This document shows positions 1-64,000 of a stretch of DNA of 64,000 nucleotides, in pieces. The stretch comes from Bacteroidia bacterium (lineage in GTDB: Bacteria; Bacteroidota; Bacteroidia; Flavobacteriales; Flavobacteriaceae): the NCBI GenBank assembly GCA_030431695.1, contig JAUIIU010000007.1, positions 1 through 64,000 on the forward strand. The letters run 5' to 3'. Each line of letters starts with the position of its first letter. Position 1 is the stretch's first letter. The notes beneath the pieces are model-generated. The model worked only from the letters and a program-made list of their open reading frames with translations, did not search any database and was not told the origin of the DNA. The position numbers and the translations under genes are program-made.

Positions 1-281
1 CAGGACAGGGTAAAGATCATCCGGGTCTGTACAGGCGCGGCCTTTTTGTAAAGGACGAGGAGATCCATTGGATTCGTGAGGATTTGGAACTGAAGATAGA
101 TGAACAATTGGAAGTAAAGGCGAGGATACGCTATCGGCAGGAACTTCAAAAAGCCTCTTTACACCGAACGGAAACCGGACTTTATGTTATCTTTGAGAAA
201 CCACAATCGGCCATCACCGAGGGGCAGTTCGTAGCCTGGTATGACGGTGAGGAATTGCTGGGTAGTGGTGTAATCTCTTAA
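1..281 (+). CDS. mnmA: tRNA 2-thiouridine(34) synthase MnmA, C-terminal part (cut by window edge)
   Basis: MnmA uses sulfur relayed from a cysteine desulfurase to thiolate U34 of Lys, Glu and Gln tRNAs in the cytoplasm. Reading continues in frame upstream of the listed ORF: from base 3 it gives [20 protein letters not shown], so the TTG at base 84 is not the real start. The visible 92 codons hold the end of the PP-loop enzyme's central domain and the C-terminal beta-barrel, with the family signatures RIRYRQ and [19 protein letters not shown]. The N-terminal ATP-binding domain and catalytic cysteines lie outside the window. The next gene starts 9 bases after the stop, so the two are probably co-transcribed. 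Identification is from remembered family sequence and is firm. Confidence 0.93.
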
Positions 282-290
282 TTGAAATCC

Positions 291-1910
291 ATGAAGAAAA
301 TTATACTTATTGTGATGATCCTGATTGCCTATTCAGTTCGTTCGCAAACCCAGGAAGCTCTTGTGTTTCTTGCGGACAAGGAAAATGTTGCAGCTTCGAT
401 TGCCGATCCCATAAGTATCTTAACACAGGATGCCATCGATCGTAAACAAATGCACGATGTTGCAATTGACGAACGTGATGTGCCAGTCACTGAAAGCTAT
501 ATCACTACCTTGAAATCACAACCGGGTATTACCGTTCACTCGAAAAGCAAGTGGATGAATGCAGCTTATGTCAGTGGTTCCCAGGCACAAATAGAGAACC
601 TGCTCAACCTGGCTTTCGTTACTGAGGTTGAATTTATGGATCCCGACCTGAATTTATTCCCGGAACCAATTCCTGTTCCCGATAAGTTTGAACTGGAGAA
701 CATGCAGGGCCGTGTCGTTTACGATTATGGTGCGGCTGCAAATCAGATCGAAATGTTGGCAGGTGATTTTCTCCACGAACAGGATTTCAGTGGAGAGGGT
801 ATGGTGATAGCGGTTTTGGACAGTGGTTTCCCCAATATTGGCGGAATCCCTGCGTTCGCCGACATGATATCGGAAAACAGGTTGTTAGGGACTTTTGATT
901 TTGTTCTGGACCAGACAACTATCGGAGGGAGCCACACTCACGGCACCAAAGTACTGAGCGATATGGCTGGATTTATGGAGGGTCAGTTTGTAGGAACAGC
1001 ACCTAAGGCTTCCTATTACCTCTTCAGGACTGAAGACGCAGGTTCGGAAAAGCCTGTTGAAGAAGCCTATTGGCTGGAAGCACTGGAACGCGCAGATAGC
1101 CTTGGTGTGGATGTTGTCAATACCTCCCTTGGTTACCAGGATTTCGACAATTCGAATTACGATCACAGTTATTCTGATCTAGACGGACAGACCACCCTTG
1201 GAGCAAGAGCGGCGAACCATGCTTTCGAAAAGGGAATGTTGTTGGTAACTTCCGCAGGAAACGACGGCGGAGGTTTCACCTTTGTGGCAACACCGGCAGA
1301 CGCGTTTGGGGTACTGACTGTTGGCGCGGTTGACAGCAGTGGGAATTATGCCAGTTTCAGTTCGATTGGCCCGACGGTCGATGGGCGAGTGAAGCCGGAT
1401 ATAATGGCTCAGGGCGCAAGTGCGGTTGTTGTGGATACCAATGGAAACATCACAACCAATAGCGGAACCTCCTTCAGTTCGCCTATCATGGCGGGTGCGG
1501 TAACCTGTTTGTGGCAAAGCAGGCCGGAAGCAAGGAACTACCAGGTAATGCAGATCGTCCGCGAATCGGCCAGTTTGTTCAATAATCCAACCGCCGAGAT
1601 GGGATACGGCATCCCGAATTTCGAAGATGCGTACAACGCCATACAAATTCTCGGGATACAGCAAGCCTTCCTCGATAGCAATTTTGCAATTTACCCGAAT
1701 CCGGTCATCGATACCTTCATTATTTCCTTTCCGAAGGAGGTCAATTCGGCCGAGATTTACATTTACAGCGTTTCCGGGAAATTGATACGAAAGACAGTTA
1801 TTCATAGAGAAGATAACATGATTGAACTTGCCGGTATCGCACCCGGACTCTACATGGTAACGGTTTGGGCAGGGGAAGCGACCAATACTTTTAAGATCAT
1901 AAAGCAATAG
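291..1910 (+). CDS. S8 family serine peptidase with type A T9SS sorting domain
   Basis: Secreted subtilisin-like endopeptidase. A signal peptide (MKKIILIVMILIAYSVRSQ) favours the ATG at 291 over the TTG at 282. A pro-region of about 120 residues comes first. The catalytic triad motifs are in order: Asp in VIAVLDSGF (about residue 177), His in HTHGTKVLSDMAG (about 215) and Ser in GTSFSSPIMAG (about 391). The oxyanion-hole Asn is in TSAGNDGG. The last 75 residues (FAIYPNPVIDTF ... GLYMVTVWAGEATNTFKIIK) are a type A C-terminal T9SS domain, so the protein should cross the outer membrane and be anchored or released. It sits between mnmA and a nitronate monooxygenase; the stop codon shares one base with the next start, which suggests coupling. 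The substrate is unknown. Confidence 0.93.
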   Translation: MKKIILIVMILIAYSVRSQTQEALVFLADKENVAASIADPISILTQDAIDRKQMHDVAIDERDVPVTESYITTLKSQPGITVHSKSKWMNAAYVSGSQAQIENLLNLAFVTEVEFMDPDLNLFPEPIPVPDKFELENMQGRVVYDYGAAANQIEMLAGDFLHEQDFSGEGMVIAVLDSGFPNIGGIPAFADMISENRLLGTFDFVLDQTTIGGSHTHGTKVLSDMAGFMEGQFVGTAPKASYYLFRTEDAGSEKPVEEAYWLEALERADSLGVDVVNTSLGYQDFDNSNYDHSYSDLDGQTTLGARAANHAFEKGMLLVTSAGNDGGGFTFVATPADAFGVLTVGAVDSSGNYASFSSIGPTVDGRVKPDIMAQGASAVVVDTNGNITTNSGTSFSSPIMAGAVTCLWQSRPEARNYQVMQIVRESASLFNNPTAEMGYGIPNFEDAYNAIQILGIQQAFLDSNFAIYPNPVIDTFIISFPKEVNSAEIYIYSVSGKLIRKTVIHREDNMIELAGIAPGLYMVTVWAGEATNTFKIIKQ

Positions 1911-2851
1911 TGAAGAACAGCATCACCGAATTATTCAATATCAAATACCCCATCATCCAGGCCGGGATGATCTGGAATAGTGGTTGGCGCCTGGCGAGCG
2001 CTGTGAGCAATGCAGGAGGCCTGGGATTGCTCGGGGCAGGGTCCATGTACCCTAATGTGCTGCTTGAGCATATTCAGAAATGTAAAAAAGCAACAGACAA
2101 ACCCTTTGGTGTGAACGTCCCAATGCTTTACCCCAACCTGGAAGAGATCATCGAGATCATTATTTCCGAAGGTGTTAAGATCGTTTTTACCTCTGCCGGA
2201 AACCCTAAAACGTATACTTCAAGATTGAAGGATGCCGGTATTACAGTGGTTCACGTTGTTAGTAGCGTAAAATTTGCGCTCAAGGCGCAGGAAGCGGGTG
2301 TAGACGCTGTGGTGGCTGAAGGTTTTGAAGCTGGGGGACATAACGGTCGTGACGAAACAACCACCTTTACGCTTATCCCCATGGTTCGAGAACAGGTCTC
2401 CATTCCTTTGATCGCGGCAGGTGGCATTGCTACCGGGCGAGGTATGCTGGCAGCCATGGTGTTGGGTGCTGATGGGGTTCAGGTAGGAAGTCGTTTTGTT
2501 GCTTCGAAAGAATCCAGTTCACATATCGCATTCAAAAAAATGGTGGTTGAAGCCAAGGAAGGAGATACGCTTCTTACGCTTAAGGAACTGGCACCCGTCC
2601 GACTTCTGAAGAACAAGTTCTTCGAGGATGTGATGAAATTGTATGAAACCAATCCCACAAAGGAAGAACTGAAGGAACTACTGGGGCGTGCCAGAGCCAA
2701 AAGAGGTATGTTCGAAGGCGACCTGGTTGAGGGTGAACTTGAGATCGGGCAGATCGCCGGACTCATACACGATATCAAACCTGCTGCCCGAATCGTAGAG
2801 GAAATGGTTGCCGAATTCGAGGAGGCTAAAAGATCTGTTACTGAACTGTAA
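1910..2851 (+). CDS. Nitronate monooxygenase (NPD/2-nitropropane dioxygenase family)
   Basis: FMN-dependent TIM-barrel enzyme of 313 residues that, in characterised relatives, oxidises nitronates such as propionate-3-nitronate; a link to fatty-acid synthesis (FabK-like) is also possible. Supporting motifs are YPIIQAGMIW at the N-terminus, SNAGGLGLLG, the loop EGFEAGGHNGRDE that carries the likely catalytic His, and the FMN phosphate-binding pair IAAGGIATGRGM and GADGVQVGSRF. It starts at a GTG whose G is the last base of the S8 gene's TAG, so translational coupling is likely. It converges on the beta-glucosidase gene with only 3 bases between the stops and no visible hairpin terminator. NPD and FabK subgroups cannot be separated by eye. 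Confidence 0.88.
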   Translation: MKNSITELFNIKYPIIQAGMIWNSGWRLASAVSNAGGLGLLGAGSMYPNVLLEHIQKCKKATDKPFGVNVPMLYPNLEEIIEIIISEGVKIVFTSAGNPKTYTSRLKDAGITVVHVVSSVKFALKAQEAGVDAVVAEGFEAGGHNGRDETTTFTLIPMVREQVSIPLIAAGGIATGRGMLAAMVLGADGVQVGSRFVASKESSSHIAFKKMVVEAKEGDTLLTLKELAPVRLLKNKFFEDVMKLYETNPTKEELKELLGRARAKRGMFEGDLVEGELEIGQIAGLIHDIKPAARIVEEMVAEFEEAKRSVTEL

Positions 2852-2854
2852 ATT

Positions 2855-5110
2855 TTATTTCAGTACAAAACTACCGCTCAACCCTTCCACCGAACTGCCT
2901 CCCACCATTACATCGAATTCCCCCGGCTCGACCACAAAGTCCCCGTCCGGCATATAAAAGCCAAGTTCGTTTTCGGTGAGACTGAACGTGATCTTCTTGC
3001 TTTCGTTTGGTTTCAAACTGAATTTTTCAAAGCCCTTGAGTTCTTTTACGGGTCGGACGTTACTCGCAACCTTATCCCGAATATATAACTGGGCAACTTC
3101 TTCACCCATCCTGTCACCTTTATTGGTCACAGTTACGGAAACCTTGACGTCCTTAGGGTTAGCAGCATCGATCTTAAGATCAGAATAACTGAATTCGGTA
3201 TAACTGAGACCATACCCGAACGGGTATAACGGTGCGTTATTTTCGTCAATATAGTGCGTCCAGAACACCAACTCGATAGGGCCCGGCCGCCCCGTATTGA
3301 AATGATTGTAATAAATGGGTACCTGCCCAACACTTCGCGGAAAGGTCATAGGCAATTTTCCACTCGGATTGTACTCCCCAAACAGTACCTGGGCTACGGC
3401 GTGCCCGGTCTGACTCCCAAGTTGCCAGGCTTCAAGGATGGCAGGAATATTCTCGGATGCCCATGGGAATGCCAGTGGCCTGCCATTATTGAGAACAAGG
3501 ATCACATTTTTATTAACACCATGAACGGCTTCGAGTAGTTCCTGCTGAAGGCCGGGAAGATCTAACTCGGCCCGACTCCTTCCTTCACCGCTTTGAAAAC
3601 CGTGCTCGCCCAGGACCATGATAACGACTTCCGAGTTTTTCGCAAGCTGTACCGCTTCCTGAAAGCCGGAACGGTCTGTTTCATTGATCCTGACCTCATT
3701 GATAAAGGTCGTTTCCCCAACCACAAGTTCCGGGCCCCTGGCATAGGTAATCTCGGAAGAGTACCGCTGAAGGCCTTCCAGCACTGAAACAGCGCTGTTA
3801 TCCTCGGATGCGAGTCGCCAGCTGCCCAAAGGACTATTCTTATCACTGGCAAGTGCCCCGATCACTGCAATTTTCTTCTGGTCTTTAGTCAGCGGCAGGA
3901 GATTGCCTTCGTTCTTCAGTAAAACTATAGATTTACGGGCCATATCCAGTGCTGCGGCGTGATGATCGGGATGATTCATCAGTTCCTGTTCCCGCACGGT
4001 GTCACAATACCTGTATGGATCATCGAAGAGACCCAGTTCAAACTTTACTCTTAAGATCCGACGTACTGCCTGGTCGATGACTTTCTCACTAACCGTCCCA
4101 CTTTCAACCAAATCTTTGAGGTGAGCGACATAAGCGTAGGACTCCATGTCCATATCGGAACCCGCGTTGGCCGCCAGTCGTGCGACCTCTTTCAGGTCTT
4201 TTGCGAAACCGTGATCGATCATTTCCTTCCCCGAACCCCAGTCGGAGATTATGAAGCCATCGAAGCCCCACATCTCCTTCAGCACATCTCTTTGCAGGAA
4301 TTTATTGCCTGTAGCAGGAATGCCGTTCAGGATGTTGAAAGAATTCATCACCGTCCGTACATTGTGATCAACGGCTGCTTTGAAAGGTGGAAAAACAATA
4401 TTGTAGAGGGTGGATGTACCAATATCAACCGTATTGTAATCCTTGCCCGATTCAGCAAAACCATAGGCTGCAAAATGTTTAGCGCAGGCGGCTATGGTAT
4501 TTGGTGCAGATAGGTCGTCACCCTGGAAGCCCTTGACCCTGGCGACCCCAATTTTCGCTCCCAGGTAGGGATCTTCACCACCACCTTCCATCACTCGGCC
4601 CCATCGGGCATCTCGTGAGATATCCATCATTGGGGCAAATGTCCAGTGAATACCTTCCGCGGCTGCTTCAGTTGCCGCTACGCGGGCCGACATTTCTATA
4701 GCCTTGAGATCCCAGCTGGCTGCCTCGGCAAGAGGAATTGGGGTAATGGTCTTCTGGCCGTGGATCACATCATAACCGAAAATTAGCGGGATACCCAGTC
4801 TAGTCTCGTTAACAACGATCTCCTGGATCTTTCTGGCGTTCTCTGCTCCGCGAACATTCAGCATTGAACCCACTAGCCCACTACGAAGGTGGTCATATTT
4901 TAATTTCGCGTTGCCTTCTTCTGGTGCTGGCCCTGTGAGATTCCAGAAGCCGTTGTACTGGTTCATCTGTCCCACTTTCTCTTCCAGGGTCATGAGGTTC
5001 ATAAGCGAATCTATCTTCTTCTCGATATCTTTGTTCTGGCTGTTCATTTGCGTATTGAATAGTGTGCAAACAATTGCGATGGAAAGTATTTTTACTAATG
5101 GTTTTTTCAT
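2855..5110 (-). CDS. bglX: Glycoside hydrolase family 3 beta-glucosidase, BglX-like
   Basis: Exported exo-acting beta-glucosidase of 751 residues, expected in the periplasm, releasing glucose from beta-linked oligosaccharides. After a signal peptide (ILSIAIVCTLFNTQMNSQ) comes the GH3 N-terminal TIM barrel with the nucleophile Asp in GFDGFIISDWGS (about residue 288). The GH3 C-terminal alpha/beta sandwich begins near SIVLLKNEGNLLPL, and the Fn3-like domain (VTVTNKGDRMGEEVAQLYI) follows at about 660-735. Length and domain order match BglX. It is read towards the nitronate monooxygenase and is preceded by 31 bases after the VOC gene. No SusCD pair or sugar regulator is next to it, so it does not look like part of a polysaccharide-utilisation locus here. 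Confidence 0.95.
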   Translation of the reverse strand: MKKPLVKILSIAIVCTLFNTQMNSQNKDIEKKIDSLMNLMTLEEKVGQMNQYNGFWNLTGPAPEEGNAKLKYDHLRSGLVGSMLNVRGAENARKIQEIVVNETRLGIPLIFGYDVIHGQKTITPIPLAEAASWDLKAIEMSARVAATEAAAEGIHWTFAPMMDISRDARWGRVMEGGGEDPYLGAKIGVARVKGFQGDDLSAPNTIAACAKHFAAYGFAESGKDYNTVDIGTSTLYNIVFPPFKAAVDHNVRTVMNSFNILNGIPATGNKFLQRDVLKEMWGFDGFIISDWGSGKEMIDHGFAKDLKEVARLAANAGSDMDMESYAYVAHLKDLVESGTVSEKVIDQAVRRILRVKFELGLFDDPYRYCDTVREQELMNHPDHHAAALDMARKSIVLLKNEGNLLPLTKDQKKIAVIGALASDKNSPLGSWRLASEDNSAVSVLEGLQRYSSEITYARGPELVVGETTFINEVRINETDRSGFQEAVQLAKNSEVVIMVLGEHGFQSGEGRSRAELDLPGLQQELLEAVHGVNKNVILVLNNGRPLAFPWASENIPAILEAWQLGSQTGHAVAQVLFGEYNPSGKLPMTFPRSVGQVPIYYNHFNTGRPGPIELVFWTHYIDENNAPLYPFGYGLSYTEFSYSDLKIDAANPKDVKVSVTVTNKGDRMGEEVAQLYIRDKVASNVRPVKELKGFEKFSLKPNESKKITFSLTENELGFYMPDGDFVVEPGEFDVMVGGSSVEGLSGSFVLK

Positions 5111-5141
5111 GAGCCGAAATTTAAATTGAAAAAGTAGATAT

Positions 5142-5549
5142 TCAGTCTTCTGTGTCCCGACCTTCCTGGTGGGTTACCATCCACTGGATCCCGAACTTAT
5201 CCTTGAGCATCCCGAAGTTATCGGTGATCGGGAATAGTACCTGTCCGCCTTCCGATAGTTTTGCGAACACCTCCGATTTCAACATCGAATCCTGGAAAAC
5301 AACATACAAAGACATATTGCTACCCTGGCTTACTGGGTGTGTTGGCAGGTCGTCCGACGCCTTTATGGTAAGTCCGCCTGCTTTCAGTTCGGAATTAAAG
5401 ATTCGGTCCTGTATCAATTCAGGCACATCCATAGGAGCTTCCGCAAAGGATTGCATGGCGGTAATGCGGCCATTCAGGATCTCGGCATAGAAGTGCATTG
5501 CTTCCCTGCAGGTTCCGGGAAAGGCGATATATGGAATGATACTGTTCAT
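5142..5549 (-). CDS. VOC family protein (PhnB-like, glyoxalase/bleomycin fold)
   Basis: Small cytoplasmic protein of 135 residues. It begins MNSIIPYIAFPGTCREAMHFY, the standard opening of PhnB-like vicinal-oxygen-chelate proteins, and continues with AEILNGRI, FGMLKDKFGIQWMV and a short polar tail. The ORF track's longer start (5690) overlaps the upstream gene by 140 bases; the ATG at 5549 lies one base after that gene's TGA, a tight spacing that supports it. Family members include enzymes on methylglyoxal-like adducts or catechols, but many are uncharacterised, so no substrate is assigned. It is the second gene of a pair with the DinB-like protein, a common association in Bacteroidota. Confidence 0.85.
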   Translation of the reverse strand: MNSIIPYIAFPGTCREAMHFYAEILNGRITAMQSFAEAPMDVPELIQDRIFNSELKAGGLTIKASDDLPTHPVSQGSNMSLYVVFQDSMLKSEVFAKLSEGGQVLFPITDNFGMLKDKFGIQWMVTHQEGRDTED

Positions 5550-5550
5550 T

Positions 5551-6144
5551 TCAGCTTGTTTTTGATTTGTGTTTGTCATCCAGGAACTCATCGGTAAAAT
5601 GAGCTTCATGTTTTGCTCGCGCGAACTTTTCAGCATTAAAACTTTTAGAATCACCCTTCGGGATGGACAGGCTTTTCCATTCCGTATCACGGATCATTCG
5701 GCCAACGTATACGATCTGTCCAATGTGATACGCATAGTGCGCCAGTTGCCTGTTGATCGCATCCGGGATGCTATGGCCCTGGTTCCTTATGAAGATTTGC
5801 GTGTTTGAATTCGTGGTATTTACCGTGTCAAGTGCATCGAACAGGCACTTCCAGCCTTCGTTCCACTTAAGCATCATTTGGTCCTTATCGCGGATGACAT
5901 CCTCGAATTCCATGTCCCTGTTACGCCAGTCCTTTTCGCCATCGGAAGTGAGAAAATCTGTCCATCGCGACATCATATTTCCCCATAGGTGATTCACCAT
6001 GACAGCGATCGAATTACTGGCTTCATTATATTGCCAGAAAAGGGATTTTTCATCCAACTGTTCGAAGGTGCGTTCACCGAGGAGTTTGTAATACTGGAAT
6101 TGTTTTCGAATTCCGACAAGGTAATTCGTATCGAAATCTTTCAT
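5551..6144 (-). CDS. DUF1572 family protein (DinB-like four-helix bundle)
   Basis: Cytoplasmic protein of 197 residues. The text YYKLLGERTFEQLDEKSLFWQ, IAVMVNHLWGNMMSRWTDFL, DRDKDQMM-like helices and HYAYHIGQIVYVGRMI is characteristic of DUF1572, a branch of the DinB/YfiT metalloprotein superfamily. The potential metal ligands are His in NHLWGNM and the two His of HYAYHIGQ. ATG at 6144 is preferred to the GTG at 6147. Related proteins act as thiol-dependent transferases in low-molecular-weight thiol metabolism, but this branch has no assigned reaction. It is followed by the VOC gene after one base. It stands 34 bases downstream of lysA and is probably co-transcribed with it. Confidence 0.85.
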   Translation of the reverse strand: MKDFDTNYLVGIRKQFQYYKLLGERTFEQLDEKSLFWQYNEASNSIAVMVNHLWGNMMSRWTDFLTSDGEKDWRNRDMEFEDVIRDKDQMMLKWNEGWKCLFDALDTVNTTNSNTQIFIRNQGHSIPDAINRQLAHYAYHIGQIVYVGRMIRDTEWKSLSIPKGDSKSFNAEKFARAKHEAHFTDEFLDDKHKSKTS

Positions 6145-6178
6145 CACTTAAAGTTAGGGATTTCTTTTGGGATACCAT

Positions 6179-7444
6179 TCAGAATTCCAACACCTTCTGA
6201 TTTTTTGTAAGATCCTCAAATTTCTCCCTTTCACGAATGAGATGTGACTTGCCATTGTGCCACAGGACTTCCGCCGGACGATACCTGCTGTTATAGTTGC
6301 TCGACATGGTGAAACAGTATGCGCCGGCATTGTGAAAAGCCAGGATGTCTCCTTCGCGGATCTCCGAAATTCTGCGGTTATTGGCAAAGGTATCTGTTTC
6401 ACAAATATACCCTGTCACGGTATAGAACCGCTCTCTTCCCGATGGGTTACTGATGTTCGAAATATGGTGTTTGGCTCCATACAACATGGGGCGAATAAGG
6501 TGGTTGAATCCGCTGTCCACCTGTGCAAATACCGTCGATGTGGTTTGTTTTACCACGTTCACACTCACCAGGAACTTTCCGGATTCACTCACCAGGAATT
6601 TTCCGGGTTCGAAGGCCAGTGTGAGTTCTCTTCCGTAGGAACTACAGAAATCATTGAAACGCTCACTGAGCTTTTTGCCCAGTTCTTCAACATTGGTTTC
6701 GATGTCACCATCTTTGTACGGAACTTTAAAACCACTTCCGAAGTCAATGAATTCAAGAGAATCAAATTCTCCGGCAGCCTTGAACAAAATTTCCGAAGCG
6801 TACAGGAACACATCTATATCGAGGATGTCGCTACCCGTGTGCATATGAATTCCATTTATGTGCATTCCGGTGTTATCGACAATTCGCTTGATATGTGGCA
6901 GTTGGTGGATGGATATCCCAAATTTACTGTCGATATGACCAACAGAAATATTAGTATTACCTCCGGCCATTACATGGGGGTTAATACGTATACAAACCGG
7001 AATATCCGGATGTTGCGTCCCGAATTGTTCTAGTACGGAAAGGTTGTCGATATTGATGCGAACTCCCAAACTCGCAGCCTTCTCGATCTCTGCCATCGAT
7101 ACACCGTTTGGTGTATATATGATATGTCCCGCTGGTACGCCCGCCTCAAGTGCAAGACGAACTTCCTGAATAGAGACCGTGTCCATCCCGGCACCAAGGG
7201 AATGCAGGAATTTCAATGCTGAAATATTAGAAAGCGCCTTCACAGCATAGTGAATGCGGAGCTGTTTTACATCACGGAAAGCATTGATCAACCGTTTGTA
7301 CTGTCGTTCCATTACCGAGCTGTCATATACATACACCGGACTTCCATAGTCCTGAACTACCGAGAGAAGTTCCTTTTCAGTCATAATTACCGTGTTTTGA
7401 TCATCAGGCTTTAAAATTAAGAGTCTGGATGATTCTTTCATCAT
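6179..7444 (-). CDS. lysA: Diaminopimelate decarboxylase
   Basis: PLP enzyme that makes L-lysine from meso-diaminopimelate, the last lysine step and a drain on the peptidoglycan precursor. It is a fold-type III decarboxylase of 421 residues. The PLP Lys is in LRIHYAVKALSN (about residue 69). HIDSKFGIS and EPGKFLVSESG bind cofactor phosphate, and the active-site Cys is in GYICETDTF (about 346), with NAGAYCFTMSSNYN at the C-terminal barrel. Two ATGs (7444, 7441) and a later one (7387, MTEKELLSVV) are possible starts; the last matches the usual flavobacterial N-terminus, so the first 19 residues are uncertain. It is divergent from sucC. dapD of the same pathway is elsewhere in this window. Confidence 0.95.
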   Translation of the reverse strand: MMKESSRLLILKPDDQNTVIMTEKELLSVVQDYGSPVYVYDSSVMERQYKRLINAFRDVKQLRIHYAVKALSNISALKFLHSLGAGMDTVSIQEVRLALEAGVPAGHIIYTPNGVSMAEIEKAASLGVRINIDNLSVLEQFGTQHPDIPVCIRINPHVMAGGNTNISVGHIDSKFGISIHQLPHIKRIVDNTGMHINGIHMHTGSDILDIDVFLYASEILFKAAGEFDSLEFIDFGSGFKVPYKDGDIETNVEELGKKLSERFNDFCSSYGRELTLAFEPGKFLVSESGKFLVSVNVVKQTTSTVFAQVDSGFNHLIRPMLYGAKHHISNISNPSGRERFYTVTGYICETDTFANNRRISEIREGDILAFHNAGAYCFTMSSNYNSRYRPAEVLWHNGKSHLIREREKFEDLTKNQKVLEF

Positions 7445-7484
7445 TTTTTCGTAAAAAATAAGTTAATAGGAAACTTTAAAAACA

Positions 7485-7516
7485 TTGGTTCAAAAGCCCT
7501 GCATTTACTATTTTTG
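7485..7516 (+). promoter_or_regulatory. Promoter of sucC (Bacteroidota sigma-type)
   Basis: The sequence TATTTTTG at 7509-7516 matches the Bacteroidota -7 consensus TAnnTTTG exactly. Twenty bases upstream lies TTGG (7485-7488), close to the -33 TTTG element. The start of transcription would fall near 7522, giving a leader of about 20 bases. It lies in the 97-base divergent lysA-sucC space. Assignment is by consensus only. Confidence 0.55.
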
Positions 7517-7541
7517 TCCTGCTCAGAAAAATTAACATCGC

Positions 7542-8732
7542 ATGAATTTACACGAATACCAGGGAAAAGAGATATTAAACAGTTTTGGTGTTGAAATACA
7601 GAGAGGGATCGTAGCGACTACTCCTTCGGAAGCGGTTGAAGCTGCCAGGAAATTGACTGAAGAAACCGGAACCGGTTGGCATGTGATCAAAGCACAAGTG
7701 CACGCCGGGGGCCGTGGAAAAGGAGGTGGAGTGAAGCTCGCTAAGAACCTGGGGGAAGTGGAAGAAATTGCCGGACAGATCATCGGGATGAACCTGGTAA
7801 CACCGCAAACCAGTGCCGAAGGAAAGAAAGTTCACCAGGTGTTGATTGCTGAAGATGTTTATTATCCCGGTGATAGTGAACCGGAGGAATACTATATGAG
7901 CGTATTACTCGATCGCGCTAAAGGTAAGAACATGATCATGTATTCAACCGAAGGTGGAATGGATATCGAAGCTGTTGCCGAAGAAACGCCACACCTCATC
8001 TTTACCGAAGAGATCGATCCCGCTGTTGGCTTGCTACCGTTCCAGGCTCGAAGAATAGCCTTTAACCTGGGCCTGAGCGGTATAGCGTTCAAGAAGATGA
8101 CTAAATTCGTAAGTGCGCTGTATACGGCATACATTAAATCCGACTCATCCCTTTTCGAGATCAATCCTGTTCTTAAGACCAGTGACGATAGAATCATAGC
8201 AGTAGATGCGAAGGTAACCCTGGATGATAACGCATTGTTCAGGCATAAGGATTACGCTGCGCTTCGTGATGAGCGGGAAGAGAACCCGATTGAGGTGGAA
8301 GCGAAAGCCGTTGGTTTGAATTACGTTGACCTTGATGGTAATGTAGGATGTATGGTAAACGGTGCCGGACTGGCAATGGCAACCATGGATCTGATCAAGC
8401 AGGCTGGAGGTGAACCGGCAAACTTTCTCGATGTTGGAGGAACTGCGGATGCAGAAAGGGTAGAAGCTGCCTTCAAGATTATACTTAGAGATCCGAGTGT
8501 TAAAGCGATCCTCGTGAATATTTTTGGTGGTATCGTAAGATGTGACCGCGTGGCACAAGGGATAGTTGACGCCTACAAGAACATGGGAAATATAAACGTA
8601 CCTATCATTGTCCGACTCCAGGGTACGAACGCCGACCTGGCCAAGGAGATCATTGATAACAGTGGTCTTGACGTTCAGAGTGCGATTGAATTCCAGGAGG
8701 CCGCAGACAAGGTCCAGGCGGTAATGTCCTAA
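7542..8732 (+). CDS. sucC: Succinyl-CoA synthetase, ADP/GDP-forming, beta subunit
   Basis: Beta subunit of the TCA-cycle enzyme that interconverts succinyl-CoA and succinate with nucleotide triphosphate formation. It is 396 residues, the usual length. The N-terminal ATP-grasp domain shows MNLHEYQGKEIL and HAGGRGKGGGVKLA (about 53-67). The second half has the CoA-ligase domain with GNVGCMVNGAGLAMATMD and NIFGGIVRCD (about 326-335), which contacts the phosphohistidine segment of the alpha subunit. No sucD follows; a strong terminator comes 20 bases after the stop, so the alpha subunit must be encoded elsewhere, unlike the sucCD operons of enterobacteria. The start ATG is the only sensible one and is preceded by a consensus promoter. 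Confidence 0.97.
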   Translation: MNLHEYQGKEILNSFGVEIQRGIVATTPSEAVEAARKLTEETGTGWHVIKAQVHAGGRGKGGGVKLAKNLGEVEEIAGQIIGMNLVTPQTSAEGKKVHQVLIAEDVYYPGDSEPEEYYMSVLLDRAKGKNMIMYSTEGGMDIEAVAEETPHLIFTEEIDPAVGLLPFQARRIAFNLGLSGIAFKKMTKFVSALYTAYIKSDSSLFEINPVLKTSDDRIIAVDAKVTLDDNALFRHKDYAALRDEREENPIEVEAKAVGLNYVDLDGNVGCMVNGAGLAMATMDLIKQAGGEPANFLDVGGTADAERVEAAFKIILRDPSVKAILVNIFGGIVRCDRVAQGIVDAYKNMGNINVPIIVRLQGTNADLAKEIIDNSGLDVQSAIEFQEAADKVQAVMS

Positions 8733-8751
8733 TAATCAAAACTTCATATGG

Positions 8752-8779
8752 AAGCCCCTCGTGAGAGGGGCTTTTTTTA
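8752..8779 (+). terminator. Rho-independent terminator after sucC
   Basis: The hairpin AAGCCCCTC-GTGA-GAGGGGCTT is followed by TTTTTAT. It has nine perfect pairs and a tetraloop and begins 20 bases after the sucC stop. Confidence 0.92.
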
Positions 8780-8792
8780 TTTCCTGGCAGTT

Positions 8793-8856
8793 TTAACGAG
8801 TGTTAACGAAGGTTAAGATAGCGTTAAAAGCTAAATATCTGCGTAACATATCTTTT
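8793..8856 (+). promoter_or_regulatory. Phased TTAA direct repeats next to a candidate promoter
   Basis: Four TTAA cores lie at 8793, 8803, 8813 and 8824, that is at 10, 10 and 11 base steps, each on the same face of the helix (TTAACG, TTAACG, TTAAGA, TTAAAA). A -7-like element TATCTTTT follows at 8849-8856, 21 bases after the last core, so that core sits at the -33 position. Direct repeats of this period just upstream of -33 are how OmpR/PhoB-type response regulators usually bind. The regulator is inferred, not seen. The target would be the small exported protein at 8923, with a leader of about 60 bases. Confidence 0.45.
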
Positions 8857-8922
8857 TTAGAGGCGTCTATAGTATAAATCATTCAGTCAATCAATTATTC
8901 ATTAATCTTAAAACGAACAACT

Positions 8923-9258
8923 ATGAAACGATTCAAATTGTTTTTACTAGCTCTAGGGCTCGTAGCCAGTACGTCGGCATTTGCCACGAATCCCGCTCCT
9001 ATCAGTGAAGGAACTGAGACTTCCAAAGAACTTAAGAAATTGCTAAATGGTCCTGAATTCATCGTTGAGCATGATATGCACGCCGAAGTGCTATTCACCA
9101 TTACCGATGATAAAGAGATCAAAGTGCTCTCCGTGGCTTCAGACAACACAGAACTTGTGAACTATGTAAAGTCACGATTGAACAAGGAAACGCTTGATAG
9201 CGAACTGGAAACAGGAAAGCAATACCTGGTACCTTTCAAGATCAAGGCAGAGAAATAG
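8923..9258 (+). CDS. Small exported protein, function unknown
   Basis: Protein of 111 residues with a clear Sec signal peptide (MKRFKLFLLALGLVASTSAFA) and a mature part of about 88 residues. The mature part reads ELKKLLNGPEF, AEVLFTITDDKEIKVLSV, VKSRLNKETL and GKQYLVPFKIKAE. The strand-helix-strand order and the closing LVPFKI strand resemble the small TonB C-terminal-like fold, but I see no diagnostic residue and assign no function. The gene stands alone between two terminators, behind the phased TTAA array, so it is a single-gene unit that may be strongly and specifically regulated. Similar small secreted proteins are common in flavobacteria. Confidence 0.8.
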   Translation: MKRFKLFLLALGLVASTSAFATNPAPISEGTETSKELKKLLNGPEFIVEHDMHAEVLFTITDDKEIKVLSVASDNTELVNYVKSRLNKETLDSELETGKQYLVPFKIKAEK

Positions 9259-9275
9259 AAAAATTTTTTCTGAAG

Positions 9276-9304
9276 AACCCCGGTCTAATCAACCGGGGTT
9301 TTTT
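9276..9304 (+). terminator. Rho-independent terminator
   Basis: Nine-pair stem AACCCCGGT / ACCGGGGTT with loop CTAATCA, followed by TTTT, placed 18 bases after the small exported protein's stop. Confidence 0.9.
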
Positions 9305-9315
9305 ATTTTCGTAGT

Positions 9316-9714
9316 ATGGATAAAGCTAAAAACCATGCCCTTATCAGCGACCTGATCATTCTCGCCAAAGCCGATGAGAAGATCATGGCCTCCGAATATG
9401 ATTTCATCCTTCGGATCGCGGAAAGGATGGACGTTTCCCAGGAGGAAGTGGATCAACTGATCAAGAATCCATTACCATCCTTACCACTGGTTTCAGAAAT
9501 AGAACGGATCACACACTTCCATAAACTGATCTTGCTGATGAACGTCGACTGGGAAGCTCATAAAAAGGAGGTAGAAGTTCTTCGGAATTTCGGACTCAAA
9601 CTCGGAATTCGGCCTGCTGCTATCGATAGGATCATGGCTCGCACCCAGGAATACGAGAACCGGGTGATCCCTTCCGAAGAATTGATCAAGATCTTTCAGA
9701 CCTACTACAACTAA
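9316..9714 (+). CDS. TerB-like (tellurite-resistance B fold) protein
   Basis: Cytoplasmic all-helical protein of 132 residues. LIILAKADEKIMASEYDFI followed by IAERMDVSQEEVDQLI is the opening of TerB/DjlA-type domains, where acidic residues in the first helix pair (AKADEKI) usually bind a metal. The second half repeats a similar helix pattern ending in a 'RVIPSEELIKIFQTYYN' tail. TerB domains take part in membrane-associated stress complexes, but a lone TerB-like protein has no settled role and no other ter gene is nearby. The start ATG comes 12 bases after the preceding terminator, so its promoter must overlap the upstream gene's end or transcription reads through. Confidence 0.75.
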   Translation: MDKAKNHALISDLIILAKADEKIMASEYDFILRIAERMDVSQEEVDQLIKNPLPSLPLVSEIERITHFHKLILLMNVDWEAHKKEVEVLRNFGLKLGIRPAAIDRIMARTQEYENRVIPSEELIKIFQTYYN

Positions 9715-9788
9715 GATCTTCACCAGAATAGGACTAAATGTCTCGAAAAGAGACAAAAAGACAGTTATAAAACAGTTTTATCGGTCAT

Positions 9789-9821
9789 TTTGACCTGCGT
9801 TTGTATTTGGAATTTATTTTG
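9789..9821 (+). promoter_or_regulatory. Possible promoter of the Hsp20 gene
   Basis: TTTG at 9789-9792 and TATTTTG at 9815-9821 are separated by 22 bases. The second is one T short of the -7 consensus. It lies in the 148-base gap before the Hsp20 gene and would give a leader of about 35 bases. No CIRCE-type inverted repeat is visible. Confidence 0.35.
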
Positions 9822-9862
9822 CTGTAGAGTTAAAAAAGTTGAACTCATTAAAATAAATCGAT

Positions 9863-10291
9863 ATGAAAGTAGTTAAAAGAAATACAGGTTGGTTCCCATC
9901 CATTTTCGATGAACTTTTTACTGAAAACAGACTGGACGTGCCTAATTATGAAAACTTTAGCATACCGGCCGTAAATATTCAGGAAAATTTGACGAATTTT
10001 GTAATCGAACTGGCAGTGCCCGGTTTCAAGAAAGAAAATATTGCTATAGAAGTCGAAGAAAATGTACTGAAAGTATCCTCGGAAGTTACTTCCAAAACCG
10101 AAACTGAGGATGCTGATCGTAAATTCACACGAAAGGAATTTAACTTCAGAAACTTCTCGAGATCATTTACTCTCCCGGAAACGGTGGATGTTGAAAACAT
10201 TGTGGCTTCGTACGAGAACGGGATCCTCTCAGTGACGATTCCGAAGAAAGAAGAGGAGAAAGCCCTTAAGAGAATGGTTGAGATTTCATAA
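9863..10291 (+). CDS. Hsp20/alpha-crystallin small heat shock protein
   Basis: ATP-independent holdase chaperone of 142 residues. The alpha-crystallin domain runs from about residue 35 (PAVNIQENLTNFVIELAVPG) through KKENIAIEVEENVLKVS and FSRSFTLPETVDVENIVASY to ENGILSVTIPKKEE. The A-x-x-x-N-G-I/V-L motif is intact as ASYENGILSVTIPK. The short N-terminal arm begins MKVVKRNTGWFPSIFDELF, typical of flavobacterial members. The C-terminal tail is very short and lacks a clear I-x-I motif. It is a single-gene unit closed by a strong terminator; heat or other stress induction is expected from the family but no operator is visible. Confidence 0.96.
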   Translation: MKVVKRNTGWFPSIFDELFTENRLDVPNYENFSIPAVNIQENLTNFVIELAVPGFKKENIAIEVEENVLKVSSEVTSKTETEDADRKFTRKEFNFRNFSRSFTLPETVDVENIVASYENGILSVTIPKKEEEKALKRMVEIS

Positions 10292-10324
10292 TTGAAATTT
10301 AATTTGGTTAGTTAGTTGAAAACG

Positions 10325-10361
10325 ACCGCGTGCTACTCAATCGGCACGCGGTTATTTTTTT
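10325..10361 (+). terminator. Rho-independent terminator after Hsp20
   Basis: Nine-pair stem ACCGCGTGC / GCACGCGGT with a ten-base loop, followed by TATTTTTTT. The 190 bases between here and the rluF stop hold one repeat-like element (10452-10497) and no gene that I can support. Confidence 0.9.
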
Positions 10362-10451
10362 ATATACTATTCAAAAGGATCAACATCTTCCTTCATGGCT
10401 TTAAAGAAACGATAAAGGAAACGACTTAAGAAATGTTGGAATTAATAAGTT

Positions 10452-10497
10452 GAGATTCTTCGCTTCGCTCTGAATGACAATTGGAATTTAATTCAGA
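10452..10497 (+). repeat. Repeat-like palindromic element in the Hsp20-rluF gap
   Basis: GAGATTCTTCGCTTCGCTC followed by TGAATGACA has the look of short dispersed elements often seen between genes in Bacteroidota. Its reverse reads TGTCATTCAGAGCGAAGCGAAG. It is followed by an inverted repeat, TCTGAAT (10469-10475) and ATTCAGA (10491-10497), separated by 15 bases. It lies between two convergent units. No second copy was found in this window, so the family assignment rests on general recall. Confidence 0.4.
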
Positions 10498-10552
10498 ATG
10501 AAGAATACCACAATCGATATATTACGATTTTCATAAATTCAAGGTAATAAAC

Positions 10553-11326
10553 CTAATTCTTCCTCCTCCGCCTACCACCGGTAGACTTCTCCCGCTCAGC
10601 CTGGGGGACATTGCTGGAATCTGAGACAGCATTTTGGAGACCTCGGACCTCTTCCGAAGTAAGATCCCGCCATTCTCCTGTCTTGAGTTTACCCAATTCA
10701 ATGTTCATAATCCGGGTGCGTTTTAAAGAAACTACCTCGTATTCCAAATATTCACACATCCTGCGGATCTGACGGTTAAGTCCTTGCACCAGAACGATCC
10801 TGAATACAAACCGACTCATTTGTTCGACCTCGCATTTCTTGGTTACTGTATCCAGTATTGGAATACCATTGCCCATTCGCTTGATGAACTCATCGGTTAT
10901 CGGCCGATTCACCCTAACCACGTACTCTTTTTCGTGCCTGTTACCTGCGCGCAGGATCTTGTTCACTATATCCCCGTCGTTTGTCATCAGCAGCAGGCCT
11001 TCGCTGGGCTTGTCCAGCCGACCAACGTGAAATATCCGCTCTTCGTGGTTGATGAAATCCACCACATTCCCGGGGATGCGCCGGTCTGTAGTACAGGTGA
11101 TCCCCACAGGTTTGTTCAATGCGATATAAACGAGGTTTTCTTTTTGCTGAATGGACTTTCCCTTAACTCTGATGTCATCTCCCGGCATAGCCCGATCACC
11201 GAGTGTGGCGACTTTACCGTTGATGGTAACCTGCCCGGCTTCAATAAGGTTGTCCGCCTTACGACGGGAGCAATAGCCACTGTCGCTAATTGCCTTATTG
11301 ATTCGGATGGAGTCGGGATGATTCAT
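10553..11326 (-). CDS. rluF: 23S rRNA pseudouridine synthase, RluF-type
   Basis: Isomerises a uridine of 23S rRNA (position 2604 in E. coli numbering for RluF). The protein has 257 residues. An S4 RNA-binding domain comes first (INKAISDSGYCSRRKADNLIE, VTINGKVATLGD). The RsuA/RluB/E/F catalytic domain follows with LNKPVGITCTTDRRIPGN, the catalytic Asp in HVGRLDKPSEGLLLMTNDG, and QGLNRQIRRMCEYL. The CTTD and LDTVTKKCEV segments point to RluF rather than RluB/E. The C-terminus is a basic tail (GGRRRRKN). It follows the secreted 136-residue protein by one base, so it is the last gene of a uvrB operon. Confidence 0.92.
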   Translation of the reverse strand: MNHPDSIRINKAISDSGYCSRRKADNLIEAGQVTINGKVATLGDRAMPGDDIRVKGKSIQQKENLVYIALNKPVGITCTTDRRIPGNVVDFINHEERIFHVGRLDKPSEGLLLMTNDGDIVNKILRAGNRHEKEYVVRVNRPITDEFIKRMGNGIPILDTVTKKCEVEQMSRFVFRIVLVQGLNRQIRRMCEYLEYEVVSLKRTRIMNIELGKLKTGEWRDLTSEEVRGLQNAVSDSSNVPQAEREKSTGGRRRRKN

Positions 11327-11327
11327 A

Positions 11328-11738
11328 TCAAATTCCGTCTTTACAGATTTTTCCGTCTAAACGAATAGTTTCACTGTTCAGGGTTAATGACGACGTAAAC
11401 AGAAAACAGTTGTCCTGAATTTCCAGTAAGGAGACCTTAATTCCACCGGCGGCATCGATCTCTTTCTCAATTTCACCATAGTTTGAACTGCTTGGATCTC
11501 CAGTAAGTATATAGGAACAATCATCTGTCCATTCGATCATGACCTTGATCGGCTCCATATTCTCATAATATTCCTCCTGGAAATCCGGATAACGGACAAT
11601 GTCATATCTCAGCATCCTTCCATATACTTCTCCTTCAATAGTAAACGTCCCCAATTTGAAATCCTCACAAGTGAGTTCCTGGGCTGATGCTCCCATCGAG
11701 AACATCGTCAAAATAAATATTCCTATTAGGTTTCTCAT
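11328..11738 (-). CDS. Secreted protein, function unknown
   Basis: Protein of 136 residues with a signal peptide (MRNLIGIFILTMFSMGASAQ). The mature part contains four Cys (TCEDF, DDCSYIL, DNCFLF, KICKDGI), an even number that could form two disulfides in the periplasm. Text such as TFTIEGEVYGRMLRYDIVR, EWTDDCSYILTG and SLTLNSETIRLDGKICK suggests a small beta-barrel or lipocalin-like fold, but this is only an impression. Its ATG overlaps the uvrB stop by four bases (ATGA), so it is translationally coupled to uvrB, which is an odd partner for a secreted protein. Confidence 0.75.
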   Translation of the reverse strand: MRNLIGIFILTMFSMGASAQELTCEDFKLGTFTIEGEVYGRMLRYDIVRYPDFQEEYYENMEPIKVMIEWTDDCSYILTGDPSSSNYGEIEKEIDAAGGIKVSLLEIQDNCFLFTSSLTLNSETIRLDGKICKDGI

Positions 11739-13732
11739 ACTTCTTCCAATTGTTTCTGAAGCGATTTGATCTTATCCCTCAACTTTGCTGCCATCATAAA
11801 ATCGAGTTCTTTGGCCGCTTTTTCCATCTCCTTGCGCGTATCCCTGATCTTCTTTTCGATCTGGGGTTTGGTCAGGTACAGGTTCTCAGGTTCTGCCGCA
11901 AGCGCTTCGGCAGTGTCGAAGGTGAATCGCTCGGTCTTTTTCGACGTTAATGCGTTTTCAAGTGACTTTTTAATAGCCGATGGAGTGATATTGTTCTCCT
12001 GGTTGTAGGCGATCTGCTTTTCCCTACGGTAATTGGTTCCGTCAATGGTGGCCTGCATACTCCTCGTGATCTTATCGGCGTACATAATCGCCTTGCCGTT
12101 AATATGGCGGGCAGCCCGTCCAACGGTCTGTGTCAGGGAGCGGTGACTTCGTAGAAAACCTTCCTTATCCGCATCCAGGATAGCCACCAGGGACACTTCA
12201 GGAAGATCAAGACCTTCTCTCAGCAGGTTAACCCCAACGAGTACATCAAACAGCCCCAACCGGAGATCCTGCATGATCTCCACACGTTCCAGGGTATCTA
12301 CATCGCTGTGGATGTAGCGGGATCTCACCTGGATCCTCGCGAGATACTTTGTGAGTTCTTCAGCCATTCTCTTGGTGAGGGTTGTAACGAGTACGCGTTC
12401 ATCCTTTTCAACCCTTTGCTGAATTTCTTCCAGTAGGTCATCGATCTGGTTCAAACTTGGACGAACCTCGATCGGTGGGTCCAGTAATCCTGTTGGTCGA
12501 ATTATCTGTTCAACGTAAACTCCACCTGTCTTTTCCATTTCATAGTCAGCCGGCGTCGCACTAACATAGATCACCTGGTTCTGCAGGGCTTCAAATTCTT
12601 CGAATTTCAACGGGCGGTTGTCCATCGCGGCGGGCAGTCGGAAGCCATACTCCACCAGGTTTTCCTTCCTGGACCGGTCACCGCCATACATAGCACTCAC
12701 CTGTGGGATGGATACGTGACTTTCATCCACAACCATCAGGTAATCATCCGGAAAATAGTCAAGCAGGCAGAACGGCCTTGTACCGGGTTTTCGCTGATCC
12801 AGGTAGCGCGAATAATTTTCAATTCCGCTGCAATACCCAAGTTCCCGTATCATCTCCAGGTCGAAATTGGTACGTTCCTCCAGTCGTTTTGCCTCAAGGT
12901 GCTTGCCGATATCTTTGAAATAATCGATCTGCTTCACCAGGTCATCCTGAATCTCCCGGATAGCATTCTGAAGTATGTCCGGAGATGTCACGAACATATT
13001 GGCCGGGTAGATGTTTAGTCGGTCGTATTTCTCGATCACCTCGTTGGTTTGAGGGTTGAAGGCCTCGATCTCCTCGATCTCATCTCCAAAAAAATGTATC
13101 CTGAAGGCGTCGTCGGCATAACCGGGATAGACATCAAGCGTATCGCCTTTGATCCTGAACCGGCCATTGTGGAACTCTGCTTCGGTCCTTGAATACAAGG
13201 ACTGGACTAACATATGAAGTAATTTGGTCCGGGAAATGATCTGTCCCTGCTCAAGGTGTATGACATTTTTCTGAAATTCCACCGGGTTCCCGATACCGTA
13301 CAGGCAGGAAACCGAAGCCACCACGATTACATCACGACGTCCCGACAACAGGGATGAAGTTGTGCTCAAACGGAGTTTTTCGATCTCCTCATTGATCGAC
13401 AGGTCTTTTTCAATATAAGTTCCGCTGGTTGGAATATACGCCTCGGGCTGGTAGTAGTCGTAATACGACACGAAATACTCCACGGCGTTGTTCGGGAAGA
13501 ATTGTTTGAACTCGGAGTACAGCTGTGCTGCCAGGGTCTTATTGTGTGCGAGAACCAGGGTCGGTTTCTGAACCTGTTCCACAACATTAGCCACGGTAAA
13601 GGTTTTACCACTACCCGTAACTCCTAACAAGGTTTGATATTTTTCTCCCGAATCAATAGCCTCCACCAAAGCCTCTATGGCTTCCGGCTGGTCCCCCGTG
13701 GGGCTAAAATCTGAAACGATCTCGAATTTCAT
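11735..13732 (-). CDS. uvrB: Excinuclease ABC subunit B
   Basis: Damage-verification helicase-like subunit of nucleotide excision repair, about 665 residues, the usual length. ATG at 13732 (MKFEIVSDFSPTGDQPEAI) is chosen over the upstream start in the ORF track because it matches the conserved N-terminus. Walker A is GVTGSGKT (about 37-44). The beta-hairpin that probes DNA carries YYDYYQPEAYIP, motif II is VVDESHVSIPQ, motifs V-VI are REGLDLPEVSLV and QTVGRAARH, and the C-terminal UVR domain reads LDFMMAAKLRDKIKSLQKQLEE. uvrA and uvrC are not in the window. It heads an operon with a small secreted protein and rluF. Confidence 0.97.
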   Translation of the reverse strand: MKFEIVSDFSPTGDQPEAIEALVEAIDSGEKYQTLLGVTGSGKTFTVANVVEQVQKPTLVLAHNKTLAAQLYSEFKQFFPNNAVEYFVSYYDYYQPEAYIPTSGTYIEKDLSINEEIEKLRLSTTSSLLSGRRDVIVVASVSCLYGIGNPVEFQKNVIHLEQGQIISRTKLLHMLVQSLYSRTEAEFHNGRFRIKGDTLDVYPGYADDAFRIHFFGDEIEEIEAFNPQTNEVIEKYDRLNIYPANMFVTSPDILQNAIREIQDDLVKQIDYFKDIGKHLEAKRLEERTNFDLEMIRELGYCSGIENYSRYLDQRKPGTRPFCLLDYFPDDYLMVVDESHVSIPQVSAMYGGDRSRKENLVEYGFRLPAAMDNRPLKFEEFEALQNQVIYVSATPADYEMEKTGGVYVEQIIRPTGLLDPPIEVRPSLNQIDDLLEEIQQRVEKDERVLVTTLTKRMAEELTKYLARIQVRSRYIHSDVDTLERVEIMQDLRLGLFDVLVGVNLLREGLDLPEVSLVAILDADKEGFLRSHRSLTQTVGRAARHINGKAIMYADKITRSMQATIDGTNYRREKQIAYNQENNITPSAIKKSLENALTSKKTERFTFDTAEALAAEPENLYLTKPQIEKKIRDTRKEMEKAAKELDFMMAAKLRDKIKSLQKQLEEV

Positions 13733-13752
13733 TATAGCTGGGTCGTAAGCGG

Positions 13753-13784
13753 CAAAAATACGCAATTTTCAACCGCTTGACAAC
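13753..13784 (-). promoter_or_regulatory. Promoter of uvrB operon
   Basis: On the minus strand GTTG (13784-13781) and TATTTTTG (13760-13753) are 20 bases apart. The second is an exact TAnnTTTG. The predicted start of transcription near 13747 gives a leader of about 15 bases before the chosen uvrB ATG, which also supports that start over the upstream one at 13765. Confidence 0.55.
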
Positions 13785-13791
13785 GTACAGC

Positions 13792-14655
13792 CTAACCGTT
13801 TCTCGGTTTCATTTCCATATTGATCTTGATCTCATCATCCACGATCATACGAATGAAATAGGACTTGTCCGTGTACACTTCAGCATCAAACTTGAACTCA
13901 AATTCATGCTCTCCTGCCGTTACGGACGGGTCGTTGTAAAGTTCCCTCACTATCCGGTCCTCATCATCGAACATCGCAATGGTCACCCTGGCGCCACTTA
14001 AAGAACGAAATTTGAACCTGCTGGTAATAGCCCGTTGGATCAGGCCGTCATCGTGATAGTTGGTAAGATAATCATCCGGGTCGTATTCAGGAACGGGAAC
14101 CTCAAGGAGATCAGCTACGAAGGTCTTCAGCTCTGTTGCCGCCACCATGTCGAATCCACTGATGGTGTTCAGATGTTGTTCGTCGGTAAGCGTCCAGATA
14201 GCATACTGTCCCAGCGTGTTGTACATTTGGGCTCTTTCAATTTCAGCAGTGAGACTGGCGAGGTCACCGGTAGCCACTTCTCCCACTGTGAATTTGGAAT
14301 TACTGTTGGAGGCAGACAGAATTTGTTGTGTACACATGGCATAGGCCTCATGCCTTTTCTTTTCGTTTGGGGCAAGGGCGATCATTTCCTCCTTGGTTAC
14401 GATCACATCCTGTACATCCGGGCTGTGCAATTGCAAACCGTTTGGAATCCTGATCGAGACGGGTTCCGATCTAAGGTTTCGAAGTTCAATAACAACAGGC
14501 TTTAAATAATGGGAGCTTTCAGGATTTCCTGTAATGGCTACATCTACGTACCCTTTTTCAAGGGCAGCGTTCAGGTCGAAGGTTGGTTCAACTGAAGGTT
14601 TCCTGGTTGCCGCTATCGAAAGCACGGCAAGAACCAGGATGATGGTGTTTTTCAA
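13792..14655 (-). CDS. Exported protein, function unknown
   Basis: Protein of 287 residues with an N-terminal signal (MKNTIILVLAVLSIAAT). I do not recognise a named family. The first half contains an Ig-like beta segment (KPVVIELRNLRSEPVSIRIPNGLQL) and a helical part with two Cys-Thr/Ala motifs (AYAMCTQQIL). The middle reads YNTLGQYAIWTLTDEQHLNTISG, and the last third is beta-rich (RVTIAMFDDEDRIVRELYNDP, EFEFKFDAEVYTDKSYFIRM), like an FlgD/Fn3-type domain with the pattern of 'x-x-v-r-x-l-y' plus 'G-x-h-x-f-x-w'. It is transcribed alone, followed by the uvrB promoter. Calling it an extracytoplasmic beta-sandwich protein is an inference from pattern. Confidence 0.7.
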   Translation of the reverse strand: MKNTIILVLAVLSIAATRKPSVEPTFDLNAALEKGYVDVAITGNPESSHYLKPVVIELRNLRSEPVSIRIPNGLQLHSPDVQDVIVTKEEMIALAPNEKKRHEAYAMCTQQILSASNSNSKFTVGEVATGDLASLTAEIERAQMYNTLGQYAIWTLTDEQHLNTISGFDMVAATELKTFVADLLEVPVPEYDPDDYLTNYHDDGLIQRAITSRFKFRSLSGARVTIAMFDDEDRIVRELYNDPSVTAGEHEFEFKFDAEVYTDKSYFIRMIVDDEIKINMEMKPRNG

Positions 14656-14750
14656 ATTTTCAAATATTAGTTATATGAAAAACGGAAAAATCAGTAAAAT
14701 AGTGTAATTAGGGTATGGAAGGGCTATTCAGAATTACATAAAAGCGCTCC

Positions 14751-15275
14751 TTAATTTTTATTACTCCACTGGTGGGTAAGCAGTTGTAACGCTTCCTGCA
14801 CCCCGTCGAAGTATTCCTTCTTCTTAAACCTAGGGATCATTACAGAATCGATCATCCTTTCGCAGAACTCATCACTTATTACCTTTTCTGTTCCCAGGCC
14901 GGTAGCAATGGCCGTTCTTCCAAGGGAATCGGAGATTGCTATAAAAAGTCCGTTATCCTTTTTGTTTTTCCCCACACCCCAATGATTGGCGAGATCGGTC
15001 GCGTAGATCATCATATTGTTATAAGGCCGGATGTCCTTTATGGTGAGAATTGCTATTTCGTTAGAGGTTTGAAACTCGAACTCTTCAATAAAGGATTCCA
15101 ACTGGTTTTCTTCAACCTCACTAAAAAGATCCTCCATATCCGTTACGTAGCCAAATGGTTCCGGGAAATCGGTGCTGCCTGTTTTTGTATCTGCACATCC
15201 CATCACCACCACTACGGTCAGTATCCATAAACTGAACTTCAAGGCCTTCTTTTTAAGAGTTTTAGAACAGGTCAT
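14751..15275 (-). CDS. TPM-domain lipoprotein
   Basis: Protein of about 174 residues. After a basic stretch and a hydrophobic helix comes the lipobox VVVMGC, so the mature protein should be lipid-anchored outside the cytoplasm. The TPM domain follows: GYVTDMEDLFSEVEENQLESFI, NEIAILTIKDIRPYNNMMIYA, NHWGVGKNKKDNGLFIAIS and the late YFDGVQEALQLL helix. TPM domains (TLP18.3/Psb32/MOLO-1) have been linked to phosphatase activity or to assembly roles in membranes. ATG at 15275 is chosen because it lies one base after the upstream gene's TAA; the longer start (15293) overlaps that gene. It is probably co-expressed with the DUF4405 protein. Confidence 0.85.
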   Translation of the reverse strand: MTCSKTLKKKALKFSLWILTVVVVMGCADTKTGSTDFPEPFGYVTDMEDLFSEVEENQLESFIEEFEFQTSNEIAILTIKDIRPYNNMMIYATDLANHWGVGKNKKDNGLFIAISDSLGRTAIATGLGTEKVISDEFCERMIDSVMIPRFKKKEYFDGVQEALQLLTHQWSNKN

Positions 15276-15276
15276 T

Positions 15277-15879
15277 TTAATTTGTCGGTTCATATTTCGC
15301 GACCAGTACTCTCACTCGGTCCATCTCGAATCCATACTGATTTCTCAGTTTTCCCAGCTTTGTTTCTGCTGAAGTGGTCTCGGGGAGCCCCAATTCAGCT
15401 AAAATATAGGATACGGGTACTCCTGTTTTGTCCCGGAGCTCACTGAGGGTCATGGATCCGTCTATATCACTTTCAGCTTCCGATGTGTGCATTTGATGAT
15501 TTTCCTCTGTCCTGTTTCCTTCGGAATTCTCAATCGGGGATAACAATGGAGAAACGGCCAGGGCAGCAATTGCCAGCACCGCAACAAAACCCAAAAGGGC
15601 TCTTCTTCCGGATGCGATCTTTTTTCTTCCCTTGATGAGATTTACGATCCAATTCCAGTGAAGAAATAGGTGGATGACCAGAATACCTAGGAACCCTATG
15701 GCAATATAGAAATGAATATCGCCCCAGTCGTGCCGACCCAGTCCCCAGATCGTACTGGAATGCCCGCTTCCGGGTGGTAGAAGATAGTGAAGGAGCACCC
15801 CTGTGGTTACCAGGAACAGGAATAATACGAATGCCAGGCTGTCGGTAATGAAATTTTTCCTTGATCTTTTCATATTCAA
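15277..15879 (-). CDS. DUF4405 membrane protein with C-terminal cytoplasmic-type helical domain
   Basis: Protein of 200 residues. Three hydrophobic segments are visible: AFVLFLFLVTTGVLLHYLL, HFYIAIGFLGILVIHLFLHW and LLGFVAVLAIAALAV. They contain His at positions typical of a b-type haem four-helix bundle (LLHYLLPP, HDWGDIHFY, VIHLFLHW), as in DUF4405 proteins. After an acidic linker comes a small domain, SMTLSELRDKTGVPVSYILAEL then KLGKLRNQYGFEMDRVR, which in other proteins follows redox membrane modules. A haem-binding electron-transfer role is an inference. A perfect palindrome lies 67 bases upstream of the start, near a weak -7 element (TATCTTTT at 15911-15918). Confidence 0.8.
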   Translation of the reverse strand: MNMKRSRKNFITDSLAFVLFLFLVTTGVLLHYLLPPGSGHSSTIWGLGRHDWGDIHFYIAIGFLGILVIHLFLHWNWIVNLIKGRKKIASGRRALLGFVAVLAIAALAVSPLLSPIENSEGNRTEENHQMHTSEAESDIDGSMTLSELRDKTGVPVSYILAELGLPETTSAETKLGKLRNQYGFEMDRVRVLVAKYEPTN

Positions 15880-15946
15880 TGAATTAGATGCCTCAATATC
15901 TTGAAGCTCAAAAAGATAAAGGTACTGCCGAACGTGATCTTAATTC

Positions 15947-15960
15947 ATGACCGAGGTCAT
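15947..15960 (-). promoter_or_regulatory. Perfect palindrome ATGACC-GA-GGTCAT upstream of the DUF4405 gene
   Basis: A 14-base perfect inverted repeat lies 68-81 bases upstream of the DUF4405 start. A -7-like TATCTTTT (minus strand, 15918-15911) puts its centre roughly 45 bases upstream of the expected transcription start, a usual place for a dimeric activator of the CRP/FNR type. The binding protein is not known. Confidence 0.4.
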
Positions 15961-16000
15961 TGCCGGTGGTATTATTTGGAAATTTCTCGAGGATAGGAAG

Positions 16001-16582
16001 TCACCAGCGACGTGAGGGCCCTTCGCCTGACCATGAAAAGTCGTTTATCATTCCTCCACTAAACCTCACATCAACGTTCATTTCCTGTTTACCATGGTAA
16101 ACTTGCCCTAATTCGATATTCATGTCGTAGTTGATGTTATACAATTCAAGGACCGAATCGATTTTTTCTTTCTTGTGTTTTGCTTCATCAAGGTCCTTCC
16201 TAAACTTGTTCCTGGTACCATTGGCCATGGCCATTACTGCAAAACCGACACCTCCAATGATAAAGGGAATTACAGAGATAACACCGGTAGTTTCTGTAAG
16301 GTTGTAGAGATAATAGGTAAACCATGCAGCCCCGAGTATTACGGCTATCCCGATGATCATAAAAACCATGAAATAGGCCGAAACCCATGATTTTCTACCA
16401 AATATTTGCTTGTAATGCACATTGGCATCCAATAATTTACCCTGAAACTTCTCATTAAGTGTGATTTTCAGACATGTTCGATTGAATTCCGGTTTACGTT
16501 CCGTGAGTCCACAAATACTACCATCTTTGAGAGTCACTTGTTGGTGGTCGCATAATTCACAATGCCTGGCTGGTTGTATCAT
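16001..16582 (-). CDS. Membrane protein with N-terminal Cys-rich (zinc-ribbon-like) segment
   Basis: Protein of 193 residues, family not recognised. The first 40 residues contain four Cys in the pattern C-x2-C (CELC), then CGL and TCLK, which looks like a small treble-clef or zinc-ribbon module. Two hydrophobic segments follow, VSAYFMVFMIIGIAVILGAAWF and GVISVIPFIIGGVGFAVMAMA. The C-terminal 75 residues are a charged helix (RNKFRKDLDEAKHKKEKIDSVL) and a short beta part ending GMINDFSWSGEGPSRRW. Orientation is not certain. A cytosolic metal-binding head on a membrane hairpin is the simplest reading. It is transcribed between the T9SS protein and the DUF4405 gene. Confidence 0.7.
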   Translation of the reverse strand: MIQPARHCELCDHQQVTLKDGSICGLTERKPEFNRTCLKITLNEKFQGKLLDANVHYKQIFGRKSWVSAYFMVFMIIGIAVILGAAWFTYYLYNLTETTGVISVIPFIIGGVGFAVMAMANGTRNKFRKDLDEAKHKKEKIDSVLELYNINYDMNIELGQVYHGKQEMNVDVRFSGGMINDFSWSGEGPSRRW

Positions 16583-16624
16583 ATTTTAAAACCTAATTGA
16601 CGTTACTGAAATCCAATGAGGAGC

Positions 16625-19066
16625 TTAATAATTTATGTAAACGAATCCTAAGAAGGCCTCCGGAAACTCGGGGTCGTTTAGCTGAAGGACGTAATAATAT
16701 GTTCCCGTAGGCACGATCTCCTCGCGATATAGCAGCCCTGTATTCGGAATTCCGTTCCAGAATCCGTCGTCATTTCCTCCTTCGTAGATCAAATTACCTT
16801 CACGGCTGTAGATCTTCAGATTGAAATCCTCGAAAACATTCAACAATCCACTTATCTCGAAAACGTCATTAATAGTGTCTCCGTTCGGGGAGAATCCCTG
16901 TGGAATAAATGGCGGACAATTCTCAGTTGTGATATTGAAAAACCCTACGGTAAAACAAACAATATTGTCCAGCCGCACATAAATACGTTGCGGGTCCACA
17001 CTGTTCACGTAATTCTCCGGGTCCTGAATGGCATTGATACCCGCTATTGCATCTTCCTCGTTGGTATAATACGTGATCACATCATCCGGATCATTGCTGA
17101 TGTTCTCATCCTGTTGGGTGAGGTCGAAAGTTGCCATATTGAATCCTTCGTCACAGGCCGTGAGATCAGGAAGTTCACCAAGCGGCGGAATACTGCCGAA
17201 GGCGGTGAGCGATTCATTATCGTTGTTGAATTCATTCAACTCCTGGACGATTCCTGTTCCATTTCCGATATCATCAACCATGGCGAAAAGCAGGAACTCA
17301 TCCGGAATGGAAGGATCCAGCGGCACACTAACCGAGCCATCCTCACTACCACCGATGGGGATGACGTTTTGAGTAGCCGACTGGGCGATCAGCAGATTAC
17401 CGATATAAAAAGCGATGGGTGTCCCCGCAGGTAACGGACCAGTCGATTCCAGGTTGAATACTGTATAATTTATGGTGAAATCCCTGCCACGGCAGGCGTA
17501 CAACGGCTCAAGGATATCAATCGTGGCATCCGGCAACGGGCAATCGATCACTTCGATCTCAAAACTGTCCACCAGCCAACAATCCGGATTTGACACCCGT
17601 ATCCAGATAGTTTCCGGATTAGTGACATTCTGATAGGCGGTTGGCTCAGCAATTGGGTTTACATCATTCAACGCATCCTCCTCCGAGTTGTGATAGGTGA
17701 TCGTATTGTCAGGGTCGATCTGGCTTGTTGCTTCCGTCAGGTCAAACAATTCAGTACCCACCACATCACACATTTCCAGGTCTTCCAAACCAACAATTTC
17801 AGGATAAACAAGCAGGTGAAAATCCAGGATGAAGCCGTTATTGTCTTCGTTCAGTTCCTGAACGATCCCTTGTCCGCTTCCGTCATCGTCAACAAAAGCT
17901 TTCAGTTCAAAATCACCCGGTATCCCGGGGGGGATCGTGAGATCTATAGAACCGCTTTCTGATCCGCCAATAGGTAATTCATTAACTGTAGCCGATTGCC
18001 CGACCAGGGTCGTATTGGCATAGAATGCTATTGGAGTATTGGCGGGCAGAACGTCGGTACTGTTTACATTGTAAACCGTATACTCCACGGTAATTTCGCG
18101 ATCACCACATTCGTCTGCTCCAAAGGCATTGTCGATCTCTATCGTCGCATCGGGTAGTTCGGTATTCAGCACTGTGATCACGTTGTTGATCAGGACCAGG
18201 TCCTGGCTGGAGGTAAGTGTAATGGTTGCCGATGTGTCCCCCGGCTGAATATTGTTCTCAATATCGTAAAAATCCAGGTCCATATTGTACAGCTCCGAAC
18301 TTCCCGTAAAACTGTTCGTGCTGTTGAATTGATTATCCGGTGGATTAAGTGGTAGATTACTGATTATATTCCCGTTGATCTGCAGGGTTTCGTTGTTAGC
18401 CAGCGACGCATCCCCTTCCCAGGCCGTAAACCCGATCTTGGCACCTTCATTGTCCAGTACCAGCAGGTTATCGATCACAATCGTAAGTTCACTACTGGCT
18501 GCCGAGACTCCCTGGAGCCCATCAAAAACATTTACCTGGTTCAGGGGCAAGGAGGGATCCTCGTAGATCACATTTATCGCCCAACCGGCGAAATTCGTCG
18601 TATTCGGACAATAGGCCGGGATAAGTTTGGTGAGATCGAGTTCGGATAGCGTATAGGTGCCAGGTCCGGTTTGTATCACAAGGTCCGTAACATCCGCATA
18701 GGCGGCAAAATAAGCAAAAGGAGGGTTCAGTTCGTAATTGAAAACGCGTTCCGCGGTAATTGGTGTTCCGTTCAATTCGACTTCAAGATCACCTTCACCA
18801 ACACCTGCCCAATACAGAAGTGCGGCCACAGGCGTTTGTCCGGGTCCAAGAGTGTATTCCGCGCTGCTCTCAGTAAGTATTTCGCAAACAACAGGAGGGT
18901 TCTGACCTGTATTTTCAACGGTGTTCATGGTATTCCCGAAGGCCAGGTAATCATTTCGTCCATTGAACTGGGCAAACAGGCTTACTTCAACTTGTGCACA
19001 CAACGAAAAAGGGGAGAGGATCAGTCCCCAAAGAACGATCTGCCTTAAAACCCACAGTTGCTTCAT
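16625..19066 (-). CDS. Secreted CARDB-repeat protein with type B T9SS sorting domain
   Basis: Protein of 813 residues with a signal peptide (LRQIVLWGLILSPFSLCAQ). The N-terminal third (about 25-300) is a DUF11/lectin-like beta domain common in surface proteins. Two copies of a CARDB-like module follow. Each opens with PDATI(E/D)I and a C-x-x-R(D/E) stretch, and each contains TP-IAFYxxxxLxxQSAT, PIGGSE(S/D)GS and IVQELNExNN. Each module is followed by a 'dLtacd ... DxxTYYxxEEDA' linker typical of flavobacterial surface proteins. The end (FIPQGFSPNGDTINDVFEI ... TGTYYYVLQLND ... FLGFVYINY) is the gliding-motility-associated CHU_C/type B signal. It is expected at the cell surface, probably in adhesion. 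No start alternative is better. Confidence 0.9.
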   Translation of the reverse strand: MKQLWVLRQIVLWGLILSPFSLCAQVEVSLFAQFNGRNDYLAFGNTMNTVENTGQNPPVVCEILTESSAEYTLGPGQTPVAALLYWAGVGEGDLEVELNGTPITAERVFNYELNPPFAYFAAYADVTDLVIQTGPGTYTLSELDLTKLIPAYCPNTTNFAGWAINVIYEDPSLPLNQVNVFDGLQGVSAASSELTIVIDNLLVLDNEGAKIGFTAWEGDASLANNETLQINGNIISNLPLNPPDNQFNSTNSFTGSSELYNMDLDFYDIENNIQPGDTSATITLTSSQDLVLINNVITVLNTELPDATIEIDNAFGADECGDREITVEYTVYNVNSTDVLPANTPIAFYANTTLVGQSATVNELPIGGSESGSIDLTIPPGIPGDFELKAFVDDDGSGQGIVQELNEDNNGFILDFHLLVYPEIVGLEDLEMCDVVGTELFDLTEATSQIDPDNTITYHNSEEDALNDVNPIAEPTAYQNVTNPETIWIRVSNPDCWLVDSFEIEVIDCPLPDATIDILEPLYACRGRDFTINYTVFNLESTGPLPAGTPIAFYIGNLLIAQSATQNVIPIGGSEDGSVSVPLDPSIPDEFLLFAMVDDIGNGTGIVQELNEFNNDNESLTAFGSIPPLGELPDLTACDEGFNMATFDLTQQDENISNDPDDVITYYTNEEDAIAGINAIQDPENYVNSVDPQRIYVRLDNIVCFTVGFFNITTENCPPFIPQGFSPNGDTINDVFEISGLLNVFEDFNLKIYSREGNLIYEGGNDDGFWNGIPNTGLLYREEIVPTGTYYYVLQLNDPEFPEAFLGFVYINY

Positions 19067-19093
19067 ACCATTTAAAGATACTGATTTAATTGC

Positions 19094-19117
19094 AGGAAGT
19101 CACGAGCGAAGCTCGTA
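19094..19117 (+). repeat. REP-like hairpin AGGAAGTCACGAGC-GAA-GCTCGT
   Basis: A perfect six-pair stem ACGAGC / GCTCGT closes on a GAA loop. It is preceded by AGGAAGTC, a conserved head of the kind seen in REP elements. A second partial copy, AGGAAGTCACCAGCGA, lies at 15995-16010 across the stop of the Cys-rich membrane protein gene. It sits in the 63-base gap between two minus-strand genes. Confidence 0.45.
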
Positions 19118-19129
19118 ATGGGTCGGGAT

Positions 19130-19975
19130 TTATAAATCGCGTCTTTTCAGCAGCAGATACGACCAGTAAATGAACAGGCAGGTCCAGCCAATAACGATCA
19201 GAACCGAATACCAGGGTACATCGTAACTCTTATCGAAGTTCTCTCCCAGCTGATTCGCCGCAGATTGTACAGCCCCGAAACGTGTGAAAGGTTCAACGAT
19301 AAGGTCGGACATAGCGTCCAGCGGCAAGAAATTGTACACGCTGTCGAATAGATTCACTTCCCCATCCGTCTTCACCTTGATATACTGGAACAGGATCGCA
19401 ATAATTCCTTCGATAACCTGCCACAGAACCAGGAATCCCAACGCGAAGGCCGATCGTTTTACCAGTATCGCAAGGAACATGCAAAAGGTAAAGAAGGCGA
19501 TCAACTTAAGCAGGTAAGCACCTATATACTGCAGGTCACTGAAAATGATCCCGATCTCGTTGTAGTCGGAAAAGATCAAACCAAGGATCAGGGATACTAC
19601 AAAAAGGAAGATCGTAGAGACCACGCTGAACAATACCACTGTGAGAAACTTGGATGCGATGAATTCCCTTTTACTGAGCCCGTCGATCAGGTTTTGTTTT
19701 AAGGTACGATAACTGTATTCGTTGGCAACGATGGAAACGATCACGATGGCGAAGAATATCTTCAGCCAGGCGACGATATGCGAATTGAAGTGCCAGATAA
19801 AGGGAAAGTTGAATATTCCCTGGTCAGCCACCCTGAATTTCACGCCACCGAAGTTGAATTCGATAGAAACAAAAAGTGCGACGCAGCAAATAAGTGCGAA
19901 ATAGACGATGGAAATTACCTTTACCGTCTTGTTATATTTTAGTTTGTGGAGTTCTATATTGAGTAATCGTAGCAT
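19130..19975 (-). CDS. ABC-2 type transporter permease
   Basis: Integral inner-membrane protein of 281 residues with six hydrophobic segments visible, for example VISIVYFALICCVALFVSI, FFAIVIVSIVANEYSYRT, LFSVVSTIFLFVVSLILGLIF, LIAFFTFCMFLAILV, ALGFLVLWQVIEGIIAIL and VLIVIGWTCLFIYWSYLLL. The cytosolic loop ANEYSYRTLKQNLIDGLSKREF is the coupling region typical of ABC-2 permeases of the NatB/CcmB-like group. The ATP-binding partner is encoded two bases upstream in the same direction. Together they form a two-gene exporter; the substrate (lipid, antibiotic or protein) cannot be told from sequence. Confidence 0.9.
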   Translation of the reverse strand: MLRLLNIELHKLKYNKTVKVISIVYFALICCVALFVSIEFNFGGVKFRVADQGIFNFPFIWHFNSHIVAWLKIFFAIVIVSIVANEYSYRTLKQNLIDGLSKREFIASKFLTVVLFSVVSTIFLFVVSLILGLIFSDYNEIGIIFSDLQYIGAYLLKLIAFFTFCMFLAILVKRSAFALGFLVLWQVIEGIIAILFQYIKVKTDGEVNLFDSVYNFLPLDAMSDLIVEPFTRFGAVQSAANQLGENFDKSYDVPWYSVLIVIGWTCLFIYWSYLLLKRRDL

Positions 19976-19977
19976 GC

Positions 19978-20877
19978 CTAGTTAGGATTTTGAGTGATTT
20001 CAAGGAATTGTTCTTCTAAACTTTCCTTCCGTTTTACCAAATGCGACAAGCTTATCCCTTTCGCATGCATTTCCCTGTTGAATGCCGAAGCATCCATGGG
20101 TTCGTTGAGGTAGGCGATAAATGATTCCCCTTCCCGTTTTATATTGCTGAAAGCGTCATTATTTTTCAATTCCGCTTCAAGAGCGTTCATATTCTCTGCC
20201 TGCAGAACGAAGAATCCATTACTCGCGATCATGTTGTCCACACTTCCCGAATACAGGCTTTTTCCTTTCCGAAGGATCACAACGTGAGTACATACTTTTT
20301 CCACTTCATCCAGTAGGTGAGAGGCAAGTAGAATTGTGGTTCCTTCGGAAGCGATCCTGGTGATGATCTCTCGGATCTGGTGGATCCCCTGGGGATCAAG
20401 TCCGTTTGTCGGTTCGTCGAGTATAAGGATCTCGGGGTCATTCAACAAGGCCGAAGCGATTGCGAGGCGTTGTTTCATACCCAGCGAAAAGGTCCTGAAC
20501 TTGCTGTGTTTACGGGACGAAAGTCCGACGATCTCTAGTTTTTCATCGATCTTATCTTCAGAAACACCTTTGATCTTACACACCAGTGCCAGGTTCTGAA
20601 CCGCCGACATATAGGGGTAAAAATTTGGTCTTTCGATGATGGCCCCAACTTTCTTAAGGGCGTTGTGGGTACTCTCGTTTCCGTTGAACCAGCTGAAATT
20701 TCCACTGGTCTTGTTCACTACGTTGAGGACGATGCCAAGTGTGGTCGATTTACCACTACCGTTCGGGCCAAGGATACCGTACACATTTCCTTTCTCTATA
20801 CTGAATGAAAGGTCGTCCACGGCGGTTAGCGGGCCAAACTTCTTGGTAATATTGTTAAGGGTGAGAATTGTATTCAC
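19978..20877 (-). CDS. ABC transporter ATP-binding protein
   Basis: Cytoplasmic nucleotide-binding subunit of 299 residues. Walker A is GPNGSGKST (about 38-46), the Q-loop region is IERPNFYPYMSAVQN, the signature is the FSLGMKQRLAIA variant usual in ABC-2 exporters, and Walker B is PEILILDEPTNGLDP with the switch His in LLASHLLDE. The C-terminal 80 residues form the small accessory domain seen in drug and lipid exporters of this group. It precedes the permease by two bases. It is encoded after a 94-base gap from the YejK-like gene and so is likely the first gene of its own operon. Confidence 0.94.
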   Translation of the reverse strand: MNTILTLNNITKKFGPLTAVDDLSFSIEKGNVYGILGPNGSGKSTTLGIVLNVVNKTSGNFSWFNGNESTHNALKKVGAIIERPNFYPYMSAVQNLALVCKIKGVSEDKIDEKLEIVGLSSRKHSKFRTFSLGMKQRLAIASALLNDPEILILDEPTNGLDPQGIHQIREIITRIASEGTTILLASHLLDEVEKVCTHVVILRKGKSLYSGSVDNMIASNGFFVLQAENMNALEAELKNNDAFSNIKREGESFIAYLNEPMDASAFNREMHAKGISLSHLVKRKESLEEQFLEITQNPN

Positions 20878-20971
20878 TGAAGCTATTTTGGTTGATAGTT
20901 ATGAGTAAGACGAGTCCCTCCAAATTTTGTTACAATTTGAAAGCGAGCCTTAAAATACAAAAATTCAACCG

Positions 20972-22030
20972 TTAGCTTTTCTGTTCCTGGTTGAAGTACA
21001 CCAGGTAATAGTACATCTGCTTTTCATCGTCCCAGCCTTTTTCCACGAATCGCTGTGCACTTTCAGGGTTAATGAAATCCATCTTGATCTGGATATTGGT
21101 ATCAAGGTTGATCACGTTCTTGATCTTTTTCCTGGCAGCCGTTACCGCGGTATTCGCGATTGGAAAGGTGGTGAGGTCCTCGATGCTGTATTTCGGGGCA
21201 CGTTCGGTTTTATAATGTCTGAATTCGGGGATGAGCTCGGGGTTCTCGATCACTTCATTCATAAACGCTGTCTCCTCGAACTGGTCGTTGCTGGCAAAAT
21301 GGTTCACGGCCCTGTTCATGAACATTACTTCCTCCTTCTTGTCTTCGGCCGGAAGTACCACGTCTTTTGCAAAATCCTGGCAGAATTTAAGGTAGCGTTT
21401 GGTAAAGAAATTCTCATCGGCGAATGCGTCCACGCCCAGGAAGCTCTCCAGCCAGTAGCGGGTGTCGTATCGATTGCTGTCCACCGAAAGCACCTTGTAT
21501 CCCTGTTCCTTTTCAACATTGAAGATGATCGCTCCCTTGTCGAGTTTGTTCAGGTTGATACCTTGCTCCAGCTTTGCCTGTAATTGGTTTTCTCCTTCGG
21601 CGAACTGGAGGAAGTCGTACTTTAATTCCGATTTGAATATACCGATACCATTTACCTTTTCATTGTCGATCTGAAGGCCTTCTAAGAAAGCGACAAACAC
21701 TTCTCCATTCTTGATATGAGGGTGCATGGACTGATCGAAGAGGTGCTTTGCGATCTTCTTGCTCGCCTCATGGACCGTTTCAGGTTCGTTGAGTACAGAG
21801 GTGATCAATTGATACAAATCGTGGAATTCCAGGTCGGCCTCGTGGCTGAAATGAAAATAATTCTCCTCTTTATCCCGAAATGGTTTCAGGAAGAATTCCT
21901 TCAGCAAAGGCATGAGTTCATCATCGATTTCATGAGGTATTTCTGAAAGGAATATGCCTTCGTTTCGGCTTTTGTTTCCTACACGATGAATGGACAGCGA
22001 TTCGATATGTGTATTGTATAGGTTGATCAT
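20972..22030 (-). CDS. Nucleoid-associated protein, YejK/NdpA family
   Basis: Cytoplasmic DNA-associated protein of 352 residues. The family's marks are the opening LYNTHIESLSIHRVGNKS, the segments FLKPFRDKEENYFHFSHEADLEFHDLY and KHLFDQSMHPHIKNGEVFV, and the C-terminal half with YDTRYWLESFLGV, ADENFFTKRYLKFCQDF and IKMDFINPESAQRFVE. The role of this family is still uncertain (in E. coli it binds DNA and is dispensable). It is followed by the ABC exporter after 94 bases and preceded by the pRiA4b-type gene, in the same direction. Confidence 0.88.
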   Translation of the reverse strand: MINLYNTHIESLSIHRVGNKSRNEGIFLSEIPHEIDDELMPLLKEFFLKPFRDKEENYFHFSHEADLEFHDLYQLITSVLNEPETVHEASKKIAKHLFDQSMHPHIKNGEVFVAFLEGLQIDNEKVNGIGIFKSELKYDFLQFAEGENQLQAKLEQGINLNKLDKGAIIFNVEKEQGYKVLSVDSNRYDTRYWLESFLGVDAFADENFFTKRYLKFCQDFAKDVVLPAEDKKEEVMFMNRAVNHFASNDQFEETAFMNEVIENPELIPEFRHYKTERAPKYSIEDLTTFPIANTAVTAARKKIKNVINLDTNIQIKMDFINPESAQRFVEKGWDDEKQMYYYLVYFNQEQKS

Positions 22031-22066
22031 TGGGAGGTAATTATTTTTATTCTGAAAGGTGTAAAA

Positions 22067-22576
22067 TTAGTTCCAGTTCGCATCGAAGTCGAGATTATCG
22101 AAGTCTTCCGGGTTGAAGCCAAGGTCGTCGTCTTCGTCACTATCCTGTTCTTCGGCTATGAATTCCTTATCCGGGGCATTTTCGGGGATCTGACCGTGGG
22201 CGAACATGAGGTTAGGGTAGGAGCGGCCTTCTTCAATCTCTGCGATCTCTGCCAGTTCGACGAGAAATGTCCACATACTGAGGAAATCGTAAACGTAGAT
22301 GAGCCTTGTCTGGTCCTCGTTTAGCATTGAATCCAGGCTCGTCTCTTCCATCACAAGCACATCTCCCGGTTTTTCACCCATATCGAACAAGGCGATCTCT
22401 TCCCCTTGTTCCCAAAGTTCATTGCTGAGGTAGAAAGAGGCCATTTCCTGCCCTCCGAAACCGAAGGATTGGGTGATGGTATTGTGAAAATCTTCGAAAG
22501 TGCTTGACGCTTCAATCTCGATATCCCTGAAGACATCTTCATGGGTGTCTAGGATCACTCTGAAACGGTAGATCAT
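22067..22576 (-). CDS. Plasmid pRiA4b ORF-3 family protein
   Basis: Cytoplasmic protein of 169 residues. YRFRVILDTHEDVFRDIEI followed by STFEDFHNTITQSFGFGG and HMASFYLS-like text is the pRiA4b ORF-3/IS1096 TnpR-like domain, which occurs on plasmids, as transposon passengers and widely as a stand-alone chromosomal protein. Here no transposase or inverted repeats are nearby, so it is probably resident. The C-terminal 35 residues are very acidic (EEQDSDEDDDLGFNPEDFDN), a common ending in flavobacterial copies. Its function is unknown. It is read in the same direction as ctaA, with a 40-base gap, and ahead of the YejK-like gene. Confidence 0.82.
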   Translation of the reverse strand: MIYRFRVILDTHEDVFRDIEIEASSTFEDFHNTITQSFGFGGQEMASFYLSNELWEQGEEIALFDMGEKPGDVLVMEETSLDSMLNEDQTRLIYVYDFLSMWTFLVELAEIAEIEEGRSYPNLMFAHGQIPENAPDKEFIAEEQDSDEDDDLGFNPEDFDNLDFDANWN

Positions 22577-22616
22577 GTTTGTTCGGCTTTAAACCGCAAA
22601 GATACTTCTTTCCAAG

Positions 22617-23630
22617 TTATTTTGAGAACCTGTGAAGGGTGAATGTCATGGCCGCTAAAAGGAAAAATGCAACTACCTGGTGCAATACGCCTAACCACAC
22701 CGGAACCTGCAGCAGCAGGGTGAAAACACCAAGGGCGAACTGAACGAAAACTAGCATTACCAGCCAATTCACACCTTTTCTCTGCGAGCCAGTCAAAGGC
22801 CGTTTTCGCGCTTTGAACCATGCAGCCATAATAAGCCCAACAACCACATATGCCAGGTATCGGTGAACGAACTGTACCCCGCTTTTCCCCTCGACGAAAT
22901 TCTTCCATACAGGTGACTGTTCGATGGTCACGGTCTCGTGGATGAGCTTCCCGTCGCTCATCATAGGCCAGCTATTGTGTATCCAGCCGGCATCGAGTCC
23001 GGCAACGAATGCGCCCCAGATGATCTGCAGCAACAGTACCCCCAGGGACAGCCGGAGAAAGTTCCTGAAGGCCTTATCCACTTCTTTTTTGGTTGGGTAG
23101 ATAAGGTCCAGAGCTACCCACAAGGTGTAGGCGAATGTTATGAAAGCGGTTGTCAGGTGCATTGCAAGTCGGTAATGACTAACATCCGGGCGATCTACCA
23201 GTCCACTTTTTACCATATACCAGCCCAGGAACCCCTGGAAACCGCCCAGGAACAACAGAACTAGTGATTTTCTAATGGTTGGTCGCGAGAGTTGTTTCCG
23301 AAGAAGAAAATACAGGAAGGGGATAATGAATACAATTCCAATAAGCCTGCCGATCACCCTGTGTATCCACTCCCAGAAGTAGATGTCCTTGAATTCTTCA
23401 AGGGTCATGTTGTAGTTCAGTTTCTGGTATTCGGGGTATTGTTTGTATAGGTCGAAAGCTTCCTCCCATTCAGCGATATTCATCGGTGGCACTGTACCCG
23501 AGATCAGCTTATAATTCGAGATCGATAACCCGGAATGCGTCAGGCGTGTGATCCCGCCAACTACTACCATTACAAAGATCAGAGTACATCCTATCAGCAG
23601 CCAGGTGATTACTTTTTTGTTATCTTTCAT
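22617..23630 (-). CDS. ctaA: Heme A synthase
   Basis: Inner-membrane enzyme of the COX15/CtaA family that oxidises the haem O methyl group to give haem A for aa3-type oxidases. It is 337 residues with eight hydrophobic helices in two four-helix halves. The four haem-ligand His appear in expected places: WEWIHRVIGRLIG, HYRLAMHLTTAF, FVHRYLAYVVVG and GVLHQVVAFFLL. The opening WLLIGCTLIFVMVVVGGITRLTHSGLSI is the CtaA signature. It is the proteobacterial-like long type rather than the short Bacillus type. It lies downstream of the composite repeat array, which occupies almost the whole gap to the CCA-adding enzyme gene. The oxidase genes are elsewhere. Confidence 0.95.
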   Translation of the reverse strand: MKDNKKVITWLLIGCTLIFVMVVVGGITRLTHSGLSISNYKLISGTVPPMNIAEWEEAFDLYKQYPEYQKLNYNMTLEEFKDIYFWEWIHRVIGRLIGIVFIIPFLYFLLRKQLSRPTIRKSLVLLFLGGFQGFLGWYMVKSGLVDRPDVSHYRLAMHLTTAFITFAYTLWVALDLIYPTKKEVDKAFRNFLRLSLGVLLLQIIWGAFVAGLDAGWIHNSWPMMSDGKLIHETVTIEQSPVWKNFVEGKSGVQFVHRYLAYVVVGLIMAAWFKARKRPLTGSQRKGVNWLVMLVFVQFALGVFTLLLQVPVWLGVLHQVVAFFLLAAMTFTLHRFSK

Positions 23631-23650
23631 AGTAGTATTATCGTGGGTTC

Positions 23651-23781
23651 GATTGTTGGATTTTTAGATTATTGGATTTTCGGATTTTTAGATTGATGGT
23701 ATTTAAGATTGATCAACTTAACACTTAACACTTAACACTTAACACCAAACAATGAACAATGAACAATGAACAATGAACACC
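23651..23781 (+). repeat. Composite intergenic array A: 8 units of 8 bp then 7-bp units
   Basis: Read on +, eight consecutive 8-base units run from 23651 to 23714 (GATTGTTG, GATTTTTA, GATTATTG, GATTTTCG, GATTTTTA, GATTGATG, GTATTTAA, GATTGATC) without a phase slip. Two bases later come four exact CTTAACA units (23717-23744), then four exact AACAATG units (23748-23775). The array ends five bases before the CCA-adding enzyme's stop and begins 20 bases from ctaA's start. ATTGTT in the left half and AACAAT in the right are complementary, so the transcript could fold back. Arrays B and C in this window share this design. Confidence 0.9.
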
Positions 23782-23785
23782 AAGA

Positions 23786-25210
23786 CTAAACACCCTTCAC
23801 CTTTAATCCTATTTCTTTTCCTTTTTTCAGCATATATTCCCTCGCGGCTTCATATTCATTCGGGATCTGCCCTTCCAGTATCGCTTCCTTGATTGCATCT
23901 TTTATGATCCCGATCTCTCTCGAGGGTTTGATTCCGAAGGTCTCCATGATCTCTTCACCACTAACCGGAGGCTGAAAGTTTCGGATATGATCTCGTTCTT
24001 CAACTTCGACAATTTTTTCACGCACCCGCTGAAAATTCTGGTGGTATCGCTTGAATCGCTTTGGGTTCTTCGTTGTGATATCAGCTTCACACAAGGTCAT
24101 CAGGTCGTCGACATAATCACCCGCGTCGAATACCAGTCGCCTTATGGCACTGTCGGTTACTTCGGAAGCGAGTACTATTGGCCTGGAACTCATCAGTACC
24201 ATCTTCTGAACGAATTTCATATGCTCGTTCAACGGCATTTTCAATCGTTTGAAGAGTTTATAGACCATTTTTGAACCGACGAACTCATGACCGTGGAATG
24301 TCCATCCCAGATTTTGATCGAAGCGCTTGGTGGGTGCTTTTCCAATGTCGTGCAGCAAGGCAGCCCAGCGTAACCATAGGTTGTCTGTGGTTTTCGAAAT
24401 ATTGTCCACCACCTCCAGGGTGTGCCAGAAATTATCCTTATGACGCTGTCCCTCAACTTCCTCAATACCTTCCAAAGCTACCAGTTCGGGCAGGATGTAC
24501 TTCAGTAAACCCGTTTTGCGCAACAATGAGAAACCCTTCGACGGCTTCGGGGCCAATAGAATCTTGTTGAGCTCATCGACGATGCGTTCTTTGGAAATGA
24601 TCTCGATCCTGGTGGCATTGCGGGAGATCGCCTCCAGGGACTCCTTCTCAATACGGAAATCCAGCTGGGTGGCGAATCGGATTGCTCTTAGCATCCGAAG
24701 CGGGTCATCGCTGTAGGTCACATCCGGATCCAGGGGTGTTCGGATAAGCTTGTCATCCAGGTCCTTCAATCCATTGAAAGGGTCGAGCAATTTTCCAAAA
24801 TCGTCTTCTCCTAAACTCAGGGCCAGGGCGTTGATGGTAAAATCCCGCCGATTCTGGTCGTCTTCCAGCGTTCCGTGGGAAACTGCCGGATTTCGACTGT
24901 CCTCACTGTAACTTTCCTTGCGTGCGCCAACGAATTCGAGTTCGATCCCGGAAGTTTTCAGCATGGCTGTACCGTAGGTCTTGAAGATCGAAACTTTGGG
25001 CTTACCCGGGAGTAAGTTCGAAACTGCATTAGCAAGGTCGATCCCGCTGCCCACAGCAACAATGTCTATGTCCTTGGCATCACCCCGACCGAGTATATGG
25101 TCGCGCACAAATCCACCGATCACATAGGATTCAAGCCCTAGACTGGCGGCCGCCTTGGAGATGACCCTGAAAACAGGATCTTTTAACGCGTTTGGATACG
25201 ATCCGGACAT
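23786..25210 (-). CDS. cca: CCA tRNA nucleotidyltransferase with HD domain
   Basis: Class II nucleotidyltransferase of about 474 residues that adds or repairs the 3'-CCA of tRNA. Recognisable parts are the catalytic head YVIGGFVRDHILGRGDAKDIDI with the metal-binding DID, RRDFTINALAL, the tRNA-binding DPLRMLRAIRFATQL, and an HD phosphohydrolase motif in WAALLHDIGKAPTKRF with HGHEFVGSKM. The neck and body ends with a charged tail. ATG at 25210 (MSGSYPNALK) is preferred to the GTG at 25225. PcnB and CCA-adding subtypes share this fold; without a full alignment the CCA activity is inferred, as is usual for the single HD copy in Bacteroidota. Array A follows immediately. Confidence 0.9.
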   Translation of the reverse strand: MSGSYPNALKDPVFRVISKAAASLGLESYVIGGFVRDHILGRGDAKDIDIVAVGSGIDLANAVSNLLPGKPKVSIFKTYGTAMLKTSGIELEFVGARKESYSEDSRNPAVSHGTLEDDQNRRDFTINALALSLGEDDFGKLLDPFNGLKDLDDKLIRTPLDPDVTYSDDPLRMLRAIRFATQLDFRIEKESLEAISRNATRIEIISKERIVDELNKILLAPKPSKGFSLLRKTGLLKYILPELVALEGIEEVEGQRHKDNFWHTLEVVDNISKTTDNLWLRWAALLHDIGKAPTKRFDQNLGWTFHGHEFVGSKMVYKLFKRLKMPLNEHMKFVQKMVLMSSRPIVLASEVTDSAIRRLVFDAGDYVDDLMTLCEADITTKNPKRFKRYHQNFQRVREKIVEVEERDHIRNFQPPVSGEEIMETFGIKPSREIGIIKDAIKEAILEGQIPNEYEAAREYMLKKGKEIGLKVKGV

Positions 25211-25270
25211 ACTTGAAAAATTCACGCAAAGGTACGAACTAGAGCCTGCTGTTCCAAGGGTATGACTTCC

Positions 25271-25831
25271 TTATTCCCTTATAATGCTTACCGTTCCGTC
25301 GTTGGCTAAACGAATCACTGCGGAAGGCGATCCACCCTTTTTGTTTCGGTCCCAATCCACGATATGATCCACTCCCGCTCTGATCTCTTCAGAGACCTCA
25401 TTAAATGTGGAAGGGGTTGGTGCATTGCTGATATTGGCCGAGGTTGAGACTATAGGCCTGCGAAACTTCCGGATCAGTTCAGAGCAAAACCTGTGTTTTG
25501 TGACCCGTATCGCCAATGTATTATTTTCGTGTACCAGGTTTTCGGCAACCCGAATGGGTTTGTCATAAACGATGGTCGTAGGTTTGACCGCATATTTCAG
25601 GATGTCGTAGGCTACTTCCGGAACATCTTCCACGAACTGATTCAGCATTTTAAAATCCGATACCAGGCAGATGAGCGCTTTACTCTCATGGCGTTGCTTG
25701 AGGGCATAGACCTTTTCTATGGCCTCCGGGTTCGTTGCGTCGCAACCGATCCCCCAAACCGTATCGGTAGGATAGAGGATGAGTCCGCCTTTCTTGAGGA
25801 CTGCCAGGGATTTTTCGATCTCAGTTTTCAA
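25271..25831 (-). CDS. tsaC: L-threonylcarbamoyladenylate synthase (YrdC/Sua5 family)
   Basis: Makes threonylcarbamoyl-AMP from threonine, bicarbonate and ATP for the t6A37 modification of ANN-decoding tRNAs. It is 186 residues, single YrdC domain only, without the extra Sua5 domain. Typical text includes GGLILYPTDTVWGIGCDAT, KALICLVSD, PTTIVYDK, LAIRVTKHRFCSELI and RPIVSTSANISNAPTP. It overlaps the preceding glycosyltransferase gene by four bases (ATGA), so it is the last gene of the envelope-glycan operon by position though not by role. The CCA-adding gene, another tRNA maturation enzyme, follows after 60 bases. Confidence 0.93.
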   Translation of the reverse strand: MKTEIEKSLAVLKKGGLILYPTDTVWGIGCDATNPEAIEKVYALKQRHESKALICLVSDFKMLNQFVEDVPEVAYDILKYAVKPTTIVYDKPIRVAENLVHENNTLAIRVTKHRFCSELIRKFRRPIVSTSANISNAPTPSTFNEVSEEIRAGVDHIVDWDRNKKGGSPSAVIRLANDGTVSIIRE

Positions 25832-26892
25832 AACAATGATTTGTACACCTTTATATATTCTTTCGCGGCGTCGTTCCAGTTGAACCTGGCGGCCTGCTTT
25901 TTTAATTCCGACCGGTATAATTCTAAATTCGATCCGTAGGTTTTCATACCTTGTTTGAATACTTCCACCATGTTTTCGGGTTCGAAATCGTCGAAATAGA
26001 AGGCGTATTCTCCTCCGATCTCGGGCAGAGAAGTGGTGGGTGCGAGAAACACCGGTTTTCCGAAGGACATAGCTTCAATTGGAGGCAGTCCGAAACCTTC
26101 TCTTAGTGAAGGGAAAAGCAGCGCCTCACAATTTTCGAAGTAATACTGTTTCCCAACATTGTCTACCCTGCCGGCAAAGATCACCCTGTCCTGCACCCCA
26201 AATTTCTCCACGGCTGCCCGCACTGTTTCGGCATAGTCGCGTGTATCGTTTCCGGCAATGACCAATTGATAATCCTTAAGGTGCGGCATCATCTCGACGA
26301 GCAGGTGAAAATTCTTCCGTTCCCTGAAATCCCCAATACTGAACAGAAATTTCTCCTTTAGTTTTTCGGGAGGTTTGAACCCGCTGGTATCGATAAATTC
26401 GTCGATGGGGTTACCATTGTAGATCACGTATTCGGGAACGTCGGGAATGTCGAAGAACTCGTGGGTGGAGCTTTTGGCGAATTCAGAAATATAAGTGATC
26501 GCATCTGCCCTGCGAAGTTTTTCAACAAACAACATATTCCGAGGGTGATTAGGATCGTTAGAGATCTCTTCCACAAAGTTTATATCATGAATGGTGAGAA
26601 CATAGGGCATACTGTTCCTTGGCTCGATCTTGGTATTCTGGTTAAGCGAGTGCCAGCAATCGTAATTCTTTCGTATTTGGGCGAAATCGTAGCGTCTCAG
26701 GCCCAGATAATATTTATACCTGAAGAAATTCCCGAACTGTTTCTTCAGGAACCTCGTCTTAGGTGTGTGAACAATGAACTGAATATCCGGGTCCTTACAA
26801 TTGTAAAAACCCTTCAGCAGGTGAAGGTTGAACTGCCCGAAACCCGTGTAGGGATTATTTATGTTATGTGATTCGAGGAATACGGTTTTCAT
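25828..26892 (-). CDS. Glycosyltransferase, GT4-type (GT-B fold)
   Basis: Cytoplasmic or membrane-associated sugar transferase of 354 residues. It has a GT-B fold with an N-terminal acceptor domain, a middle PPEKLKEKFLFSIGDFRERKN and VIAGNDTRDYA, and the C-terminal sugar-nucleotide domain with the EX7E-type motif FPSLREGFGLPPIEAMSFGKP. The substrate is not predictable. It is flanked by the POT-type transporter gene (four-base overlap at 26889) and tsaC (four-base overlap at 25828). These tight overlaps make one operon from the GT2 gene at 28133 to tsaC. The likely product is part of an LPS-type core or surface glycan. Confidence 0.9.
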   Translation of the reverse strand: MKTVFLESHNINNPYTGFGQFNLHLLKGFYNCKDPDIQFIVHTPKTRFLKKQFGNFFRYKYYLGLRRYDFAQIRKNYDCWHSLNQNTKIEPRNSMPYVLTIHDINFVEEISNDPNHPRNMLFVEKLRRADAITYISEFAKSSTHEFFDIPDVPEYVIYNGNPIDEFIDTSGFKPPEKLKEKFLFSIGDFRERKNFHLLVEMMPHLKDYQLVIAGNDTRDYAETVRAAVEKFGVQDRVIFAGRVDNVGKQYYFENCEALLFPSLREGFGLPPIEAMSFGKPVFLAPTTSLPEIGGEYAFYFDDFEPENMVEVFKQGMKTYGSNLELYRSELKKQAARFNWNDAAKEYIKVYKSLF

Positions 26893-28121
26893 TGATCAGA
26901 ATTTGTCGCTGTGGCCGAAGAGTTCGGTTTCAGAATAAAAGATAGTGCGAATATCGCAATACCTGCAACCAGATACAAACCACAACCGATCTTCAGGCCG
27001 GGAGCATACCCAAAATCCATATGAGGAAGAACCAGTCCGGATAACCACATCAGGAAACGACCCGGCAGGAAGACCACGGAAAAAATAATGGCCAGGTACC
27101 TGGGATTGGCGTATCGGGCTACCATGGCTAATACCGTTGGTCCCACAAAAACTTCGGCAAGACACATGAACAGGGTGGCAACGAGTAGTATAACCAAACC
27201 AAGGCTACTGGCCTCGGGAGAGACCAGCAGGTATAGTACAAAAGCAACACCACCAAATACAAAACCCAGGGCCATTTTCAAAAACCTGTTCATGTGGAAG
27301 AACATCCAAGCCAGCGCAAATACGATCAACAGGAAAATTGTCACATAGGCTGTGATGGAATACATGCGATAATAGGTAAAAAAGCCTGTTTTTCGGTCGT
27401 TCAATAGTTCGTACTGCACCATGTTCACATCCATTCCTCCTGCGTCGTACAGGGTCCAGAAAATAGCCGAGATCAATGCGGCGGCCAATATAAAAAGTGC
27501 TCGATTCAAGAAGGGTTTATTGCCAGTTTTCTCTTCGGAATCGTTCAATTTAGGAGAGAGGAGCATAAATGCAGCCGAGAGCAATATGAACACACCCGCC
27601 GTGGCAAACCCGATCCTGAAGTTTAAATCGCCCAAATAAGCGACTAGCAGGGCGCCGATAGCAGCGCCAATATTAATTGCCAGGTATAGCAGCGTATAAC
27701 CGCTGTCCAGCTGATCTTGTTTTCGCAGGTAATTCTTTCCAAAAAGGCTGAGCAGGTTTGGTGAGTATAGTCCGCTTCCCAGCCCGATGAATCCTATGGC
27801 TGTGTACAACATAATTTCCGAAGGAAGACACAATATAAATGCACCAAACGCCTGCAGGCAGGCCCCGATGATCGCCGTTAGTCGGTTTCCAAGAACCAGG
27901 TCACCCATTACACCACCGAGAATTTCGGTAACGATGAGTATACTCGCGATCCAACCATAGATATTCAATGCTTCGCCGGAATCGAAGGCGAACAACCCAC
28001 TTGTCATGTAAAGAACGATCAGCCCTCGAATGCCGTAGTACCCGGCCCTGTCGAAGGCCCTTGAGGCCATATGTATAAAGGTTGTGCCATTGTGTGCTGC
28101 GGATCGGGTCGCTGATTCCAT
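26889..28121 (-). CDS. MFS transporter of the POT (peptide/nitrate-like) type
   Basis: Inner-membrane carrier of about 410 residues with roughly a dozen hydrophobic helices. AFDRAGYYGIRGLIVLYM in helix 1 corresponds to the POT ExxERFxYYG motif, and GLGSGLYSPNLLSLFGKNY to the PTR2 signature. The conserved Glu-Arg pair of classic proton-peptide carriers is altered (FDRAG), so peptide transport is uncertain. The ORF track starts 13 codons earlier, overlapping the upstream gene by 28 bases; ATG at 28121 (MESATRSAA) is preferred. Its place inside the glycosyltransferase operon is conserved-looking but gives no clear substrate. Confidence 0.82.
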   Translation of the reverse strand: MESATRSAAHNGTTFIHMASRAFDRAGYYGIRGLIVLYMTSGLFAFDSGEALNIYGWIASILIVTEILGGVMGDLVLGNRLTAIIGACLQAFGAFILCLPSEIMLYTAIGFIGLGSGLYSPNLLSLFGKNYLRKQDQLDSGYTLLYLAINIGAAIGALLVAYLGDLNFRIGFATAGVFILLSAAFMLLSPKLNDSEEKTGNKPFLNRALFILAAALISAIFWTLYDAGGMDVNMVQYELLNDRKTGFFTYYRMYSITAYVTIFLLIVFALAWMFFHMNRFLKMALGFVFGGVAFVLYLLVSPEASSLGLVILLVATLFMCLAEVFVGPTVLAMVARYANPRYLAIIFSVVFLPGRFLMWLSGLVLPHMDFGYAPGLKIGCGLYLVAGIAIFALSFILKPNSSATATNSDQ

Positions 28122-28132
28122 AATTTTACTTT

Positions 28133-28894
28133 TTAGTTGATCTTCCTGTACAATAACCAAAGGTTGACATACCGCTTAAAGACTGAAAACCCGTTGATAT
28201 AGGCAAGAACAAATCCTTCTTTGCCGTCCAGGATTCCCAGGCGGATCAAATACTGGTGCCAGAAGCGGTATAAAGGTCGAAAGAAGAAATGCATCAAGGT
28301 GGGGCGTTTGCCTTTCTCGTATAACATTTTGGCCTGCAGGGCACTGTACCTGTGCAATTTCGCGGTATAATTGTCGATGCCCTGGTATGTATGATGAGGG
28401 ACACGGCCTTTTAAGCGTGCGGTTTTACCATCGGTGCGGATGGTTTCATGAACCAGGCTGCCGTCGTAAGAACAATGGTCCTTGTGAAAAAGGCGGATCA
28501 CCCAGTCGGTCTGAAATCCACTGTACTTAATACGTTTCCCCATAAAATGAAATTGCCGCTTCACAAAATAGGCGATGGCTTTGGGGTTGCGAACGGTTTC
28601 CTGTATCTCCTGGCCTAATTCCCTGGAGATCTCCTCGTCCGGATCGAAGAACACCACCCAGTTGTGTTTTGCCCGGGAGATGGCAAAATTCTTCTGACTC
28701 GAAAAATTGTCAAACTTTCGCTGGTGAACCGTCACATTGGGGTGGGCTTGCGCACGTTTAACTGTCTCGTCTGTGCTGAAAGAATCCACGATCACGATCT
28801 CATCTGCGAACCACAGGCTTTTGATGAATCCATCGATATTATCCTCCTCGTTCAGGGTGATGGCGAGAGCCGAAATGGGAATATGGTCTTTCAA
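28133..28894 (-). CDS. Glycosyltransferase family 2, LPS core type
   Basis: GT-A transferase of 253 residues. The start ISALAITLNEEDNIDGFI, the DEIVIVDSFSTDETV segment and the metal-binding FFDPDEEISRELG (DPDEE) identify the WaaE/KdtX-like GT2 group that adds a glucose or similar sugar to the inner core. The C-terminal half holds amphipathic, membrane-associating helices and ends NGFSVFKRYVNLWLLYRKIN. This end is closely similar to that of the GT2 at 29653 (NAYGVFQRYVKLQLLHKGMR); the two are paralogues lying either side of the deacetylase gene. It is the first gene of the leftward operon that runs to tsaC. Confidence 0.92.
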   Translation of the reverse strand: MKDHIPISALAITLNEEDNIDGFIKSLWFADEIVIVDSFSTDETVKRAQAHPNVTVHQRKFDNFSSQKNFAISRAKHNWVVFFDPDEEISRELGQEIQETVRNPKAIAYFVKRQFHFMGKRIKYSGFQTDWVIRLFHKDHCSYDGSLVHETIRTDGKTARLKGRVPHHTYQGIDNYTAKLHRYSALQAKMLYEKGKRPTLMHFFFRPLYRFWHQYLIRLGILDGKEGFVLAYINGFSVFKRYVNLWLLYRKIN

Positions 28895-28951
28895 GTGGCC
28901 GCTAGTTTAGGTAAAAGTAATAATTTTACAAGGATTGAGTAGCGTTCGAGA

Positions 28952-29656
28952 ATGGCCAAACTTCCAATTTTAATGTACCATCATATCTCCCCTGAGACCA
29001 GTTCCGGTCTCACTATGGGAAGTTCCAGGCTGGAAGAACAATTTTCGTGGATCCTTGAACAGGGTTACAGTACCTGGCATTTCGGAGAGTTGGAGCGGCT
29101 TAACCGGCTTCCGAAAGGAAAACACCTGGTCATCACCTTCGATGATGCCTACGTGAGTTTTGCTGAATTTGCCTATCCATTACTTCAGAAATACAACTTG
29201 AAAGCAACGCTTTTCGTACCGCTTGGATTTATTGGAAAGACCGATGAGTGGAATAGTGGTGAATTACCCCTGCTCTCGGCAGAGCAACTCGCGGATTTAG
29301 ATCCGAAACTGGTCGAGTTGGGTTATCATTCGTTCGCGCATCCGAAATATCACGAGATCTCTATTACTGAAGTTTCGGCCGATATGGACAAATGTTATGA
29401 ATCCGTCTCACAATCGGGGCTGAAATTCTCTGATGTGCTGGCCTATCCCTATGGTAAGTTTCCCCGTGAAAAGAGCGCCAATGAGGAATTTGTAGCTATG
29501 CTTGGGAAACGCGGACTCAAATTCGGAGCGAGGATCGGCAACCGGGTTAACACCTTTCCGTTTCCCAAACCATTTGAAGTACAACGTTTGGATATCAAGG
29601 GAGAATACAGCCTGGCAAAATTCAGAAGAAAAGTAAAGTACGGCAAGCTCCTTTAA
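28952..29656 (+). CDS. Polysaccharide deacetylase family protein
   Basis: NodB-type (CE4) fold of 234 residues without a signal peptide, so it is probably cytoplasmic. Seen motifs are PILMYHHIS, the metal-binding ITFDDAY, the zinc His pair in HSFAHP (H-x3-H) and AYPYGKFP. The Asp and both His are in place, so deacetylase activity is plausible; the substrate may be a sugar of the nearby glycan. Because of the cytoplasmic location it might act on a lipid- or nucleotide-linked precursor. It is divergent from the GT2 at 28133 and its stop overlaps the GT2 at 29653 in convergent orientation. Confidence 0.88.
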   Translation: MAKLPILMYHHISPETSSGLTMGSSRLEEQFSWILEQGYSTWHFGELERLNRLPKGKHLVITFDDAYVSFAEFAYPLLQKYNLKATLFVPLGFIGKTDEWNSGELPLLSAEQLADLDPKLVELGYHSFAHPKYHEISITEVSADMDKCYESVSQSGLKFSDVLAYPYGKFPREKSANEEFVAMLGKRGLKFGARIGNRVNTFPFPKPFEVQRLDIKGEYSLAKFRRKVKYGKLL

Positions 29657-30390
29657 CGCATTCCTTTGTGCAACAGTTGGAGTTTTACATAGCGCTGAAA
29701 GACCCCGTAAGCATTTACCATGGCCACGCTAAGTCCCGGTATACCATCCCGAAACCCACCTTTCAAGATGTACGACCTGAAAAACCTATAGGACGGTTTG
29801 ATCCAGAGGTGATACCAGGTCGCTTTTTTGCCTTTATCATATAGTTGCTCCGCCTGGTACCAGGCATAGGATTCCTTTTTCTGAATATAAGGCTCCAGCC
29901 CTTTATACGTGAAGTGCAGCATATGATTTTTCAAGATCCCGATACTTCCTTCGCAATGCAACTTTTCGTGTACTGTCCCGGTAAAATGGGCCCCGGCTCG
30001 TTTCACCAGCCTAAGGACATTGTCGCTATGGTGGTAGAGGAACCGGTTCATATAAAAATGCGGGAAATTGATCTTGTAGCCACCGTGCTTCGGATGGGAA
30101 ATGGTCTGTTTGATCTCGTCTTCCAGGGAGTGGGTTACGCGCTCATCTGCGTCGAGGAATAGTACCCAGTCGCCGGTGACGTGTTTCAGCGCATAATTCT
30201 TCTGGGCGGAGAAATTATCAAATTCCCTTTGCAGAACTTTGGTAACATGATGTTCCGCGATCTCGAGTGTCCTGTCTGTGCTGAAGGAATCGATAAGGAC
30301 GATCTCATCGGCGAAAGCCACCGATTTCAGGGCATCTTCAATATAGTCCTCTTCGTTATAGGTAGGAATGATCACCGAAAGCTTGTGCAT
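29653..30390 (-). CDS. Glycosyltransferase family 2, LPS core type
   Basis: GT-A transferase of about 245 residues. HKLSVIIPTYNEEDYIED, DEIVLIDSFSTDRTLEI and LFLDADERV (the DxD-type site) place it in the same WaaE-like group as the product of 28133, and HFYMNRFLYHHSDNV and the C-terminal LWIKPSYRFFRSYIL and RYVKLQLLHKGM are shared with it. ATG at 30390 (after an upstream TTG) is the likely start. Its stop overlaps the deacetylase stop by four bases on the opposite strand. The start faces the divergent GT2 gene at 30426 across 35 bases that contain that gene's -7 element. Confidence 0.92.
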   Translation of the reverse strand: MHKLSVIIPTYNEEDYIEDALKSVAFADEIVLIDSFSTDRTLEIAEHHVTKVLQREFDNFSAQKNYALKHVTGDWVLFLDADERVTHSLEDEIKQTISHPKHGGYKINFPHFYMNRFLYHHSDNVLRLVKRAGAHFTGTVHEKLHCEGSIGILKNHMLHFTYKGLEPYIQKKESYAWYQAEQLYDKGKKATWYHLWIKPSYRFFRSYILKGGFRDGIPGLSVAMVNAYGVFQRYVKLQLLHKGMR

Positions 30391-30412
30391 GCACAAACTT
30401 ACTAAATAACTT

Positions 30413-30420
30413 TATCTTTG
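30413..30420 (+). promoter_or_regulatory. -7 element of the GT2 gene at 30426
   Basis: TATCTTTG is an exact TAnnTTTG, five bases upstream of the ATG. Transcription should begin at or next to the start codon, giving a leaderless or nearly leaderless mRNA. No good TTTG is visible 19-21 bases upstream. Confidence 0.45.
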
Positions 30421-30425
30421 CAGCA

Positions 30426-31244
30426 ATGAAAGCGACCGACACTTCCATAATAATCAGCACTTACAATTCACCAGTATGGTTGGAAAAAGTGCTCTTCGGA
30501 TACAACAACCAGACCTACAGGAATTTTGAGATCGTTATTGCCGATGATGGCTCCGGGGAAGAGACAAGGAACCTTATAAAAAGGATATCGGAGGAAGTGT
30601 TCTACCCGATCGTACACGTATGGCATGAGGATGACGGCTTTCAGAAATCGAGGATACTGAATAAGGCTATTAAGCAATGCCGTTCTCCATACATCATCAT
30701 GAGTGACGGAGATTGTATTCCACGAAAGGATTTTGTGGAACAGCATGTAAAGTTCAGGGAGGAAGGATATTTTCTTTCCGGCGGTTACTTTATGTTGCCG
30801 ATGGATATATCGGAGCATATCAGCAGGAATAATATCTATGCGGAAGACTGTTTCGATATCGCCTGGTTGAAGAAGCACGGGCTCAGATCTTCCTTTAAGA
30901 ACAACAAATTGAGCGCAGGGCCCACCCTGGCATCTCTTTTAAATGCTGTAACACCAACAAATGCAAGTTGGAACGGTCATAATGCCAGTGGCTGGAAGGA
31001 AGATATTGTCGCAGTTAATGGTTTCGACGAACGTATGCAGTATGGCGGACAAGATCGTGAACTGGGCGAACGCCTGGTAAATTATGGGCTGAAAAGCAAG
31101 CAGATCCGCTACAACGCTGTCGTGATCCACCTGGATCACCCAAGAGGTTATAAAAACCAGGAATCCATCGATAAGAATCGCGCCATCCGGAAAGAGACGC
31201 GTGATGAGAAGAAAAAATGGACCGATTACGGCATTGAACAGTGA
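30426..31244 (+). CDS. Glycosyltransferase family 2 with C-terminal galactosyltransferase domain
   Basis: Transferase of 272 residues. The GT-A part begins SIIISTYNSPVWLEKVLFGYNNQTY and EIVIADDGSGEETR, with the catalytic DGDCIPRKDFVEQH. A second domain of the Glyco_transf_7C type has ASGWKEDIVAVNGFDERM and YGGQDRELGERLVNYG, the usual pair in chondroitin- or LPS-type polymerising transferases. It ends next to the methyltransferase gene with no gap (31244/31245), converging with it. No hydrophobic anchor is seen, so it may be peripheral to the membrane. Specific donor and acceptor are unknown. Confidence 0.9.
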   Translation: MKATDTSIIISTYNSPVWLEKVLFGYNNQTYRNFEIVIADDGSGEETRNLIKRISEEVFYPIVHVWHEDDGFQKSRILNKAIKQCRSPYIIMSDGDCIPRKDFVEQHVKFREEGYFLSGGYFMLPMDISEHISRNNIYAEDCFDIAWLKKHGLRSSFKNNKLSAGPTLASLLNAVTPTNASWNGHNASGWKEDIVAVNGFDERMQYGGQDRELGERLVNYGLKSKQIRYNAVVIHLDHPRGYKNQESIDKNRAIRKETRDEKKKWTDYGIEQ

Positions 31245-31823
31245 TCAGGTTTTCCGGTAGGCCGCTACTTTCCAATAGCGCAGTTCCTCGTCTGTCCGTA
31301 CAGTTTCAAACTCAAGTTCCTCGAGTTTCGGATTTTCCCTGAAATACTCCCAGCACCCGATACCTTCCCGGTAAATGGAAACAACGAGTACCCCGTTGTC
31401 GTTGAGTGCATTCAATAAACGATCCATGACATTGATCTTTTCGGAATCGTGGATATAATAGAACACCTCATTCAGGACTATAGCATCGAAGTTGCGTTCC
31501 GGTTTGAATTTTATGGCGTCCGCTGCTAAGAATTCTGAATTCACCAGGTTTCGGGCTTTGGCCTTTTCAACAGAAACACTTGAGAAATCCACCCCGAGAA
31601 AATAACTGTAGCCTCCCTGCATCCGAAGGGTCAGCACACCATCACCACAACCAACATCCAGAACTGAGGGATTTGCAGGGGCATAGTTTGAAATACAGCT
31701 GATGATCTTTTCGTAGCGTTTCGCTTCCTTGTCACTTTCAAGACTGTCCCAGCGACCGCTCTTGTATTGTTTGTTCCAGCGTAGTTTCCTGCGCCAGTGG
31801 TGAAATTTATCGATGAGGTTCAT
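31245..31823 (-). CDS. Class I SAM-dependent methyltransferase
   Basis: Rossmann-type methyltransferase of 192 residues. SAM motif I is VLDVGCGDGVLTLRM, followed by FLGVDFSSVSVEKAKARN, FDAIVLNEVFYYIHD and the substrate-side NGVLVVSIYREGIGCWEY. The small size and lack of extra domains fit a sugar or small-molecule methylase. The gene overlaps the upstream GT9 gene by 17 bases in the same direction, so the two are coupled; a role in modifying the LPS-like product is likely but unproven. Confidence 0.85.
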   Translation of the reverse strand: MNLIDKFHHWRRKLRWNKQYKSGRWDSLESDKEAKRYEKIISCISNYAPANPSVLDVGCGDGVLTLRMQGGYSYFLGVDFSSVSVEKAKARNLVNSEFLAADAIKFKPERNFDAIVLNEVFYYIHDSEKINVMDRLLNALNDNGVLVVSIYREGIGCWEYFRENPKLEELEFETVRTDEELRYWKVAAYRKT

Positions 31824-32904
31824 AGGATTTCCTGGCGTTTTTCAGATGGTGTTCCAAAAATGGTTTCATTTTCCGAAGGATCATCTCCGGGGTTAGTTGT
31901 TCGTACAATTCCTGAGGATTCTCTTCAATGCGCCGGCGTTCCTCCAGCGTAAAACTCTCGAACAGGTCTGGTTTTTCCTCCAGGAGATGTATGGAATCGT
32001 GGGTGACCCCATCCTCGAAACTCGACCAGTGTTCTTTGTTCACATATGGTGAATAGATCGTGAAGGTAGGTTTGTAAAGCGCTTTGGTGATGTGAACACT
32101 GCCGCCTTCATTGGCTACCAAAAGGTCGCATTGGTTCATCAATTTGATGAATCCGCGAATGGAGTCTTCGTAAATATCGAGCTTGATCTGTTCCTTATCC
32201 CGGCATAGATGATAGATCTTGTATGCGTCGTCCTTCTGATGCGGCGCATAGTTAAAGAGGATGGTAGCGTTGTATGTTTCAGTTATATGATTGATCAAAC
32301 GAGCCACATATTCGTATGGCATGGATTTTTGAGGCGTGCTGCCCAGCACCCCCAGCATGATCACGGGTTTTTGTACATCTTTCAGTACACCGTATTTCTT
32401 TTCTTCTGAACTAAGGAAGATCTTCGGCTCGAAATCGGGGTTTTCGATAGGAAAAACCGAATTTACAAGGTTGATACGGTCTTCGATGGCCTTACCACAA
32501 TTCCTCGAACGCTTTTCAAGTAAATTCACCGGGTGGGTGTAGAAAGGAAGATTCAGTTTTTTGTGAGCCCTTTTGAAACCTATGCGGTAGGTTGCCCTGC
32601 TGGACAGGCACATCATCCGACTCTGGAACTTGGAATACGGGTCGAAGATGATGTCGTACTTTGATTTCCGAACCTTTTTCAGGGTTTTGAGCAGATTGGG
32701 GATCTTCTTGAGCTTTTTCTCCTTGACATGGATGATCTGGTCGATATTGGGGTTATTGACCAGGACCCCGGCTGTATAATCGTACACAAAATAGGTTATA
32801 TGGCTTTTAGGGAACAGCTTTTTGATATTATTCGCAATTACTGAGCTGATCAGCACGTCGCCAATTCTTTTATTCTGTATTACGAGTATTTTCTTTGGTT
32901 GCAT
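31807..32904 (-). CDS. Glycosyltransferase family 9 (heptosyltransferase-like)
   Basis: GT-B transferase of about 365 residues, related to the heptosyltransferases that build LPS inner core. The chosen ATG (32904, MQPKKILVIQNKRIGDVL) gives the standard N-terminus with KRIGDVLISS; the ORF track's longer start runs over the divergent kinase gene. Further family text includes PKSHITYFVYDYTAG, VIMLGVLGSTPQKSMPYE (the nucleotide-binding side), and LVANEGGSVHITKAL. In Bacteroidota the sugar need not be heptose. It is divergent from the sugar kinase gene (45 bases), with a near -7 element TACTTTG just upstream of the ATG. Confidence 0.88.
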   Translation of the reverse strand: MQPKKILVIQNKRIGDVLISSVIANNIKKLFPKSHITYFVYDYTAGVLVNNPNIDQIIHVKEKKLKKIPNLLKTLKKVRKSKYDIIFDPYSKFQSRMMCLSSRATYRIGFKRAHKKLNLPFYTHPVNLLEKRSRNCGKAIEDRINLVNSVFPIENPDFEPKIFLSSEEKKYGVLKDVQKPVIMLGVLGSTPQKSMPYEYVARLINHITETYNATILFNYAPHQKDDAYKIYHLCRDKEQIKLDIYEDSIRGFIKLMNQCDLLVANEGGSVHITKALYKPTFTIYSPYVNKEHWSSFEDGVTHDSIHLLEEKPDLFESFTLEERRRIEENPQELYEQLTPEMILRKMKPFLEHHLKNARKSYEPHR

Positions 32905-32949
32905 TACCTTCGCAAAGTATCTCTTTTTTCGAAGGTAATAAAATTTAGT

Positions 32950-33717
32950 ATGTCCGTGTCTTTTGTGGTACATCCCGATTTTGAGCATATAAAACCGAAG
33001 CTGCAGAAAGCGATCTCGCGTTTTGCGGAGAATGAGGATTATATTGTTCGGGAGGGAAGGAATACGATCAAGAAACTTGAGATCGACGGCGAGCATTTCA
33101 CGATAAAAAAGTTTAAAACTCCCGGACTTTTCCAGGGGCTGGTGTATCGTTTTCTTCGGAAAAGTAAAGCGAGGCGCTCTTTCGAATACGCCAACCGTCT
33201 ACTGGACCTTGGGATCAACACGCCTTTCCCGGTCTGTTATTCCGAAGCCTATTCAGCAGGACTGAAAGAGAGCTATTACATTAGCCGCTATGTGAATTAC
33301 GACTTCGACTTCCGCGTTCTCAATCACAACCCAAAATGGCCGGATCGGGATGAAATACTCCGGCAGGTAGCCGAGTTCACCTTCAGGTTGCATGAGAACA
33401 ATGTGAATTTCCTGGATCATTCCCCGGGCAATACACTAATTGTCGATAAGGGGGATGGTCGATTTGAGTTTTACCTTATAGACCTGAATCGTATGCGATT
33501 CGAGCCTATGTCCTTCGAAAAGCGCATGCGGAACTTTCGACGCCTGTGGCTTTCCAAGCATATGATCAACGTCATGGCCGAAATCTACGCCAACTTATCG
33601 AACAATACCTACGAGCTTACGCATTCACTCATGACAAAATACAGCAGGGCGTTTCAGAAGAAAGTAAATGCTAAAAAGGTGAGGAAGAGACGAAGGAATC
33701 GTGGAAATTCCAAATAA
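32950..33717 (+). CDS. LPS core kinase family protein (Kdo/InaA-type)
   Basis: Eukaryotic-like small kinase of about 255 residues. FTIKKFKTPG gives the invariant Lys, RRSFEYANRLLDLGINTPFPVCYSEAY is the N-lobe, and the catalytic loop is FLDHSPGNTLI (H-D-x4-N) followed by YLIDLNRM in place of DFG. Such proteins (KdkA, WaaP, InaA) phosphorylate Kdo or heptose of the LPS inner core, which fits the surrounding glycosyltransferases. ATG at 32950 (MSVSFVVHPDF) is chosen; the ORF track's TTG start overlaps the divergent GT9 gene. The C-terminus is strongly basic (KKVRKRRRNRG), perhaps for membrane contact. Confidence 0.86.
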   Translation: MSVSFVVHPDFEHIKPKLQKAISRFAENEDYIVREGRNTIKKLEIDGEHFTIKKFKTPGLFQGLVYRFLRKSKARRSFEYANRLLDLGINTPFPVCYSEAYSAGLKESYYISRYVNYDFDFRVLNHNPKWPDRDEILRQVAEFTFRLHENNVNFLDHSPGNTLIVDKGDGRFEFYLIDLNRMRFEPMSFEKRMRNFRRLWLSKHMINVMAEIYANLSNNTYELTHSLMTKYSRAFQKKVNAKKVRKRRRNRGNSK

Positions 33718-33731
33718 CAATAATCATATTA

Positions 33732-33796
33732 CAAATAAATATCAGGAACCAAATATCAGATTTGAGTGTTGGTATTTATGTTTTGGAACTTATTTG
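33732..33796. repeat. Imperfect 24-base inverted repeat between convergent genes
   Basis: CAAATAAATATCAGGAACCA (33732-33751, continuing AATA to 33755) and TTATTTG-ending right arm 33773-33796 are inverted copies with about three quarters of positions complementary. The left flank is rich in CAAAT/CCAAA motifs and the right in TTTGG/ATTTG motifs. It lies in the 107 bases between the kinase stop and the dapD stop. It could act as a weak two-way terminator or be a dispersed element. Confidence 0.5.
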
Positions 33797-33824
33797 ATTT
33801 TTGGAAATTGCAATTTGGGTTTTC

Positions 33825-34640
33825 CTAAACTGCAACATTATACTCCCTCAAAGCATCATTTAGAGAGGTCTTCTTGTTAGTGCTTTCCTTGCGTTTCCCA
33901 ATGATCAGGGCACAGGGTACGTTGAATTCTCCGGCCGGGAATTTTTTGGAATAGCTCCCCGGTATAACAACAGATCTTGCAGGCACCCTTCCTTTCGTTT
34001 CTACAGCAGTATCCCCGGTAACATCTATGATCTTGGTAGAGGCAGTGAGAACCACATTTGCGCCAAGCACAGCTTCTTTTTCCACACGAACACCTTCTAC
34101 AACGATACATCGTGAACCGATAAAGCAGTTGTCCTCGATGATCACAGGTGCTGCCTGCAATGGCTCCAAAACGCCACCGATTCCCACACCGCCACTAAGG
34201 TGTACATTCTTCCCGATCTGGGCACAACTCCCAACCGTAGCCCAGGTATCGACCATGGTTCCTTCGTCCACGTATGCCCCGATATTCACATAACTTGGCA
34301 TCATGATCACGCCTCTTGAAATGTACGCACCATGACGCGCTACGGCATGCGGAACCACACGAATTCCCTTTGATTCGTAGCCTTTTTTGAGCGGGATCTT
34401 GTCGTGGTATTCGAAGATGCCGGCCTCCATGGTTTCCATTTTCTGAATGGGAAAGTAAAGCACCACCGCCTTTTTCACCCATTCGTTCACCTGCCAGCCA
34501 TCGTCGGTTGGTTCGGCACAACGGAGTTCGCCTTCATCACAGAGGCGGACGACTTCTCGTATAGCATTAATGGTTTCCTGATCGGTTAACAGGGAGCGGT
34601 CGTCCCAGGCCTTTTCAATGATATTCTGGAGGTTGGTCAT
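33825..34640 (-). CDS. dapD: 2,3,4,5-tetrahydropyridine-2,6-dicarboxylate N-succinyltransferase
   Basis: Lysine and diaminopimelate pathway enzyme, succinylating tetrahydrodipicolinate with succinyl-CoA, which supplies peptidoglycan precursor. About 271 residues (E. coli 274). The N-terminal helical part is NLQNIIEKAWDDRSLLT and AIREVVRLCDEGELRCAE. A left-handed beta-helix of hexapeptide repeats follows (GVIMMPSYVNIGAYVDEGTMV, TVGSCAQIGKNVHLSGGVGI, CFIGSRCIVVEGVRV) and the end is the conserved SLNDALREY. ATG at 34640 (MTNLQNII) is preferred to the track's longer start. The presence of dapD and lysA implies the succinylase branch of the pathway. It is divergent from ruvX. Confidence 0.96.
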   Translation of the reverse strand: MTNLQNIIEKAWDDRSLLTDQETINAIREVVRLCDEGELRCAEPTDDGWQVNEWVKKAVVLYFPIQKMETMEAGIFEYHDKIPLKKGYESKGIRVVPHAVARHGAYISRGVIMMPSYVNIGAYVDEGTMVDTWATVGSCAQIGKNVHLSGGVGIGGVLEPLQAAPVIIEDNCFIGSRCIVVEGVRVEKEAVLGANVVLTASTKIIDVTGDTAVETKGRVPARSVVIPGSYSKKFPAGEFNVPCALIIGKRKESTNKKTSLNDALREYNVAV

Positions 34641-34718
34641 GGAATTTTTCAGTTTTAACAAAGATACAGCCAGATATTAAATCCGTTGTAAATTTTAGCA
34701 TACTATTTAACAAATCGG

Positions 34719-34726
34719 TATTTTTG
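34719..34726 (+). promoter_or_regulatory. -7 element of ruvX
   Basis: TATTTTTG matches TAnnTTTG exactly; TTAG 20 bases upstream (34695-34698) is a weak -33. The ATG is eight bases after the last G, so the mRNA leader should be only a few bases long. Confidence 0.5.
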
Positions 34727-34734
34727 CGCCAGCA

Positions 34735-35148
34735 ATGGGTCGTATACTGGCATTAGACTACGGAACCAGGCGCACGGGGATAGCGGTGACGGACGAACTT
34801 CAGATCATCGCCTCCGGACTCACCACGGTTTCAACAGACGAGCTTCTGTCTTATCTCGCAAATTATTTTTCCGAAGAGACCGTAGAACTGCTGCTTGTTG
34901 GCGAACCAAAGCAGAAAGACGGTACGCACAGTGCCGTGGAAGAAGAAATACAAAAATTCCTGGAGGAGTTCGGCAAGCAATTTCCCGATATGGAGGTGAA
35001 GCGTGTGGATGAGCGGTTCAGCAGTAAGATGGCGTTTCAGACGATGATAGACGGCGGACTCAAAAAGAAGAAGCGAAAGGACAAAGGATTGATTGACGAG
35101 ATCAGTGCGACTATCTTGCTTCGGGATTTTTTGAATTATAGAACATAG
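34735..35148 (+). CDS. ruvX: Putative Holliday junction resolvase / pre-16S rRNA nuclease RuvX (YqgF)
   Basis: RNase H-fold nuclease of 137 residues, in E. coli required to process the 5' end of 16S rRNA, and proposed as a junction resolvase. Motifs seen are ILALDYGTRRTGIAVTDE (first catalytic Asp), LLVGEPKQKDGTHS (second site; Glu in place of the usual GLP) and VDERFSSKMAFQTM, and the C-terminal IDEISATILLRDFL provides the last Asp/Glu. Its stop TAG supplies the first base of composite array B. The peptide deformylase gene follows the array in the same direction. Confidence 0.93.
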   Translation: MGRILALDYGTRRTGIAVTDELQIIASGLTTVSTDELLSYLANYFSEETVELLLVGEPKQKDGTHSAVEEEIQKFLEEFGKQFPDMEVKRVDERFSSKMAFQTMIDGGLKKKKRKDKGLIDEISATILLRDFLNYRT

Positions 35149-35302
35149 ATTTTTAGATGGTTAGATATTTGGATTGTTGGATTTTTGGATTTTTAGATTG
35201 TTGGATTTTTGGATTGGTGGAATATGAGGGAGGTAGGTTCAGCTGATTTTTACCACAACCCACAACCCACAACCGACAACCTACATCTAACCACAAACCC
35301 TT
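35148..35302 (+). repeat. Composite intergenic array B: 9 units of 8 bp then 7-bp units
   Basis: Nine 8-base units run from 35148 to 35219 without a phase slip (GATTTTTA, GATGGTTA, GATATTTG, GATTGTTG, GATTTTTG, GATTTTTA, GATTGTTG, GATTTTTG, GATTGGTG). The first G is the last base of the ruvX stop codon. A 34-base spacer follows, then 7-base units CACAACC (three copies, 35254-35274), GACAACC, and decayed units to about 35302. The def start is 17 bases further on. GTTG in the left half and CAAC in the right half are complementary. Confidence 0.88.
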
Positions 35303-35318
35303 AACGATAGTAACTTAA

Positions 35319-35909
35319 ATGATATTACCAATTGTTGCATATGGAGATCCGGTACTTCGCCAAAAAGCAAATGAAATAGGAAAGGATTATCCGAAATTCG
35401 ATGAATTGCTCGAGAATATGTTCGAGACCATGTATGGTGCCAGGGGAATTGGCCTTGCGGCTCCGCAGGTTGGCTTGCCGATTCGTCTTTTTATAGTAGA
35501 TGCAACACCTTTCGAGGATGATGATGATCTTTCTGAAGAGGAACGTGAATTCTGTTCCACCTTCAGGCAGGTATTCATCAATGCGAAGATAATTGAAGAA
35601 GAAGGTGATGAGTGGGCATTTAACGAAGGCTGCCTGAGTATCCCAGATATCAACGAAGATGTGTTTCGCCAGCCGCAGATCACCCTGGAATACCTAGATG
35701 AGAACTTCGAGAAACATACAAAGACTTTCGACGGGATCGTTGCCAGGATCATTCAGCATGAATACGATCACATCGAAGGAATCCTCTTTACCGATAAACT
35801 ATCTCCCCTGAAAAAACGTTTGATCAAAGGAAAGCTTGCAAATATCTCGAAAGGCAAGATCGACGTTTCCTATCGCATGCGATTTCCCAATGCAAAAAAG
35901 AAACGTTAA
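35319..35909 (+). CDS. def: Peptide deformylase
   Basis: Metalloenzyme that removes the N-formyl group from nascent proteins. It is 196 residues with the three family motifs: GIGLAAPQVG (motif 1), EGCLSIP (motif 2, Cys metal ligand) and QHEYDHIEGILF (motif 3, HExxH). The start context IVAYGDPVLRQKANEI is standard. It lacks a nearby fmt gene. It lies between array B and the DUF5606 gene, whose own weak promoter (CTTG at 35914, GATATTTG at 35938-35945) follows this stop. Confidence 0.96.
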   Translation: MILPIVAYGDPVLRQKANEIGKDYPKFDELLENMFETMYGARGIGLAAPQVGLPIRLFIVDATPFEDDDDLSEEEREFCSTFRQVFINAKIIEEEGDEWAFNEGCLSIPDINEDVFRQPQITLEYLDENFEKHTKTFDGIVARIIQHEYDHIEGILFTDKLSPLKKRLIKGKLANISKGKIDVSYRMRFPNAKKKR

Positions 35910-35969
35910 GGGCCTTGCATAACTAAAAGTTTGAGTAGATATTTGCGGCCGTAAATTGGAATCAAAACG

Positions 35970-36380
35970 ATGAGCTTAGAAAAAATCCTCTCTATTTCCG
36001 GTAAACCGGGTCTTTATGAACTCAAGGCACAAACCCGTGGTGGTTTCCTGGCCGAATCCCTTATCGACGGTAAAAAGATCAGTGTTAGCGGTCGCCATAA
36101 TGTAAGCTTACTTTCCGAGATCGCCATCTACACACTTACCGAAGAGGTTCCCCTTGGAAAGGTTTTTTCCAAGATTTCCGAAAAGGAAAACGGCGGTCCC
36201 GCCATCAACCACAAATCTTCAAAAGATCAACTGGAAGAGTACTTTTTCGAAGTATTACCAGACTATGATGAAGATCGCGTCTATGCCAGCGACATCAAGA
36301 AAGTGGTGCAGTGGTATAACCTGCTTCAGAAGAACGGGGTTACTGAATTCACTCCTGAAGATAATTCAGAGGAGGAATAG
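35970..36380 (+). CDS. DUF5606 domain protein
   Basis: Cytoplasmic protein of 136 residues found almost only in Bacteroidota. The N-terminal domain is EKILSISGKPGLYELKAQTRGGFLAESLIDGKKI, then a linking VSLLSEIAIYTLTEEVPLGKVF, and the C-terminal helical segment SKDQLEEYFFEVLPDYDEDRVYASDIKKVVQWYN ends in an acidic tail. The DUF5606 signature (two small domains, a Lys-rich and an Asp-rich half) is clear, but its function is not established. It sits downstream of def in the same direction, a common pairing, and its stop abuts the stop of a convergent T9SS gene with no gap. Confidence 0.9.
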   Translation: MSLEKILSISGKPGLYELKAQTRGGFLAESLIDGKKISVSGRHNVSLLSEIAIYTLTEEVPLGKVFSKISEKENGGPAINHKSSKDQLEEYFFEVLPDYDEDRVYASDIKKVVQWYNLLQKNGVTEFTPEDNSEEE

Positions 36381-37838
36381 TTAGTGAACTAGAATCCTTT
36401 TAACAACTTCTGAATTTCCAAATTGTAATTTCAATAGATAAACCCCTGAGTCTAAACTCACATCCCATTTTACAGACTGTGTATTGTCAAAGTTATCAGA
36501 TTTCAACATTCGACCTTGAACATCATAAAGACTTATATCTAAATCCAGAACCACATAACCAAGGTCAATAGTTATTTGATTATTGACTGGAATTGGATAG
36601 ATTGATATCTCATTATTAGGTATAGCAGTATATCCGAGCACATTGTCATTGCCGTAGACTCTTATTTGCCCACCGTTAAATCCTCCATCATCATTATTTG
36701 GTGACCCAATGGCAATGATACTGCCGTTGTTGCTCATCGAAACTGTATTGCCGGAAATGTCGTCAATATCCTCCCCAATAATAGAATCCCCAACCTGAAC
36801 CCAGTTGTTGTTAAAAAATCTGTAGACATTAGCATAACCCTTACCTGAAATATTTCCTGTCCCAGGCACAACCTGACGCGCACCAACGACCATAAACTCT
36901 CCATTGTCGCTAAAATCAACTGCTGAACCAAAATTATCATACTCTTCTGGACCGATAAGTGTCTGACCTATTTGTGTCCAAGAGTCTCCAATATATTCGA
37001 AAGTCTCAACGATCCCGTCATTAAGTAAATTCCAATTGTAGCCCGGTGAACCTACAGCAACAATGTTTCCTTCGGAATTCATCGCCAATCCAACACCTTT
37101 ATTACCGTTCGGGGCGGAATCACCAAGTAAATCCTGCCCTTTTTGAATCCAACTATTGGATTGAAGCTCATAGATCCTTGTAAGCCCAATATTTTCCCCA
37201 TTTGGGCTTTGGTACCCGATGGACTGAACTGCTATACTCGATCCAGAATCGTTAATGGCTACTCTAAAGCCAAGTTGATCCTGGTTTTCACCAATTATTG
37301 ATTGACCAAGTTGAATCCAGTCACTTCCATTGAATTCATAAACTTCGACTAGACCAGTTTCAAAAATAGGGGGGCTATCATACCCGGTTGATGAGCCTAC
37401 TATCCTGTTCCCAGAAGCATTTAATGCAACAGAATGACCAAACTCACTAATGGCTATACCCGTGATATTGCCACCAAGTTGATTCCAGCTCGTCCCATCG
37501 TACTCGTACACTCTTAATGAGTTTTCATCGAGAACTCCGATTCCAATTATGTCTCCGATTTCATTCAAACTTATTGAAAAACCCAAACCCAAATTCAATC
37601 CACCGGAGTCTATGGTATTACCGAGTTGTTGCCAATCAGTTCCATCGTATTCGTAAATACTCACTTCATTTACAATAGAACTACCTACAGCCATAATTGT
37701 ACCATCTCCATTTAAATCGAGAGTTCTTCCATATCGCCTATTAATATCACCTTCTACATCGTTGCCAAGTTGCTCCCATTGCCCGTAAGTTGCTGCAAAT
37801 GAAAATATTGTAAATAAAAAAAGAAAGGTATTTTTCAT
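36381..37838 (-). CDS. Secreted repeat protein with type A T9SS sorting domain
   Basis: Protein of 485 residues with a signal peptide (KNTFLFLFTIFSFAATYG). It contains about seven repeats of roughly 55 residues, each with a 'W-x-Q-(L/I/K)-G' strand, then a 'GxSVxLNxxGxxxAIG' strand. Examples are YDGTDWQQLGNTI, FNGSDWIQLGQSI and YIGDSWTQIGQTL, with FSISLNEIGDIIGIG, HSVALNASGNRIVGS and TVSMSNNGSIIAIG. This is a beta-propeller or FG-GAP-like arrangement. The C-terminal domain (ISIYPIPVNNQITIDLG ... DSGVYLLKLQFGNSE) is a type A T9SS signal. Base composition is lower in G+C than its neighbours in the lines I counted (33 and 38 percent against about 42), hinting at different origin. Confidence 0.86.
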   Translation of the reverse strand: MKNTFLFLFTIFSFAATYGQWEQLGNDVEGDINRRYGRTLDLNGDGTIMAVGSSIVNEVSIYEYDGTDWQQLGNTIDSGGLNLGLGFSISLNEIGDIIGIGVLDENSLRVYEYDGTSWNQLGGNITGIAISEFGHSVALNASGNRIVGSSTGYDSPPIFETGLVEVYEFNGSDWIQLGQSIIGENQDQLGFRVAINDSGSSIAVQSIGYQSPNGENIGLTRIYELQSNSWIQKGQDLLGDSAPNGNKGVGLAMNSEGNIVAVGSPGYNWNLLNDGIVETFEYIGDSWTQIGQTLIGPEEYDNFGSAVDFSDNGEFMVVGARQVVPGTGNISGKGYANVYRFFNNNWVQVGDSIIGEDIDDISGNTVSMSNNGSIIAIGSPNNDDGGFNGGQIRVYGNDNVLGYTAIPNNEISIYPIPVNNQITIDLGYVVLDLDISLYDVQGRMLKSDNFDNTQSVKWDVSLDSGVYLLKLQFGNSEVVKRILVH

Positions 37839-37937
37839 AGGATTGCCTGTTGGAGATTTGGTTAAATATAGTATTAAAAATTGAGGAATTGTTAATCAAT
37901 TTTAATAACTCTTTTTACTTCTGAAATGCTTTTGATT

Positions 37938-37945
37938 TAGCTTTG
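37938..37945 (+). promoter_or_regulatory. -7 element of mazG
   Basis: TAGCTTTG fits TAnnTTTG and ends four bases before the ATG, so transcription may begin at the start codon. Upstream, an AT-rich inverted repeat ATTAAAAATTGA (37873) and TCAATTTTAAT (37896) lies in the divergent 111-base gap and could be an operator or chance. Confidence 0.4.
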
Positions 37946-37949
37946 TTCC

Positions 37950-38723
37950 ATGAACTCCAGAGAACAACAGCTGCAGGCATTCGACCGTTTGCTCACCATC
38001 ATGGATGAGCTGCGTGAACAATGTCCCTGGGACAAGAAACAGACCATGGAATCCCTGCGTCATCTCACCATCGAAGAGACCTACGAACTGGGAGACGCCA
38101 TCCTGGATAACGACCTTTCCGAAGTAAAAAAAGAACTTGGAGACCTCTTGCTGCATATTGTTTTCTATGCGCGCATCGGCAGTGAGACTAACGACTTCGA
38201 CATAGCCGATGTTGCTAACGACATCTGTGAGAAACTCATTGCCAGACATCCGCATATCTACGGAGATATTTCTGTTGCTGATGAGGAGGAAGTAAAACAG
38301 AATTGGGAAAACCTGAAACTAAAGGAAGGTAAAAAAAGCGTTTTGGAAGGTGTTCCCGGATCACTTCCGGCCCTCGTAAAGGCCAATCGGATACAAGACA
38401 AGGTGGCTGGGGTGGGTTTCGATTGGGAGGAGCCTCAGCAAGTTTTCGAAAAGCTGAAGGAAGAACTGGAAGAATTACAGCACGAAGTGGGTGAGGGGAA
38501 TAAACAACGCATCGAATCCGAGTTCGGGGACGTGCTGTTCTCGATGATCAACTATGCCCGGTTCCTGAAAGTAGACCCGGAGAATGCCCTTGAGAGAACC
38601 AACAAGAAGTTCATTCGCCGTTTTCAGTATCTAGAAGCTAAATCCAAGGAGCTCGGGAAACCCCTTAAAGAGATGACCCTCGCCGAGATGGACGTCTACT
38701 GGGAAGAGGCAAAGAAGGTGTAG
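37950..38723 (+). CDS. mazG: Nucleoside triphosphate pyrophosphohydrolase MazG
   Basis: Hydrolyses NTPs and dNTPs to monophosphates; in E. coli it also lowers ppGpp during starvation. It is 257 residues with two MazG domains. The first has LREQCPWDKKQTMESLRHLT (the conserved CPWD), EETYELGDAIL and KKELGDLLLHIVF, giving the EExxE and ExxD metal sites. The second has VKANRIQDKVAGVGFDWEE, KLKEELEELQHEV and ESEFGDVLFSMINYAR. The NTP-PPase fold is intact in both halves. A -7 element only five bases from the ATG suggests a leaderless message. It converges on the methyltransferase gene, two bases apart. Confidence 0.95.
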   Translation: MNSREQQLQAFDRLLTIMDELREQCPWDKKQTMESLRHLTIEETYELGDAILDNDLSEVKKELGDLLLHIVFYARIGSETNDFDIADVANDICEKLIARHPHIYGDISVADEEEVKQNWENLKLKEGKKSVLEGVPGSLPALVKANRIQDKVAGVGFDWEEPQQVFEKLKEELEELQHEVGEGNKQRIESEFGDVLFSMINYARFLKVDPENALERTNKKFIRRFQYLEAKSKELGKPLKEMTLAEMDVYWEEAKKV

Positions 38724-38724
38724 G

Positions 38725-39354
38725 TTAAACACTGAAAATCACCAGTCGGTTGTTTGTCTCTACCTTCGAAAACCCAATATTCTCTACTATCCACTTCAGG
38801 TTATTTGCATTGTAGAAGATCACATGGGAAGGATCGTTCTTGTAGTACCAGTCTTCGAAATCATTTTCGGTTAGCAGATCCGTCATACAGAAGAGTTTAC
38901 CACCCGGTTTGAGTAATTTTTTCAGTAGAGAGAATTCCTTTTCGGGTTGAAAAAAATGCTCTATCACTTCGCAGCAAACGATGAAATCATAATTAGCTTC
39001 AAGCACGGAGACATCCGGGTGAAAGAACGGATCGTAGAGTTCTACGGTATATCCTTGCTCTTTCAGGACTTCAGCAATCACGGGTCCGGTACCCGCGCCG
39101 AAGTCTAAACCCATACAAAATTTACCGTAGTTTGCCACTACGGCCTCAGTTATCGGACTAACAAATTCCCGGTAACCTGTATCGCTTACATCGTTATTGT
39201 GGGTAAGGTATCTCTCCTTTTCTTCTGAGGGTGAAAGGAAGGTCTTGGGGTCGCGAAAAACGGTATCACATTCACTACAATGGAAAAAGCGATGATTTTC
39301 GTTCTCGAAATAAAGAGCCGTACTTTCACATTTGCAAAGCAGGCAGTTGATCAT
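38725..39354 (-). CDS. SAM-dependent methyltransferase with Cys4 zinc-ribbon N-terminus
   Basis: Protein of about 209 residues. The start at 39354 (MINCLLCKCES) lies two bases after the DUF349 protein's stop. The first 25 residues give a C-x2-C (CLLC) and later a C-x2-C (CSEC), a rubredoxin-like zinc site. The methyltransferase fold has LDFGAGTGPVIAEVL (motif I), VELYDPFFHP, YDFIVCCEVIEHFFQPEKEF (post-I) and KPGGKLFCMTDLLTEND. Such zinc-ribbon methyltransferases are often annotated as Class I methylases of unknown substrate. The ORF track's longer N-terminus overlaps the upstream gene and lacks the motif, so it is not used. Confidence 0.86.
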   Translation of the reverse strand: MINCLLCKCESTALYFENENHRFFHCSECDTVFRDPKTFLSPSEEKERYLTHNNDVSDTGYREFVSPITEAVVANYGKFCMGLDFGAGTGPVIAEVLKEQGYTVELYDPFFHPDVSVLEANYDFIVCCEVIEHFFQPEKEFSLLKKLLKPGGKLFCMTDLLTENDFEDWYYKNDPSHVIFYNANNLKWIVENIGFSKVETNNRLVIFSV

Positions 39355-39356
39355 GA

Positions 39357-41384
39357 TCAGGAGTTTCGCACTTTTTTGATCTTCTTGAGTTTGGCTTTCC
39401 AAACTTCAAGCTGCTCTTTATGGCGTGCAATGTTTTTATGGACTTCCTGTACCAGGGGATTCGAATCGTCAACATGCTGGAAGAATCCTAAATTGTTCTC
39501 CAATTGGTTGATCTCGTGCTTGGTTTCGTCTATCTTTTTCGATATGAAGAAATGTTCATTCTTGAGCTTACGCTCGTTTTCCTGTGAAACCAATGTGTTA
39601 AGCTTGTTCTCGAACCTTATCATTTCGGCCTCTTTCTTGTTAAGATCAAGTTTTGCGAAGACCTCGTCCAGGGCTTTGTTGAACTGCTGCTCGATCGACT
39701 TCTTTTTGAAGGGTACCCGCCCTACAGCTTTCCACTCGCTTATCTTTTCCTTCACCATGCTGAGGTCGTCTTCCTTCTTCCCACTGAGTTCGATCTGCTT
39801 CATTTGTTCGAGCAATTTCGTCTTGGTCTCCAGGTGAGCCTCCTCTTCTTTGTTGGCGGCATTCTTCAAACTGTGCAGCCTGTCGAAATAATGGTTGCAG
39901 GCATTTTTGAATTCCTTCCAGATCTTGTCACTCTCCTTTCTGGGAACATGACCGATCTTCTTCCAGTCGGACTGGATCTTCTTCATCAATGGCGTCACAA
40001 CATCGAAGTCCTCACTGTCTTTGTTCTCCTCGGCGATCCTGATAAGTTCCCGTTTCTTCTCAAGATTGGTGTACTGCTCTTTCTTCTGGTTCTTGTAGAA
40101 GGTGTTCTTTTCCTTGTTAAAGCCACGTGTGGCATCCTTAAAACTGTTCCAGATCTCCTTATTGGAGGTTCTCGGAACTTTTCCGACCTCAAAATAAGCG
40201 TCGCGCAGTTGCTGTACCTTCTTGATCGCCTGCTGCCAGCTTTGGTGACTGGGCTTGGTGTTTGAGGTGATCGAATTGATCTCATCCACAAGTTTTTGCT
40301 TGGCGAGCAGGTTATCCTCAAAAGCCGATTCCATCTCTTTCATAAATTCGGCACGGCGATCGTGGATGACCTTTGTGGCCTCACTGAACTTATCCCAGAC
40401 ATCCTCGCGGTATTCCTTGGCAACCGGACCAATGTCTTCTTTCCACATCTTATGGAGCATCTGCAACTCCCTGAAAGCCTTTCCTATGTCCTCTTCCTGC
40501 TGCAACTCCTCGGCCCTGGTGATCAGTTTGAGTTTTTGTTCCAGGTTATGTTTGAAATCCAGGTCCCTGAACTCCCGGTTCAGGTGAAGGAAATCGTAGA
40601 AATTCTCAACGTGATGATGGTAGGTGTTCCAGATCAGGTTGTATTTATCCCTTGGAATAGGCCCGGCGGTATGCCAGCGTTCCTGTATATCCTTGAAATG
40701 CTTGTAGGTAGTGTTGATATTCTCCTCCGCATTGAGCAGGCTTTTCAACTCTTCGATCAATTCCTGCCTTTTCTCAAGGTTGGCATGAAGGTCTTTCTTC
40801 AGATTTTTGAAGTAGGCGTTTCGCTTTTCCTTGTAGTCGAAGTAAAGTGAATTGAACGACTTCTTGAGCGGCGTGGTATAGTGGAAATCAATTATGTTTC
40901 CTCCTCCCCCCAGGAATTCTTCTTTCTGGTGTTCCAGTTCTTCGTTGAATTTGGCATTGAATTCGGAGCGGATCTCCTCAACGTCGTTTCGTATCTGCTG
41001 CACCGGCTTGGCTGCCAGCAGATCTTTCAGGGCTGTTACCAGTTGTTGCTTGGACAGAGAGTGGTAGTCAACGACATTTTCGTCTTCATCATCATCGTGC
41101 TTCTCTTCGTCATCCGATGAGGATACTTCTTCCTCATCCTCTTCCTCCCCGGAGGATTCTTCGGAATCTGCCTCGGCGGAATCGCTACCTTCAGTGACGA
41201 CCTCAGACGTTTCTTCGGGTTCCGTTTTGTTCTCCTCGGTCGGTTCCGAAGGATTCTCTTCCGCGACTTCGGTTATTTCTTTTTCCTTTTCATCCGAAAT
41301 TTGTTCTGCCTCTGGTTGAACCGTATTCTTTTCTGCTGAATTTGTTTCGGGATTGTTTTCTTCTTGCAATTTTTTGTCGGACAT
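39357..41384 (-). CDS. DUF349 repeat protein with acidic N-terminal tail
   Basis: Protein of about 675 residues. The first 110 residues are disordered and strongly acidic (GEEEDEEEVSSSDDEEKHDD). The rest is helical with five DUF349 repeats, recognised by a W-x(5-6)-G-x-(V/I)-P core: RWHTAGPIPRDKYNLIW, MWKEDIGPVAKEYREDVW, AYFEVGKVPRTSNKEIW, DWKKIGHVPRKESDKIW and EWKAVGRVPFKKKSIEQ. The C-terminus is a coiled coil ending KLKKIKKVRNS. DUF349 proteins are common in Bacteroidota and Actinobacteria with no proven function; charge separation (acidic tail, basic helices) suggests nucleic-acid or protein binding. ATG 41384 is preferred to a TTG three codons earlier. Confidence 0.9.
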   Translation of the reverse strand: MSDKKLQEENNPETNSAEKNTVQPEAEQISDEKEKEITEVAEENPSEPTEENKTEPEETSEVVTEGSDSAEADSEESSGEEEDEEEVSSSDDEEKHDDDEDENVVDYHSLSKQQLVTALKDLLAAKPVQQIRNDVEEIRSEFNAKFNEELEHQKEEFLGGGGNIIDFHYTTPLKKSFNSLYFDYKEKRNAYFKNLKKDLHANLEKRQELIEELKSLLNAEENINTTYKHFKDIQERWHTAGPIPRDKYNLIWNTYHHHVENFYDFLHLNREFRDLDFKHNLEQKLKLITRAEELQQEEDIGKAFRELQMLHKMWKEDIGPVAKEYREDVWDKFSEATKVIHDRRAEFMKEMESAFEDNLLAKQKLVDEINSITSNTKPSHQSWQQAIKKVQQLRDAYFEVGKVPRTSNKEIWNSFKDATRGFNKEKNTFYKNQKKEQYTNLEKKRELIRIAEENKDSEDFDVVTPLMKKIQSDWKKIGHVPRKESDKIWKEFKNACNHYFDRLHSLKNAANKEEEAHLETKTKLLEQMKQIELSGKKEDDLSMVKEKISEWKAVGRVPFKKKSIEQQFNKALDEVFAKLDLNKKEAEMIRFENKLNTLVSQENERKLKNEHFFISKKIDETKHEINQLENNLGFFQHVDDSNPLVQEVHKNIARHKEQLEVWKAKLKKIKKVRNS

Positions 41385-41481
41385 CTTTTTCAATGTTAGC
41401 GTTCAAATACGGAATGTAAGATAGTAACTACTATGCAAACGGCAAAGGAGGGACTCTTATTTTGAATTGTTCAATGGAAAA

Positions 41482-42213
41482 TCAGGATTTCCAGATGCTC
41501 CACGCCTTTTTAGCCTGGTATTCGAGCATTTTTAGTCCATTGCAAACTTTGGCACCCTTAACAAATCCCCGTTTCATGAATTCCGTTTCCCTGGGGTTGT
41601 AGACCAGGTCGAATAGCCGGTGATTCGGGCCTATATACTGGTAGGGGATTGGCGGACATTCTTCTGTCCTGGGAGCTGTTCCCAGGGGTGTACAATTCAC
41701 AATGAGCAGATGTTCTTCCATCATATCCCGATTGAGGGAATCGTAGTCGATATTATCTTCGGAAGATTCCCTGGATACCATTTCGTAATCAAAGTCCATG
41801 GCGTCCAGAACATAGCGAACTGCCTTGGAGGCACCTCCGGTGCCAAGGACCAGTGCGGTTTTTTCTTTTACCGGGAGCAGATCCGCCAGGGCTTTGGCAA
41901 ATCCGTAGTGATCTGTGTTGTAGCCAATTAATTTTCCGTCCTTCCGGAATTTAATCGTATTGACGGCCCCGATCCTGGCGGCTTCGTAATCCAGTTTGTC
42001 AAGAAATGGGATGATCTGTTCTTTGTATGGGATGGTAACGTTAAGGCCTTTGAGACCCTCTGTATTTTCGATGAGTTCGGGAAATTTTTCAAGGCAACTG
42101 AGTTCAAAATTGTGATAACTGTCCCTTCGTTTTTCCTTTTCAAATTTATGGGTGAAGAAGGTCCTGGAAAATGAATGACTCAAGTCCCTACCGATCAATC
42201 CGTACTTAGCCAT
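41482..42213 (-). CDS. aroE: Shikimate dehydrogenase
   Basis: NADP-dependent step of aromatic amino acid synthesis (3-dehydroshikimate to shikimate). It is 243 residues, slightly short for the family, with shikimate-binding LIGRDLSHSFSRTFF, the catalytic Lys in NVTIPYKEQII, the Rossmann ALVLGTGGASKAVRYVLD, and IVNCTPLGTAP and YNPRETEFMKRG. The 3' overlap of eight bases with the upstream DUF368 gene (start 42213, DUF368 stop 42206 reads the same direction) suggests one transcript. No other aro gene is nearby. Confidence 0.94.
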   Translation of the reverse strand: MAKYGLIGRDLSHSFSRTFFTHKFEKEKRRDSYHNFELSCLEKFPELIENTEGLKGLNVTIPYKEQIIPFLDKLDYEAARIGAVNTIKFRKDGKLIGYNTDHYGFAKALADLLPVKEKTALVLGTGGASKAVRYVLDAMDFDYEMVSRESSEDNIDYDSLNRDMMEEHLLIVNCTPLGTAPRTEECPPIPYQYIGPNHRLFDLVYNPRETEFMKRGFVKGAKVCNGLKMLEYQAKKAWSIWKS

Positions 42214-43228
42214 GTTTAGGTTTTCTGTGTTTTTGATACCAATCCAAACTCAATACGATTAAAATACCTACAATGATAAATAAAATTGCCCAAAGGTTTT
42301 CGAGCGAAAATTCTGATGGCCAGTATCGTTCATAGTCCTTTATAATTGCCGCACCGTTGGCGTCGTAAACTATATTTCCAAGGGCGTCGTATTCGAATTT
42401 CTTGGTCTTCCATGGCCAGACCACTCCCAAGGAACCGGCAATGAAACCCATGATCACGGCGTAGGTTGCCTGGTGAAATCTTTTCAGTACGTAGGCAAGC
42501 AAATGCGACAGGGAAACCAGGCCGGTAAGCGATCCAAGTGAAAAGACAACCAATACTTTCAGCAACTGGATTCTGACGGGGTCGGTCCAAAAACTCGTAT
42601 CTCCCTGGAAGAGTTCGGCCAGGGTATCGAATAAGGCATTTACCGAATCCACAAGCAGGAGTACATAGTTGCCTAACAGGATCAGGATGAACGACCCCGA
42701 AAGTCCCGGTAATGTCATCCCCGAGACGCCTATGATTCCGCAGAAAAACACGAAAACCAGGTTGTCATTCTGAGTGGCGGGCTCCAGGAAACTAATGCTT
42801 ACCCCCGCGAGTATTCCCAGCAGCAGGTAGCCCAGGTACTTCCGGTTCCATTCACCAAAATCTTTGGCGATATAGTATATGGAGCCGATGATCATTCCGA
42901 AGAATGCACTCCATACAAATAATTCGTAGCGTACAATGAGATAGTCGAGCAGCTTGGAAACACTGAAATAGCTTATAACCATTCCCAGGATAAGCAAGCC
43001 CAGGAAACGACCGTTGATATATTGAAAAAAGCTACGGAAACGCCCAAAAATAAGCAGTTTAAACGCTTTTCTGTTTATTTTCTGAAGCGAGTAGATGAAC
43101 TCATCGTAAAACCCCGCAACAAATGCAACAACGCCTCCCGAAACACCGGGGACCTTGTTGGCAGCGCCCATGGCAAGTCCTTTCATGACCAGCCAGAATC
43201 GATCCCAGAACGAGCGCTTTTCGTACAT
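42206..43228 (-). CDS. DUF368 (PopT-type) membrane protein, copy 2
   Basis: Polytopic membrane protein of 340 residues in the family now linked to undecaprenyl-phosphate translocation. The two inverted halves each carry a PGxSG motif: GAANKVPGVSGGVVAFVAGFY near the N-terminus and GVSGMTLPGLSGSFILILLG in the middle. Around them are about eight hydrophobic helices. Compared with copy 1 it has a longer hydrophilic loop near residue 300 (KTKKFEYDALGNIVYDANGAA). The gap to copy 1 is one base, and its stop overlaps the aroE start. The tandem pair is probably a duplication that has diverged. Confidence 0.9.
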   Translation of the reverse strand: MYEKRSFWDRFWLVMKGLAMGAANKVPGVSGGVVAFVAGFYDEFIYSLQKINRKAFKLLIFGRFRSFFQYINGRFLGLLILGMVISYFSVSKLLDYLIVRYELFVWSAFFGMIIGSIYYIAKDFGEWNRKYLGYLLLGILAGVSISFLEPATQNDNLVFVFFCGIIGVSGMTLPGLSGSFILILLGNYVLLLVDSVNALFDTLAELFQGDTSFWTDPVRIQLLKVLVVFSLGSLTGLVSLSHLLAYVLKRFHQATYAVIMGFIAGSLGVVWPWKTKKFEYDALGNIVYDANGAAIIKDYERYWPSEFSLENLWAILFIIVGILIVLSLDWYQKHRKPKHG

Positions 43229-43229
43229 A

Positions 43230-44201
43230 TCAACTGTCTTTTTTATTCACGGAAATCCGCTCCAGGACGAAGATTGTTAGAAATCCGATTACACAAAAAA
43301 GCAAGGCCCATATCAATTGCGGATCTCCATCGTAGGTAGTAGGTAGTACACTTTTCTCAATGAATGGTACCTGCTCACCATTGTGATTTGTCCTGTATTG
43401 CAATACTTCCTTCCACGGCCAAATCTTGTTCAGCGCGCCTATCATGAAGCCCGTCAAGACCGCCAGCGTAATATTCTTATAATGCTTGAACATCCAGTTC
43501 AGGGTACGGGAGAATACTTTGAGCCCTGTAATGGCTCCCAGGGCGAAGACGCCTATGCGCAGTAATGCTTTTCCGGCCATGCTCCAGTTTCCACTTCCAA
43601 TACCGTCGCTCAGTTGGGCCAGCGTTTCCATAACCGGGGCATAAGCACCCAGGAGCAGTAGTATGAAAGCACCACTGATGCCGGGCAGTATCATCGCGAT
43701 AATAGCAATAAATCCTGCAATGAATAAAAACCAGATGCTGTCCGGAGACCCAACAGGCTTTGCCAGCGTGATAAAGAGAGCAAAGGCGGCGGCCAATACG
43801 ATTGCAACGATGGTGTTGAGATTCCATTTGGCGATCTGTTTACCAACAAATACTATACTGGCCAAAACCAATCCGAAAAAGAATGCCCACACCAGTACAG
43901 GATGGTTTTTCAATAACCAGCCGATGAGCTTTGCAAGGGATAATATGCTAATGATCACTCCTGAAAAAAGTGCCAGCAGGAATGACAAATTGTAGGCCCC
44001 CCAGGCATTCCGAAACCCGCCTTTTCGCCACAAGCGGAAGAATCCCAGGTCCAGCTTGTGGATGGTTTCGATCAGTTCCTCATAGATACCGGAAATAAAA
44101 GCGATGGTCCCGCCCGAAACACCGGGAACGACGTCGGCAGCCCCCATAGCCACTCCTTTTGCGGAGATCAGGAGGTATTGCAGAAAATTACGTGAAGGCA
44201 T
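43230..44201 (-). CDS. DUF368 (PopT-type) membrane protein, copy 1
   Basis: Polytopic membrane protein of 323 residues, paralogous to the next gene. The same PGxSG pair is present: GAADVVPGVSGGTIAFISGIYEEL near the N-terminus and AMILPGISGAFILLLLGAYAPV. Hydrophobic helices lie at FLLALFSGVIISILSLAKL, VLVWAFFFGLVLASIVFVG, TIVAIVLAAAFALFITL and AVLTGFMIGALNKIWPWKEV. It shares the closing 'WPWKxx' loop with copy 2. In other bacteria a single DUF368 or DedA-family protein returns undecaprenyl phosphate for wall synthesis. Two adjacent copies may serve different conditions or form a heteromer. It is the first gene of the pair, 32 bases after the TPR gene. Confidence 0.9.
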   Translation of the reverse strand: MPSRNFLQYLLISAKGVAMGAADVVPGVSGGTIAFISGIYEELIETIHKLDLGFFRLWRKGGFRNAWGAYNLSFLLALFSGVIISILSLAKLIGWLLKNHPVLVWAFFFGLVLASIVFVGKQIAKWNLNTIVAIVLAAAFALFITLAKPVGSPDSIWFLFIAGFIAIIAMILPGISGAFILLLLGAYAPVMETLAQLSDGIGSGNWSMAGKALLRIGVFALGAITGLKVFSRTLNWMFKHYKNITLAVLTGFMIGALNKIWPWKEVLQYRTNHNGEQVPFIEKSVLPTTYDGDPQLIWALLFCVIGFLTIFVLERISVNKKDS

Positions 44202-44233
44202 AGCAGAGGTTTATTCCGCCAAAATTACGCAAT

Positions 44234-45634
44234 TTAAAGTGAAGGATTTTGCTGATTTTTAATTAATTCTCTCACCGACTTACGATCGTAAATGGAAGGG
44301 AAAATCTCTTCGATGATCATGGCGAATTCGGGTTCGAAACGAAGCGCATTCTTAAGGTGGTACTCACCCTTGTTATCCTCGTTCAGCATATAGTGCACTC
44401 CCGCGAGTCGGTATTCGATCTCAGGAGATTCAGCATAAAACTCTGCCGCCTGGTGTAAATTGTTGATGGCAGCTTCGAACTCACCTAATTGCAGTAAGAT
44501 ATCCGCCCGTGCTATCCAGGTATCGAGTTCGTAATTGCCCAGTTCGATACTTCTTCGGAAACCGTGCTCCGCTTCCTCGAACAAATTCAATTTGTTGTTG
44601 ATCTTCGCATAACGTTTCCAGTACAGCACGTTCTCACTGTCGATGTTGATAGCCTTATCGATATAGTAGAGGGCTTTCTGGTAATTCTTGCGTTTGTAAT
44701 AGAAGTCGGTAATGGCTATCCATCCCTTGTCCAGCAATGCATCTTCCTCAACACATTTGTTGTAGAACTGCAGCGCCATTTCACTGTTAGCAAGCTTTTC
44801 GTAGCATTTCCCGATCCTCAGTAGTGCAAAGGATGTGGGGTCGTCCAACCCAAGGGTGATGGTATAGCTCTCGATGGCCTCTTCATATCTTCCCATTTTT
44901 TCAAGTACCTTTCCTTTTTCAAGATAGGCACCAATGAAGCTGTCATCGCTGATGATAGCAAAATCGAAGGCGGCCAGGGCCTTTTTAAACTCTTCAAGAT
45001 TGGTATACTGCTTCCCAACCTGGTGCCAGGCTACCTCGCAATAAGGGTTCTTGTTCAGGAAGTCGTTCAGATAATCGATGGCGGCTTCGTGTTGCTCGAG
45101 ATAATCGAAGCAATAAATTATGTTGTAAAGTGCAGAGTAATCCTCTTCGTCCTGCTCGAGGCATTTCATGAAGTTGTACTTCGCATTCTCAAAATCTTCA
45201 ATGAAGAGGTATTCCATCCCTATCAAAGAAAGGACATCGGCCTCATCTGCGGTGATCTCCAGTGCCTTTTCAAGTAATTGAATGGCTTCTTTGTGCTTGT
45301 CCCTGCGAGATAGAATATTAGCTTTTTGGATGTAAATTTCTTCGTTAGACTGTTCGAGAGGTTCCAAGGTATCCAGCATTTCCTCTGCAGTATCCAGTTC
45401 ATTCTCAAAAATATACATTTCAACCTGGAATAATTTAAGGTTGGTGGAAGTAGGGTGTTGTTCAAGGCCGAGTTTCACAGCCTTTTTTGCAAGGGCTATC
45501 TTTCCGTTCTCAAGGTAATGCTGAATGATCTCCTCGAACTCAGCAGAGTCGAAGAAAAGGACATTATTTGTTTTCAGCATGGATTCGAAACGGGCGAGAG
45601 AGAAATTGTTATACTCATCAGGGCTTGAGTGCAT
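44234..45634 (-). CDS. Tetratricopeptide repeat protein
   Basis: Soluble protein of 466 residues with no signal peptide, made of about a dozen TPR units from residue 30 to the end. Examples are KIALAKKAVKLGLEQHPTSTNL, KHKEAIQLLEKALEITADEADVL, HEAAIDYLNDFLNKNPYCEVAW, YEEAIESYTITLGLDDPTSFAL and FEAAINNLHQAAEFYAESPEI, each with the 34-residue W/L-G/A-Y-A-F-P pattern. It is a protein-interaction scaffold without a known partner. Its start region has a weak -7 (TATCTTTA) and, further upstream, an inverted repeat TGTTAA-N8-TTAACA (45710-45729). The DUF368 genes follow after 32 bases. Confidence 0.9.
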   Translation of the reverse strand: MHSSPDEYNNFSLARFESMLKTNNVLFFDSAEFEEIIQHYLENGKIALAKKAVKLGLEQHPTSTNLKLFQVEMYIFENELDTAEEMLDTLEPLEQSNEEIYIQKANILSRRDKHKEAIQLLEKALEITADEADVLSLIGMEYLFIEDFENAKYNFMKCLEQDEEDYSALYNIIYCFDYLEQHEAAIDYLNDFLNKNPYCEVAWHQVGKQYTNLEEFKKALAAFDFAIISDDSFIGAYLEKGKVLEKMGRYEEAIESYTITLGLDDPTSFALLRIGKCYEKLANSEMALQFYNKCVEEDALLDKGWIAITDFYYKRKNYQKALYYIDKAINIDSENVLYWKRYAKINNKLNLFEEAEHGFRRSIELGNYELDTWIARADILLQLGEFEAAINNLHQAAEFYAESPEIEYRLAGVHYMLNEDNKGEYHLKNALRFEPEFAMIIEEIFPSIYDRKSVRELIKNQQNPSL

Positions 45635-45709
45635 ACGCGACTGTTTAACGGTTTCTTCTATTTAAAGATAGTAATGTAAGGAGCAGTTCAATAGTTGTGC
45701 CGTGTTTAT

Positions 45710-45729
45710 TGTTAACAAGCTTATTAACA
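45710..45729. promoter_or_regulatory. Inverted repeat TGTTAA-N8-TTAACA upstream of the TPR gene
   Basis: Six-base arms (TGTTAA, TTAACA) flank CAAGCTTA, which is itself nearly palindromic. It lies in the 127-base gap between the aminotransferase stop and the TPR start, about 45 bases upstream of a weak -7 element. It could be an operator; AT-rich chance is not excluded. Confidence 0.25.
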
Positions 45730-45761
45730 GAATTTTTAGAAATTAAAACACTGAAAAACAG

Positions 45762-46961
45762 TTAGTTATGCTTATTCTTTTTTTGCGCTACGAAGTCCAT
45801 CACTTCTGCTATAATGGCACATCCCTTACGTATTTCCTCTTCGCTAATCGTAAGGGGTGGTGTTATTCGTATCGCCCTGGGTTCGAAGAGTAGCCAAAAA
45901 AGAAGGAGTCCGCGACCCTGGCATTCCAGGATGATCTCGGTGGCTATTAGGGCCGATTCCGTCATGATGGCGAGCATTAATCCTTTACCTCGGATTTCAC
46001 CGATCAGTTCATGCTGAAGTAGTTCCCTGAACAGTTTTTCTTTCTGAAGGGTTTGTGGGATCAGGTCGCCTTCTGTGATCTCCTTCAGAGTTGCGAGCGC
46101 AGCAGCGGCAATTACCGGATTCCCTCCGAAGGTGGTGATATGGCCAAGCTTCGGGTTATCGCTCAGGAGTAGCATCCGTTCTCTCGAGCTTGTAAAGGCC
46201 CCAACAGGCATGCCACCTCCCATGCCTTTGCCCATGACCAGTATGTCCGGGACCACATCGAAATGTTGGAAGCCGAATAGGGTTCCTGTTCGACCAAAAC
46301 CTGGCTGTATCTCATCCATAATAAGAAGTGCGCCAACGGCTTCACAATGCGATTTAACCTTTTCCAAGTAGTTGCTCTCCGGAAGGATGAATCCCGCACC
46401 ACCTTGGATGGTCTCCAGGATCACTGCGGCAGTCTTGTTTGTTATGCGATCGAGGTCCTTTTCAGAATTAAAACGAATCGCATGACAATCGGGCAGGAGC
46501 GGTCCGAACGGGGTTTTACGTTCCTCGTGGCCCATCACGCTCAGGGCTCCGTAGGTGTTTCCGTGGTAGGCGTTCTCAGCATATAGAATCTCCGATCTCC
46601 CTGTGGCTCTCCTGGCAAGTTTGATGGCGCCATCGATAGCTTCGGCACCACTGTTGACCAGGTAAGTGGTCTCCAGTGGATCCGGGAGTTTTTCTGAAAG
46701 TAATTTTGTGAATTGCAGGGCTGGTTCCTGGATGTATTCTCCGTACACCATCACATGCAGGTATTTGTCCAGCTGTTCCTTTACAGCAGAAACTACTGCC
46801 GGATGCCGATGTCCCAGGCTGCAGGCCGATACACCTGCGATAAAATCCAGATGAGCTTTGCCGGAGGTATCATAGATATAGCTTCCTTCGGCATGAGACA
46901 CCTCCATTCCCAGTGGGTGGGGGGTCGTTTGTGCCTGGTATTTTAAGAAATCATCCTTCAT
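45762..46961 (-). CDS. Class III (ornithine/acetylornithine-type) aminotransferase
   Basis: PLP-dependent fold-type I aminotransferase of about 399 residues. It shows FIAGVSACSLGHRHPAV, the SGAEAIDGAIKLARR signature, ENAYHGNTYGALSVMG, the cofactor-face MDEIQPGFGRTG, and the PLP Lys in DILVMGKGMGGGMPVGA. The track's 57-base extension lacks homology and overlaps the OstA-like gene further; ATG 46961 (MKDDFLKYQAQTTPHP) is used, which still overlaps it by 11 bases. In flavobacteria this gene follows the OstA-like gene regularly. It may be an acetylornithine or other omega-aminotransferase; no arg genes are near, so the substrate is left open. Confidence 0.92.
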   Translation of the reverse strand: MKDDFLKYQAQTTPHPLGMEVSHAEGSYIYDTSGKAHLDFIAGVSACSLGHRHPAVVSAVKEQLDKYLHVMVYGEYIQEPALQFTKLLSEKLPDPLETTYLVNSGAEAIDGAIKLARRATGRSEILYAENAYHGNTYGALSVMGHEERKTPFGPLLPDCHAIRFNSEKDLDRITNKTAAVILETIQGGAGFILPESNYLEKVKSHCEAVGALLIMDEIQPGFGRTGTLFGFQHFDVVPDILVMGKGMGGGMPVGAFTSSRERMLLLSDNPKLGHITTFGGNPVIAAAALATLKEITEGDLIPQTLQKEKLFRELLQHELIGEIRGKGLMLAIMTESALIATEIILECQGRGLLLFWLLFEPRAIRITPPLTISEEEIRKGCAIIAEVMDFVAQKKNKHN

Positions 46962-48690
46962 CTTTGCCGCCCTTATCGCCTTCATCCTGCTCTTCCCTGG
47001 TCTCCGCCTTTGGATCATCTTCCCTGTTCCTGAGGTCTTTGGCCTTCAGTTTGGAAGCTTCAGGCAGTTCGATCTCATCCTCCGGTACATCTTCAAAGAA
47101 TTCTCCTTCGTCCTCGGGGAGCGGAATACCTTTTATCTTCGGAAGAACTGGAGCTGGTTTACCCTTGAACAGATCCTGGACCTTTAACAAACGCTCGTCA
47201 CCCCGCCAGATAAAACCCGGGAGTTTTCGTGCATTCTCCGGAAACTGGGAAGGTGGGTATACTTTTCCCTTGGCTTGTTTGATGAATTTAATGCCCGTGA
47301 TCTGTTGAGCTTCCAGGTACATCTGTATGGAACTCGATACGGTATTGTTGATCCCCACAAGCTCCTGTTTGTCATTTCGCGAAAAATAGATCACTTCGGT
47401 ATTCTTGATGATATTGACGGTGTCCAGTTCATTATTGGTGAACAGACCGATCAGGCGTTCACCTTTTACCTGGTTGTAGCCGGCACTGTCCCTCTGAACC
47501 AGGAAGGCATTGTTGAAAACCTTAAGCGTATCCAGTTTTTCAGTTTCCTTGTTGGACAGGATATGTATGGTGTCACCGGTCATCTGGTTGGCACCGCTCC
47601 ACAAAACGGGGTTCCGAAGTAACTTGGTGATGCCCTGTTTTTGGTTTACGTAGATAGAGTCGCATTTACCACTGGTGGGTTCCTCCCCGGGCTGTCCGGG
47701 TTTGAACATTCTTGCCCTGTAGAACCCACTGATGATACGGTTTTCGGGTTTTCCTGTAACACGTAAGGTGTCGGCGTGAACATAGATAGAATCGTTATCG
47801 CGCAGTGTGACGGCAACGGCTCTTTTAGTAATAAACACCGAGTCCTTCTCACGGAAAACTTCCGCATAATGCCCTCGGATCACACTCCGATTCACGGTAT
47901 CCAGTACCTTAATGTTGTTCGTTGCTGAAGCAAAACTCTTGTTCCTGTCGAAATAGATACTGTCGCCATATAGTATCCTGTTATTGTAATCCACCCTGGA
48001 GTTCTTGACAAAATACCCCTTATCTGTACGGGTGTTGTAATACCCTCGTTCGCAATACACCGTGCTGGTTTCGGAGACTATGGTCGATTTCCCGTACAGA
48101 TATGCTCCTCCGGTTTCAGAATAAAAATCCAGCTGTTCACTGTGAACGGTGTATTTGGGATTGACGATCTTAACATCAGACAGGAACTGGTATTTCTTAG
48201 AATTCGCGAAATATCTTCCGATCCGGCTGGTAAGAGTACTGGCGGTGTCACGTACGGTTCCCCCGCTGCGGTAAAAGGCCTGTTGTTTTATACGGTCGAA
48301 GTAGAGGGTATCTGTGCGCAGCGTCGTTTTTGGTTCCTGGAGAACCACATCACCACTCGCGAAAGCGAATTGGGTATTCCCGTTGTATTCGGCGTATTTA
48401 CTTCGCATGGACACGGTATCTCCCTGTTCAATACGAACTTTACCATAGGCCTTCACAAAGTTGTCCTTGAGATAGACATAAGCCTGGTCACACCACATCT
48501 CGACTCCTTCGTGCACGATGTAAACCTGTCCCGAATTGTCTTTGGTATAAATGATAGCGTCCGGTAACTCTGGTTTTACTTCGAGGTAGCCGGACTGCAC
48601 AGACACTTTTGTCTTATCCTGCTGATCCTGGGCATGGATGAAAGGTGCCAGGAGGATTAATAATAGAAGTATGTAGTTTGATATCTTCAA
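46951..48690 (-). CDS. OstA-like (LptA/LptD N-terminal domain type) protein
   Basis: Exported protein of 579 residues (signal peptide LLLLILLAPFIHAQ). It consists of many short beta strands of an OstA/LptA beta-jellyroll, e.g. GQVYIVHEGVEMWCDQAYVYLKDN, FVKAYGKVRIEQGDTVSMRSKYAEY, NTQFAFASGDVVLQEPKTTL and YGKSTIVSETSTVYCERGYYN. Such strands bind the lipid A end of LPS or shuttle it across the periplasm. The C-terminal 150 residues are charged and low-complexity (EDDPKAETREEQDEGDKGG), absent from classical LptA. Flavobacterial copies are this long. It precedes the aminotransferase with overlap and follows purA by 45 bases in the same direction. Confidence 0.88.
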   Translation of the reverse strand: MKISNYILLLLILLAPFIHAQDQQDKTKVSVQSGYLEVKPELPDAIIYTKDNSGQVYIVHEGVEMWCDQAYVYLKDNFVKAYGKVRIEQGDTVSMRSKYAEYNGNTQFAFASGDVVLQEPKTTLRTDTLYFDRIKQQAFYRSGGTVRDTASTLTSRIGRYFANSKKYQFLSDVKIVNPKYTVHSEQLDFYSETGGAYLYGKSTIVSETSTVYCERGYYNTRTDKGYFVKNSRVDYNNRILYGDSIYFDRNKSFASATNNIKVLDTVNRSVIRGHYAEVFREKDSVFITKRAVAVTLRDNDSIYVHADTLRVTGKPENRIISGFYRARMFKPGQPGEEPTSGKCDSIYVNQKQGITKLLRNPVLWSGANQMTGDTIHILSNKETEKLDTLKVFNNAFLVQRDSAGYNQVKGERLIGLFTNNELDTVNIIKNTEVIYFSRNDKQELVGINNTVSSSIQMYLEAQQITGIKFIKQAKGKVYPPSQFPENARKLPGFIWRGDERLLKVQDLFKGKPAPVLPKIKGIPLPEDEGEFFEDVPEDEIELPEASKLKAKDLRNREDDPKAETREEQDEGDKGGKDEG

Positions 48691-48735
48691 TCAAAGTCCT
48701 TTAATGCTAAAACGAAAATACCAACAAATATTGAG

Positions 48736-50007
48736 TTATCGATGGATCGTTTGAGTTCGGTCCGGTCCTACGGAAACGATTTTGATAGGCACTTCAAGTT
48801 CTTTTTCGAGGAAATCGATATAATCGTTAAGGGCCGCAGGGAATTCGGAAGGATCTCTAAGCTTTGTAAGATCTTCATCCCAGCCTTTCATTTCAGTGTA
48901 TATTGGTTTTACATTCTCCGCTTCGATATTGTAGGGAAGGTGCGAGATCCGCTCTCCTTTGTATTCGTAAGCAGTACAGACCTTGAGTTTGTCGAACCCA
49001 CTGAGCACGTCACCTTTCATCATCATCAGCTGGGTAACCCCGTTCACACGAACGGCATATTTAAGTGCTACCAGGTCCAGCCAGCCGCATCGTCTAGGCC
49101 GTCCGGTGGTCGCCCCGAACTCGTTTCCAACCCGACCCATGGTCTCACCATAGCTATCGAATAACTCGGTAGGGAAGGGGCCGCTACCAACGCGGGTGGT
49201 ATACGCTTTAAAAATTCCGAAGACCTCTTTGATCTTAGAGGGAGCCACTCCCAGTCCGGTGCAGGCACCGGCAGCGGTTGTATTGGATGAAGTTACATAG
49301 GGATAGGTTCCGAAATCGATATCCAGCAACGATCCCTGTGCTCCTTCTGCCAGGATGGACTTGCCTTCTGCCTGTGCACGGAACAGATATTCTTCACTGT
49401 CGATGAAGGTAAGTTCTTTAAGTACTTTGATCGCCGCGAAGAATTCGGTTTCCATTTCGGCAAGGTTGTACTGGATATCCGCCTTGTAGAAATCGATCAT
49501 CGCTTCATGCTTGTTCGCAAGCGCGCGGTATTTTTCTTTCCAATTATCCATTTCAAGGTCTCCTACACGTATACCATTCCTTCCGGTCTTATCCATATAG
49601 GTAGGCCCAATTCCTTTCAGGGTAGAACCAATCTTTGCCTTACCCTTGGAAGCCTCACTGGCGGCATCCAGCAGGCGATGAGTAGGCAGGATAAGGTGTG
49701 CCTTTCGGGAGATGAGCATTTTGCTCTTATAGTCGATATTGAATTTGGACAGGTTGTCGAGTTCCCTTCTGAAGATAACCGGATCGATCACCACACCATT
49801 TCCAACCAGGTTGATGGCGCTGTCGTGGAAAATACCGCTCGGGATGGTGTGCAACACGTGCTTAATTCCGTCGAATTCCAGTGTGTGACCCGCATTCGGA
49901 CCACCCTGAAAACGGGCGATCACATCGTAATTTTTTGTTAGTACGTCGACGATCTTTCCTTTACCCTCGTCTCCCCATTGTAATCCTAGTAGTAGATCTA
50001 CTGCCAT
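48736..50007 (-). CDS. purA: Adenylosuccinate synthase
   Basis: First committed step of AMP synthesis from IMP, using GTP and aspartate. It is 423 residues with the family's LQWGDEGKGKIVD P-loop at the start, FQGGPNAGHTL, the IMP-binding GSTLKGIGPTYMDKTGRNGI, SSNTTAAGACTGLG, TRVGSGPFPTELF, GRPRRCGWLDLVALKYA and the closing VSVGPDRTQTIHR. Its ATG is five bases after the Fur-like gene's stop, so the two are co-transcribed. This pairing joins a metal- or peroxide-sensing type regulator with purine synthesis. The neighbouring RSH makes ppGpp, which inhibits PurA in other bacteria. Confidence 0.97.
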   Translation of the reverse strand: MAVDLLLGLQWGDEGKGKIVDVLTKNYDVIARFQGGPNAGHTLEFDGIKHVLHTIPSGIFHDSAINLVGNGVVIDPVIFRRELDNLSKFNIDYKSKMLISRKAHLILPTHRLLDAASEASKGKAKIGSTLKGIGPTYMDKTGRNGIRVGDLEMDNWKEKYRALANKHEAMIDFYKADIQYNLAEMETEFFAAIKVLKELTFIDSEEYLFRAQAEGKSILAEGAQGSLLDIDFGTYPYVTSSNTTAAGACTGLGVAPSKIKEVFGIFKAYTTRVGSGPFPTELFDSYGETMGRVGNEFGATTGRPRRCGWLDLVALKYAVRVNGVTQLMMMKGDVLSGFDKLKVCTAYEYKGERISHLPYNIEAENVKPIYTEMKGWDEDLTKLRDPSEFPAALNDYIDFLEKELEVPIKIVSVGPDRTQTIHR

Positions 50008-50012
50008 AAGTA

Positions 50013-50492
50013 TTAAGCATTTTCCCGACCGGAATAGCTTTTTGAGTCGGAATTTTTTCTATTTCCGTAGAAATAAAGTGAATGGTTGGTTATTTCTATA
50101 TCGAACACTTCTTCGATGGTCTTTTTGATACTTTGTATCCGAGGGTCGCAAAACTCGATCACCTCTCCACTGGAAAGGATGACGTGATCGTGTTGTTTGT
50201 CGAAATAGGATTTTTCGTAATGCGCCTGGTTCTGCCCGAATTGATGCTTTCTTACCAGGCCGCATTCCAATAACAATTCAATAGTATTGTAAAGAGTAGC
50301 ACGGCTTACCCGGTAATTCTTGTTCTTCATATTGATGTAGAGCGACTCGATATCAAAATGTTCGTCACTGTCGTATATCTCCTGAAGAATAGCGAAGCGT
50401 TCGGGAGTTTTACGGTGCCCTTTTTCCTCAAGAAATGCAGTAAATACATTCTTGACGATCGCCTGATTATTTTGATCCGTTCTTGCAGTCAT
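50013..50492 (-). CDS. Fur family transcriptional regulator lacking the CxxC zinc site
   Basis: DNA-binding regulator of 159 residues. The winged-helix part reads [27 protein letters not shown], with [23 protein letters not shown] as the recognition helix. The dimerisation domain keeps [21 protein letters not shown], but the structural zinc CxxC of classical Fur/PerR/Zur is replaced by SSG. Such Fur-like proteins are usual in flavobacteria. The C-terminal [17 protein letters not shown] differs from the His-rich Fur tail. A consensus -7 (TACCTTTG) lies ten bases upstream of the ATG. It is encoded with purA and next to RSH. The effector is unknown. Confidence 0.88.
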
Positions 50493-50502
50493 ATCAAAGG
50501 AG

Positions 50503-50510
50503 CAAAGGTA
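50503..50510 (-). promoter_or_regulatory. -7 element of the Fur-like gene
   Basis: TACCTTTG on the minus strand is an exact TAnnTTTG ending ten bases before the ATG, so the leader is about five bases long. It lies partly against the 3' end of the RSH gene, so the operon fur-purA can be transcribed separately. Confidence 0.5.
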
Positions 50511-50516
50511 GGTATT

Positions 50517-52721
50517 TTATGCTCTAGTCACTTTATCAATACCATTGATATTTTTAATTTTTTCAACCAGGTTATTAAGAATATTCTTGTTTTTGACGAT
50601 CACTATGATGGTACCCGTGAAAATTCCGTCGTCACTATCAAAATGAACACTCTTCATGTTGATGTTCAGGTTGTTTGAAATAACTTTGGTCACATCATTC
50701 ACCAGTCCGATGGTATCAATCCCCGAGATCTTCAGTTCAACCTTAAAATCACTCTGGGTGGAATCGATCCATTTAGCCTGCATGATGCGATAGCCGTAGT
50801 TGCTTTGCAACTGGAGTGCATTCGGGCAATTCTGCTTGTGTACCTTGATCCCCTCATTCACCGTGAGGAAACCGAAGACATCATCTCCGGGTATGGGGTT
50901 ACAGCAATTGGCGATCTTATAATCCAGTTTTTCCTCTTCTTTTCCAAACACCAGCTGGTCGTATTTTACCGTGATCTCATCCTTGTCGACTTCCTCCTGA
51001 TTCCCCGGTTTGCGGATCCTGTTCTTGAAGAAGGAAACGAAGGCATTGGACCTGGATGCGGCGTAATCCTTCAATTTCTTATTATCAATGATCCCCGCAC
51101 CAACACGATAGAACAGATCCAGACTTGTACTTAACCTGAAATAGGCCACCAACTGGTTGATGGTCTTTTCGTCCATGGTGATCTTCAATGATTTCAGCTT
51201 TCGCGCCAGTACCACCTTACCTTCTTCGGCGATCTGTTTCTTTTCATCCTTCAGGGATGATTTGATCTTCGATCTGGCCCGGCCCGTCGTGGCATAATTA
51301 AGCCAGTTGGCCGTGGGCTTCGACTTCTCGGAGGTCATGATCTCCACCTGGTCACCACTTTTCAGCACATGACTCAGCGGTACAAGCTTTCCATTGACCT
51401 TTGCACCTCTTGTGTGAAGGCCAACTTCGGTGTGAATATGAAATGCAAAATCCAGGGCTGTAGCTCCCTTCGCAAGGGAATAGAGGTCACCTTTCGGACT
51501 AAAAACAAATATTTCCTTGGAATAGAGGTTGAGTTTGAAATCTTCCACAAAATCCACCGCGCTCACCTCGGAACTTTCCAGGGTTTCCTGCAATTTATTC
51601 AGCCAGCCCTCCAGGCCGATATCTTCCTTCTCGTCGTTTTTGTATTTGTAATGGGCGGCATAACCTTTTTCTGCGATCTCGTTCATTCGTTCCGAGCGGA
51701 TCTGAACTTCAACCCATCTGCCCTGCGGACCCATAACCGTAATGTGAAGGGCCTCGTAGCCAGTAGATTTCGGACTCGAGATCCAGTCTCTCAACCGGGT
51801 GGGATTCGGGCGGAAGTGATCCGTTACTATCGAATAGATCTTCCAGGCGATGAACTTCTCGTTATCTGCATCACTTTTATAGATGATACGAACTGCGAAC
51901 TTATCGTAGACCTCGTCAAAGGAAACATTTTGGGCCAGCATTTTTCTGCGGATGGAGAAGATGGATTTCGGTCTTCCTTTGATCTCGTAATTCAGCTTTT
52001 CCGCATCCAGGGAATCCTTGATCACTTTTGTAAAATCTTGAATATAGGCATCCTGCTGCTCCTTACTTTCCTTGATCTTGCCAAGGATATCGTTGTACAC
52101 ATTTGGTTCGGTATACTTAAGGCCAAGATCCTCCAATTCGGTTTTAATGTTGTACAAACCGATACGATGAGCCAATGGTGCATAAATGTACAAGGTTTCC
52201 GAGGCGATCTTCACCTGTTTGTGCTCCGGCATCGATTCCATGGTCTGCATATTGTGGAGTCGGTCCGCGATCTTGATAATGATCACACGGATATCCTCGT
52301 TCAGGGTAAGAAGCATCTTCCTGAAATTCTCTGCCTGCAGCGAAGCATCTTTATCGTAAGGCATCTGAGAGATCTTGGTTAGTCCGTCAACGATCCGCGC
52401 TACGGTCTCCCCAAAAAGCTGCTCGATATCCGCTAATGTGTACTCCGTGTCCTCTACCACATCGTGTAGCAGGGCAGCGGCAATAGATGTTGCGTCCAGT
52501 CCAATTTCACTAGCTACTATTTTAGCTACTGCCAATGGATGGAATATATAAGCTTCACCCGATTTACGCCTTTGGTCCTTGTGTGCATCAACGGCAACAT
52601 CGAAGGCCGAACGGATCAGCCGCTTGTCTGCCGGAGTCAGGGTCCGGTAGCTGATCTTCAGCAGTTCTTTGTATTGTTTGGTAAGCTCCTTCTTCTCCGC
52701 TTCCAGTACTTCCTCGGTCAT
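50517..52721 (-). CDS. Bifunctional (p)ppGpp synthetase/hydrolase (RelA/SpoT homologue, Rel)
   Basis: Stringent-response enzyme of 734 residues. The N-terminal HD hydrolase has FDVAVDAHKDQRRKSGEAYIFHPL, AAALLHDVVEDTEYTL and KIADRLHNMQTM. The synthetase domain follows with DEVYDKFAVRIIYKS, SSPKSTGYEALHITVMGPQGRWVEVQIR and HAHYKY-type text. The TGS domain is EIFVFSPKGDLYSLAKGATALDFAFHIH, and the end is an ACT-type regulatory domain (FKVELKISGIDTIGLVNDVTKV). Both catalytic halves look intact, so it is bifunctional. It lies 71 bases after the M48 protease gene and ends just before the Fur-like gene. rel/spoT naming is left open. Confidence 0.96.
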   Translation of the reverse strand: MTEEVLEAEKKELTKQYKELLKISYRTLTPADKRLIRSAFDVAVDAHKDQRRKSGEAYIFHPLAVAKIVASEIGLDATSIAAALLHDVVEDTEYTLADIEQLFGETVARIVDGLTKISQMPYDKDASLQAENFRKMLLTLNEDIRVIIIKIADRLHNMQTMESMPEHKQVKIASETLYIYAPLAHRIGLYNIKTELEDLGLKYTEPNVYNDILGKIKESKEQQDAYIQDFTKVIKDSLDAEKLNYEIKGRPKSIFSIRRKMLAQNVSFDEVYDKFAVRIIYKSDADNEKFIAWKIYSIVTDHFRPNPTRLRDWISSPKSTGYEALHITVMGPQGRWVEVQIRSERMNEIAEKGYAAHYKYKNDEKEDIGLEGWLNKLQETLESSEVSAVDFVEDFKLNLYSKEIFVFSPKGDLYSLAKGATALDFAFHIHTEVGLHTRGAKVNGKLVPLSHVLKSGDQVEIMTSEKSKPTANWLNYATTGRARSKIKSSLKDEKKQIAEEGKVVLARKLKSLKITMDEKTINQLVAYFRLSTSLDLFYRVGAGIIDNKKLKDYAASRSNAFVSFFKNRIRKPGNQEEVDKDEITVKYDQLVFGKEEEKLDYKIANCCNPIPGDDVFGFLTVNEGIKVHKQNCPNALQLQSNYGYRIMQAKWIDSTQSDFKVELKISGIDTIGLVNDVTKVISNNLNINMKSVHFDSDDGIFTGTIIVIVKNKNILNNLVEKIKNINGIDKVTRA

Positions 52722-52792
52722 AAAATAAATGTACGATAATGGTACGTAAGTACCAACAAATTTTGTGCCTTGACGGAATTTCGGACTAACTA

Positions 52793-54028
52793 TTAACGGC
52801 CTTTGAGGTTCCTGAAACGCTGCAACAGAGTTGGATGCGAATAATGCGCGAAAACGTAGGCAGGATGTGGTGTGAGGTTGCTCAGGCTATTCTTCGACAA
52901 TTTCTTCAAAGCCGAAATCAAAGGTTCACCTGAGTATGTCTTTTTGGCATAATTATCCGCCTGGTACTCGAATTTTCGTGACAGGAAGTTCATGAGTAAG
53001 CCTGTGAGCTCCGAAATTGGAGTGAAAAGTATTCCGAAGGCGATCAGCCCGATATGAAAGGAAGCTTGTGTCACACCCAATGCTTCGGAAAGTTCTGGGT
53101 TACCTACAAGAAGTGATAGTATCCACAATGTAAAACCGGTGGTTATTACTGAAGCAATCAAGTTGATCACAATATGTTTCTTTTTATAATGACCTACCTC
53201 ATGAGCCAGTACGGCCACGATCTCCTCATCATCCAGGTCGTTGATCAGGGTGTCGTAAAGTGTTACCCGTTTTTCACTTCCGAAGCCCGAAAAATAGGCA
53301 TTGGCCTTGGTACTGCGCTTAGAGCCGTCGATCACAAAGATCTTTTCCAGTGTGAAACCAACTTTCCCGGCATAGGTTTCGATCTTGGATCGCAATTCAC
53401 CTGTTTCCAGTGGGGTCTGTTTGTTGAACAAAGGAACTATGAGACGGGCATAGAACATATTCAGCAGGATTGAGAAAACAGTGATCACAGCCCATGCGTA
53501 CAGCCAGAAGTTCGATCCGGCGAATTCGTAGAACCAAATGATAAGTGCAAGCAACGGACCTCCAATGAGAGCCGTCATAAGCATTCCCTTTACTTTGTCC
53601 ATCACAAATGTTCCCATTGTGGTTTTATTGAAGCCGTATTTTTCTTCAATCACAAAGGTGCTGTAGTAGGAGAACGGCAGACTCAGGATACTGGCTGCTG
53701 CGGCAATGATTCCGAAGAAAACCAGGGCGATCACTATGCTGTTTTCTGAAATACTTCGGGCCAGGGCATCGACATATGCAAATCCATCCAGGAAAAAGAA
53801 CAGCAGTGTGGCCACAAGGGAGAGCGTAGAGGTGAAAATGCCGAATTTGAACCGTTCCTTTTTATACGACTGGGATTTTCGGTAGGCTTCCTGGTCGTAA
53901 ACATCGGCAATCTCCGAAGGTAACGGATCATCGAAATGCCGCGCATTGAGGAAATCGAGAACCTTGTCTATCAGGAAATTGATAACAATTATACCTATCA
54001 GTATGTAAAAGAGTAAACGAGGTTCCAA
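52793..54028 (-). CDS. M48 family membrane metalloprotease (CAAX/Ste24-type)
   Basis: Polytopic zinc protease of 411 residues. The catalytic HExxH is in VAVLAHEVGHYKKKHIVI and the third ligand Glu is in SRKFEYQADNYAKK. Hydrophobic segments include LFYILIGIIVINFLIDKVL, TSTLSLVATLLFFFLDGFAYV, ENSIVIALVFFGIIAAAASIL, LLALIIWFYEFAGSNFWLYA and ITTGFTLWILSLLVG. The architecture is Ste24-like rather than HtpX-like, with the catalytic site on the inner side. The start is a TTG (MEPRLLFY); the in-frame codon just before it is a TAA, so no earlier start is possible. Array C lies directly upstream of this start. Confidence 0.9.
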   Translation of the reverse strand: MEPRLLFYILIGIIVINFLIDKVLDFLNARHFDDPLPSEIADVYDQEAYRKSQSYKKERFKFGIFTSTLSLVATLLFFFLDGFAYVDALARSISENSIVIALVFFGIIAAAASILSLPFSYYSTFVIEEKYGFNKTTMGTFVMDKVKGMLMTALIGGPLLALIIWFYEFAGSNFWLYAWAVITVFSILLNMFYARLIVPLFNKQTPLETGELRSKIETYAGKVGFTLEKIFVIDGSKRSTKANAYFSGFGSEKRVTLYDTLINDLDDEEIVAVLAHEVGHYKKKHIVINLIASVITTGFTLWILSLLVGNPELSEALGVTQASFHIGLIAFGILFTPISELTGLLMNFLSRKFEYQADNYAKKTYSGEPLISALKKLSKNSLSNLTPHPAYVFAHYSHPTLLQRFRNLKGR

Positions 54029-54047
54029 TTAGTACGTTGGTATTTTA

Positions 54048-54188
54048 GATTGTTAGATTACTAGATTACTAGATTATTAGAAAGTTAGTATGTTAGATTG
54101 CTTATTTTTTTCTGAACACTGAACACTGAACACTGAACACTGAACACCGAACACCGAACGCTGAACACCGAACACTGAACACCGAACC
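54048..54188 (+). repeat. Composite intergenic array C: 7 units of 8 bp then 11 units of 7 bp
   Basis: Seven 8-base units run from 54048 to 54103 (GATTGTTA, GATTACTA twice, GATTATTA, GAAAGTTA, GTATGTTA, GATTGCTT). Eight bases later an uninterrupted array of eleven 7-base units begins at 54112: CTGAACA five times, then CCGAACA, CCGAACG, CTGAACA, CCGAACA, CTGAACA and CCGAACC, ending at 54188, whose C is the first base of the downstream methyltransferase's stop codon complement. The M48 start is 20 bases from the other end. Confidence 0.92.
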
Positions 54189-54973
54189 TACCCAAACCCC
54201 CTCTGTCTTTTGGCCTCAAAGATAAGGATTCCTGCCGCTACCGAAACATTCATGCTGTCGATCTCTCCCTGCATCGGAATTATGATGTTTTGGTCACTGT
54301 TTTCGAGCCATTCCGCTGAAAGTCCGTCGGCTTCTGTCCCGACCACAATAGCCGAACCCCCGGTATAATCACAACCGTGATATGGCTTCGATGCCTGAAG
54401 GGCTGCACAGAAAATACTGATGTTCTTTGTTTTCAGGAAGGAGATGATCTCATCAGTGCTTCCCGTGGCAATTCGATTGGTGAAGACACAGCCCACACTA
54501 CTGCGAATGATATTCGGATTGTAGAGGTCGGTCCTTGGGCTCGCGATGATCACTGCATCCAGGTTGGCAGCATCCGCCGTTCTCAATAATGCGCCGATAT
54601 TCCCCGGTTTTTCAGGCGCTTCAGCAACAAGGACAAGAGGGTTTTCTCCTAGACCAAGAGCCTCTAACTCGAGATCTTTAGCTTCAACGATCGCTAAAAT
54701 TCCTTCGGTCGTTTTGCGGTAGGCGAGTTTCTGGTATACTTCCGAGCTTATCCGTATAACTTCCGCAAAAAATTCTTCCGAAGAAATCTCTCCATAAATT
54801 TCCGGGCAAATTAACACGGTATTGATCGAATAACCTCCTTTTCGGGCCAGATCGATCTCGCGCTTTCCCTCTGCAACAAAAAGTCCGGACTTCCTGCGTT
54901 CCCGTGATTTCTCAAGCAGTTGAACGACCTGTTTAACCAGGGGGTTCTGAAGGCTACTAATCGTTTTGATCAT
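54188..54973 (-). CDS. SPOUT-family RNA methyltransferase (TrmH/SpoU type)
   Basis: RNA 2'-O-methyltransferase of 261 residues with the trefoil-knot fold. The N-terminal substrate-binding domain (LQNPLVKQVVQLLEKSRERRKSGLFVAEGKREIDLA) is followed by the three SpoU motifs: PGNIGALLRTADAANLDAVI (motif 1), SAIVVGTEADGLSAEWL (motif 2) and IIPMQGEIDSMNVSVAAGILIFEAKRQR (motif 3). The conserved Asn and Arg of motif 1 and the Ser-Asn of motif 3 are present, so it should be active on tRNA or rRNA; the target base is not predictable. Its stop codon borders array C, and it starts 127 bases from the divergent lipoprotein gene. Confidence 0.9.
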   Translation of the reverse strand: MIKTISSLQNPLVKQVVQLLEKSRERRKSGLFVAEGKREIDLARKGGYSINTVLICPEIYGEISSEEFFAEVIRISSEVYQKLAYRKTTEGILAIVEAKDLELEALGLGENPLVLVAEAPEKPGNIGALLRTADAANLDAVIIASPRTDLYNPNIIRSSVGCVFTNRIATGSTDEIISFLKTKNISIFCAALQASKPYHGCDYTGGSAIVVGTEADGLSAEWLENSDQNIIIPMQGEIDSMNVSVAAGILIFEAKRQRGFG

Positions 54974-55099
54974 AGTGTAAAGGTAAGGAGTATTTCAATC
55001 TTGAGAGGGAAACAACTTATTCAGCTTTGGTATTTCATAAAGGTTTCCAAAATATTTTCGACAAACCTGCCGCTTTAGTATCTTTAACTCACAAACCTA

Positions 55100-55921
55100 A
55101 TGAGACTAATGAAGTTCGTTTACCTGTCGATCGCGGCTTTATGCCTGCTCTATTCCTGTAAAAATGAGAACAAAGACCCCGGGCGGGTCGATGTGGATAC
55201 AATTCCTGTTACTGATGCGGAGGAGACTTCCATGAACTACCCTGTGCCCCTGGAGGAAGTACTGAGAGTACACGGTGGGATGGATCGATGGACAGATATG
55301 AAACAACTGAGTTTCGAATTTGATACACGTACCGGGACGGAAACTCACACCATCTCTCTGCCCGACAGGCGCACCAGGATCGAAACCGAAAACTGGGACA
55401 TAGGATTCGATGGGCGGGATGTTTGGAAAGCGGAGCGTAGCGAAGGTGCCTACAAGGGTGATCCGATCTTTTATTACAACCTGATGTTCTATTTTTATGC
55501 CATGCCATTTGTGCTGGGGGATGCTGGAATTCAGTATGAAGAAATGAAAGCCACCGAACTAAATGGCAAGGTGTATGAAGCGATCAAGATCAGCTACGAC
55601 GCAGGTGTGGGAAATTCACCAAAAGACAATTATATTCTCTACTACGACCTGGGTACTCACCGAATGACCTGGTTGGCTTATACCGTGACCTATGAAGATG
55701 ATCAGCCTAATGAGAATTGGCGATTCATCGAATACAGTGAGTGGCAGGATGTGAACGGATTTCAGCTACCAAAAAAGCTCACATGGTATACGGTTCAGGA
55801 TGGAAAACCTGTCCAGGCAAGGAATTTCAGGATTTTTGAGAACGCAAGTATTTCGGTGATAAAGGCGGATGACGGGCTGTTTACTATCCCGGAGAATGCA
55901 GAAGTAGTTTCCGGAAATTAG
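55100..55921 (+). CDS. DUF6503 family lipoprotein
   Basis: Exported protein of 273 residues with a lipobox LLYSC, so it is lipid-anchored. The mature part is a beta-sandwich-type domain of DUF6503, a family common in flavobacteria: VLRVHGGMDRWTDMKQLSFEF, RRTRIETENWDIGFDGRDVW, DPIFYYNLMFYFYAMPFVLGD, NGKVYEAIKISYDAGVGN and YNILYYDLGTHRMTWLAYTV. It looks like an outer-membrane lipoprotein with an LolA/LolB-like lipid-binding cup, but this is an impression. Two ATGs (55100, 55109) are possible. A -7-like TATCTTTA stands 17-25 bases upstream. Its stop overlaps the convergent esterase stop (TTAG). Confidence 0.85.
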   Translation: MRLMKFVYLSIAALCLLYSCKNENKDPGRVDVDTIPVTDAEETSMNYPVPLEEVLRVHGGMDRWTDMKQLSFEFDTRTGTETHTISLPDRRTRIETENWDIGFDGRDVWKAERSEGAYKGDPIFYYNLMFYFYAMPFVLGDAGIQYEEMKATELNGKVYEAIKISYDAGVGNSPKDNYILYYDLGTHRMTWLAYTVTYEDDQPNENWRFIEYSEWQDVNGFQLPKKLTWYTVQDGKPVQARNFRIFENASISVIKADDGLFTIPENAEVVSGN

Positions 55922-56775
55922 TTAGCTTTATCCAAATGGATCTCCTTAAGGAAATTCACAAAGGAACGTTGCCAGCATTGCCAGTCGTGGCCCCCATTCG
56001 TGACCCTAAGTTCATTCGGGATCTTATTCTCCAGGAATAACTGCTGAAGACTACTCACCACAGGTACAATATTATAGGCGTCGTCATCTCCAACCGACAT
56101 ATAGATCTTAGGCTTCTTCTCCGATGCTAAGAATGACGCGACACGCTTTTTGTATGAATACGAACTCCAGACAGAATCATTGAAGGTTCCATCCTTCGCA
56201 AAAGCCGCCACTTTCCGGGAAGAGGAGATCGCAGGGGGCAGGGGTTCATAGGATGCCGGACTAAGCAGGATAACAGCCTCGAAAAGTTCCGGCCGGGACA
56301 GGGCGAAACGTAAACTTCCATAACCGCCGGCCGAATTCCCGGCGATGTATCGTTGATTTTCCGATGAAAAACCAAAGGCATTTTCCACATAGGGCATGAA
56401 TTCCTCCAGGTAAAAACGTTCCATCTCTTCAACACTGTCCACATACCAAGAATTACCGGCATTGACACTTACCGCGGCTAATGGTGGAATTGCGTTCACA
56501 GAAATGAGGGAGTCCAGGAGATGTCCTGCATTGCCTTCTTCCGGCTGGAACCAGTCTTCGTGATCTCCCCCGTGCCCGTGCAGCAGGTAGATGAGGTCCG
56601 GGCCTTCATTTTCAGAAAGAACTTCAGTTGGCCTGTAGGTAGTGAATTCCACATCTCTCTTCAAAATTTCGGAATACAGGGAAAGTGTTTTTACTTCACC
56701 CTTAACTTTTACGGGACTTTCCTTGCAAGCGCATAGTAATGTGAAACAAATCAGAACGACAAGTTTGTTCAGCAT
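55918..56775 (-). CDS. Esterase-type alpha/beta-hydrolase lipoprotein
   Basis: Exported enzyme of about 285 residues; a lipobox LLCAC indicates anchoring. It belongs to the putative esterase family (feruloyl/acetyl xylan esterase-type): FTTYRPTEVL, DLIYLLHGHGGDHEDW (oxyanion loop), the nucleophile Ser in YIAGNSAGGYGSLRFA, the acidic residue in MSVGDDDAYNIV, and the His in RVTNGGHDWQCWQ. The track's longer start is rejected because ATG 56775 lies four bases after the glycosidase's stop. It is the last gene of a carbohydrate-related operon and likely removes acyl side groups from a glycan. Confidence 0.9.
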   Translation of the reverse strand: MLNKLVVLICFTLLCACKESPVKVKGEVKTLSLYSEILKRDVEFTTYRPTEVLSENEGPDLIYLLHGHGGDHEDWFQPEEGNAGHLLDSLISVNAIPPLAAVSVNAGNSWYVDSVEEMERFYLEEFMPYVENAFGFSSENQRYIAGNSAGGYGSLRFALSRPELFEAVILLSPASYEPLPPAISSSRKVAAFAKDGTFNDSVWSSYSYKKRVASFLASEKKPKIYMSVGDDDAYNIVPVVSSLQQLFLENKIPNELRVTNGGHDWQCWQRSFVNFLKEIHLDKAN

Positions 56776-56779
56776 GATT

Positions 56780-59182
56780 CTATTTTTTGTACAAAAGTTC
56801 GACACTCTTCCCGGTTGATCTTACAATATAAATCCCGGATTCTGTATCTTCCGTGATCTCTGTGTTTTCTGAATCGGATGACAGTTGTGAGTCTTCGGAC
56901 AGCGGTAATCGAAGCTCAATAAGCCAATCTTTTTTTAACTGAGTGACCTTTATTTGCTGCGCACTGCTTCCTTCGGAAAAGTACACGGAAACCTCGTTAT
57001 CTGCAATAGCTACATTTTTGAGAGATGCTTCCCCCCATGTTGAAGGCATCCGTGGTTCAATGGTTATTTTCTTTTCAGCTGCATCAGGGCGAATCCCGAA
57101 AAACTGCTCCACTACTGGCACGGCATAGCCGTAGATATTCCAGGCCTGGGTCATCATTCCATAGTCCGGGGATACCTCATACAAGCTACCCGGAAGCGCA
57201 TACCCGAACGAACGTGTCATCCGTTTCAGGTAATTTAGGGCCTTGTCTGGTCTTCCGTAGTTGTTTTCAGCAACGATCTGAACCCCGGTTGGAAGGGTCA
57301 TCACCGCTCCCGTATACGAAAAAATCTTACTTCCCTTGAAGGAACCATCATCCGATCCCGCCGATTCATCTCTGTCGATCCCGGTTACGAACATCCCGAA
57401 GGGATTGACATATCTTTCTGCCGTTTCCAGGGCGATAAGTGCCTGGTCTTCTGTTGCCAGGCCAACCTCCATAGGGGTATTGACCACCCAATTGTGATGT
57501 AGTACAAAAGGCCTCGGATTAGGGGAGGGATTGTTTTTTATGGTTTCCCGTGTCTGCTTCAATTCTTCCACGGCCCAGGGTTTGTCGAGCGTATCTGCCC
57601 GCACGATGGCGTCTTCGATAAGGTGAAGGGCTTGTTCGTCCGTACCGATGAAGTCGGCATAAGAGCCGAATTCAGCACTCCAGAACTTCTCGTTTATTCG
57701 TTTCTGAAGTTGTTCCGATTTTTCAAAATATTGCTGGGCAAGCGAATAGTCGCCCAGTGCATCGGCAATAAAAGACGCATCCCTGAACGCTTTCTGGGTG
57801 TAGGCAGCCACGTCTATCATCTCGCTGTCCAGGCCGTGGATCTCCATCATTCCGAAGCCATCCGGGAACATATTCCCATCGGCGTCCTTTTCGGTCATCA
57901 GCCAGTTCAATCCTTTTTTTACGGTAGGAAAGTATTTCCGAAGGAATTCCTTATCACCATTCCATTGGTAGATCTTCCGGATCAGGGTAGCGAATTGTGG
58001 GGTCTCGTTGATATTCCCAGGATTAAAAACAGCGCCATTTGTGCTCATTTCATGAATGATCCGCCCGTTCCCATTCACCGCTTCAGAAACGCTGTCCAGT
58101 AATTTTATGGTGTTGTAAACCGCTTCTCTTTGTCCGATCGCCATATAGCCCTGTAAGGCGTATTCACTATCTACACCAAACCACCATGGATAATCGGGGA
58201 TACCGGCACCGATACCAGTACCGATCTCCGGAACGCTTCGCACCAGCCAGTCGCAGTTGTATTTTACCCATTCGAAGGCCTGCTCGATTTCTTTATCGGG
58301 TACGGTAAGTTTACTCTGAAAAGCCAGTTTTTTGTATCGTTCTTTCTTTTGCTGAAGCATCCCGACAGAATTCTCCTTTATAGCCCGGTAGGTTTTGTTG
58401 AGGTTTACTTCGGAAGTATACGAACCCGCGATATAGAAATGTATCTGGCTGGTTTCATTTGCTCCCAGCTCAAGTTGATAATTGAGGAAACCGCCCTGTC
58501 CTTTTCCCTTGTATTTCGAAGCCATGAATCCTTCGGAAGACACTTCAAGGTCGGAGCCGAACCTGACGAACCAGGGATTCCCTGCATCTTTGAAGGTCAT
58601 ACTTCCTTCGATCGTGTTAAATGTCCCCGAATCGGCCTCGTCTATCATATTGGTCCGCTCACCCAGCCAGGTAGGCCTGAGGTCGGCATACCCCCGAAAC
58701 CCCAGGTTTAATTTCTTTGCAATGGATTCGGTATTCGTGAAGGTGAATTGTACAACTATCCCTTCAATACCATCAGGGACGAATTGAGTTCGTTTGGCAG
58801 TTAATCCCAGGGATGACAATTCGAACTCATGTCGATTGGCATACGGAAAGTTCCTGAACTCACTTGCCTGGTTTAATGAAATTACGGTATCATCGACCCC
58901 GATCTCCAATTCGAAACCGTCCATCAGCTTTATGGGGTGATCCCAAATACCGCTCATCTCGCCGGTGATATGCCATCCCAGTTCGGTAAAGGATCCGTCC
59001 TGGTTGCCTACCATATAGACCCTGTCTCCGGCTGTGACATAAGGTGAGTCCAGGTATTCTGCTTTTCCCGTTAACGACGGGCTGTCTTCCAGGATCTCCT
59101 CAAACGACGATCCTTCTAACTGTTTACTACAGCCAGAAAAGAGCAGGAGGATCGAACCGGAAAGGAAGAGGAAATTTCGCAT
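56780..59182 (-). CDS. Six-hairpin glycosidase lipoprotein (glycogen-debranching-like)
   Basis: Exported enzyme of 800 residues with lipobox LLLLFSGC. The N-terminal half (about 40-290) is a beta-sandwich-like domain (GDRVYMVGNQDGSFTELGW and QFVPDGIEGIVVQFTF). The C-terminal half is an (alpha/alpha)6 toroid: EQAFEWVKYNCDWLVRS, the DYPWWFGVDSEYALQGYMAI segment, FGMMEIHGLDSEMIDVAAYTQKAF and NNYGRPDKALNYLKRMTR. WWFGVDSEYAL corresponds to the amylo-alpha-1,6-glucosidase type. The exact linkage is uncertain. It sits in an operon with an NTF2-like protein (13 bases) and an esterase (four bases), which suggests combined attack on a substituted polysaccharide. Confidence 0.86.
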   Translation of the reverse strand: MRNFLFLSGSILLLFSGCSKQLEGSSFEEILEDSPSLTGKAEYLDSPYVTAGDRVYMVGNQDGSFTELGWHITGEMSGIWDHPIKLMDGFELEIGVDDTVISLNQASEFRNFPYANRHEFELSSLGLTAKRTQFVPDGIEGIVVQFTFTNTESIAKKLNLGFRGYADLRPTWLGERTNMIDEADSGTFNTIEGSMTFKDAGNPWFVRFGSDLEVSSEGFMASKYKGKGQGGFLNYQLELGANETSQIHFYIAGSYTSEVNLNKTYRAIKENSVGMLQQKKERYKKLAFQSKLTVPDKEIEQAFEWVKYNCDWLVRSVPEIGTGIGAGIPDYPWWFGVDSEYALQGYMAIGQREAVYNTIKLLDSVSEAVNGNGRIIHEMSTNGAVFNPGNINETPQFATLIRKIYQWNGDKEFLRKYFPTVKKGLNWLMTEKDADGNMFPDGFGMMEIHGLDSEMIDVAAYTQKAFRDASFIADALGDYSLAQQYFEKSEQLQKRINEKFWSAEFGSYADFIGTDEQALHLIEDAIVRADTLDKPWAVEELKQTRETIKNNPSPNPRPFVLHHNWVVNTPMEVGLATEDQALIALETAERYVNPFGMFVTGIDRDESAGSDDGSFKGSKIFSYTGAVMTLPTGVQIVAENNYGRPDKALNYLKRMTRSFGYALPGSLYEVSPDYGMMTQAWNIYGYAVPVVEQFFGIRPDAAEKKITIEPRMPSTWGEASLKNVAIADNEVSVYFSEGSSAQQIKVTQLKKDWLIELRLPLSEDSQLSSDSENTEITEDTESGIYIVRSTGKSVELLYKK

Positions 59183-59195
59183 AGGGTAGAAGTGG

Positions 59196-59624
59196 TTATT
59201 CCAGGCTCATATTGCCCTGGGTGTATTTCAGGTTGTACTTCAGGTAGTTGATGCGCCAACCCAGTGATGTATAAGTTAGTTTTATGTTGTAAGTGCCCAC
59301 GAATTCCCTGGTGGTTCCATTCTTTGCCTTTTCCCTGAAATGGGTTGCTGTAGCATATGCAAAGACTTCTGCGGTAGATTCATTCACGATCCTGACCAAA
59401 TAATTACCGGCGAGATGATTCACGGCATCGAGTTCCCTGAATCCTTCTTCCCAGTTATCACAAATTTGAAAGGCAGTTACTTCGGAAGCCATTCCACCAA
59501 GGGAGGTCATATCCAGGAATACCTGATCTGTGAACACTTCGGATCTCAAGCCCGGCCAGTTCTGTTCATCTGTATAAATAAAAAGCCTGTTGATCGTTTC
59601 CGTGATCTGTTCTCGTTCGGTCAT
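59196..59624 (-). CDS. NTF2-like (SnoaL-type) protein
   Basis: Cytoplasmic alpha+beta cone-fold protein of about 142 residues. MTEREQITETINRLFIYTDEQNW and VFTDQVFLDMTSLGG, then FRELDAVNHLAGNYLVRI, AEVFAYATATHFREKAKNG and EFVGTYNIKLTYTSLGWRINYLKY give the SnoaL-4-like strand order. The Asp and His positions suited to catalysis in SnoaL cyclases are partly present (D in FLDM, H in NHLAGN), but no specific reaction can be given. A second ATG at 59648 would add eight residues; the shorter form matches other members better. It is the first gene of the operon with the glycosidase and the esterase. Confidence 0.82.
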   Translation of the reverse strand: MTEREQITETINRLFIYTDEQNWPGLRSEVFTDQVFLDMTSLGGMASEVTAFQICDNWEEGFRELDAVNHLAGNYLVRIVNESTAEVFAYATATHFREKAKNGTTREFVGTYNIKLTYTSLGWRINYLKYNLKYTQGNMSLE

Positions 59625-59692
59625 GCTGAAAATTTCAAACTCAAACATTAAAGATAACTACTTTGGATCACTTCTGAAAAACAATAGATCAT

Positions 59693-59722
59693 CAAAAAGG
59701 CGGCCCGAAGACCGCCTTTTTG
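59693..59722 (-). terminator. Terminator of the amidohydrolase operon
   Basis: An 11-pair perfect stem CAAAAAGGCGG / CCGCCTTTTTG with an eight-base loop lies 11 bases after the 59733 stop. Its A/T ends make it usable in both directions; on the minus strand it ends the amidohydrolase operon. Confidence 0.88.
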
Positions 59723-59732
59723 AAACACTATG

Positions 59733-61025
59733 TTATTTCCTGGAGTACTTTTCCATATAGCGCCGCCATAGCTCGGTCTGATGCGTTTCCAGTGAGACTT
59801 CCCTACCATCGATAAAGGCATGTGTCAACACATTGGTTCGCATGTCCAACGCGTCCCCTTCGCTAATGAAAAGCGTAGCACTTTTTCCTGTTTCGAGGGT
59901 TCCGTGAGTACTGTCAATATCCAGGATCCTCGCGGTATTACCGGTAATTAACTGCAAAGCCGTTTCCTTGTCCATACCCTGTCCAACCAACTGACCCGCA
60001 TAAAAGGGAAGGTTCCTGGTTTGGAAATTGGACATACTGGCATTCTGGAGTCCAACAAGTAGTCCGCCATCAACAAGCATCTTCGGCATTTTGTATGGAA
60101 GATCATAATCGTCGTCATCCCGAAATGGCACAGAATGAGTCTGTCGAACCAGCACCGGAACATTGTTCTGCTTCAGGAAGGGAATGATCTTGTACGCTTC
60201 GTATCCACCTACAATGACCACGTCTGTTACCCCGACACTCCTGGAAAACGTAACGGCATCGATCATCTCTTTCTCGCCTTCGGCGTAGATATAAAGTTTC
60301 TTACTCCCGTTGTACAACCCCTGCATGGCCTTAAACCCTTCATTGTTTGGCTGGCCGCTGCCATTTCCATATGCTTTGGCATTCGTAAAGTATTCACGGA
60401 TTTCACCCAGAAGTTTCGGATAGTCTTTGTTGGGCTTCCATCCCCTTGGCTCACCCAGCCACCAGCGACCGCGTGAGAAGCTGTTTGGCCAGTTCATATG
60501 AATACCGTCGTCCACCTTAATTGCGGCATCTTCCCAATTCCAGGCGTCGAATTGGACAATGGATGAAGTCCCTGAAATTCGTCCACCCTGTGGGGTAGCC
60601 TGCCCGATCAGTACGCCGTTAGGCCGCATACTTTCCACCACGCGGCTTTCGGCATTATAGGCGATCAGTGATCTGATGTTCGGAATAAAATCACCGATCT
60701 CATCCTGGTCGTTACTGGCGCGAACTGCGTTCACTTCAATAAGTCCGAGCGATTTTGCCGGTGCTATGAAGCCGGGGTAAACGTGCTTTCCACTGGCATT
60801 GATCACCCTTCCCTTGGTTGCAGTTCCCGAATTGCCGATTGCGGTTATTTTTCCATCTTCGAATACGATAACACTATTCTCAATCACATCACCGTTTCCG
60901 ATATGTGCCGTCGCGCCACTGATTGTAATTGCCCCGGATTGTTCAGGTGCGGGTGTCTGTTGTGCGAATGCCTGTAATCCAACACTCACAATAAAGGCTA
61001 CTAGTATATTTTTCATTGTCTTCAT
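59733..61025 (-). CDS. Amidohydrolase-like protein without metal ligands (probable pseudoenzyme)
   Basis: Exported protein of 430 residues (signal peptide ILVAFIVSVGLQAFAQ). It has the amidohydrolase outer beta-sandwich ENSVIVFEDGKITAIGNSGT, GRVINASGKHVYPGFIAP, and the late NTARILDIDSTHGTLETGKSATLFI, and so belongs to the family of periplasmic imidazolonepropionase/prolidase-like enzymes. But the expected HxH after YPGF is APAKSLGL, the middle metal His are not seen (LYIYAEGEKEM, VVIVGGYEAYK) and the last Asp region is GLQNASMSN. It is thus metal-free and probably inactive or structural. It is seven bases downstream of the larger amidohydrolase, which has one intact and one degenerate domain. 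Confidence 0.9.
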   Translation of the reverse strand: MKTMKNILVAFIVSVGLQAFAQQTPAPEQSGAITISGATAHIGNGDVIENSVIVFEDGKITAIGNSGTATKGRVINASGKHVYPGFIAPAKSLGLIEVNAVRASNDQDEIGDFIPNIRSLIAYNAESRVVESMRPNGVLIGQATPQGGRISGTSSIVQFDAWNWEDAAIKVDDGIHMNWPNSFSRGRWWLGEPRGWKPNKDYPKLLGEIREYFTNAKAYGNGSGQPNNEGFKAMQGLYNGSKKLYIYAEGEKEMIDAVTFSRSVGVTDVVIVGGYEAYKIIPFLKQNNVPVLVRQTHSVPFRDDDDYDLPYKMPKMLVDGGLLVGLQNASMSNFQTRNLPFYAGQLVGQGMDKETALQLITGNTARILDIDSTHGTLETGKSATLFISEGDALDMRTNVLTHAFIDGREVSLETHQTELWRRYMEKYSRK

Positions 61026-61032
61026 GGTTGAA

Positions 61033-63993
61033 TTAGTTTAAGGTGTCACAATGGAAATGAATCTTATCTTTTCCTCTCGGGGGCCTGGTTTTGGCTCCGC
61101 CGTTCTTTTCGGTTAGCATCATATTGATGAGTTTGGTACGCTCGGCCTGTATGGCTTGTCGCTTTGCTTTGTCCTGTTCCAGGTCAAAGTAGACCGTTCC
61201 GTCGATGATGGTTTTTTCGGCTTTCGCATAGACCGACAGCGGATGATCGCTCCACAAGACCAGGTCGGCGTCCTTACCTTCCTTGATACTACCGGTACGA
61301 TCGTCTATATGCAACAGCTTAGCCGGGTTGATGGTGACCATTTTCCAGGCTTCTTCCTCAGTCATTCCTCCATATTTCACTCCTTTGGCGGCTTCCTGGT
61401 TCAAACGACGAGACATTTCACCGTCATCGCTGTTGATCGCTACGGTAACGCCCTGGCTTGCCATTATCGCTGCGTTGTACGGTATGGCATCGTTCACTTC
61501 GTATTTATAGGCCCACCAGTCACTGAAGGTAGAACCTCCCACACCGTGAGCGGCCATTTTATCGGCTAATTTATATCCCTCAAGTATGTGTGTGAATGTA
61601 TTGATCCGGAAGTTAAAGCGCTCTGCTACCTTCATCAGCATATTGATCTCACTCTGAACATAAGAGTGACAACTGATAAATCGGTCACCGTTCAGGATCT
61701 CGACAAGGACTTCCATCTCTTCGTCGTGGCGATAAGGTTTGCCGCTATTCTTCGCCGCTTCGTATTCTAGAGCTCGGCTGAAGTAATTCACGTAAAGCTG
61801 TTCCACACCCATACGAGTTTGGGGGAACCTGCTGTAGCTCTCCCAGTTAGATTGCTTTACGTTCTCACCCAAAGCGAATTTGATGAACTTCGGACTATTA
61901 TCATAAAGCAGTTCATCGGCATCTTCACCCCATTTCAGTTTGAGGATGGCCGAACGTCCCCCAATTGGGTTGGCCGATCCGTGAAGGATCTGGATGGAGG
62001 TAACCCCACCCGCCAGGTTCCTGTATATGCTGATATCTTCCGGGTTCACAACATCTTCGATGGAGACTTCAGCAGAAGAATTATGACCCGCTTCGTTGAT
62101 GGAAAGTGCAGCGATGTGAGAGTGTTCATCGATCACCCCGGCGGTAAGGTGTTTTCCGGAAGCATCGATCACCACAGCGCCTGAAGCACTCAGGTTCTTA
62201 CCGATCTTGTCGATCTTTCCGTTCTTTACAAGCACGTCGGTATTGCTCAAAACACCAGAATTCTCACTCGTCCAAACCGTAGCATTCCTGAAGAGCATAT
62301 TCTGTGCTTTCGGTTTTGTACTGAAACCATAGCCCACATTTGGGTAGGTGATTGGAACAATTTCGGGCGCGGCCTTGTCTTCTTTCTTTTTGTCTTCTTC
62401 TGAAGCGTCCATTTCCCCGGTACGGCTTGCCGTAAAGCGTGTCTCAACTCCTGACGGTAATACCATTTTACCCGCAAATGTGGTTCCTTCCGAAGGAATC
62501 AAAGCCCTGGATCGGTAAGATTCACCACTTTCATCATCCTTAAAGGAAAGTATGAGCCAGTCTGCTTCGTACTCCAGTTTGGAGGTAAACTTCTTCTCCC
62601 CGAGTTTGACTTCTGCCTTGGGTTTAGAAACCTCACCTGAAAGTTTCAGCTCATAACTCTTACCACTGGCATTGAGGTTGTAAGTACCTCGAATATCCTT
62701 TTGATTCATGTCATTGATCACATGCTTGCGTCCCTGTACCCAGTTTTCGTAAATGGTGGTTTCCTTATCGAAAATTGCACCGGATGTGACCAGGAAGTTT
62801 GCGTATTTACCGGCCTCCAGGGTTCCGAGTACATCACTCTTACCCAGCAGAGCTGCTGGCACGGTGGTAAGCGATTCGAGCGCTTTAGACTCATCATACC
62901 CGTATTCGAATGCTTTCGAAAGTTTCCCGCTAAATGCGGAAGGTGATTTCAGATCGTGGGTGGTTAGTGCAAAGGTAACTCCGTTATCAGCAAGAGCCTT
63001 GAGGTTACCGGGTGCCTGGTTCCAGTTACGCATGTCTTCCAGGGAGAGATATTTAGTTGCAAAGGGATCACTCACATCGTAGGCGTCCGGGAAGTTGATC
63101 GGTATGATATATCTCGCGTTGGACGCTTTGATCTCGGCTATGGATTCATATTCGTCACCTCCGCCCACAATAATAAAGTTGAGGTTGAACTGATCACTGA
63201 TCTTATCGGCGCGAAGATCATTTCCTTTGTCTCCTGCCTCGATGATCGCAGGCAGGCCTTTATTGGCTATAAGCGCTTCCAGGGACCTGTCGCGGGTCGA
63301 GGCAAGGCCTTTTTCGTACCAATCCATGTCGTAGTGTAATTGTCGCAGCAATGCAAGGGAACCCATCAGCGACGTAGGATAGGATTGTCTGGAGGCAACG
63401 CTCTTACTGAACGAGAAGAACTGAGCCGCCGAATCATCGAGTATTCGAGTGGACGCATCGTCTTCATCGTTTAAGGTTACCAGAACACCGGTACCCCTCG
63501 CTATTCCGTCCATGATATGTGTTCCCAATACTCCGAAACCAGCCTTACGGAATTCTTCGGCCTTTTTCTTGTCGTACTTGAATTTTGAGATCGCCCGGTT
63601 CTCCGGCATGATGTGATCGTTCCAGTAGAATCCTTCACGAGAGGCTTCGTATTGAGGCGAACGCCCGCGTCCTTCAGCTCGCTTAGGCTTTTCCACCCCG
63701 AAGTCGGTATAGATATCGATAAAAGACGGGTAGATATGTTTGCCATTCAGATCGATAACCACTGTATTTTTCGGGATGTTTACAGATCTGCCGGAAGCGA
63801 CTACTTTTCCTTCCCTGATCAGTAATGTTCCATTCTCAACAACCTGGGCAGGCCCGACGTGGATAGTGGCATTCGTAAATGCGGTGTAGTTGGTATTCTT
63901 TTCTTTAACACCATCGTTCTTAGGATAGTATTCCTGCGCATAGGTGATGGTTAAAGTGAAGAACACCATTAGGAGTAAATAGTGTTTTTTCAT
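61033..63993 (-). CDS. Double-domain amidohydrolase, N-terminal half degenerate
   Basis: Exported protein of 986 residues (signal peptide LLLMVFFTLTITYAQ). It contains two complete amidohydrolase folds. The N-terminal one (about 30-430) has FTNATIHVGPAQVVENGTLLI and VIDLNGKHIYPSFIDIYTDFG, where HxH is replaced by D-x-Y. The C-terminal one (about 560-950) is intact: AGVIDEHSHIAALS (HxH, about 622), a KFALGENVKQS segment, FISCHSYVQSE (about 775), NTFTHILEGYKLAD (about 798) and AINSDDGEMSR (about 854), giving the full metal set. A beta domain (KSYELKLSGEVSKPK) links them. The substrate is probably a cyclic amide or dipeptide; the family is not specific. It is the first gene visible and its promoter may lie past the window end. 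Confidence 0.9.
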   Translation of the reverse strand: MKKHYLLLMVFFTLTITYAQEYYPKNDGVKEKNTNYTAFTNATIHVGPAQVVENGTLLIREGKVVASGRSVNIPKNTVVIDLNGKHIYPSFIDIYTDFGVEKPKRAEGRGRSPQYEASREGFYWNDHIMPENRAISKFKYDKKKAEEFRKAGFGVLGTHIMDGIARGTGVLVTLNDEDDASTRILDDSAAQFFSFSKSVASRQSYPTSLMGSLALLRQLHYDMDWYEKGLASTRDRSLEALIANKGLPAIIEAGDKGNDLRADKISDQFNLNFIIVGGGDEYESIAEIKASNARYIIPINFPDAYDVSDPFATKYLSLEDMRNWNQAPGNLKALADNGVTFALTTHDLKSPSAFSGKLSKAFEYGYDESKALESLTTVPAALLGKSDVLGTLEAGKYANFLVTSGAIFDKETTIYENWVQGRKHVINDMNQKDIRGTYNLNASGKSYELKLSGEVSKPKAEVKLGEKKFTSKLEYEADWLILSFKDDESGESYRSRALIPSEGTTFAGKMVLPSGVETRFTASRTGEMDASEEDKKKEDKAAPEIVPITYPNVGYGFSTKPKAQNMLFRNATVWTSENSGVLSNTDVLVKNGKIDKIGKNLSASGAVVIDASGKHLTAGVIDEHSHIAALSINEAGHNSSAEVSIEDVVNPEDISIYRNLAGGVTSIQILHGSANPIGGRSAILKLKWGEDADELLYDNSPKFIKFALGENVKQSNWESYSRFPQTRMGVEQLYVNYFSRALEYEAAKNSGKPYRHDEEMEVLVEILNGDRFISCHSYVQSEINMLMKVAERFNFRINTFTHILEGYKLADKMAAHGVGGSTFSDWWAYKYEVNDAIPYNAAIMASQGVTVAINSDDGEMSRRLNQEAAKGVKYGGMTEEEAWKMVTINPAKLLHIDDRTGSIKEGKDADLVLWSDHPLSVYAKAEKTIIDGTVYFDLEQDKAKRQAIQAERTKLINMMLTEKNGGAKTRPPRGKDKIHFHCDTLN

Positions 63994-64000
63994 CTTGGTT

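Follow-up and report, generated by a model that had tools for sequence, protein, structure and literature searches.

Between ctaA and the gene for a poly(A) polymerase/CCA-adding enzyme, the 64-kb stretch of DNA that we analyzed (the window) carries an array of eight 8-base units followed by two runs of 7-base units, and we asked what kind of repeat this is and how it could have come to lie where it does. An earlier note on this DNA had described eight octamers in exact 8-base register followed by four copies of CTTAACA and four of AACAATG, which direct reading confirmed, and had placed the same order at two other loci (35148 and 54048), which was also found to be correct. The octamers of the first locus (locus A) read GATTGTTG GATTTTTA GATTATTG GATTTTCG GATTTTTA GATTGATG GTATTTAA GATTGATC (23651–23714), with GATT as the first letters of seven of the eight units; the heptamers follow as CTTAACA ×4 (23717–23744) and AACAATG ×4 (23748–23775) plus a partial unit. 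Tandem Repeats Finder listed the arrays at all three loci (A, B, and C) independently, and Rfam, at gathering score, gave zero matches anywhere in the 64-kb window. The features are as follows.

22617–23630, minus strand: ctaA (COX15-CtaA), downstream gene of locus A
23651–23714, plus strand: octamer arm of locus A, eight GATTNTTR units, G/T-rich on the plus strand
23717–23779, plus strand: heptamer arm of locus A, CTTAACA ×4 then AACAATG ×4.5, A/C-rich on the plus strand
23786–25225, minus strand: poly(A) polymerase/CCA-adding enzyme gene, upstream gene of locus A
35148–35219, plus strand: octamers of locus B, nine units
35253–35285, plus strand: heptamers of locus B, CCACAAC ×4.7, A/C-rich
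54040–54103, plus strand: octamers of locus C, TTAGATTN
54112–54187, plus strand: heptamers of locus C, CTGAACA ×10.9, A/C-rich

The ctaA start codon (CAT 23628–23630) is 20 bp away from the 5' edge of locus A, and the stop codon of the CCA-adding/poly(A) polymerase gene (CTA 23786–23788) lies 6 bp past the end of its heptamers. Locus B stands between ruvX and def; the first base of its array is the G of the ruvX TAG stop codon (35146–35148), and def starts at 35319, past the heptamers. Locus C stands between an M48 peptidase gene and a SpoU-family rRNA methylase gene, and its heptamers are flush with the stop codon of the latter (CTA 54188–54190).

The three loci had been taken for a three-member family, which proved too low a count: in the 2.1 Mb that we read of the 2.98-Mb source genome there are 36 array clusters, nearly all of them intergenic. 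The dominant periods in this genome are 7 and 8 plus their multiples, and a Markov-3 control for the whole sequence yielded almost none; within the window, near-matches of two units numbered 20, against 3.4 ± 1.8 expected. A Markov test of chance origin had been set beforehand. Order-3 and order-5 models, fitted to the genome's own intergenic DNA and run for 20 simulations each, produced zero period-7/8 arrays and zero composites, which supports a nonchance origin; the real intergenic regions include 12 with heptamers, 15 with octamers, and two strict composites. The tandem runs at these loci exceed statistical expectation, which is how long simple sequence repeats are defined. The GATTnTTR pattern, sought in a sample of 60 genomes, matched 32 times in the source genome, twice in one congener, and 0 times in other relatives, and in a wide genome scan such arrays occur in many other Bacteroidota. 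Among 295 genomes of the class, the source genome was the sole match to the strict composite pattern, which is not a measure of array frequency because composites rarely hold the exact ACT spacing. The genome-wide and relatives scan for which the earlier note had called bore out a nonrandom intergenic family with a fixed order, recurring in the source genome and in relatives. The claim of two exact periods stood at the window loci but not elsewhere, where the arrays are looser and take 8/8, 7/7, 7/8, and single-armed forms.

When all arrays were aligned over phase and strand, the consensus on the keto (G/T-rich) strand was GTTGTNR for heptamers and ATTGTTRG for octamers. By our reading of these unit sequences, the heptamer looks like the octamer minus its A, and octamers and heptamers look like versions of one G/T-rich unit; the GTTGTNR form, seen on its A/C strand, accounts for the 7-base units that differ among the three window loci.

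We then asked whether the order of the two arms holds in general. A scan for three consecutive octamers in 84,980 named genomes gave at least 117 loci, chosen for strong GATT octamers and mostly from Bacteroidota (Flavobacterium, Kordia, Aequorivita, Winogradskyella, Anaerophaga, Fluviicola, and others); some of the records are metagenome bins with doubtful names. Among the matches listed, 130 oriented GATT arrays had 13 secondary arrays within 150 bp upstream (11 G/T-rich, 0 A/C-rich) and 47 within 150 bp downstream (28 A/C-rich, 6 G/T-rich). Adjacent array pairs collected without the GATT seed ran from G/T-rich to A/C-rich in 15 cases versus one in reverse, and pairs placed by match coordinates in the closest congener (G005) and in G004 did so in eight cases, with 0 in reverse. 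This order is its own reverse complement and is therefore valid on either strand, so that the "same order on the + strand" reported for the window loci, although correctly seen, is better stated as a strand-symmetric rule, G/T-rich first and A/C-rich second. General spacer composition was considered as the cause of the polarity and rejected; the outward keto content beside the gene edge is ∼0.66 at arrays versus 0.50 to 0.56 in array-free spacers, which have little or no keto bias. The polarity is specific to the arrays.

The same arrays are anchored at gene edges, which we took from a longest-ORF caller. Among the scan matches listed, the 5' edge of the keto strand lay a median of 7 bp from stops and 14.5 bp from starts, and its 3' edge lay 66 to 128 bp from the next gene. 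In the source genome, the G/T 5' edge was the one nearer to a gene in 28 of 34 arrays (one-sided binomial p about 1e-4 by our arithmetic), and 41% of G/T 5' edges, versus 0% of other edges, fell within 15 bp of a gene; these counts are not fully independent because there are several loci per genome and because the Anaerophaga arrays lie inside a larger dispersed repeat. Arrays tend to have the 5' end of their G/T-rich strand at the edge of a gene, whether that edge is a stop or a start, and a spacer between two genes therefore reads as a G/T-rich and then an A/C-rich array on both strands. Many arrays share bases with a stop codon, and there the codon was TAG in eight of eight cases at offset −1 and TGA in all cases at offset −2, a match that is partly forced by the GATT register. 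TAG was the stop codon for 18 of 35 near arrays versus 25% of all ORFs. Divergent spacers were rare among the array spacers (7 of 99 among the scan matches listed).

Comparison with congeners separated the site of an array from its unit. The ctaA spacer of G005, read directly, holds GTAT-type octamers, then CCACAAC ×5, and then ACTCATC-like heptamers, in the same order as the GATT octamers, CTTAACA, and AACAATG of the source genome; the two have no common array body, and neither fixed ends nor a common body beyond the units, as expected of a mobile element, was found on comparing locus A with G005. Six congeners were examined at ctaA, and the five others have no array there. At def, G005 has keto AGAAGTT heptamers (C1:106822–106873) and amino heptamers (106903–106947) before the def start at 106961, and at the methylase it has keto AGCAGTT units (46136–46222) past the gene end (46068). 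The gene after the source-genome array C99:25435–25499 is preceded, with the same polarity, by GTAT octamers 11 bp before its start in G005 (C67:14661/14672) and by octamers 13 bp before its start in G004 (C107:15398/15411). Beside the source-genome array C28:13452–13623, the neighboring gene, whose orthology is less sure because identity is only 57%, has in G005 octamers and then amino heptamers that extend to 61533, the gene itself ending near 61549; in G006, keto heptamers begin about 3 bp past the gene end. At five of the five sites tested (ctaA by reading, four by coordinates), G005 has an array in the orthologous position that shares the polarity but not the units; site and polarity persist while units differ. 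From the number of G005 clusters listed (about 45) and of spacers (several hundred), we estimate chance overlap at well under one. GATT-type units make up about half of the octamer matches in the source genome versus about 2 of 48 in G005. Copy-number change was observed between species only. Orthologous spacers of two Winogradskyella species, for example, hold more than 32 near-identical octamers (L213:7739–7994) versus about 12 varied ones (L191:1220–1310), and both arrays begin 4 bp before the same start codon.

In the G005 orthologue of the gene at 23786–25225 (L174), the final codons and the TGA stop appear within the heptamer array (GTGAAGA/GTGAAGG/GTGATGA), and array growth may therefore have changed the C terminus of the G005 CCA-adding enzyme.

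The reading that we prefer, and in which our confidence is evenly balanced, is that these are dispersed intergenic short tandem arrays with one unit grammar that spread from gene edges through slipped-strand synthesis, stay in place, and turn over their units. An array would start from the sequence beside a coding edge, where a TAG or TGA stop could provide the bases with which the first unit opens, and would lengthen outward by 7 or 8 nt at a time through repeated rounds of slipped-strand synthesis. The growing array would replace the old spacer as far as the neighboring gene, where purifying selection would halt it; once established, it would stay at its site while further slippage and exchange between arrays turned over the unit. 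The arrays would then be tolerated 3' and 5' untranslated spacers that need no locus-specific regulatory job. Outward growth by slippage fits the way arrays are anchored, the stop codons they share, their changes in length by whole units, and the turnover of those units. It leaves the G/T-richness of the outward strand unexplained, and it is for this reason that we go no further than even confidence. Plain slippage is strand-symmetric and by itself gives neither gene-outward polarity nor species-biased units, and persistence at the same site could be selection for function.

Selection of that kind is central to the alternative that survives best, which we nevertheless consider unlikely: a boundary signal at the RNA level, in which a sequence-tolerant Csp/S1-like OB-fold binder with a 7- to 8-nt footprint reads G/U-rich arrays after stops, or in which an A/C-rich array before a start is an unstructured leader. 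Selection may here hold polarity and site while leaving the unit free to drift, as is consistent with both being kept though units change, and arrays do extend as far as the ATG (0–10 bp). MacGregor (2015) suggested such binding for TAACTGA repeats, citing CspB with one protein per heptamer (PMC4679880). Against this, the polarity is identical where both edges are stops (e.g., L127, L256, L296), and octamer G/T-outward edges are about equally common at starts and stops, and therefore one translational reason is insufficient for both; moreover, most genes have no array, and five of six congeners lack one at ctaA. A broader formulation, which we regard as doubtful, is that Bacteroidota carry a largely sequence-independent gene-boundary mark consisting of a step length of 7 or 8 and an outward G/T strand, either produced by a dedicated process that extends ends or maintained by selection, while the unit word may change between species.

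A dedicated generator of this sort would extend broken intergenic ends with G/T-rich 7/8-mers, as in telomere-like addition, and then join them, so that the G/T-to-A/C order on both strands would be automatic. The strand-symmetric head-to-head order, the outward placement at both gene edges, and the species-biased unit sets all agree with it, but single-armed arrays are common, and we know of no enzyme or template for such a process. We rejected Ku-dependent end joining and reverse-transcriptase templating because neither Ku (PF02735) nor reverse transcriptase (PF00078, RVT_1) was found in any of the genus's seven genomes. As far as these two enzyme families go, this counts against the simplest generators, whether end-joining or RNA-templated. 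Taken as a whole, we judge a dedicated generator improbable.

An imperfect hairpin, acting as a bidirectional terminator or attenuator in which the A/C-rich array pairs with the G/T-rich array, is in our view very unlikely. Downstream flanks are indeed more complementary to the arrays than upstream flanks (Wilcoxon p 2e-11), and folding is very strong at a few loci whose arms are almost perfect inverses (L256, z −12; L270, z −10; L127 of the source genome, z −6.6). But the match is not locus-specific, with a complementarity of 18.7 for an arm's own partner versus 17.5 for swapped partners and p ≤ 0.05 in only 11 of 107 cases, and across species 28 to 46% of array-region folds lie below z −2 versus 34% for ordinary spacers. 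At the window loci, ViennaRNA z-scores against shuffles were +0.43 and −0.26 at locus A and +1.47 and −1.35 at locus C, and were low on one strand only at locus B (−4.46). The RNA fold-back that the earlier note had offered as a role, with window loci not consistently above shuffles, arms without partner preference, and array spacers that fold like array-free ones, is rejected as a general rule on the folding and arm-swap controls, with L256, L270, and L127 as few exceptions. In L127 (3568–3679), a convergent spacer consists wholly of an octamer array and its inverse and forms the strongest hairpin among loci of the source genome.

To a slippage-prone length switch (phase variation) of ctaA, another suggested role, we give hardly any credence; the array does lie within the ctaA leader, and arrays change by whole units between species, but similar arrays also adjoin a wide range of unrelated housekeeping genes, with stops and starts equally represented, and we found no feature peculiar to the locus. 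A helix-phased protein array likewise fell, as the periods are 7 and 8 plus multiples, not near 10.5 bp or a multiple of it, and there are almost no arrays at 10 to 11.

Some arrays lie in or near other repeats. In Anaerophaga thermohalophila (L207, L241, L242, L243), octamer arrays lie inside a dispersed repeat of ∼340 to 380 bp that is 82 to 91% identical and also has a 9-bp A/C-rich array, and here the array looks to be carried by the larger element. A palindromic REP-like motif of the CACTGAGCGGAGTCGAAGTG/CTTCGACA type lies near arrays at L031 (G005:C14), L139:2569–2618, and L062:4791–4830; at L139 and L062, CTTCGACA makes its own 8-bp tandem, which is a different 8-mer family. Viral contigs gave 11 stretches, several of them GC-rich or copies of one sequence, which leaves a phage origin unsupported.

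Heptamer repeats have long been on record in bacteria with neither a rule nor a mechanism to account for them. The two rules described here, G/T strand outward and site kept while the unit is replaced, unite octamers and heptamers, are testable in any complete Bacteroidota genome, and would account for spacer differences between related species that look unalignable; they also allow slippage, end repair, and selection to be told apart as the origin. Our literature search on the unit strings, the octamers, and the head-to-head composite found no paper on these repeats in the library searched. Cyanobacterial STRR heptamers are families of 7-nt intergenic tandem repeats, from which the present arrays would differ in unit sequence, in having octamers, and in composite order. 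Like intrinsic terminators and REP-type palindromes, the present arrays are intergenic and strand-symmetric in their G/T-then-A/C order, but unlike them they have no locus-specific pairing and no general excess of folding. In the long simple sequence repeats of Mrazek (2007), as summarized in PMC4679880, the 5- to 11-nt class is longer than chance, heptamers are commonest, the repeats are attributed to polymerase slippage, and they lie outside genes because the period is not a multiple of 3. The present tandem units likewise exceed chance with periods that are not multiples of 3; they differ in that octamers are as frequent as heptamers and in their polarity and gene-edge rule, neither of which is part of that summary.

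The closest known system is the TAACTGA heptamers that MacGregor (2015) described in Beggiatoaceae, cyanobacteria, and five Bacteroidetes (PMC4679880). Most of those sets point at a start codon and typically stop 1 nt short of it; reverse sets that follow a stop codon are less common (a Flexibacter set immediately past a stop is one), strains differ by 7-nt indels, and mixed heptamers occur. The Microcystis sets have no consistent start-directed orientation (PMC4679880). The Beggiatoaceae and Flexibacter positions agree with the G/T-outward rule, and the Microcystis sample does not clearly do so. As for our own heptamers, the A/C strand points toward the start in the TAACTGA sense at locus B, before def; those of loci A and C lie next to a stop codon and are reversed, like the minority of published sets. 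The two kinds of repeat share 7-nt intergenic direct repeats (for the heptamer arm only), a species-patchy distribution that includes Bacteroidetes, reach to the base before the start codon, indels in 7-nt steps, and the same spacer standing empty in close relatives; TAACTGA read as AACTGAT is the AAC heptamer form of the present arrays. They differ in that the present units vary (CTTAACA, AACAATG, CCACAAC, CTGAACA) and none is TAACTGA, and in that the present arrays have octamers, two head-to-head arms, a G/T-outward polarity at starts and stops, and unit turnover at orthologous sites. We conclude that the present arrays are of the same kind as the TAACTGA heptamers and add a newly described form to a class of bacterial repeat that is known but unexplained.
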